Positions 1-20,934 of a stretch of 20,934 nt of DNA are shown here, piece by piece. Source of the stretch: a virus; the IMG/VR virus record IMGVR_UViG_3300042691_033050, positions 1 to 20,934 of that record; one strand, given 5' to 3'. Made by a program: the position numbers and the translations under genes. The notes under the pieces were generated by a model. The model made no database searches. It was given only the letters and a program-made list of their open reading frames with translations, and had not been told where the DNA came from. Positions within the stretch are counted from its first letter, which is position 1; every line of letters starts with the position of its first letter.

Positions 1-1732
1 ATGCTTCTAAAGTTCGATACAGATATGGAGTTAAATCCAACCTGGGATCGGCAGCCATCGGAAGGTTTGGCGACTGCGGGTGAGGGGTCTGCATCAGGCC
101 CCCTACCAGGCGAGAGAATTGGGCAAAAGCGCCCTGTAGTTCACTCACCATCCTGAACGGAAACCCAGATAGCATCTCGGCCCGTTCCTCATCCGTCTTA
201 GACGGGAAGAGGTATTTCAGTGCTTCAATGCTATCAACACCTAATTCTTGCAAGTTGCGTACCACAATGGAGTTGTTAAGCACGTCTTGCGTGGAGTCCT
301 CGTAAACAGGCCCTGTCCACCTCCACAGCATAGTGACATCACCATCCGGAATGAGGCCTGTTACACCAGGAGGAACATTTTGTGCCTGGATAGCAGCATT
401 GATTGCTTCTTGTACCAGTGCTTCAAATTGTTCTGCAGCCTGTGTGTAGCCGTCTCTTTCTTCTTTGGTTGCACCAGCGGGGGGCTCTACTGGACGCTCA
501 ATCCCAAGAGCAGCCGCTAACGACATGCGGAACAGCTGTTCTTCTTGATAAATAATCAGTTCAAGACAACGGCAGACACCATAGGTGTAAATAGCATTTG
601 CTTTTTTCTTGGATGTGGCAGACACGCGACCAAACAAGGACTTGTATTCGGTTGCGGTTACGCCTGCAGAAATAGAGAGTTCGTCTACGCCACCAAGAGC
701 AGTACGAATTTCTTCGCGGTACTGGCGAGCAAAATTGTTTTGGTCTCCAGTGATAGCATCTGGAACAATGTAGCCCACACGGTCGTTTGGCTCCAGGTTC
801 GCAATCACGCGTGGGACACGGATCTGACCATCGACGCCACGGGAGATCGGATCAGACTTAAAAGTAGACCGACTCAGGGGACTGGCTCCAGCGAAGCCAG
901 AGTTTGCAGCAATAGAAGGACGCTGTACAACAGAGTCACCACCTGATTCCATCAGGTCTGTCTTGGGACGAGACGAAAGGAGTGTTGGGTTACCAAAGAA
1001 CTGAACGTTCTTACGCATGGTGCGCACTAAATCATCGTGCGTGACGATGTGATTGGCTAAAGCATCAAACTCACCAACGCCTTCTTTAGAAAAGCCCTTA
1101 GGGTTGTTGAAGATCTCAACGCAAGGAATGAAACCGAGAGAATTTTTAAAAGACTTAGAGCGACCTGGCGCCATTGCGGCAGGCATCTCGAATGTCATCT
1201 CAGCATCTGAGTGCGTCTCTTCGATTTCGTTAGCTTTGATCGAAAGGCGAATGTAGCGCTTGGCTCCAGGCTCACCTGTAAGCGCCGAACCTGTTACGTT
1301 GGCTACGTTGATACCGTCATGAGCACCACCCGCCTTACGCGCCTTGTAGCTATAGATGATCACCACTTCCTCAAGTTCGCCATCTACGTTGTAGTAGCTG
1401 CGGTACTCGTGCTCCCTGAAGTAGTAAATACGATAGTTTTGTTTTGTAGGACGGATATAGAAAATACCCTTGCCATCACAAAGGAAATAATCCCAGATGG
1501 AATCAAGGCGGATATCAATTTGATTGTATTTGACTACGCGATCAATAAAGTCTTTGCGTTGAGCACCAAAGTTATCTTGCCCAGGAAAAAACTCAACCCC
1601 TTGGCGGATACCAAAGAGCTTCATCTGCGCTAGGTGTGACGCAACAACACCAGTATCTACAACCGTACCAGAGTCTTTTTCGAGGTACGACTCAACAATT
1701 TCGTTAAGTCTGGCCTTAGCGTCGACAGCCAT
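1..1732 (-). CDS. Phage portal protein, N-terminal 577 residues (runs off left edge)
   Basis: This open frame begins at an ATG on the minus strand and stays open to the first base of the window, so the 3' end lies outside. The portal forms the dodecameric channel at the capsid vertex through which the terminase packages DNA. The call rests on its position just downstream of the large terminase, its size, and the mid-protein stretch YREEIRTALGGVDELS followed by SAGVTATEYKSLFGR and a helix with LELIIYQEEQLF. That pattern, an acidic helix followed by Gly/Thr-rich turns and a long helix, is what I associate with portals of tailed phages. The start overlaps the stop of the upstream 49-aa gene as TAATG, so translation is probably coupled. 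I cannot assign a specific portal subfamily. Confidence 0.75.
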   Translation of the reverse strand, partial: MAVDAKARLNEIVESYLEKDSGTVVDTGVVASHLAQMKLFGIRQGVEFFPGQDNFGAQRKDFIDRVVKYNQIDIRLDSIWDYFLCDGKGIFYIRPTKQNYRIYYFREHEYRSYYNVDGELEEVVIIYSYKARKAGGAHDGINVANVTGSALTGEPGAKRYIRLSIKANEIEETHSDAEMTFEMPAAMAPGRSKSFKNSLGFIPCVEIFNNPKGFSKEGVGEFDALANHIVTHDDLVRTMRKNVQFFGNPTLLSSRPKTDLMESGGDSVVQRPSIAANSGFAGASPLSRSTFKSDPISRGVDGQIRVPRVIANLEPNDRVGYIVPDAITGDQNNFARQYREEIRTALGGVDELSISAGVTATEYKSLFGRVSATSKKKANAIYTYGVCRCLELIIYQEEQLFRMSLAAALGIERPVEPPAGATKEERDGYTQAAEQFEALVQEAINAAIQAQNVPPGVTGLIPDGDVTMLWRWTGPVYEDSTQDVLNNSIVVRNLQELGVDSIEALKYLFPSKTDEERAEMLSGFPFRMVSELQGAFAQFSRLVGGLMQTPHPQSPNLPMAADPRLDLTPYLYRTLEA

Positions 1733-1881
1733 TAACTATTTTCCTCGTTACTTTCTTCAATCTTAGCAGTTTTCTTTTGTTGTTTTTTGTAATGCAACCA
1801 GCGTTCAAAATACATGAGTTCTGCTGGCGCAAAAAGCTCAGGGTGTTCCAGGGCTTTCTTCGCTAGCTTTTTCTTTTTCAT
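1732..1881 (-). CDS. Small Lys-rich protein between the 160-aa gene and the portal
   Basis: This encodes 49 residues starting MKKKKLAKKALEHPELF, with a basic N-terminus, an amphipathic centre (AELMYFERWLHYKKQQKK) and an acidic tail (IEESNEENS). Its ATG overlaps the upstream stop as TGATG, and its stop overlaps the portal start as TAATG, so it is locked into the packaging operon on both sides. Short basic proteins of this kind sit near terminase and portal genes in other phages. The function is unknown to me; a nucleic-acid-binding or scaffold-like role would be a guess. Confidence 0.7.
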   Translation of the reverse strand: MKKKKLAKKALEHPELFAPAELMYFERWLHYKKQQKKTAKIEESNEENS

Positions 1882-2363
1882 CAGACGCCTCGCAAGCCAG
1901 TACCACCCATGCTAGTGCGTTGCATAATATCTTGAATTGCTTTATCGATTTGCGGACCAGATCCCATTTCCCCTTTTTGTAAAGACCGGAGAAGAATTTG
2001 ATCATCTGCCCGTTCTTGCGCTGAATACGGAGGATCCATGCTAACTGGCTCAAATGTTTGCCCGTACTGAGGACCGCCAAAGAACTGCGCGTTCTGCAGC
2101 CCACCCACATTACCAATGGACCCCATCGGATCGCTCACAGGTACAGAGGCTCCCCTTACCTTTGGCCCGTGGATTTGACGGAAGCGCTCCAGTACATCTC
2201 CATAAGGGATCCTGTCAATTTTCATTTTATCCACCGCGTCTCTAAACTGGTCCTGAGACATTGGAAAACGTGGATCCTGTCCAACGGGAATGCCACCAGC
2301 AAGTGCATTCCCTAAAGCACCAGCATTTCCCATATCTACTGGCTGGCCACCGTAATACCGCAT
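1881..2363 (-). CDS. Hypothetical Gly/Gln/Met-rich protein next to portal
   Basis: This 160-residue protein has no domain I recognise. The N-terminal 45 residues are Gly/Asn/Pro-rich, followed by a charged segment (DAVDKMKIDRIPYGDVLERF), a Gly/Phe/Gln-rich middle and an amphipathic helix near residues 120-150 (ERADDQILLRSLQKGEMG then IDKAIQDIMQRTS). Lack of Cys and the low-complexity ends fit a virion or assembly protein, which agrees with its place between the AbrB-like gene and the portal. It ends in a TGATG overlap with the 49-aa gene. The 25-base gap upstream has no clear Shine-Dalgarno sequence. Confidence 0.7.
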   Translation of the reverse strand: MRYYGGQPVDMGNAGALGNALAGGIPVGQDPRFPMSQDQFRDAVDKMKIDRIPYGDVLERFRQIHGPKVRGASVPVSDPMGSIGNVGGLQNAQFFGGPQYGQTFEPVSMDPPYSAQERADDQILLRSLQKGEMGSGPQIDKAIQDIMQRTSMGGTGLRGV

Positions 2364-2388
2364 TTCACTTCTGGCTATTGCTTGTATT

Positions 2389-2571
2389 CTACTCTTCTAT
2401 AACTTCGTAGCCAGATACATCGTGCACTTTGGAAATTACGATACCTTCTCCACGTACATCCCAGTTGAGAATATCTCCTTCTTGCCAGCCCAGCTCTTCG
2501 ATTACTTCTTCGGGAAACGTAATGTACAGCTCTCCGTTTTCGTCCTCCTGGACCTCAAGGATGTAGCTCAT
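2389..2571 (-). CDS. AbrB/MazE-like swapped-hairpin protein
   Basis: This encodes 60 residues. The core, ITFPEEVIEELGWQEGDIL followed by NWDVRGEGIVISKV, matches the SpoVT/AbrB pattern: a strand, P-x-E-(V/I)-hydrophobic-x-x-L-G-W-x-x-G-D, then a further strand. Proteins of this fold dimerise through swapped hairpins and usually bind DNA as transcription regulators or antitoxins; no toxin partner is visible here. The acidic surface (predicted pI low) is unusual for a DNA binder, so a protein-binding or vestigial role is possible. Its ATG overlaps the stop of the upstream 111-aa gene as ATGA, so it is coupled to the late packaging operon rather than sitting with early regulators. Confidence 0.75.
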   Translation of the reverse strand: MSYILEVQEDENGELYITFPEEVIEELGWQEGDILNWDVRGEGIVISKVHDVSGYEVIEE

Positions 2572-2903
2572 TTCGACAAAATCTTTTCCATAAGCTTATC
2601 AAGTTTATTATTGATTTCGCGAAAATTATCATGCATTTCTTTTATTTCTCTTAAGAAGTCAACCTTAAGTACATACTCCATTGGCATACGGTTGATTTGG
2701 TCTTCCAAAATATCAATCCTTCTCTTTTGAGCACTAGTGTAACTGAAGGATTGCTGTATCTCTTTGCTTTGGCGCAATAAAATTTTATTTGCAACCCAGC
2801 TACCACCAGTAACTGCAGAAATAATAGCCGTCAAGCCAATCGCTAAGTATTCCGGGCCCACAACAAAAAATGCTTTTCTTCTAATTCTAGGTTCAGTAAT
2901 CAA
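2568..2903 (-). CDS. Membrane-anchored coiled-coil protein downstream of terL
   Basis: This encodes 111 residues if started at the TTG that overlaps the terL end by 11 bases; a GTG 16 codons later (before GPEYLAIG) is an alternative. Residues 17-40 (GPEYLAIGLTAIISAVTGGSW) form one hydrophobic segment, and residues 55-111 are a charged helix with heptad character (IDILEDQINRM, then FLREIKEMHDNFREINNKLDKLMEKILSK). The N-terminal anchor plus long cytoplasmic or periplasmic helix is the build of small phage lysis or membrane proteins, for example holin-like or i-spanin-like products, but there is no second lysis gene beside it. The role remains unassigned. Confidence 0.7.
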   Translation of the reverse strand: MITEPRIRRKAFFVVGPEYLAIGLTAIISAVTGGSWVANKILLRQSKEIQQSFSYTSAQKRRIDILEDQINRMPMEYVLKVDFLREIKEMHDNFREINNKLDKLMEKILSK

Positions 2904-4419
2904 GCTGAAGTTGACCTTTTCTAGCTAGGCCAGTAACCAACCAGACGAGAGCGTCAACACAGTCATCGTGGCTGCTAACACCAAAGTTTGTAAGCTCTTC
3001 AAACATGTTTGTGAAATTACGGTAGCGATTAAAGACAATCTTCCTGTCTTCAAACATGCCCATAATGCCACGGAAGCGAGCAAGTTTGTCAGCACGGAAG
3101 CCTTTGACCGGATGCCAAATCAAGTTATACAGGCTCTCTTGGTTCAAGCAGACACGCTTGAAGTCAGCCTCGAGGGATGCTTGGTACTGCACTGCCTCAC
3201 TCCATATGTCGCAAGTCGAATAAGTGGGGAAGTAATTACCGTCGTTATCTTTACCAAGAATCGACCAGTCGTTGAGTAGTTCTTTTAGGGCATCTAGTTT
3301 TTCTAGGTTGCCCATGACGCGTAGGCGGCGGTAGTCAATAATATGAATGCGGTCGCCAATGCGACCACCCAAGACCATGACGGTGTAATCGTTCTTTTCC
3401 TTAGTACCAGCAGACAAGTCAACCCCAATACCAAGCGTGTCAAACTCCGTTGAAATTTCCGCTTTTACAATCAGCTCAGGCGCCAACGACAGTTCGTTTT
3501 GCCTGATGATTTGATTCATGTACTGGAAAGAAAAAGCAATAGGTGCCTGCCTTTTCTTTTCCTTTAGGTAGTCCAACGACCACATGTCTGGCCAATAGGA
3601 AAGTTCATCCCCTGTCTTCGGATCGTTTTGAATGGCCGACAGAACAATTTGGGTCCAGTTATTTTGTTCGTTGAATGTAGTGGAATGGATATCGTCATGT
3701 CGGAAGCGCGTGCCAAGGCAGATTGCTCTTGCACCTTCAAACATGGTGGGTGCGATCACGGCATTCCAGTTGTCCTGCATCATCTTTCTGATGTCAGGAT
3801 TAGAAATATCTGCGGCTGACTTAATAGCGTCATCAATCATGACCAGGTGTGAACGCTTGGAGGTCACTGAACCCTTAAGACCTGCAGCGCAGAGGGTAAA
3901 CTGTTCATCACCTGTTACGTCAATACCAGCAAACTTGTGGTCAATTGACCAATACTCATTGCTGGTGACGTTTTTTAAAAGCCGTACTTCAGGAAAAACT
4001 TCTTGATATCGCTTGCTTTCAATGATTCGTTTGATGGTTGCCGACTTGGAACGGGCAATATCAACCGTATAGGACAGGTAGAGGATCTGCAAGGGCCTCT
4101 TAGCCTGTGTATGGATACCAATGGCCCAGGCGGTCAGGAGGCCTAGGACGGTGCTCTTAGCCGACCCACGGGGTGCAAGTAGGTCGACGTTAGGCCCAGC
4201 AATCCGAAGGAGGCAGCTACTGTCCTCTTCTGTTACGAAGTGCCTATGCCAATCTTTGTGGTGCTGGGCAGGAGGCTTGTCCGCTACGTACTCACAAAAA
4301 AACCCAAAATCCTCTCGTGCCTTTTTGAGGGACTCAATATCTTTATGGGGCTTGATTGAATAGTTTTTAGAGGCAGCGCGTGCGTTCCTTCGATAAGCCA
4401 GGTGAAGATAAGAAGGCAC
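2893..4419 (-). CDS. terL: Terminase large subunit (packaging ATPase/nuclease)
   Basis: The 508-residue product is the motor that threads DNA into the procapsid and cuts it. The ATPase domain shows Walker A near residues 83-90 (PRGSAKST), Walker B with catalytic acid at 192-197 (LVMIDD) and a coupling motif GTRF near 236. The RNase H-like nuclease domain begins at IGVDLSAGTKEKNDYTVMVL (first acidic residue D334) and ends with the acidic DDCVDALVWL near 487-496. Full length is typical for the family. The start is GTG; an in-frame TGA lies four codons upstream, so no longer form is possible. It follows the 53-aa gene by 32 bases and its end overlaps the next gene, placing it in one packaging operon. 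Confidence 0.96.
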   Translation of the reverse strand: MPSYLHLAYRRNARAASKNYSIKPHKDIESLKKAREDFGFFCEYVADKPPAQHHKDWHRHFVTEEDSSCLLRIAGPNVDLLAPRGSAKSTVLGLLTAWAIGIHTQAKRPLQILYLSYTVDIARSKSATIKRIIESKRYQEVFPEVRLLKNVTSNEYWSIDHKFAGIDVTGDEQFTLCAAGLKGSVTSKRSHLVMIDDAIKSAADISNPDIRKMMQDNWNAVIAPTMFEGARAICLGTRFRHDDIHSTTFNEQNNWTQIVLSAIQNDPKTGDELSYWPDMWSLDYLKEKKRQAPIAFSFQYMNQIIRQNELSLAPELIVKAEISTEFDTLGIGVDLSAGTKEKNDYTVMVLGGRIGDRIHIIDYRRLRVMGNLEKLDALKELLNDWSILGKDNDGNYFPTYSTCDIWSEAVQYQASLEADFKRVCLNQESLYNLIWHPVKGFRADKLARFRGIMGMFEDRKIVFNRYRNFTNMFEELTNFGVSSHDDCVDALVWLVTGLARKGQLQLDY

Positions 4420-4451
4420 GGATACTATTCAATCAGTTATTGAATACTAAC

Positions 4452-4613
4452 TCAGTCTTCTTCTCTACTGCGCTTTTTATCTTTGTACTTGCGTGCCCTG
4501 TCCAATGCAGCACGACGCTTTTCCTTATCGTTCATCTCACTGCCGTCTTCTTTTTTGGCTTCCCTTTTCTTGAAGTGCTCAAGAAGTTGAGGCGGCATTT
4601 TACCTTTGGCCAT
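4452..4613 (-). CDS. Small basic protein between small and large terminase genes
   Basis: This encodes 53 residues beginning MAKGKMPPQLLEHFKKREAK, with charged KKEDGSEMNDKEKRRAALDR and a KKRSREED tail. It is almost entirely Lys, Arg, Glu and Asp and should be a helical soluble protein. The motif MPP-x-LLEHFKKR next to terminase genes is one I associate with small terminase-adjacent proteins in cyanophage-like genomes; this is memory, not a search result. It sits 31 bases downstream of the putative small terminase, in a gap carrying the TTAAAATA element, and directly upstream of terL. It may assist packaging. Confidence 0.7.
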   Translation of the reverse strand: MAKGKMPPQLLEHFKKREAKKEDGSEMNDKEKRRAALDRARKYKDKKRSREED

Positions 4614-4629
4614 AGCAACTGTTTTCTTT

Positions 4630-4637
4630 TATTTTAA
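4630..4637 (-). promoter_or_regulatory. TTAAAATA element, candidate late promoter (copy 1)
   Basis: The minus-strand octamer TTAAAATA, continued as AAAG, lies in the 31-base gap before the 53-aa gene. The identical octamer occurs in three other gaps of the leftward arm, each close to the stop of the gene before it. Single-element A/T-rich late promoters are known in other phage groups, so this could be one. The gap's A/T richness makes chance recurrence possible. Confidence 0.4.
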
Positions 4638-4644
4638 TAGTGGT

Positions 4645-5199
4645 TCATTCTTCTAGTTGCATACGAGCCCAAACGCTCATGCTTGCTTCGTGAAGAGGCG
4701 ACTCAATTGGGTCGTCTTTGAAGATAAACATTAACTCCCGAATAGCGCGATCAGCGCCAGCCATTAACAGACCTTTACGATCTTTGATGGAAGTGTACTG
4801 CTCAACCTGGTTAATGGTCCCACGTAATTCCTTTTCCATTGCTGCAATACGAGCAACGCCTGAATCACGCTTGACACCAAGGTTTTCAATGTCCTCACGA
4901 AGTTTGCGGATGTCTTCCCGCATTTCTTCAATCTCTAAAAGAAGAGTTTTCCTGTGGTCTGGCTTTGGGTATTGCCCCTTGATCCAAGCTTCACATGAAA
5001 TTATGTTTCCTACATACCCAAGGAAACGGGCGTAGAGAAAACATTCAATAAAAGAATAATTCTCACAAGAGAACGCATGAAAAGATTCCTGAACATCTTC
5101 TGGCTGCTCAAGAAACCAATCTTCAAAAGCACTGATATCAATGCTTATTGAGGGCTGGGTGTTTTTAATACTTGTAAGCCGCTTTTGCTGAACGCTCAC
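4645..5199 (-). CDS. Putative terminase small subunit
   Basis: The 184-residue product has an N-terminal helical part (ISAFEDWFLEQPEDVQESF), then FIECFLYARFLGYVGN, a long coiled coil at about residues 84-130 (LLLEIEEMREDIRKLREDI, continuing to AAMEKELRGTINQVEQY) and a C-terminal helix. Small terminases recognise packaging DNA and typically combine an N-terminal helical domain with a central oligomerising coiled coil. The call rests on that build and on the position just before terL, not on a named motif. The start used is GTG, overlapping the end of the Gly-rich gene by 35 bases; no ATG is available before residue 94, and an ATT-type start is not excluded. Confidence 0.6.
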   Translation of the reverse strand: MSVQQKRLTSIKNTQPSISIDISAFEDWFLEQPEDVQESFHAFSCENYSFIECFLYARFLGYVGNIISCEAWIKGQYPKPDHRKTLLLEIEEMREDIRKLREDIENLGVKRDSGVARIAAMEKELRGTINQVEQYTSIKDRKGLLMAGADRAIRELMFIFKDDPIESPLHEASMSVWARMQLEE

Positions 5200-6091
5200 T
5201 CCAGTCCTTCTGACGACGTTTAGAAGATTCTAGCTCACCAAGTAGACCCCTGAAGAGGTTTGGATCAAATGCACCCTTATCTTGTTCTGTTGCAAAAGAC
5301 TTGAGCCAATCATCATATTCACTTGTGCCAGTCTCTTGAGGCTGCTGTTGTTGTTGTTGTTGTTTGTCTAATTGGCCCATTAAATTGCCAATTTGTGATT
5401 CAAAGCCGCTAATTTTTTCGTCATAGCCTTCTTGTAAGCTTCCAAGTAGCTCGTCTAATTCTTCTTGGCTATACCCGGTAATAGTGGCAGCATCGTCATC
5501 GTCGTTATTGTTATTGTTATTGTTATTTAAACCACCGACAGGGAGCGTAAGAGCGTTTTTGGCCGTGGTTACCGCTGCTTTTTTCCGCTCGCGTAAGCTT
5601 TCAACTTTTCCTCCTTTTCCTAAACCTTTGAGTTTGCCAAGGATATCTTTAAACTTACCAGGGTCAGCAAGACCTTCACTAGTGGCGCCACTGATCAGCG
5701 CTTTTGCTTTTTCAGTTAATTTTTCAACCTTTTGTTTGTCGTTATTATTGTTGTTATTTTTTTTATCTTTATCTTTAGCTTGTGATGCCGAAGATGTCCT
5801 TGCACCCGTTACAAATGCTTGATAAGTTGTTGCAGCTTTAACTGCTTGAGCGGGCTTACTGCCGCCACCGCCACCGCCGGAAGACCTGCCGCCACCGCCT
5901 CCAGATGGAGGGGGAGTGGCCGCAGGTTTTGGGGCAGCCGCAGAGGCGGGCTTAGAGCCGCCACCACCGCCGCCACCTTTATTGCCGCCACCGCCACCAC
6001 CGCCACCTTTATTGCCGCCACCGCCACCACCTGAGGAGCCACCGCCACCACCGCCACCTTTATTGCCGCCACCGCCTTTGTTCTTAGCCAT
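5165..6091 (-). CDS. Gly-rich protein with Asn, Asp and Gln homopolymers
   Basis: The 308-residue product is unlike its neighbours. Residues 6-45 are Gly blocks punctuated by NK, SS and SK. A second Gly block lies near residues 60-76. Then come a run of six Asn, a charged helical segment with KVEKLTEKAKALISG, eight Asn followed by four Asp, an acidic helix (YSQEELDELLGSLQEGYDE), seven Gln, and a folded-looking C-terminus with RGLLGELESSKRRQKDWSE. The frame is a real gene: the ATG follows the upstream stop by two bases and the C-terminus is of normal composition. Long disordered linkers are plausible in a virion or DNA-condensing protein, but no function can be assigned. The triplet runs invite replication slippage. 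Confidence 0.8.
   Translation of the reverse strand: MAKNKGGGGNKGGGGGGGSSGGGGGGNKGGGGGGGGNKGGGGGGGSKPASAAAPKPAATPPPSGGGGGRSSGGGGGGSKPAQAVKAATTYQAFVTGARTSSASQAKDKDKKNNNNNNDKQKVEKLTEKAKALISGATSEGLADPGKFKDILGKLKGLGKGGKVESLRERKKAAVTTAKNALTLPVGGLNNNNNNNNDDDDAATITGYSQEELDELLGSLQEGYDEKISGFESQIGNLMGQLDKQQQQQQQPQETGTSEYDDWLKSFATEQDKGAFDPNLFRGLLGELESSKRRQKDWSERSAKAAYKY
5342..5362 (-). repeat. CAA/CAG triplet run encoding seven Gln
   Basis: Read on the minus strand, five CAA codons are followed by two CAG codons, inside the Gly-rich protein gene. It is a short microsatellite likely to vary in length between relatives. Confidence 0.9.
5492..5527 (-). repeat. AATAAC and GACGAT hexamer run encoding Asn8-Asp4
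   Basis: The minus strand carries alternating AAT/AAC codons (four hexamer units) followed by alternating GAC/GAT codons (two units). The period is six bases rather than three, which points to hexamer duplication rather than selection for single-codon runs. A second, less regular six-Asn run lies at 5741-5758. Confidence 0.9.
5957..6076 (-). repeat. Gly-codon minisatellite at the 5' end of the Gly-rich gene
   Basis: About 120 bases are built from GGC and GGT codons broken by AAT-AAA (Asn-Lys) pairs. On the plus strand the phrase CACCTTTATTGCCGCCACCG recurs three times, so the array consists of degenerate direct repeats of roughly 24-36 bases. It is GC-rich compared with its surroundings. Confidence 0.85.
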
Positions 6092-6093
6092 AT

Positions 6094-6243
6094 TTACTCC
6101 TCTGGGTTGTATACAGGTTTTGCTTTATTTCCTTGCTGCTCTTTTGATTGCTTAAGCGTATCAAGAAGATTTTTAAATCCTTGAATATCAAAAGGAGAAC
6201 CACTGTTGGCTTCCTTGCTCGCAGCAGGGGAATTAAAGTCCAT
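6094..6243 (-). CDS. Small hypothetical protein, 49 aa
   Basis: This starts MDFNSPAASKEANSG and continues SPFDIQGFKNLLDTLKQSKE to a hydrophilic end (QQGNKAKPVYNPEE). Its stop lies two bases before the ATG of the Gly-rich gene and it follows the 249-aa gene by 33 A/T-rich bases, so it fits the tight packing of the arm. A single short amphipathic helix (DIQGFKNLLDTLKQ) is flanked by disordered ends. No function is recognised. Confidence 0.6.
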   Translation of the reverse strand: MDFNSPAASKEANSGSPFDIQGFKNLLDTLKQSKEQQGNKAKPVYNPEE

Positions 6244-6276
6244 GATATTAACTAAAATTAATTATATCAGCAAGGC

Positions 6277-7026
6277 TTAGAAAGCGGAAGGAATTAAGTT
6301 GTACAGGTAATTAGCCTGTTGAATCCTTTGCTGCGCCAGGTTTGCAGATGTTTCCATGCGCGTACGGCGTTCTGCAGATTTAGCTTGAATCTTATACGGA
6401 TCAATCATTGTTGCATATTCCATTTCGCCTACCGTTGAGCCAGGGGCCGCATCTGGATTAATCCCAGCGTAGATGCCACTAGTGGTACCTGGAGTAACGG
6501 GACTAATTGGAGGCATAGTGCCACCGCCAGTAATGGAAATCTCTGGTTTTTTAGACCAACGACCAGACGTTGGGTCTAACTGATAGTTTCCTTCGCCAAT
6601 AAACTTAGAAACTTGATCGCCTAATTCGTTTTGGGCAAAAGAACCTGCGAGGTAAGACCGGATGTCATCAGAAGAATAGCCGGCACCCTTCGCTTTTTCT
6701 AAAGCACTTCCTGTTACTAAACCAGGTTTAACGTAATAGCCACCTTCTTTTGTGTAACCTTTTGATTCAAAACGTTTGCGAACGTCTTTCGCTAATTTAT
6801 CTGCCGCATAAGTACGGCCAATAGTCGCCAGATAATCTGTACCACCCGCTTGCGCAAATGTTTTCTTGCCTCCTTTTACCTCTGCGGCAGTAATTTTTTT
6901 CCCTTGGCCTTTCTTGCCTGACTGTTGAACAGCTTTTGTCAGTTCTTTTTTAGCACCACCAGTTAGCTGAACACCTTTCTGACGCGCCTTTGCAATTAAC
7001 GCTGCAAGTGAATTGGAATCCGCCAT
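6277..7026 (-). CDS. Hypothetical virion-arm protein, 249 aa
   Basis: The N-terminal 70 residues are Lys/Gly/Ala-rich and basic (QSGKKGQGKKITAAEVKGG). The middle holds a folded-looking part with Tyr/Gly (RFESKGYTKEGGYYVKPGL), followed by a Pro/Thr/Gly-rich linker (residues 165-205) and a C-terminal amphipathic helix (KSAERRTRMETSANLAQQRI) ending LYNLIPSAF. The basic head could bind DNA. Several neighbours also end in a Gln/Ala/Arg helix and a short hydrophobic tail, which suggests shared packing in the virion. No known domain is recognised. Confidence 0.75.
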   Translation of the reverse strand: MADSNSLAALIAKARQKGVQLTGGAKKELTKAVQQSGKKGQGKKITAAEVKGGKKTFAQAGGTDYLATIGRTYAADKLAKDVRKRFESKGYTKEGGYYVKPGLVTGSALEKAKGAGYSSDDIRSYLAGSFAQNELGDQVSKFIGEGNYQLDPTSGRWSKKPEISITGGGTMPPISPVTPGTTSGIYAGINPDAAPGSTVGEMEYATMIDPYKIQAKSAERRTRMETSANLAQQRIQQANYLYNLIPSAF

Positions 7027-7065
7027 TTTTCTTTTAGCTCTTATCTATCAGTATAAAAGGTGCAA

Positions 7066-7791
7066 TCAACTGTAGTTAACAGTAGAGGGCGGCTTAAAGC
7101 GGTAAGTACCAGTAAAGGTGCCATCGGGGGTCTGGTACCCGACGCCGTACTTACCACCGTACGGGAGGTTTGCAGCAAAGGCCAGGGGGGTTTTACGGAC
7201 GTACTCAGGAGAGGACAACATCTTCTGCCCAAGGAACTGAGTGAAAGCTTCTGGCGAGGTCTTACCAAGGGCACGTGCTGCTTCTTCGGTAGATTTGATA
7301 TCTTGTTCCGAAAGACCAATACCAAGAGAGCGTGCTGCAAATTCTTGAAATGGACGATACTTTTCTACAGTTCCTTCTGGTGCCAGGCCAGCTGCTTGGC
7401 TTCCTAATTGAGTTGCAGTTTTAAAAGCATCTGGAATGTTGTATGCAAGACCAAAGTCTGCATACATATCAGAAGCTTCAATGGGGCTACGCTCCCCACG
7501 ACTAACTTGACCGGCAAGAAAGTCGGCGTAATCTTGCGCAGACTCCTCGGTTACTCTTTCTGTTTCTCGAATATTTTTAATTGGAATATCACCGATCTTT
7601 CTTAATTTTTTGGGGAGACCACCGCCACCTTTTTTCTTAGGCTGCTTGGCTTCTCCTCCACCAAAGAAGCTACCTAACGCACTAGTTGGAGCAACACCTA
7701 ATTTTTCTTCAAGTGCTCCAAGGCGATCTGAAAGTTCAGATGAGTCGCCTGTAGTGCGTTTTGTAAAGTAATCAAAACTATTGGCGGGCAT
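7066..7791 (-). CDS. Hypothetical virion-arm protein, 241 aa
   Basis: Features in order: a short coiled coil (SSELSDRLGALEEKLG, residues 17-32), a Gly/Lys-rich basic stretch (KQPKKKGGGGLPKKLRKIG), then an Ala-rich helical domain (residues 80-200; QDYADFLAGQVSRGE, LGIGLSEQDIKSTEEAARA), and a Gly/Tyr/Thr-rich C-terminus with beta character (YGGKYGVGYQTPDGTF). It resembles internal or tail-associated virion proteins in composition only. It is preceded by a TTAAAATA element and has no clear Shine-Dalgarno sequence. Confidence 0.75.
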   Translation of the reverse strand: MPANSFDYFTKRTTGDSSELSDRLGALEEKLGVAPTSALGSFFGGGEAKQPKKKGGGGLPKKLRKIGDIPIKNIRETERVTEESAQDYADFLAGQVSRGERSPIEASDMYADFGLAYNIPDAFKTATQLGSQAAGLAPEGTVEKYRPFQEFAARSLGIGLSEQDIKSTEEAARALGKTSPEAFTQFLGQKMLSSPEYVRKTPLAFAANLPYGGKYGVGYQTPDGTFTGTYRFKPPSTVNYS

Positions 7792-7811
7792 AGCGTTGGA
7801 CCAGTTAAGTT

Positions 7812-7819
7812 TATTTTAA
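7812..7819 (-). promoter_or_regulatory. TTAAAATA element, candidate late promoter (copy 2)
   Basis: Minus-strand octamer in the 29-base gap between the 188-aa and 241-aa genes, two bases after the upstream stop. It is identical in sequence and similar in placement to the copies at 4630, 9802 and 11349. Confidence 0.4.
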
Positions 7820-7820
7820 A

Positions 7821-8387
7821 TCACACAAACAAAGCAGAGGGTGGTTGATACCCTGGCATTGCATTCCGAAGACGGTCTTCGTAACGCTCTACAGAACGTA
7901 ATGTATTAAACGCTGGGTTAAAAGCTTGAATATTCGCTTGCTGCACAGCGTCTCTTGCTGCGTTAACCCTATTTAATGCACCGCCTGCACCGCCTTCATA
8001 ACGAGAGGTAAGGTAATCCAGGCCAAAGCCACCAAGCTGTCCGGCAAGTTGGGCTTGCAGTCCCGTTTTAGCAGCTTTTTCAGTTGAGGCTGCAGCTATT
8101 TTTGCTGCTTCTTCAGTTGCTTTAGCTTGTCTTTCTGCAGCTTGCTGTTGTTTGTTGGCACCAAAGATGGATGCCCCTATGCTTGCAACACCTAAGCCAA
8201 TTGAAAAAGGATCCATACCAGTAGGTTTTGCTAAGTCAAGGGATTTTAACGAGGATGCATTGTCTGCATATGTTGGAATAGCACCAAATGCGGACGAGCC
8301 TAAGGGGGATCCACCAAAGTTTAGGCCTGTAGTATCTGCCCCAAATACAGGATTAGAAAAATAAGAAGGCGCTGAGGTGAAAGCCAT
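7821..8387 (-). CDS. Ala/Gln coiled-coil protein, possible ejection protein, 188 aa
   Basis: A Ser/Gly-rich head of about 55 residues precedes a small glycine-zipper stretch (FSIGLGVASIGASIFGA, residues 61-77). A long Ala/Gln/Lys helix follows (NKQQQAAERQAKATEEAAK and on through AAKTGLQAQLAGQLGGFG), then an Arg/Asn-rich tail. A zipper followed by a Gln/Ala helix is the build of podoviral internal core proteins of the T7 gp14 kind, which enter the host envelope during ejection; that comparison is by composition and is not a family assignment. Confidence 0.75.
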   Translation of the reverse strand: MAFTSAPSYFSNPVFGADTTGLNFGGSPLGSSAFGAIPTYADNASSLKSLDLAKPTGMDPFSIGLGVASIGASIFGANKQQQAAERQAKATEEAAKIAAASTEKAAKTGLQAQLAGQLGGFGLDYLTSRYEGGAGGALNRVNAARDAVQQANIQAFNPAFNTLRSVERYEDRLRNAMPGYQPPSALFV

Positions 8388-8407
8388 GGTTTAATTATAT
8401 GCGAGTG

Positions 8408-8863
8408 TTAGCTAAATCCTCGGCTACGAGGAACGCTAATGGCTGGCATTGAACCATAAGCAGCTCGCATTTGATCTGGGATGCCTGCCAGGATCTGAAG
8501 CCGTGGTGCGTTGTACGTCATCTGAGCAAGGTTGCTGCTGATGTCCGTAATGGTCTTGGGAATACTGGCCATCAAGTTGTACTGGAACGCGCGTTTATCG
8601 CGTTCAGCTTGAAGCTTTGCTGCACCAGCTGCTTCCTCTGCACGGATTTCTTTATAGACCTGCATCTGCTCACGTAAACGATCTGGATCGTTGTACGCAT
8701 CTTCGCGTTTGCGATTAAAGAGCAGAGCCAAGGCAATGCTTGGGTCAGCTTTATTTAAAAGATCTGCTTCTTGTTGGTCAAAGGTCGTACTGTTTTTTGT
8801 CATGGGAGAACCCATGCCAGTTACACCAGAAAAAAAATTACCAAATGCGGTGGAGTCTGCCAT
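8408..8863 (-). CDS. Helical hypothetical virion-arm protein, 151 aa
   Basis: After a Ser/Thr/Gly head, residues 30-110 are one largely helical, highly charged segment (NRKREDAYNDPDRLREQMQV, EIRAEEAAGAAKLQAERDKR). The end is hydrophobic/Pro-rich (LQILAGIPDQMRAAYGSMPA, then RSRGFS). It has no Cys and no membrane segment. It lies 10 bases after the 298-aa glycine-zipper gene and is probably co-translated with it. The function is unknown. Confidence 0.75.
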   Translation of the reverse strand: MADSTAFGNFFSGVTGMGSPMTKNSTTFDQQEADLLNKADPSIALALLFNRKREDAYNDPDRLREQMQVYKEIRAEEAAGAAKLQAERDKRAFQYNLMASIPKTITDISSNLAQMTYNAPRLQILAGIPDQMRAAYGSMPAISVPRSRGFS

Positions 8864-8873
8864 GATTTATACC

Positions 8874-9770
8874 TCAGCTAATAGAGATGTTCGGGGAGCT
8901 AAGGGCAACCGTATATGGATTAGTTGCTAAGGCTTGACGCATCGTGGCGCCACGCTCGCGTTGAGCACCAAGAGCAAGATTAGCTTGTGCGCCAACCATC
9001 ATCTGCTGGATGTAAGCATTGTTCTGGGTGTTAACCATTGCCTGGGCACGGGTTAACTGGTCGTTTGCAAGCTTCGTAGTAATTGGAAGCATTGACTTTT
9101 GCATATTGATTTCTTGATCGTTCTGGAACTGAGTCAGGTCCTTCATGTTGGACGTGGTCATGCCCATCATGGTGCCGTAGTAGTCCAGCTGCCGCTTTTG
9201 ATTGCGGTTCAGGAAATCTTCTTGGGCTGCAGCATCATTAAGGTTGATGCGTCCCAGGGGAGTATCAATGAAACGAGGAGGTTGAGCAACCTCAGTACCT
9301 GTCTTGCCCGTGGGTGGCTTACCGGTGTAAGCAGAGACTGCGGCTTCTGCAGCGCCACCGCCAAGGATGCCACCAAGGGCAGAGCCAGCAAGGCCGCCAA
9401 TCACAGTACCAACACCTGGAAGAAGCGCAGTGCCAAGTGCAGCACCTGCGGCGCCACCTGCAGCAGAACCTACAAGACCACCAGCAGCTTCAGCGGGACG
9501 CCCTTCCATAAGAGAGGGGATAGCCATCAAAGCGCCACCAGCTAAACCACCGCGAAGACCAGCACGCATCGGTTTGTTGCGGATGTATTCCCCAGCGCCT
9601 TTAGCTTTTTCCTGTACCGTTTCAATGGTGCCGCCAAGACCAGCTTGAAGACGTGCCGTTTGTTCGTCTAAGAACTGCTTTGCCTGTTCACGGCGACCAG
9701 GCGATTGTGCTGGAGTTGTCCCACCCGCTACTGGAGTGACAAGAGGCCTGCCGTATTGATCAACTAACAT
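8874..9770 (-). CDS. Glycine-zipper protein, candidate ejection/pilot protein, 298 aa
   Basis: Residues 70-145 are a long run of small residues with GxxxG spacing (GGLVGSAAGGAAGAALGTAL, GTVIGGLAGSALGGILGGG), a glycine zipper able to insert in membranes. It is preceded by a helical segment (REQAKQFLDEQTARLQ) and followed by an Asn/Gln/Met-rich helical half (MLPITTKLANDQLTRAQAMV, NAYIQQMMVGAQANLALGAQ). Phage pilot and ejection proteins often combine these parts. It lies between two other glycine-rich genes and the 151-aa helical protein. No enzymatic motif is seen. Confidence 0.78.
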   Translation of the reverse strand: MLVDQYGRPLVTPVAGGTTPAQSPGRREQAKQFLDEQTARLQAGLGGTIETVQEKAKGAGEYIRNKPMRAGLRGGLAGGALMAIPSLMEGRPAEAAGGLVGSAAGGAAGAALGTALLPGVGTVIGGLAGSALGGILGGGAAEAAVSAYTGKPPTGKTGTEVAQPPRFIDTPLGRINLNDAAAQEDFLNRNQKRQLDYYGTMMGMTTSNMKDLTQFQNDQEINMQKSMLPITTKLANDQLTRAQAMVNTQNNAYIQQMMVGAQANLALGAQRERGATMRQALATNPYTVALSSPNISIS

Positions 9771-9801
9771 TGAATCGACCGCCGATTACTTATATGTCTT
9801 A

Positions 9802-9809
9802 TATTTTAA
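9802..9809 (-). promoter_or_regulatory. TTAAAATA element, candidate late promoter (copy 3)
   Basis: Minus-strand octamer whose first bases overlap the TAA stop of the 316-aa gene, in the gap before the 298-aa gene. It is followed by A/T-rich TAAGACATATAAG. It is the same octamer as at 4630, 7812 and 11349. Confidence 0.4.
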
Positions 9810-10756
9810 ATTTTACCAGTAGTCACACCATATTCTGCAGTTGTTGGTAACTGTGGCCGGTTACCTGCAGCAATAATTTCATTTGCAATATTGCCTGTGG
9901 TAATGCCCAGGAGGGAGCCCGTTGCCCCACCGATAATGCCACCTATTGCACGTTGCCTTGGTGTACGCCCAATAGAGGAGCCAATTTTTGCGCCTGCTGT
10001 GCCAGCAACAAAGCCACCAGCCATTGGTAAGTTCACAGGGAAGCCAAGCATCCTGGCTTCTGGATACCCCTGTAAATTCTCCATGGTTCCTTTGACAACA
10101 CCTAGACCCAGTAGGCCTTTGTCTTGGTACAAGTAATTGAGGTAGTTACCGTAACGCTCAGGCGTTAAATTGGGAATCTCTTCTTTTGCAGTTGCATACT
10201 TCAAAGGATCACCAGTGCGCCCAAGGAAGAAACGTTCAAACAACTCTTGTGTAGGCTGGCCTGTTTGACGCCGGTCCTCTGCACCTTTTGGTGAGTAGGT
10301 TTGTGCGTAACCCTCAGGACGGAACTGTTCTTCTGGATTAGTGATGTCATAAGAACCAGCAGCTGCAACTGCAGGGACAGCAATGGCGAGACCCGTAAGT
10401 GCTTTAGCTGTTGGGCTTTCGATTTTACCGATGCCCGCTTCAACGACACGTTGTGCAATTGCCAATGGATGATTCCATCGCCACCAGTAGGTACGTGTGC
10501 CGTCGTTTGCAGCATCAACCAATGCACGGGACGTATATGCACCAGCAGCTTGAGCAGGTGTTTGCCTAACGCTTACCCCTTGTTTTTTTACATCTTGTTT
10601 AAAGCGTGGGTCCAATACGCTTTGTCCGTACCCCAAGCTTCCTTGGCTAAGGATTTCATCACGCGCCTGGATCATTTCACGCTGAACACGATCAGCCTTT
10701 TTAAGACCTGTGATGTATTCACCGCTGAATTCTTTTAAGAATTGAAGAGGATTCAT
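9806..10756 (-). CDS. Glycine-zipper virion-arm protein, 316 aa
   Basis: This contains a charged N-terminal helix (GLKKADRVQREMIQARDEIL), an Ala/Val hydrophobic segment (ALTGLAIAVPAVAAAGSYD, about residues 118-136), a soluble middle with Tyr/Glu (TPERYGNYLNYLYQDKGLLG), and a C-terminal glycine zipper (GGFVAGTAGAKIGSSIG; AIGGIIGGATGSLLGITTGN). Two membrane-compatible regions suggest a protein that enters the membrane on ejection. Its ATG overlaps the upstream stop as TGATG, so it is translated with the 190-aa glycine-rich protein. No named domain is seen. Confidence 0.78.
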   Translation of the reverse strand: MNPLQFLKEFSGEYITGLKKADRVQREMIQARDEILSQGSLGYGQSVLDPRFKQDVKKQGVSVRQTPAQAAGAYTSRALVDAANDGTRTYWWRWNHPLAIAQRVVEAGIGKIESPTAKALTGLAIAVPAVAAAGSYDITNPEEQFRPEGYAQTYSPKGAEDRRQTGQPTQELFERFFLGRTGDPLKYATAKEEIPNLTPERYGNYLNYLYQDKGLLGLGVVKGTMENLQGYPEARMLGFPVNLPMAGGFVAGTAGAKIGSSIGRTPRQRAIGGIIGGATGSLLGITTGNIANEIIAAGNRPQLPTTAEYGVTTGKI

Positions 10757-11328
10757 CAGACCATTCCTCCCATGCTTATCAGTTGATCAATATACCCAGG
10801 GGGGAGGTTTGGCATCATCTTGGTGACTTGCTGTTGGTAGTCATCCAGGAATGTTTGCTCAATGCCCTGGGCTTGGAACTGAGTGCCAGGGGCAACAGAC
10901 TGTGGGACTTCCAGGCTATTGATGGCTTGGCGTTGCATCATCTGCTGCATGATCTGCTGTTCTTGCGAGATCTGCGTTGGGGTGACCTGAGGTTGCGTCA
11001 TCAAACCTCCCATCAATGCTTCTGTTGCAAGAGGAGAAATTAAAGAGCCTCCAATGTTTGCTGCAGTTTCTAAACGTGATGGTACGTTTTCAGATTCAAA
11101 CTTACCTGGAGCAACTTCAACACGCCTAGATTTGGGTGGTCGGGCTTTCCGTGCCAGGGCGGTTAAAGGCAGGGCGGTAGCAAGATCACCTAAGCCGTAA
11201 GCAAGACCTGTTACAGGACCTCCAGCCATCATGCCAAAGCCTGCAGACAATGCACTACCTGCTGCTACGTTACCAACAAGATCTTTATTTCTAGAGGCGT
11301 AGCCAAGCAAGCGCGCGAAGGGTTTCAT
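10756..11328 (-). CDS. Glycine-zipper plus Gln/Met-rich protein, 190 aa
   Basis: Residues 17-60 are Gly/Ala-rich with GxxxG spacing (VAAGSALSAGFGMMAGGPVT, GLAYGLGDLATALPLTALA). A basic stretch follows (RKARPPKSRRVEV), then a second hydrophobic segment (GGSLISPLATEALMGGLM) and a Gln/Met-rich tail (QISQEQQIMQQMMQRQ). It is the first of three consecutive glycine-zipper genes, coupled by TGATG to the next. A virion membrane-active role is inferred from composition and neighbourhood. Confidence 0.75.
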   Translation of the reverse strand: MKPFARLLGYASRNKDLVGNVAAGSALSAGFGMMAGGPVTGLAYGLGDLATALPLTALARKARPPKSRRVEVAPGKFESENVPSRLETAANIGGSLISPLATEALMGGLMTQPQVTPTQISQEQQIMQQMMQRQAINSLEVPQSVAPGTQFQAQGIEQTFLDDYQQQVTKMMPNLPPGYIDQLISMGGMV

Positions 11329-11348
11329 ATTGTTTGCCTATATCTTCT

Positions 11349-11356
11349 TATTTTAA
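11349..11356 (-). promoter_or_regulatory. TTAAAATA element, candidate late promoter (copy 4)
   Basis: Minus-strand octamer in the 38-base gap between the 176-aa and 190-aa genes, about ten bases after the upstream stop and 20 before the ATG. It is identical to the copies at 4630, 7812 and 9802. Confidence 0.4.
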
Positions 11357-11366
11357 TTTGCTTAGC

Positions 11367-11897
11367 TCAGATGGAGAGCGAAGCTTGGGGATTCTCGCTG
11401 ATTAACTCAGGCAGTTTAGGAATGTTAGTATTGGTTCCCTCTGCCAGCATTGCAGCAAGATAGCCGTTTGGATCAAGGTTATCTTGACGTGGGAAAGGAT
11501 TTTTAATTTTTTCGTCAGGAGGAATGATTGGGCTTAAGCCGTAGGCATTATTCCAGTTTGGATCAAAGTCTGGTTGCTGTTCTGGAAAGCTAGGAGTAGA
11601 AGGCCGACCAACTGCAAAGTCGTAGTCTGTCTCCATGTCAAAGCGGCCTCGCCCTGGGAACATTTCGTAGTCATTTTCCAGGTCCCCTTCCGGTACGTAG
11701 TTCAGATCGTTGAAAGTAAGCCGGCGATTTGCCACACGCTTGGTTAAGTCTTGCGGACCAAACCGAGATGTGATCCAAGGTGTTTCTTGTACGGAAGCCT
11801 GGAGATCGTACTGGTCTTTGAATTTTAATTTCTTGTCTTTATTGCCGCCAAACTTGATGTAATCACCAGGGGTGGTACGCGGCCTATCTATTTTCAT
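11367..11897 (-). CDS. Hypothetical Pro/Asp/Asn-rich protein, 176 aa
   Basis: This is a hydrophilic protein with a basic head (YIKFGGNKDKKLKFKDQYD), aromatic/acidic middle (GDLENDYEMFPGRGRFDMET) and Pro/Asn-rich remainder (PEQQPDFDPNWNNAYGLSP). It has no membrane segment or Cys, and much of it looks disordered. It overlaps the 70-aa gene by an ATGA junction. No family is recognised; it is probably a structural or assembly protein from its place in the arm. Confidence 0.72.
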   Translation of the reverse strand: MKIDRPRTTPGDYIKFGGNKDKKLKFKDQYDLQASVQETPWITSRFGPQDLTKRVANRRLTFNDLNYVPEGDLENDYEMFPGRGRFDMETDYDFAVGRPSTPSFPEQQPDFDPNWNNAYGLSPIIPPDEKIKNPFPRQDNLDPNGYLAAMLAEGTNTNIPKLPELISENPQASLSI

Positions 11898-12106
11898 TTA
11901 GCTTTCTTTTTCTTGTGTAAGCCTACCAGGGTTTTGCGAAGGTTCGCTTGCTTAACCGTTTTATCGTCGTACTTATCTGGTGTGGACAGTACGTTCTCCT
12001 GAAGTTGAGCAGGGGTGATACCACGCTTTTTAGCCTTGGCCGTAAAAGCCCCTTCCTTCATCTCAGTGCCTTGAATCCACTTTTTATCTTTTTTCTTCTC
12101 AGCCAT
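11894..12106 (-). CDS. Small basic phage protein with KKWIQGTEMKEGAF motif
   Basis: This 70-residue Lys-rich protein (MAEKKKDKKWIQG then KEGAFTAKAKKRGITPAQL, ending LRKTLVGLHKKKKAK) recalls a short family seen across tailed phages: a W-I-Q-x-A/G start, a K-P/E-G-A-(L/F) turn, and a C-terminal x-LA/R-x-TL-x-x-x-KK helix. I know of no established function for that family; its charge fits nucleic-acid or virion-core binding. It starts two bases after the stop of the 617-aa gene and shares an ATGA with the following gene. Confidence 0.8.
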   Translation of the reverse strand: MAEKKKDKKWIQGTEMKEGAFTAKAKKRGITPAQLQENVLSTPDKYDDKTVKQANLRKTLVGLHKKKKAK

Positions 12107-12108
12107 GA

Positions 12109-13962
12109 TCAGATACCAATACCAAACTGTTTGAGAATTGATTGCGGATCGCGTCCCTCAATTGTAGCGCGACGCAATGCTTCACTTACTTCCAAGGAAC
12201 GGAGTTTTGCTTCTGGCGTTGAACGGTTTGGTTCTTGCCGTAACTTAAGCCCTTTTGTTTCTTCACGTTGGAGAACGGTTGGACGCAGCTCTGGATCAGC
12301 AATCGGGTAGTTGCGAGGCTCAACCCCATAGATGCCAATAGAGGAACCCGTTTGGGACTCGGGGTCATACATGGCATAACCACGGCCACCACCAGTTTTT
12401 TGTTCTTCTAACTGAACAGATGGGCGACCTCCGCGAATCTCAAGGGTTTCAGCAATGGGCTCGCCACTGGAAGGATCTAGTTCATAAAAAGGACGCACGC
12501 CTTCTTGGCGTTCGGATAATTTGTACTTAGGCCCCAGGTCTTCTTGAGATTTGATTTGAGCGCGAACAAAGCTCCGTTCCGCAAGAGCATCCCCGATATC
12601 AACATTGAAACTTTCTGGGGTAGGCAGGTTTTGTTTTTCTGCCATTAACTGACCAAACATTCGAGAGTAGTAGCCACCGCCCTCAGGTTCATTGGCCATT
12701 GCTACACGCAATTGAGGTTCAATCTCATCAATCTCTTGTAAGCGTCCAAGGATGCTTTGTTGTTTTGCCCCAAGGCTAGAGATCTGGTTTGTGAGCGCAA
12801 TATCTTTTCCTTCAAGGTCCCCAACATATTCAGTACGTGGGGTAACCTCATAAAACTTACCGGTTGGTACTTCTGCTTCAAGGAATGCAGTTTGTACGCG
12901 TGGCGTAACGGTTAGAGGAGAAGACGGTGTTGCAGACAGACGAGAAAGGACGCCTGGATCACCGGTTGAAGCGTAAAGCTCAATAGCTTCTGCAATGGCA
13001 GGATCTTGTCCCATGGCACGTTCCCGCCGGTAGCGTCCAGGGATAGTGGCACCTAACTCTTCAAACCTAGATTGAAGGAACTGTTGTGCCTGTTCTTGAG
13101 GGCTGGCTTCTAGCGCAGATAAGGTTGGGAGGGCTTGTTGATCATTAATTGCACTAGGAGAAATGGTTGATTCGCCCCAGGGATCTGCAATGTTGATCTG
13201 TTTCAGTACACGGCCAGTTGTTTGGTCTTCACCAGACTCAACTGCGTTAATGAACTGATCGGCAGTAACAGGCGTTTGGGTTTTTTGGATATCTGTCAGA
13301 GATGCATCGCCGGCTTGCAACCGAAGAGATGCGTCAATTAAATCCTGTTGTGCAGTAGCACGACGTGCGGCTTGCAATTCAGGAGACGGTGGATACTTCT
13401 TATCGAAGGCAGCAAGTGCAGCAGAGCGATATCCTGGTTCAATTTGCCTTTCGCGGTAACCAACACCGTAAGTGCGACTTGCAGCAGACGGGAAATTCAG
13501 CTCTTCTGCAGTGGGTTCTGGAATCTCGCCACGTAATTGACGAGTGTACTGACTAAAAGCTTCTTCATCCGTAGGCATTACGCTACGGCTGGCAATTTTT
13601 GATGCAGGCGGTGGAGTAGAAGGTGCAGGTTCTGCAGCAACACGACGCACAGCCCCTTGAATGTCCGCAAGATCAACTTGGCGTACACCAGCGGTTGCAG
13701 ATTTGCGGGGACCTTGGGGAATGGTTGGTTCACGACGCATCAAACGACGTGCACCAAAACCCAAACCTGCGAGTGCACCTAAACCTAGGGCTGCAGCACC
13801 AATGGTATTGAGTGGGTTTGACTCTTGTTGTGGGGCTTTGAGTTGATTACGGCGGAATTCCAGAACTTCTGGGGCCATGTCAGCTCGTTCTTGCGGATCT
13901 TCTGGGATTGGTGCTCCAGTGGCGCGGCTATAGGCGTAAAAGTCAGCAGGAGAGAGCGCCAT
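12109..13962 (-). CDS. 617-aa virion-arm protein with one membrane segment
   Basis: This is the first and largest gene of the leftward arm. After a 50-residue soluble head (SPADFYAYSRATGAPIPED) there is one Gly/Ala/Leu segment (NTIGAAALGLGALAGLGFGA, about residues 51-70) followed by RRLMRRE, a positive-inside anchor. The remaining 540 residues are hydrophilic with many Pro, Gln and Glu, including an alternately charged helix (SILGRLQEIDEIEPQLRVA) and a C-terminal basic part (LRSLEVSEALRRATIEGRD). No enzymatic motif is visible. Being first in the arm with a glycine-rich anchor, it is a candidate large ejection or internal protein. The ATG is preceded by TAAAGG, a weak Shine-Dalgarno-like word. 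Confidence 0.78.
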   Translation of the reverse strand: MALSPADFYAYSRATGAPIPEDPQERADMAPEVLEFRRNQLKAPQQESNPLNTIGAAALGLGALAGLGFGARRLMRREPTIPQGPRKSATAGVRQVDLADIQGAVRRVAAEPAPSTPPPASKIASRSVMPTDEEAFSQYTRQLRGEIPEPTAEELNFPSAASRTYGVGYRERQIEPGYRSAALAAFDKKYPPSPELQAARRATAQQDLIDASLRLQAGDASLTDIQKTQTPVTADQFINAVESGEDQTTGRVLKQINIADPWGESTISPSAINDQQALPTLSALEASPQEQAQQFLQSRFEELGATIPGRYRRERAMGQDPAIAEAIELYASTGDPGVLSRLSATPSSPLTVTPRVQTAFLEAEVPTGKFYEVTPRTEYVGDLEGKDIALTNQISSLGAKQQSILGRLQEIDEIEPQLRVAMANEPEGGGYYSRMFGQLMAEKQNLPTPESFNVDIGDALAERSFVRAQIKSQEDLGPKYKLSERQEGVRPFYELDPSSGEPIAETLEIRGGRPSVQLEEQKTGGGRGYAMYDPESQTGSSIGIYGVEPRNYPIADPELRPTVLQREETKGLKLRQEPNRSTPEAKLRSLEVSEALRRATIEGRDPQSILKQFGIGI

Positions 13963-14000
13963 AACCTTTAGGGTGTATTTTTTAATCTTTTGTTGGTTAC

Positions 14001-14030
14001 ATTCTAACTTTGGGTAATAAAAAAACGTAA
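14001..14030 (-). promoter_or_regulatory. Possible sigma70-type promoter of the leftward arm
   Basis: On the minus strand TTACGT (14025-14030) and TAGAAT (14001-14006) are separated by 18 bases, about 40 bases upstream of the 617-aa start. Both hexamers are imperfect; the call rests mainly on the site being the only gap upstream of the whole arm. Confidence 0.35.
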
Positions 14031-14083
14031 TAGTCTTGTAAACTAAAAGATATAAACCGTTAAGTACGGTGCAGAACGCAAAA

Positions 14084-14296
14084 ATGGACGACGCAATCAG
14101 GGAAAGGCGCGAAAACGTACGTCAAGTAATTGATCAACGTGCCAATGAATTGCGCGAAGGTGGCATGCATCCCTTCGAAGTCCAGAACATGCGATCAGCT
14201 GCAGGCCAGGAGTTGGCAAGAGCCGTGCCTGACACGCAAAAGTACCAACAGGCGGTAAGTTTGGCGACACAGCACGTACAAAAGGGTGCCGTTTAG
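14084..14296 (+). CDS. Small charged helical protein, separate rightward unit
   Basis: This encodes 70 residues, starting MDDAIRERRENVRQVIDQRA, with NELREGGMHPFEVQNMRSAA and AVPDTQKYQQAVSLATQHV. I start at the ATG rather than the GTG five codons earlier. The product is soluble, helical and strongly charged, with a HPFEVQNMR turn in the middle; no helix-turn-helix is certain. It is bounded by the divergent gap on the left and an intrinsic terminator 25 bases after its stop, so it is transcribed alone. That placement, opposite the late arm, would suit a regulator, but this is inference. Confidence 0.7.
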   Translation: MDDAIRERRENVRQVIDQRANELREGGMHPFEVQNMRSAAGQELARAVPDTQKYQQAVSLATQHVQKGAV

Positions 14297-14321
14297 GTAA
14301 CCGATGTAATTTTTGGATATC

Positions 14322-14347
14322 AAGCCGGGGTTAGACCCGGCTTTTTT
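14322..14347 (+). terminator. Intrinsic terminator after the 70-aa gene
   Basis: AAGCCGGG and CCCGGCTT form a perfect 8-bp stem around the six-base loop GTTAGA, followed by a run of T. It works in the rightward direction only; the opposite strand lacks a T-run. It separates the 14084 gene from the right-arm transcript. Confidence 0.9.
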
Positions 14348-14520
14348 GTCTGGATTTTTGGGCTAATTAGGGATATTACGTACAAATTTAGAAAAATAGT
14401 ACACGTTTATACAAAAGGGGGCCGCATATATCCCTGAAAAGGGTACAGAATTACCTGACGCTTCTCCAACCACCCAACCGCGAGAGAGTGTGGGTAGAAA
14501 AAAAGAACCCGACGCATTAT

Positions 14521-14535
14521 TGAGAATCATTCTCA
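14521..14535. promoter_or_regulatory. Fur-box-like 7-1-7 palindrome
   Basis: TGAGAATCATTCTCA is a perfect inverted repeat of seven bases around one. It matches the 7-1-7 Fur consensus TGATAATNATTATCA at all but one position per half site, and that change is symmetric. It lies about 20 bases upstream of the -35 region of the right-arm promoter. Whether a host Fur protein binds it is unknown. Confidence 0.5.
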
Positions 14536-14553
14536 TTAACTTCGTCGATTTTA

Positions 14554-14583
14554 TGTACGAATTCGTGCCGAATACGGTATAAT
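14554..14583 (+). promoter_or_regulatory. Promoter of the rightward small-gene arm
   Basis: A perfect TATAAT (14578-14583) is preceded at 18 bases by TGTACG, which matches TTGACA at three of six positions. Transcription would begin near 14590 and give a leader of about 165 bases before the first gene. The weak -35 suggests dependence on an activator or an alternate factor; the palindrome ACGAATTCGT overlaps it. Confidence 0.6.
14557..14566. promoter_or_regulatory. Palindrome over the -35/spacer, candidate operator
   Basis: ACGAATTCGT is a perfect ten-base palindrome, extendable to fourteen with one wobble position (GTACGAATTCGTGC). It overlaps the -35 element of the right-arm promoter, a position where a bound protein would block RNA polymerase. 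The binding protein is unknown; the 70-aa gene product next door is one candidate. Confidence 0.35.
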
Positions 14584-14661
14584 CCCCAAACTTTCGCGCG
14601 ATTTTTGGGTAATCTCCCGCTCTCTTGTACGGTTCAAACAGGACAGTGAGATTGTTCTTAG

Positions 14662-14692
14662 TTTAATTCCGATGTAAAAGATCGGGATTAAA
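14662..14692 (+). ncRNA. Strong hairpin in the right-arm leader
   Basis: TTTAATTCCGAT and ATCGGGATTAAA form a 12-bp stem with one U-G pair around GTAAAAG. No T-run follows on either strand, so it is not a simple terminator. It lies between the promoter at 14578 and the first gene and is probably part of the 5' leader RNA. Confidence 0.6.
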
Positions 14693-14753
14693 GCAAGGAT
14701 TAACCGTCGAGCTGGACGTTAAACGTAGCAACATCCCATCGCAATTCAGCACC

Positions 14754-14945
14754 ATGCGTTATCAATTTCCCAACGTAGCTTCTGTCATCTGTGGCTTTGC
14801 AGTCCTCATTGGTATCGGTACGCAAGTAACCCTGCACCAATTGGACAAGGCAACTGCACAGCAATGTGCTAGCCACGACTGGCCCAAGGCTGCGCATCAA
14901 GTCCACATGGACTGGTGCGCAGCCAATAGCTATTCAACCAACTGA
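14754..14945 (+). CDS. Small exported or membrane protein with Cys/His cluster
   Basis: This encodes 63 residues. Residues 9-27 are hydrophobic (ASVICGFAVLIGIG) after a short polar start, acting as a signal-anchor. The outer part contains C38, H41, H48, H51 and C55 (QCASHDWPKAAHQVHMDWC), an arrangement able to bind a metal or form a disulfide in the periplasm. It is the first gene of the right arm. Its leader carries a GACGTTAAAC word like that in the hairpins at 18962 and 20412. No named family is recognised. Confidence 0.72.
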   Translation: MRYQFPNVASVICGFAVLIGIGTQVTLHQLDKATAQQCASHDWPKAAHQVHMDWCAANSYSTN

Positions 14946-14960
14946 TCCGTCTAAGCGGGT

Positions 14961-14981
14961 ACCAGGGTGCAAACCCCTGGT
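14961..14981 (+). ncRNA. Intergenic hairpin before the 55-aa gene (first of two)
   Basis: ACCAGGG and CCCTGGT form a perfect 7-bp stem around seven bases, directly after the 14754 gene. There is no T-run. It is followed nine bases later by a second hairpin. Confidence 0.6.
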
Positions 14982-14989
14982 CAGTTATT

Positions 14990-15008
14990 GCCACCCACCG
15001 AGGGTGGC
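14990..15008 (+). ncRNA. Intergenic hairpin before the 55-aa gene (second of two)
   Basis: GCCACCC and GGGTGGC form a perfect 7-bp stem around ACCGA, 12 bases upstream of the ATG at 15021. Its presence supports that ATG rather than the longer frame opening at 14967, which would translate through both hairpins. Confidence 0.6.
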
Positions 15009-15020
15009 TATCAACGCACC

Positions 15021-15188
15021 ATGATTAGACAACGGCTATCCCAGCTACTTACTGTCGCAGCAGTCAAAGTAGCTGAGAACAAGACACCTGAGTACATCAA
15101 AGCTCAACTCAAAGTACGGCGTGATGCATTGACCCATGAGGTCAATGACTATCGCAACGCACTTGCCAAACTCATCTCAACGAAGTGA
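15021..15188 (+). CDS. Small basic helical protein, 55 aa
   Basis: This starts MIRQRLSQLLTVAAVKVAEN and continues with KTPEYIKAQLKVRRDALTHE, ending NALAKLISTK. It is a soluble, basic, fully helical protein with no recognisable family. I prefer the ATG at 15021 because a possible upstream in-frame start would run through two strong hairpins and gives an unlikely Pro/Gly-rich head. The stop overlaps a possible GTG start of the next gene. Confidence 0.6.
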   Translation: MIRQRLSQLLTVAAVKVAENKTPEYIKAQLKVRRDALTHEVNDYRNALAKLISTK

Positions 15189-15190
15189 TC

Positions 15191-15391
15191 ATGAACTCAA
15201 ACTCACTCACAAACTCTGTGCTGGCCATCGTGATGGGCGTAGGAGCAGGCATGCTCTTATCCGTAGGAGCACAGAAGCTACTCAACAAGCACTACGTCAA
15301 ACACTGCCCAGCGAAAGCAGGGCATCAACTCATATACATGCACGATTTTCTAGGTGATAGGTACTATTGCCTGGACAAGCGTACACTATGA
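15191..15391 (+). CDS. Small membrane protein with two Cys in outer part
   Basis: This encodes 66 residues from the ATG (a GTG two codons earlier is an alternative). Residues 9-30 (SVLAIVMGVGAGMLLSVGAQ) are a membrane anchor. The rest holds C39, H45, H51 and C60 (HCPAKAGHQLIYMHDFLGD then RYYCLDKR). The layout, anchor then Cys-His-His-Cys, parallels the protein at 14754, including an A/G-HQ(V/L) motif, so the two may be distant paralogues. A periplasmic disulfide is likely. The function is unknown. Confidence 0.72.
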   Translation: MNSNSLTNSVLAIVMGVGAGMLLSVGAQKLLNKHYVKHCPAKAGHQLIYMHDFLGDRYYCLDKRTL

Positions 15392-15421
15392 CGTTTGCAC
15401 TGAGGGGCTACGGCCTCTCTC

Positions 15422-15441
15422 TGCAGACCTTACCGTCTGCA
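15422..15441 (+). ncRNA. Intergenic hairpin before the 65-aa membrane gene
   Basis: TGCAGAC and GTCTGCA form a perfect 7-bp stem around CTTACC, 24 bases before the ATG at 15466. The leader after it (ACACATTCAACTTAACTG...) is G-poor and has no Shine-Dalgarno. A weaker GAGG/CCTC hairpin precedes it at 15402-15417. Confidence 0.6.
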
Positions 15442-15465
15442 CACATTCAACTTAACTGAACACCA

Positions 15466-15663
15466 ATGAAACACATTGTCCGCGTAGGACCAGGGCAATT
15501 TGTCCACCTTGATTCTTACTACGGGTCTCATGAGACACGTCTTAGTAAGATCTGTGTGGTAGCCCTATCACTTATCATTGCCGCTATCACCGTAGGTGGT
15601 GTAATCGGCATTGATATCACCAATCCAACTTCTACTCAACAACATGACAACACTAAGCGCTAA
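15466..15663 (+). CDS. Small single-pass membrane protein, 65 aa
   Basis: A soluble head of about 28 residues (MKHIVRVGPGQFVHLDSYY) precedes one strongly hydrophobic segment (ICVVALSLIIAAITVGGVIG, about residues 29-48) and a polar Thr/Asn/Gln tail. It has no Cys pair. Its end overlaps the next gene by 20 bases. Its role is unknown; the many similar small membrane proteins in this arm suggest host-envelope functions. Confidence 0.68.
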   Translation: MKHIVRVGPGQFVHLDSYYGSHETRLSKICVVALSLIIAAITVGGVIGIDITNPTSTQQHDNTKR

Positions 15664-15985
15664 CACCAAACTTATTGAGGATCGCATCCAACAACTCTGC
15701 GAGACTCTCCAAGATAAGTTTTACAAACAGTACAACAACCCCGTAGCTTTCGAAGTTAAGCGCGGGGTTAAGTACTACAAGATCATCCATGTCTCTAGTC
15801 CTGGTTCCAAGTATGAAGGCAGGTCAGTCCATGCATTTGTCGCAAGACAGACAGGGACTATCTACAAGCCAGCCTCATGGCAGGCACCTGCTAAACATGC
15901 GAGGTACCAACTGCTGGATGATCACTCATTTGAGACCTGCCTACGCAACTGCGACTATGCAGGCTCATACCTCTATATAAGATAA
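15644..15985 (+). CDS. Conserved-looking hypothetical protein with VYKPASW-type core
   Basis: This encodes 113 residues from the ATG at 15644, inside the end of the previous gene; a start 11 codons earlier is less likely because the ATG lies in a typical CAACAACATG context. After a helical N-terminus (IEDRIQQLCETLQDKFYKQY), residues 40-113 form a mixed fold: YYKIIHVSSPGS, SVHAFVARQTGTIYKPASWQ, PAKHARYQLLDD and CDYAGSYLYIR. The pattern H-(A/C)-F-V, tG-x-(I/V)-YKPA-x-W, and PAK-x-(A/V)-R-(Y/G) is familiar to me from hypothetical proteins in many phages. No function is established that I know of. Confidence 0.8.
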   Translation: MTTLSANTKLIEDRIQQLCETLQDKFYKQYNNPVAFEVKRGVKYYKIIHVSSPGSKYEGRSVHAFVARQTGTIYKPASWQAPAKHARYQLLDDHSFETCLRNCDYAGSYLYIR

Positions 15986-16014
15986 CTAGAGTTACCCCCT
16001 GACCCCCACGGAGA
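15981..16014 (+). repeat. Intergenic repeat module, copy 1
   Basis: GATAACTA, then after four bases TACCCCCTGACCCCCACGG and AGA. It begins on the stop codon of the 15644 gene. The related module at 16887-16925 shares 18 of the 19 central bases and the same GATAACTA opening. Both are followed by hairpins with AATCTT/AAGAT stems. Confidence 0.7.
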
Positions 16015-16090
16015 CAGCCAGCACCAGAGCTATGGCTGTTAAGGGAATCTTTTATTAGCTTTACAAGTAACTTACGGTTATTAAGATTCC
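16014..16090 (+). ncRNA. Two-hairpin structured gap
   Basis: ACAGCCA (16014-16020) pairs with TGGCTGT (16033-16039) in a perfect 7-bp stem. GGAATCTT (16044-16051) pairs with AAGATTCC (16083-16090) in a perfect 8-bp stem enclosing 31 bases. Together with the repeat before and the hairpin after (16106-16128), almost the entire 165-base gap is structured. Confidence 0.55.
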
Positions 16091-16105
16091 AAGTATTGAT
16101 GGACC

Positions 16106-16128
16106 TGAGCATGTCCTTAAACTGCTCA
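16106..16128 (+). ncRNA. TTAAAC-loop leader hairpin, copy 1
   Basis: TGAGCA and TGCTCA form a 6-bp stem around the 11-base loop TGTCCTTAAAC, 22 bases before the ATG at 16151. It shares loop length and the TTAAAC ending with copies at 18962 and 20412 while the stem differs by paired changes. Confidence 0.65.
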
Positions 16129-16150
16129 CTGTTCCATCTCAATTCAGACC

Positions 16151-16294
16151 ATGACTGAACTTGACCAAAACTACAACGCTGACTTGCTTGATGCCATGGC
16201 AGACATTGCCTATGAGCAAGAGCAAGCTATGCGTGAATCCAATCAATCTGATTGGGACAACACTGACTACCCATCCATTTACCACGGTGATTAG
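16151..16294 (+). CDS. Small acidic protein, 47 aa
   Basis: MTELDQNYNADLLDAMADIA leads into a helix (YEQEQAMRESNQSDWDNT) and ends YPSIYHGD. It is acidic, soluble and without Cys. The start follows a TTAAAC-loop hairpin and a G-poor leader like other right-arm genes. Its TAG stop is two bases before the next ATG, so the two are likely co-translated. No family is recognised. Confidence 0.65.
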   Translation: MTELDQNYNADLLDAMADIAYEQEQAMRESNQSDWDNTDYPSIYHGD

Positions 16295-16296
16295 CT

Positions 16297-16803
16297 ATGA
16301 CTAAATCAACGCAACACACTCAGGACAACTCGTCAACTGTGCCGATAACAGCTGTCAATCAGCCCCAAGTCGACACGGTTGACGACATTGCCATTGTCCT
16401 GATCACACTCATCTCAATTTCAATCACACTCATCGGAGATCTCATCTCATGTCTCTTCAACCTGAACAACTGCTCATCGCAGACGCCCTCGGCTACGAAG
16501 CCTTCGACGAAGACGAAGGTAACCAGCAGTTCCAAGCAGAGGCAGACTTCCAGGACGCACCCAAAGGCGCCATCGCCTGCACTGGTAACGTCTACAGAAA
16601 CAAGCGAGGAGTCCTACGTTGCTACTGGGTTCCAACCGGTGGCAACTACTCAGCCCAGGACAAAGAAGATCTCGAAGGATGGTATGACATCCCAACCAAC
16701 GAAGAGATCCAAGACTGGACCTTTGACAGCATCTGTCTCACACCTTGTGACGACGAAGTCGAATGCGACCATCCAGACTCCTGGCTTAGGATTCTCGGCT
16801 TGA
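16297..16803 (+). CDS. Single-pass membrane protein with Ser/Thr/Lys-rich tail, overlapping another gene
   Basis: The 168-residue frame begins two bases after the previous stop. Residues 1-28 are polar; residues 29-54 are a clear membrane segment (DIAIVLITLISISITLIGDL). From residue 51 on, the frame lies entirely over the 16449 gene in a different register for 355 bases, and reads as a Ser/Thr/Pro/Lys-rich, disordered tail. Either the tail is translated (overprinting) or only the unique first part is selected. An open frame of 118 codons over another gene can occur by chance in C/A-rich sequence, so I hold this moderately. Confidence 0.5.
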   Translation: MTKSTQHTQDNSSTVPITAVNQPQVDTVDDIAIVLITLISISITLIGDLISCLFNLNNCSSQTPSATKPSTKTKVTSSSKQRQTSRTHPKAPSPALVTSTETSEESYVATGFQPVATTQPRTKKISKDGMTSQPTKRSKTGPLTASVSHLVTTKSNATIQTPGLGFSA

Positions 16804-16808
16804 TCTAA
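16449..16808 (+). CDS. Acidic Cys-containing protein ending DHPDSWLRILGLI
   Basis: The 119-residue product has an acidic N-terminus (ADALGYEAFDEDEGNQQF), then GAIACTGNVYRNKRGVLRCY, WVPTGGNYSAQDKED, GWYDIPTNEEIQDWTFDSIC and a C-terminus PCDDEVECDHPDSWLRILGL. Five Cys, four of them from RCYW onward, could bind a metal. The C-terminal phrase is one I recall from cyanobacterial and cyanophage hypothetical proteins; this is not a search result. It starts inside the 16297 frame at CTCATCTCATG, a leader like those of its neighbours. It is the better supported of the two overlapping frames. Confidence 0.78.
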   Translation: MSLQPEQLLIADALGYEAFDEDEGNQQFQAEADFQDAPKGAIACTGNVYRNKRGVLRCYWVPTGGNYSAQDKEDLEGWYDIPTNEEIQDWTFDSICLTPCDDEVECDHPDSWLRILGLI

Positions 16809-16841
16809 CCTACGACACATAACACTAACGTTATGATGACA

Positions 16842-16863
16842 TTTGCTATTCGCGAATAGCGAA
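16842..16863 (+). ncRNA. Palindromic hairpin after the 119-aa gene
   Basis: GCTATTCGCGAATAGC is a perfect 16-base palindrome; with flanks TTT and GAA it forms a 9-bp RNA stem (one U-G) around CGCG. It could be a protein-binding site or, as RNA, a processing or stability element. No T-run follows. Confidence 0.6.
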
Positions 16864-16886
16864 CAGTAAGTGCCAGGGTATTGCCA

Positions 16887-16925
16887 GATAACTACTAGCC
16901 TACCCCCAGACCCCCACGGGGAGAG
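16887..16925 (+). repeat. Intergenic repeat module, copy 2
   Basis: GATAACTA, then TACCCCCAGACCCCCACGG followed by GGAGAG. It is the second copy of the module at 15981. The complementary strand is G-rich with two G5 tracts. Confidence 0.7.
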
Positions 16926-16934
16926 TACCAGGAA

Positions 16935-16957
16935 ATCTTCTTTGATCAATAGAAGAT
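16935..16957 (+). ncRNA. ATCTTCT/AGAAGAT hairpin before the 93-aa gene
   Basis: A perfect 7-bp stem around TTGATCAAT, extendable with a one-base bulge to GAA/TTC. It is followed by 36 bases without a single G (16961-16996) up to the ATG at 16997, an unstructured leader with no Shine-Dalgarno. Confidence 0.6.
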
Positions 16958-16996
16958 ATTCTCTCTACCCACCAACATTCACTCACCAATCAACTC

Positions 16997-17278
16997 ATGA
17001 CTACTCATCACACCAACCTTAACGAATACTCCAAGCTTGCTAACATCCTCGAAGAACTGAAAGCTATCTCTCAACGAGAGAGCAAGCGTCATGAAATGGA
17101 TCAACATCTCACTTCCTCCATGCTTGCCATGTTGGATGATGAGATTATCCCCATGCTCGAAAACGAGATGGACTATGAGCCATCAGATGAAGAGCTTGGT
17201 AACAGTGGTGAACCACCAATGACAGCAGACGAGATGCACACAATTGCATGGCGTCAGCACCAAGAGCTTCATCGCTAA
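16997..17278 (+). CDS. Acidic helical protein, 93 aa
   Basis: MTTHHTNLNEYSKLANILEE is followed by a charged helix (LKAISQRESKRHEMDQHL), an acidic centre (MLDDEIIPMLENEMDYEPSD) and a C-terminal helix (MTADEMHTIAWRQHQELHR). It is soluble with no Cys. The frame is well placed after the G-free leader. No known domain is recognised; the strong acidity might fit a DNA mimic or protein-binding early protein, but nothing specific supports this. Confidence 0.7.
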   Translation: MTTHHTNLNEYSKLANILEELKAISQRESKRHEMDQHLTSSMLAMLDDEIIPMLENEMDYEPSDEELGNSGEPPMTADEMHTIAWRQHQELHR

Positions 17279-17315
17279 CAGCCCTACCGCAAGGTTAAGG
17301 AAACATTAAGACCAT

Positions 17316-17355
17316 TGGTTACGGCTTGACTGCCCTGGTAGACTTGCCGTGACCA
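17316..17355 (+). ncRNA. Hairpin before the 67-aa gene
   Basis: TGGTTACGGC and GCCGTGACCA form a 10-bp stem with one U-G around a 20-base loop. The leader after it (CACTCAACTCACCTACG...) is again G-poor and ends in CAACTCAAATG without Shine-Dalgarno. Confidence 0.6.
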
Positions 17356-17383
17356 CACTCAACTCACCTACGTACCAACTCAA

Positions 17384-17587
17384 ATGTCTGACAGCCTTCG
17401 CATCCCAGACTCGATTGATCTTCAACGACTAGAAGCTATGCAGCTTGTAGCCAAGATGAAAGAATCAGCTGACAAACATGGTATTGGTTTCATCGGGGGC
17501 TTTGTTGCACCCGATGGACAAAAGTTTATTATGTCCAACATGGACGACGATGATTCACAAGCACTCTTACCTGACAATCTAAAATGA
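17384..17587 (+). CDS. Small conserved-looking protein with GFIGGFVAPDGQKFIMSNMD motif
   Basis: This encodes 67 residues: IPDSIDLQRLEAMQLVAKMK (helix), then HGIGFIGGFVAPDGQKFIMS (two strands) and an acidic end NMDDDDSQALLPDNLK. The helix plus G-F-(I/V)-GGFV-x-PDG-x-KF-x-x-SNMD pattern recalls a short hypothetical family I associate with cyanophages. Its stop overlaps the start of a 26-aa membrane peptide as ATGA. No function is known to me. Confidence 0.75.
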   Translation: MSDSLRIPDSIDLQRLEAMQLVAKMKESADKHGIGFIGGFVAPDGQKFIMSNMDDDDSQALLPDNLK

Positions 17588-17664
17588 CAACAATTGAATT
17601 CTTGATTTTATTTGTAATTTTTGTTTGCTTTTCCTTGTTACTTAATTACTTGATTTATGGATGA
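17584..17664 (+). CDS. 26-aa membrane peptide
   Basis: MTTIEFLILFVIFVCFSLLL followed by NYLIYG is nearly all hydrophobic and would span the membrane once. Its ATG overlaps the stop of the 67-aa gene (ATGA) and its end overlaps the next start by eight bases, so it is coupled on both sides. The sequence is markedly A/T-rich compared with its neighbours because of its Leu/Phe/Ile content. Such peptides are easily missed; without expression data it stays provisional. Confidence 0.5.
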   Translation: MTTIEFLILFVIFVCFSLLLNYLIYG

Positions 17665-17953
17665 CCGCAATGCAATGATCAATGAGATCATTGACAAATT
17701 CAACTTTGAGAAAGTATTAATTGCCATGACAGCACTTGACTGGCAATGGCAAACAACAGCAGGCGATGGGTATTCATTGCCAACATTGCAAAGACTTAAG
17801 GCAATGGCACGTCATTTATTAAATGAATCCATCAAGGAAACAGTTGTTGGATCTGGTGGATTCGAAGCCAAGTATCATTCCAAAGACAATAGTGATTCGG
17901 AGTATTTCGAATTGAAATTCATTCTTTGCCACGAGGATTCTTACGATGACTGA
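17657..17953 (+). CDS. Hypothetical protein, FNFEKV...GTPTLQRLK type, 98 aa
   Basis: The order is: helix (AMINEIIDKFNFEKVLIAM), ALDWQWQ, a Gly-rich turn with SLPTLQRLKAMARHLLNE, then GSGGFEAKYHSKD and strand EYFELKFILCHED. The pattern, NF-x-KV-x-x-x-M-x-x-L-x-W-x-W then PT-x-x-x-LK-x-x-A, then G-GGFEA, matches small hypothetical proteins I associate with many phages. The function is unknown. It is overlapped at its end by the next gene (ATGACTGA). Confidence 0.78.
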   Translation: MDDRNAMINEIIDKFNFEKVLIAMTALDWQWQTTAGDGYSLPTLQRLKAMARHLLNESIKETVVGSGGFEAKYHSKDNSDSEYFELKFILCHEDSYDD

Positions 17954-18278
17954 ACATCCGATCACCCCACCGCCGGAGCTGGTGGAGAAGTGGGGCAACG
18001 CTGCCCCTGCTTTCCAATCCTACGGACAGTCCATTGCTAACCAAGCCGCCCGCTGGGGCGCCGACCAGGAACTAGAAGCATGCTGCAGATTATTTGAATC
18101 TAATTCAGTGTGCGGCACCAAGTTCCAGCGTCGTTCTTCTGTGCGTGATCTACGCAACAAACGTAGACCAGAACCTAAGAAGATCTCTATGACGCTATCA
18201 ATTACTGCTACTGAAGCTGAGCTTCAGGAATTCATTCGCCAAATTAAAGATGACCGAAAAGTCTCCATTGAATTTTGA
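17946..18278 (+). CDS. TPPPELV-WGADQELEAC protein, 110 aa
   Basis: The N-terminus has ITPPPELVEKWGNAAPAFQS and then IANQAARWGADQELEACCRL. The TPPPELV-x-x-W opening and the A-x-WGADQELEACC helix are hallmarks I associate with small proteins of picocyanobacteria and their phages, and are part of the host inference. The centre is basic (RRSSVRDLRNKRRPEPKK) and the C-terminus holds ATEAELQEFIRQIKDD. No biochemical role is known to me. The end overlaps the next gene by 29 bases. Confidence 0.78.
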   Translation: MTEHPITPPPELVEKWGNAAPAFQSYGQSIANQAARWGADQELEACCRLFESNSVCGTKFQRRSSVRDLRNKRRPEPKKISMTLSITATEAELQEFIRQIKDDRKVSIEF

Positions 18279-18447
18279 CAAGACGATTGCTGGATTCAAT
18301 CTAACTGAACATGGAATCAAATCGTTCACTAAATCAATTCAACTTGGACCATTCCAGGTAACACTTAACGCCAAACAGTCTGGTGTACGTGGATCTATCT
18401 CATTGCCTGGTACAGGCTTGAGTAAACGCAACATACGTTTGTTTTGA
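18250..18447 (+). CDS. DUF4236-like small protein, 65 aa
   Basis: The second half, SIQLGPFQVTLNAKQSGVRG then SISLPGTGLSKRNI, follows the DUF4236 pattern: K-S-I-x-LGP-x-x-(V/L)-x-LN-x-x-x-SG-x-x-x-S-(I/V)-x-x-PGTGLS. That domain is found at the N-terminus of many bacterial proteins of unknown function, usually beginning near FRKSI; here it stands alone after a 25-residue head. The start overlaps the previous gene by 29 bases. Confidence 0.7.
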   Translation: MTEKSPLNFDKTIAGFNLTEHGIKSFTKSIQLGPFQVTLNAKQSGVRGSISLPGTGLSKRNIRLF

Positions 18448-18459
18448 TCCAGGGACCTG

Positions 18460-18479
18460 GGATGTCCTTAAACTCATCC
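18460..18479 (+). ncRNA. TTAAAC-loop leader hairpin, copy 2 (shifted stem)
   Basis: GGATG and CATCC form a 5-bp stem around TCCTTAAACT, 21 bases before the ATG at 18501. The preceding bases GGACCTGGGATGTCCTTAAA closely match copy 1 (GGACCTGAGCATGTCCTTAA), so it is the same element with a different stem register. An alternative GGAC/GTCC pairing is available in both. Confidence 0.5.
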
Positions 18480-18500
18480 ATTCCAACTCAACCTAAACTC

Positions 18501-18698
18501 ATGACAAGCACTGAGCTACACGCCATGATTGCCCGCATGGACAGCTATGGCGGATCATTCGTCTCATCAATTGCACAAGCATTGCGCTTTGCTGATCCAA
18601 AGAATCGGCAGCGTTTGCTTGATGCATTCCCTGACCTTGTCCAAAAGTATGGACCCGAAAGTCAGTTTGCCAAGGCCAAACAACTCACAAAGGTGTAA
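18501..18698 (+). CDS. GGSFV...ADPxNRQRLLDAFPD small protein, 65 aa
   Basis: MTSTELHAMIARMDSYGGSF leads into VSSIAQALRFADPKNRQRLL and DAFPDLVQKYGPESQFAK. The motif GGSFV-x-x-(I/L)-A-x-x-x-R-x-ADP-x-N-x-x-RL-x-x-AFPDL is one I know from phage hypothetical proteins. I use the ATG at 18501 rather than 18444, because the longer form would translate through the leader hairpin and gives a Pro/Ser-rich head. It is a helical, soluble protein. Confidence 0.75.
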   Translation: MTSTELHAMIARMDSYGGSFVSSIAQALRFADPKNRQRLLDAFPDLVQKYGPESQFAKAKQLTKV

Positions 18699-18701
18699 CT
18701 C

Positions 18702-18950
18702 ATGAATGTTCTAGCTATCGAAGAAACAATCATTGACGGCAACGATGTTACAGTTACAGCAGTGGTGGATGACATGCGTCTCATCTATCGGTCAACTTAC
18801 CTTGACCCTGAGGAGTACGCTCCGGCACTATGCAGAACTAGCTTCGAACTGGATGAGGGAGAACAAATCCCTCTTGACGAAGATGGCTTCTGCGATTATC
18901 TTGCTTTGCTCAACCCTAACTGGGAACTCCTTCCAATAGACAACGACTAA
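18702..18950 (+). CDS. Acidic hypothetical protein, 82 aa
   Basis: Strands (MNVLAIEETIIDGNDVTVT, AVVDDMRLIYRSTYLDPEE) precede YAPALCRTSFELDEGEQIP and the end CDYLALLNPNWELLPIDND. It is a likely all-beta acidic small protein. It begins three bases after the previous stop in the context GTAACTCATG. It is followed by 54 bases with a TTAAAC-loop hairpin. The function is unknown. Confidence 0.72.
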   Translation: MNVLAIEETIIDGNDVTVTAVVDDMRLIYRSTYLDPEEYAPALCRTSFELDEGEQIPLDEDGFCDYLALLNPNWELLPIDND

Positions 18951-18961
18951 ATCAACTGTCC

Positions 18962-18984
18962 TGGACATGACGTTAAACTGTCCA
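18962..18984 (+). ncRNA. TTAAAC-loop leader hairpin, copy 3
   Basis: TGGACA and TGTCCA form a perfect 6-bp stem around TGACGTTAAAC, 20 bases before the ATG at 19005. A second TGTCC just upstream (18957-18961) could pair with the same GGACA, giving a mutually exclusive hairpin. The loop is identical to that of copy 4. Confidence 0.7.
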
Positions 18985-19004
18985 CTCACTGTATCTACCT
19001 ACCA

Positions 19005-19274
19005 ATGAAAGCAATTCTTGCAGCAGCTGCAATCAACGTACTACTTGTATTGCCTGCTAATGCACAATGGGCAATGACCTGTACCAAAGACCCAGGCTCA
19101 TCTGTCAACCTACGCAACGGTCCATCCAAGAACAACTACGTCATCGCATCTATACCTAGTAATGCATACATCCGTGCACTTACCTGGGTATGGGGTGGTG
19201 ACGGTATGCGTTGGTACAACGTTGAACACAATGGTCTTGTTGGCTGGATGCGTAGCGACTACCTCTGCCGATGA
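19005..19274 (+). CDS. Secreted bacterial SH3-type protein
   Basis: The 89-residue product opens with a signal peptide (MKAILAAAAINVLLVLPANA) with a probable signal-peptidase cut after A20. The mature part is an SH3b-like domain: SSVNLRNGPSKNNYVIASIP, then a turn with WVWGGDGMRWYNVEHNGLVG and WMRSDYLC. The VNLRxGPSxxxxVI and GWMRSDYL signatures are typical of SH3b domains that bind peptidoglycan. C26 and C88 could form a disulfide. It overlaps the Pro-rich membrane gene (ATGA), which leads to the L,D-transpeptidase, so a role at the host cell wall is likely. Confidence 0.85.
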   Translation: MKAILAAAAINVLLVLPANAQWAMTCTKDPGSSVNLRNGPSKNNYVIASIPSNAYIRALTWVWGGDGMRWYNVEHNGLVGWMRSDYLCR

Positions 19275-19654
19275 TTAAGAAACTTATCCTTGGCACTGCA
19301 GCTATCTTTGGTTTCATCATTGCTTGTGCTGGTGTTGCAACTATGCAACTCATCATTGGTGGATTAATTCCCAATGAACAAGCTGATCCTCCTGGCAAGA
19401 TGGATCCATCGCCAGAGGAAAAGTCCAAGCAAGAATGGAAAGACAAACAAGAAGCTATTGCTAAAGAACAACCTAAACCTAAGGAGCAACCTGAGGTAAA
19501 GTCACAACCTGCACCTCCTGCTCCAGCTGCTCAACCACAGCAGCCGCAGCAGCCTGCATACGTACCACCGGCACCTGTCATAGGTCCTGGTAACTACGAT
19601 GCACCGCAGCCTTACTATCCACCTCCTGGTGCCACAGGCCCAGGGAATATGTAA
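19271..19654 (+). CDS. Membrane-anchored Pro-rich protein
   Basis: Residues 1-31 hold a membrane anchor (LILGTAAIFGFIIACAGVAT then MQLIIGGLIP). The rest is a charged helix rich in Lys/Glu (PSPEEKSKQEWKDKQEAIAK) followed by a Pro/Ala/Gln/Tyr-rich extended tail. The build resembles TonB-type or spanin-type spacers that cross the periplasm, but no TonB C-terminal domain is present. It is coupled to the SH3 gene by ATGA and lies three bases from the L,D-transpeptidase gene. Confidence 0.78.
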   Translation: MIKKLILGTAAIFGFIIACAGVATMQLIIGGLIPNEQADPPGKMDPSPEEKSKQEWKDKQEAIAKEQPKPKEQPEVKSQPAPPAPAAQPQQPQQPAYVPPAPVIGPGNYDAPQPYYPPPGATGPGNM

Positions 19655-19657
19655 CTC

Positions 19658-20398
19658 ATGAAACCTTACATGATTGGACTCATCTCAGCTGTTGTTGGTA
19701 GTGGATCAGCCATTGCTGTCCACTCTGTCAACAATCTTATTGCTCATCACGATCAACAAGAACAACACTTGCGTTCTTTGATGTATGAGCAACCATTAGA
19801 GCAAGGCCCTGGTGATATGGCACGCGCCGTACCAGAAGGTATGCTGCCATTGGATGCAACACCTACTCCAGGTGTAGCTCCAGAACCAGGCTCAGCTCGT
19901 CCATCTATTCAACTAAAGCCAGGCTTTAAACTACCCTGGCAAAACACTAGGCCATCAGCAAAACTGTTGCTCACACGCAGCAAGGAGATTGTAAAGAACA
20001 CCAAGGATCCAATCTGGACTTTACAGTTGGTATCCGATGGTCAGGTTCTTGATACTTTGCCTGCATTAAGCGGTCGTTCATTTAAACAACTGGCTGACCG
20101 CAACATTGCTGGCAACAAATCTCCACTGCCTATAGGCAACTACTCCATTGATCGTTATGGTATAGCTCGTGCACCATTCTCTGATCCAGAACTTGGCAAG
20201 GGCTATTGGGTTCCTATCACCCCACTATTTAATACCCAACGATCTGCTCTTGGTTTCCACCAAGATCCAAGCTGGGGTAGGACAAACGGAGAGTCAGGTA
20301 CCAGTGGCTGCATTGGTCTTGAATCTCCAGATGCAACAGCAAAGCTTGTTGACTGGATCAAGCATTACAACATTCAATTGTTAACAGTTGAATCGTAA
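19658..20398 (+). CDS. Membrane-anchored L,D-transpeptidase (YkuD type)
   Basis: The 246-residue product has an N-terminal membrane segment (residues 4-20, YMIGLISAVVGSGSAIA), a Pro/Ala/Gln linker (residues 60-90), and a YkuD-type domain from about residue 118 (WTLQLVSDGQVLDTLPALSG) to the end. The catalytic region reads GFHQDPSWGRTNGESGTSG followed by CIGL, with H201, S216 and C218; the Cys in (S/T)-x-GCI is the nucleophile in this family. Such enzymes cross-link or remodel peptidoglycan through 3-3 bonds, in the periplasm. It is the last gene of the SH3/Pro-rich/transpeptidase cassette. Phage use is uncommon, and the neighbours suggest wall modification during infection, not lysis. Confidence 0.87.
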   Translation: MKPYMIGLISAVVGSGSAIAVHSVNNLIAHHDQQEQHLRSLMYEQPLEQGPGDMARAVPEGMLPLDATPTPGVAPEPGSARPSIQLKPGFKLPWQNTRPSAKLLLTRSKEIVKNTKDPIWTLQLVSDGQVLDTLPALSGRSFKQLADRNIAGNKSPLPIGNYSIDRYGIARAPFSDPELGKGYWVPITPLFNTQRSALGFHQDPSWGRTNGESGTSGCIGLESPDATAKLVDWIKHYNIQLLTVES

Positions 20399-20411
20399 TG
20401 AATGCACGTCC

Positions 20412-20434
20412 TAGACATGACGTTAAACTGTCTA
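20412..20434 (+). ncRNA. TTAAAC-loop leader hairpin, copy 4
   Basis: TAGACA and TGTCTA form a 6-bp stem around TGACGTTAAAC, 28 bases before the ATG at 20463. Compared with copy 3 the second stem pair changes from G-C to A-U on both sides, with the loop unchanged. A GTC/GAC alternative pairing is possible. Confidence 0.7.
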
Positions 20435-20462
20435 CTCACTACGAACTCACTCTGAACTCATC

Positions 20463-20934
20463 ATGGAATTTCGTCTTCCTTCCAACCTTCAAACAGAACT
20501 CCTTGCTTACGATCCCAAGCTCAAGCAGCTGGCACGGGAGCAGAATCCTAAAGCTTCTAAAGCTAAGCCTAAGTTTCCACTTGGTGCTGTATTTGATTTG
20601 ATTCCTGCTGATGTCATTAGACCAGAAGGATTAGAAGATGCAGTAACCAGTATCAACTCTAGGGGTGTGGAGCAACGTCACCATCGGTTTACCAAGGTGG
20701 TAGATGTTGCTACACCTACAGCACGCACCATTACGCATACCATCATCTATCACTACGAGAAGGTGTGGTATGCAGCATGGTTACCTCCCAAGGGACAAGA
20801 GAATGACTACGTGTATGGCTATGCATATGCATACAAGAATCTAGATTCTGTACGTAAGTCCATACCTCATACTCTTATTGATAACAACAGTAAGCGTACC
20901 GTTGAATACGTTAAGTACGGACGCAGTGAATTCT
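20463..20934 (+). CDS. Hypothetical protein, N-terminal 157 residues (runs off right edge)
   Basis: The frame opens at ATG in the context ACTCATCATG and is open to the window end. It starts MEFRLPSNLQTELLAYDPKL and holds a Lys-rich linker (SKAKPKFPLGAVFDLIPADV), a soluble region, then IIYHYEKVWYAAWLPPKGQ followed by DYVYGYAYAYKNLDSV. The phrase (W/Y)AAWLPP...DYV-YGYA(Y/F)A-(Y/F)KN is one I recall from hypothetical proteins of cyanophages and other phages. No function is known to me. The 20412 hairpin lies in its leader. Confidence 0.75.
   Translation, partial: MEFRLPSNLQTELLAYDPKLKQLAREQNPKASKAKPKFPLGAVFDLIPADVIRPEGLEDAVTSINSRGVEQRHHRFTKVVDVATPTARTITHTIIYHYEKVWYAAWLPPKGQENDYVYGYAYAYKNLDSVRKSIPHTLIDNNSKRTVEYVKYGRSEF

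Follow-up and report, generated by a model that had tools for sequence, protein, structure and literature searches.

The window analyzed here (the whole stretch of viral DNA, 20,934 nucleotides) carries three clear copies of a 28-nt element. Judged from sequence conservation and covariation, this element is almost certainly a cis-acting H-type RNA pseudoknot with a conserved fold and a conserved unpaired core, almost confined to phages, in which it is found in transcribed junctions and leaders. Its consensus can be written 5'-[S1 NNNC]-C-[S2]-U-[S1' GNNN]-NUAAAC-[S2']-3', the order of the parts being S1 (4 bp), a first loop (L1) of C, S2 (6 bp), a second loop (L2) of U, S1', a third loop (L3) of NUAAAC, and S2'. 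The most likely function, although a tentative one, is that of a roadblock that delimits the downstream RNA at its 5' end and protects it there.

Copies of the element in the window

The copies, and two weaker sites, are as follows.

16101-16128, + strand: pseudoknot copy 1; S1 16101-16104/16113-16116 (GGAC/GTCC), L1 C16105, S2 16106-16111/16123-16128 (TGAGCA/TGCTCA), L2 T16112, L3 TTAAAC 16117-16122; based on model matches (E 8e-9 and 1.5e-8) and free-helix covariation tests
18957-18984, + strand: pseudoknot copy 2; S1 18957-18960/18969-18972 (TGTC/GACG, with one U-G pair), L1 C18961, S2 18962-18967/18979-18984 (TGGACA/TGTCCA), L2 T18968, L3 18973-18978; stop of 18702-18950 6 nt upstream, ATG 19005 20 nt downstream; based on sequence, ORF placement and model matches
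20407-20434, + strand: pseudoknot copy 3; S1 20407-20410/20419-20422 (CGTC/GACG), L1 C20411, S2 20412-20417/20429-20434 (TAGACA/TGTCTA), L2 T20418, L3 20423-20428; stop of 19658-20398 8 nt upstream, ATG 20463 28 nt downstream; based on sequence, ORF placement and model matches
18453-18480, + strand: probable degenerate copy; S1 GGAC/GTCC intact, S2 shortened or bulged; stop of 18250-18447 5 nt upstream, ATG 18501 20 nt downstream; E 0.05-0.07 and canonical placement
14705-14730, + strand: related word CGTC-GAGCTG-GACG-TTAAAC, with no S2 partner; E 1.7-2.4; unsupported as a copy

The sequences, coordinates and stem pairings that an earlier, sequence-only reading had given for the three main copies were all confirmed. 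This reading had described a hairpin with a 6-bp stem and an 11-base loop ending in TTAAAC; the stem stands, as helix S2, but the simple hairpin does not, because the structure is a pseudoknot starting 5 nt earlier and the supposed loop conceals both the 3' strand of S1 (GTCC or GACG) and the true third loop, NUAAAC. The copy placed at 18460, with a shifted 5-bp stem, is probably a degenerate true copy at 18453-18480, given its canonical placement between a stop codon and an ATG. The GACGTTAAAC word noted at 14715 corresponds to the last match listed above, which is indistinguishable from chance.

Covariance models, as the earlier reading had proposed, recovered exactly copies 1-3 in the window (E 8e-9 to 5e-10 for the S2 model, 1e-8 to 3e-8 for the S1 model); there was no other convincing model match on either strand of the 20,934 bases. 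The three window copies were included in the training alignment of the models, and the independent evidence is therefore that of the free-helix tests described below. Three TTAAACTG octamers alone are insignificant, as 7 of 100 shuffles reach this number, and the significance comes from the two-helix architecture rather than from the octamer count.

Fold and covariation

In the free-helix tests, the search fixes one helix and leaves the other unconstrained, and the pairing of the latter is then scored. With S2 left free, in-register pairing was found at 153 of 169 sites; with S1 left free, full pairing was found at 60 of 102. Pairing dropped to near zero once the register of the helix was slid. 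Both helices covary strongly, also by pair counts, which places the element in the class of H-type pseudoknots. The compensatory stem changes proposed from the window are thus genuine, and the absence of covariation in homologous gaps, named beforehand as the observation that would count against a conserved structured RNA ahead of genes, was not what was found. As S1 covaries equally with S2, the hairpin with a TTAAAC loop is superseded. Two features unselected in the search were also constant or nearly so: L1 was C in 247 of 248 sites, and L3 was N(U/A)AAAC. A reversed-sequence control yielded 1 site, versus 254.

Distribution and genomic placement

The element is strand-specific and intergenic, with 409 of 457 copies lying outside ORFs (versus 31% of random positions) and the downstream ORF in the sense orientation in 351 cases and antisense in 25. 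A DNA operator or promoter is ruled out by the covariation, this strand bias and the intergenic placement. Genomes contain up to about 10 copies, which are dispersed, and the carriers include cyanophages, Staphylococcus and Lactobacillus phages (in which the pseudoknot lies ahead of the scaffold gene), roseophages, actinophages, one crAss-like phage and one microvirus. A near-canonical copy (three of four S1 pairs, six of six S2 pairs) is conserved in Chaseviridae phages of E. coli; E. coli genomes gave no convincing match to a single 33-nt consensus, and a fixed-length descriptor found no knot at a match in a Rhizobium phage. Relatives found via the L,D-transpeptidase gene have no copy, so that even in the neighborhood of related genes the element is not always present.

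The spacing between the upstream stop codon and the knot has a mode of 5 nt and is below 4 nt in only 1 of 184 protein clusters, and the end of the knot usually lies 19-22 nt from the next start codon across gene families. Nine loci have the knot 2-10 nt upstream of a tRNA. The microvirus copy lies between promoter and Shine-Dalgarno (SD) sequence, and in three loci the knot is immediately 3' of TATAAT; the distances of -10 boxes to the knot form no single peak, indicating that it is not always at +1. These promoter-linked, SD-linked and tRNA-linked sites have in common a 5'-leader position rather than one gene function. The position before genes described for the right arm of one phage thus holds, but the restriction to that arm does not, the element being phage-wide and preceding tRNAs too. 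The downstream genes are diverse, and many encode products needed in bulk (single-stranded DNA-binding protein (SSB), scaffold, microvirus capsid F, ligase); integrase and ferritin genes also follow the knot in unrelated phages. Partner swapping gave an ambiguous result as to whether the knot belongs to the upstream or to the downstream gene, and some gene families keep it with the gene before it and not with the one after it. An intrinsic terminator was rejected, given that no consistent U-run follows S2' in the table of flanks, as was a recoding (frameshift or readthrough) knot: there is no frame preference, start distances of 19, 20, 21 and 22 nt all being common at the 5-nt stop spacing.

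Comparison with known RNAs

Scans against Rfam 15 matched no family at the element, whether in the window, in the named phages or in the other scanned loci (E limits 0.5 to 10), in agreement with the earlier suggestion of an undescribed RNA, and no description of it was found in the literature searched. The closest parallel in phages is the gene 32 leader of T4, T2 and RB69, an H-type knot of similar size before a phage SSB gene, with an S1 of 4-5 bp, an L1 of 1 nt, an S2 of 7 bp and an unstructured leader after it. The gene 32 mRNA is the most stable T4 message, and has an RNase E cleavage site at -71, just ahead of the pseudoknot at -67 (PMC3014915). The conserved letters are different, however, and the T4 knot is a single copy serving a single gene, whereas the element described here serves many genes, hosts and phage types; homology was rejected, as models R1 and R2 did not match the gene 32 leader. 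The xrRNA_D pseudoknots of dianthoviruses and poleroviruses are likewise viral knots with conserved loops and covarying stems, those of poleroviruses lying between genes, 5-20 nt upstream of a start codon, and stopping Xrn1 without the help of a protein (PMC6299227). They differ in size (about 43-57 nt), in core, in having a separate P2 stem and in their target, Xrn1, which is absent from bacteria.

Among bacterial RNAs, the STAXI motif (RF01728) is also a pseudoknot found near genes for SSB, integrase and other DNA-handling proteins, but in it two or three knots with UUCG loops stand in tandem over 153 positions, whereas the units here are single, 28 nt long and dispersed. No cmscan match to STAXI was obtained in the scanned loci; a separate STAXI search of control genomes matched nowhere and so carries no weight. 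The pseudoknots that bind protein S1 or the 30S subunit (tisB, rpsO, SELEX) are likewise H-type, lie in 5' leaders and affect translation (PMC7708055), but they have diverse topologies and no common sequence core. The Pistol ribozyme (RF02679) is a phage-associated pseudoknot and occurs in the same gap as the element in one phage; the element itself gives no match to the Pistol model and lacks both a P3 stem and a conserved cleavage site.

Possible functions

We infer an effect on the translation or processing of the following gene, as the earlier reading did. In the roadblock model, the short single-stranded linker between the upstream stop codon and the knot, about 5 nt long, would be the site of a cut or of an arriving decay end. 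The knot would then lie too near the end of the RNA for engagement, and 5'-end-dependent or 5'-to-3' decay would be blocked; the downstream message or pre-tRNA would persist, and its amount could differ from that of its upstream neighbor. A terminating ribosome upstream and an initiating ribosome downstream would just fit on either side, leaving the knot folded. The tight upstream-stop spacing, the 5'-leader sites, the many downstream genes with products needed in bulk and the T4 gene 32 and polerovirus precedents count for this model. The constrained start-codon distance (19-22 nt), which follows more directly from translation models, and the retention of the knot with the upstream gene in some families count against it. 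So does a difference in topology, as the known flavivirus xrRNAs contain a ring that is absent from the simple H-type fold here. E. coli is not known to have the 5'-to-3' exonuclease RNase J, and a pure RNase J block is thus not the whole story, given the near-canonical copy in Chaseviridae.

A role in translation, with the knot as a docking site for the 30S subunit (platform, protein S1) near the initiation site and an aid to leaders with a weak SD or none, is less likely. Across gene families the knot ends about 20-22 nt from the start codon, where an initiating ribosome has its back edge, cyanophage leaders are G-poor and without SD motifs, and H-type pseudoknots are bound by S1 and 30S in SELEX, rpsO and tisB (PMC7708055). 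However, the copies 2-10 nt before tRNAs have no start codon to serve, and knots also precede strong SDs and occur in phages of Bacillota hosts. In Bacillota, S1 is divergent. The unpaired core is also tighter than S1 binding is known to require, which counts against this role. An operator bound by a phage or host RNA-binding protein (for example a phage SSB, as with gp32 in T4) that represses or coordinates a regulon seems improbable. S-EIV1 and its relatives have the knot ahead of an annotated ssDNA-binding protein gene, followed by an unstructured leader as in T4 gene 32, and genomes have multiple copies before different genes; but a 4.7-kb microvirus that has no known SSB also carries the knot, unrelated phages have it upstream of genes for scaffold, capsid, integrase and ferritin, and a phage-specific protein is ill-suited to one conserved core spanning several host phyla. 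An SSB regulon as the general function was rejected, SSB being one among many too diverse downstream genes.

Slightly more improbable still is a protector of the 3' end of the upstream gene, in which the knot after the stop codon would act like a REP element and block 3'-to-5' exonucleases. Of the neighbors of the knot, the stop codon has the most sharply defined position, RNase P cleavage at stop-knot-tRNA junctions would leave the knot at a 3' end, and some upstream genes retain it with many different downstream genes. Against this, several downstream families retain it with up to 14 different upstream families, a terminator-like hairpin separates the upstream gene from the knot in D6E and phiEF-1.1, and the knots of the microvirus and of the hsp20-linked group lie downstream of a promoter. 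A small ribozyme or ligand-sensing RNA is very improbable: the unpaired core is highly conserved while the stems vary freely, and phage DS1 has a Pistol ribozyme about 340 nt upstream of a knot copy, but the flanks at would-be cut sites are not conserved, the downstream genes have no common metabolic theme, and no alternative terminator or SD-sequestering partner was seen.

Few natural RNA folds with so strongly conserved a core are as small as this element, which recurs in unrelated phages, some of them with laboratory hosts, and is new to Rfam 15. Protection of 5' ends, if true, would make it a counterpart in bacteria of the viral xrRNAs and would help to explain the unequal expression of neighboring genes, such as portal and scaffold. 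It is a candidate, albeit a rather doubtful one, for the first general exonuclease-resistant RNA class of bacteria, a self-sufficient 28-nt knot partitioning polycistronic mRNA into segments of differing stability in phages of several bacterial phyla, with ds- and ssDNA genomes. Ribosome docking, if true, would explain SD-less initiation in cyanophages. Under either reading, the knot is a portable 28-nt part in which compensatory mutations are readily testable.

Genes downstream of the window copies

The four sites in the window that lie between a stop codon and a start codon, or just before one, are followed by these ORFs.

16151-16294, + strand: ORF of 47 aa after copy 1; the pseudoknot also precedes its homologues in related cyanophages
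18501-18698, + strand: ORF after the degenerate copy, 65 aa; weak match to PHROG 15317; homologues likewise preceded by the pseudoknot
19005-19274, + strand: ORF after copy 2, encoding an 89-aa SH3_3-domain protein
20463-20934, + strand: ORF after copy 3, leaving the window at its 3' end; homologous to a family of proteins of about 575 aa with a PcfJ-like domain

The pseudoknot is found upstream of members of this last family in 35 related loci.

A pseudoknot at gene junctions

The three 6-bp stems of the sequence-only reading, each closing an 11-base loop ending in TTAAAC, are real, but the hairpin is incomplete, as each stem is only one piece of a longer regular pattern. The window is a 20.9-kb virus record whose terminase region is 75% identical to that of a relative, Synechococcus phage S-EIV1. 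In all three copies the first four bases also pair with the four preceding TTAAAC, and the element is therefore an H-type pseudoknot, with helices S1 (4 bp) and S2 (6 bp, the stem already seen) and loops L1 (one C), L2 (one U) and L3 (NUAAAC).

Pseudoknot copies in the window (S1-L1-S2-L2-S1'-L3-S2'; primes, 3' strands)
Copy 1, 16101-16128: GGAC-C-TGAGCA-T-GTCC-TTAAAC-TGCTCA
Copy 2, 18957-18984: TGTC-C-TGGACA-T-GACG-TTAAAC-TGTCCA
Copy 3, 20407-20434: CGTC-C-TAGACA-T-GACG-TTAAAC-TGTCTA

At the sequence level, the RNA fold is established by covariation of the two helices. The site totals of the helix scans are lower bounds, and their results apply to the matches listed. With S1 and the loops fixed and S2 free (CGTCCN6TGACGTTAAAC), at least five of the six S2 pairs formed in register at 153 of at least 169 distinct sites in viral contigs, and at almost none when the partner was slid by 1-3 bases. 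With S1 free (GACATN4TTAAACTGTC), 60 of at least 102 sites had four Watson-Crick pairs in register, versus no more than two for any slide, in a dozen unrelated sets including CGTC/GACG, AGAC/GTCT, CCAC/GTGG, CTTC/GAAG, AATC/GATT and AGAG/CTCT; a further scan found full S1 in 93 of at least 110 sites (28 pair types). Selection on conserved letters only (CY...YA...TTAAACTR) yielded 254 sites, 252 with at least three of the four S1 pairs, versus one site in the reversed sequences of the same loci. L1 was C in 247/248, and leaving L3 free recovered N(U/A)AAAC. In a 96-sequence alignment, 93.9% of cells were paired (25-40% when slid), both sides varied in nine of ten pairs and the covariation score was 0.634 (0.227 in shuffles); this alignment was hand-picked from the scanned sites, making the scans the cleaner evidence.

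Distribution and novelty

Carriers include cyanophages (Nostoc phage NMeng1, Microcystis phage Mwe-JY13, Synechococcus phage S-H35), Moorella phage MTATph1, Lactobacillus phages phiEF-1.1, phig1e and Lj771, many Staphylococcus phages, thermophilic phage D6E, Mycobacterium phage Labelle, Arthrobacter phage Molivia (L3 of 9 nt), Cellulosimicrobium phage DS1, Paracoccus phage ParMal1, roseophages SIO1, ICBM2 and P12053L, crAss-like cr7_1, a microvirus and a Macrococcoides plasmid. Some copies are near-canonical, with one to two pairs lost (including Staphylococcus, ParMal1 and the Chaseviridae coliphages phiEcoM-GJ1 and flopper). Across 257 Gb of sequence from 85,000 species genomes, one specific pattern gave just six matches, at least two of them preceding an integrase gene, so the knot is essentially a phage element. 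No Rfam 15 family matched the element in the loci scanned, and no earlier description was found in the open-access literature, which covers few subscription papers and preprints; one may exist elsewhere. STAXI, a tandem knot, is distinct from the phage element. In cr7_1 (around 1450-1495 of locus L251), a degenerate-looking second copy, GAGCTTAGCATCTCCGTAAACTGCTA, lies immediately upstream of the canonical one; tandem copies may exist. In DS1, a Pistol self-cleaving ribozyme (1098-1167 of locus L256, 66 bits) lies about 340 nt before the knot, within the same gap between genes.

Genomic context

Of 457 sites in a broader collection from 301 loci, 409 lay outside ORFs (random positions, 31%), with the downstream ORF in sense orientation in 351 cases and antisense in 25. 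Records carry up to 10 copies, on a single strand throughout. Between the upstream stop codon and S1 there are most often 5 nt (the mode, in 29 of the 184 clusters of upstream proteins), and in only one cluster fewer than 4; the distance between S2' and the start codon has its peak near 19-22 nt. S-EIV1 carries seven copies, six clear and one weaker, each on the same strand as the early genes; in its independent GenBank annotation the clear copies lie about 5-11 nt from the stop, where a gene abuts, and about 20-28 nt from the start, and one of them is followed by the gene for the ssDNA-binding protein.

Among the proteins encoded after the knot are SSB, GP88, PcfJ-like, scaffold, capsid F, integrase, ligase, helicase and ferritin. 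In Staphylococcus, Lactobacillus and D6E phages the knot precedes the gene for the head scaffold; scaffold leaders (L246, L247 and L030, from Staphylococcus, Lactobacillus and another phage) share a second small hairpin, of the CGTGG..CG..CCACG type, between knot and Shine-Dalgarno (SD). A tRNA lies 2-10 nt downstream of nine copies (random-rate expectation well below one). In one phage locus, L277, a dense tRNA array also contains a manA RNA (RF01745), and a knot lies 4 nt upstream of its tRNA-Gly. The microvirus copy has a sigma70-like promoter upstream and an SD downstream, and TATAAT lies 7 nt upstream of the knot in three marine-type loci. In one marine phage group (L261, L280, L290, L310 and others), a TATAAT promoter lies at the end of a gene that we take, by eye from its C-terminal sequence, to be hsp20-like, followed by varied strong hairpins, knot and SD; this 5' leader is highly structured.

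Possible function

From the hard limit of 4-5 nt after stops and the gap before starts, we infer that the knot stays folded between terminating and initiating ribosomes, and hence works in translated mRNA. The tRNA-adjacent copies count against a role purely in translation. The leading reading, tentative and somewhat short of probable, is that the knot acts as a 5' roadblock, which suits most contexts. There are two precedents: the T4 gene 32 leader, cut by RNase E at -71, immediately upstream of its knot, in T4's most stable message (PMC3014915), and the intergenic xrRNAs of plant viruses (PMC6299227). The pseudoknot models did not match the T4 gene 32 leader.

Promoter-proximal copies count against a role purely at the 3' end, and a 3' protector is decidedly improbable. 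Ribosome/S1 docking is rather unlikely; that the knot is bound as a protein operator is unlikely, and that it is a ribozyme or riboswitch very hard to credit.

Other features of the window

A 25-nt direct repeat, TACCCCC(T/A)GACCCCCACGG(A/G)GA(C/G)AG, occurs in two right-arm intergenic gaps (15993-16017 and 16901-16925; 88% identical). Consecutive genes at 19005-20398 encode an SH3_3-domain protein, a proline-rich membrane-type protein and a YkuD L,D-transpeptidase-like protein, possibly a cyanophage cell-wall module.
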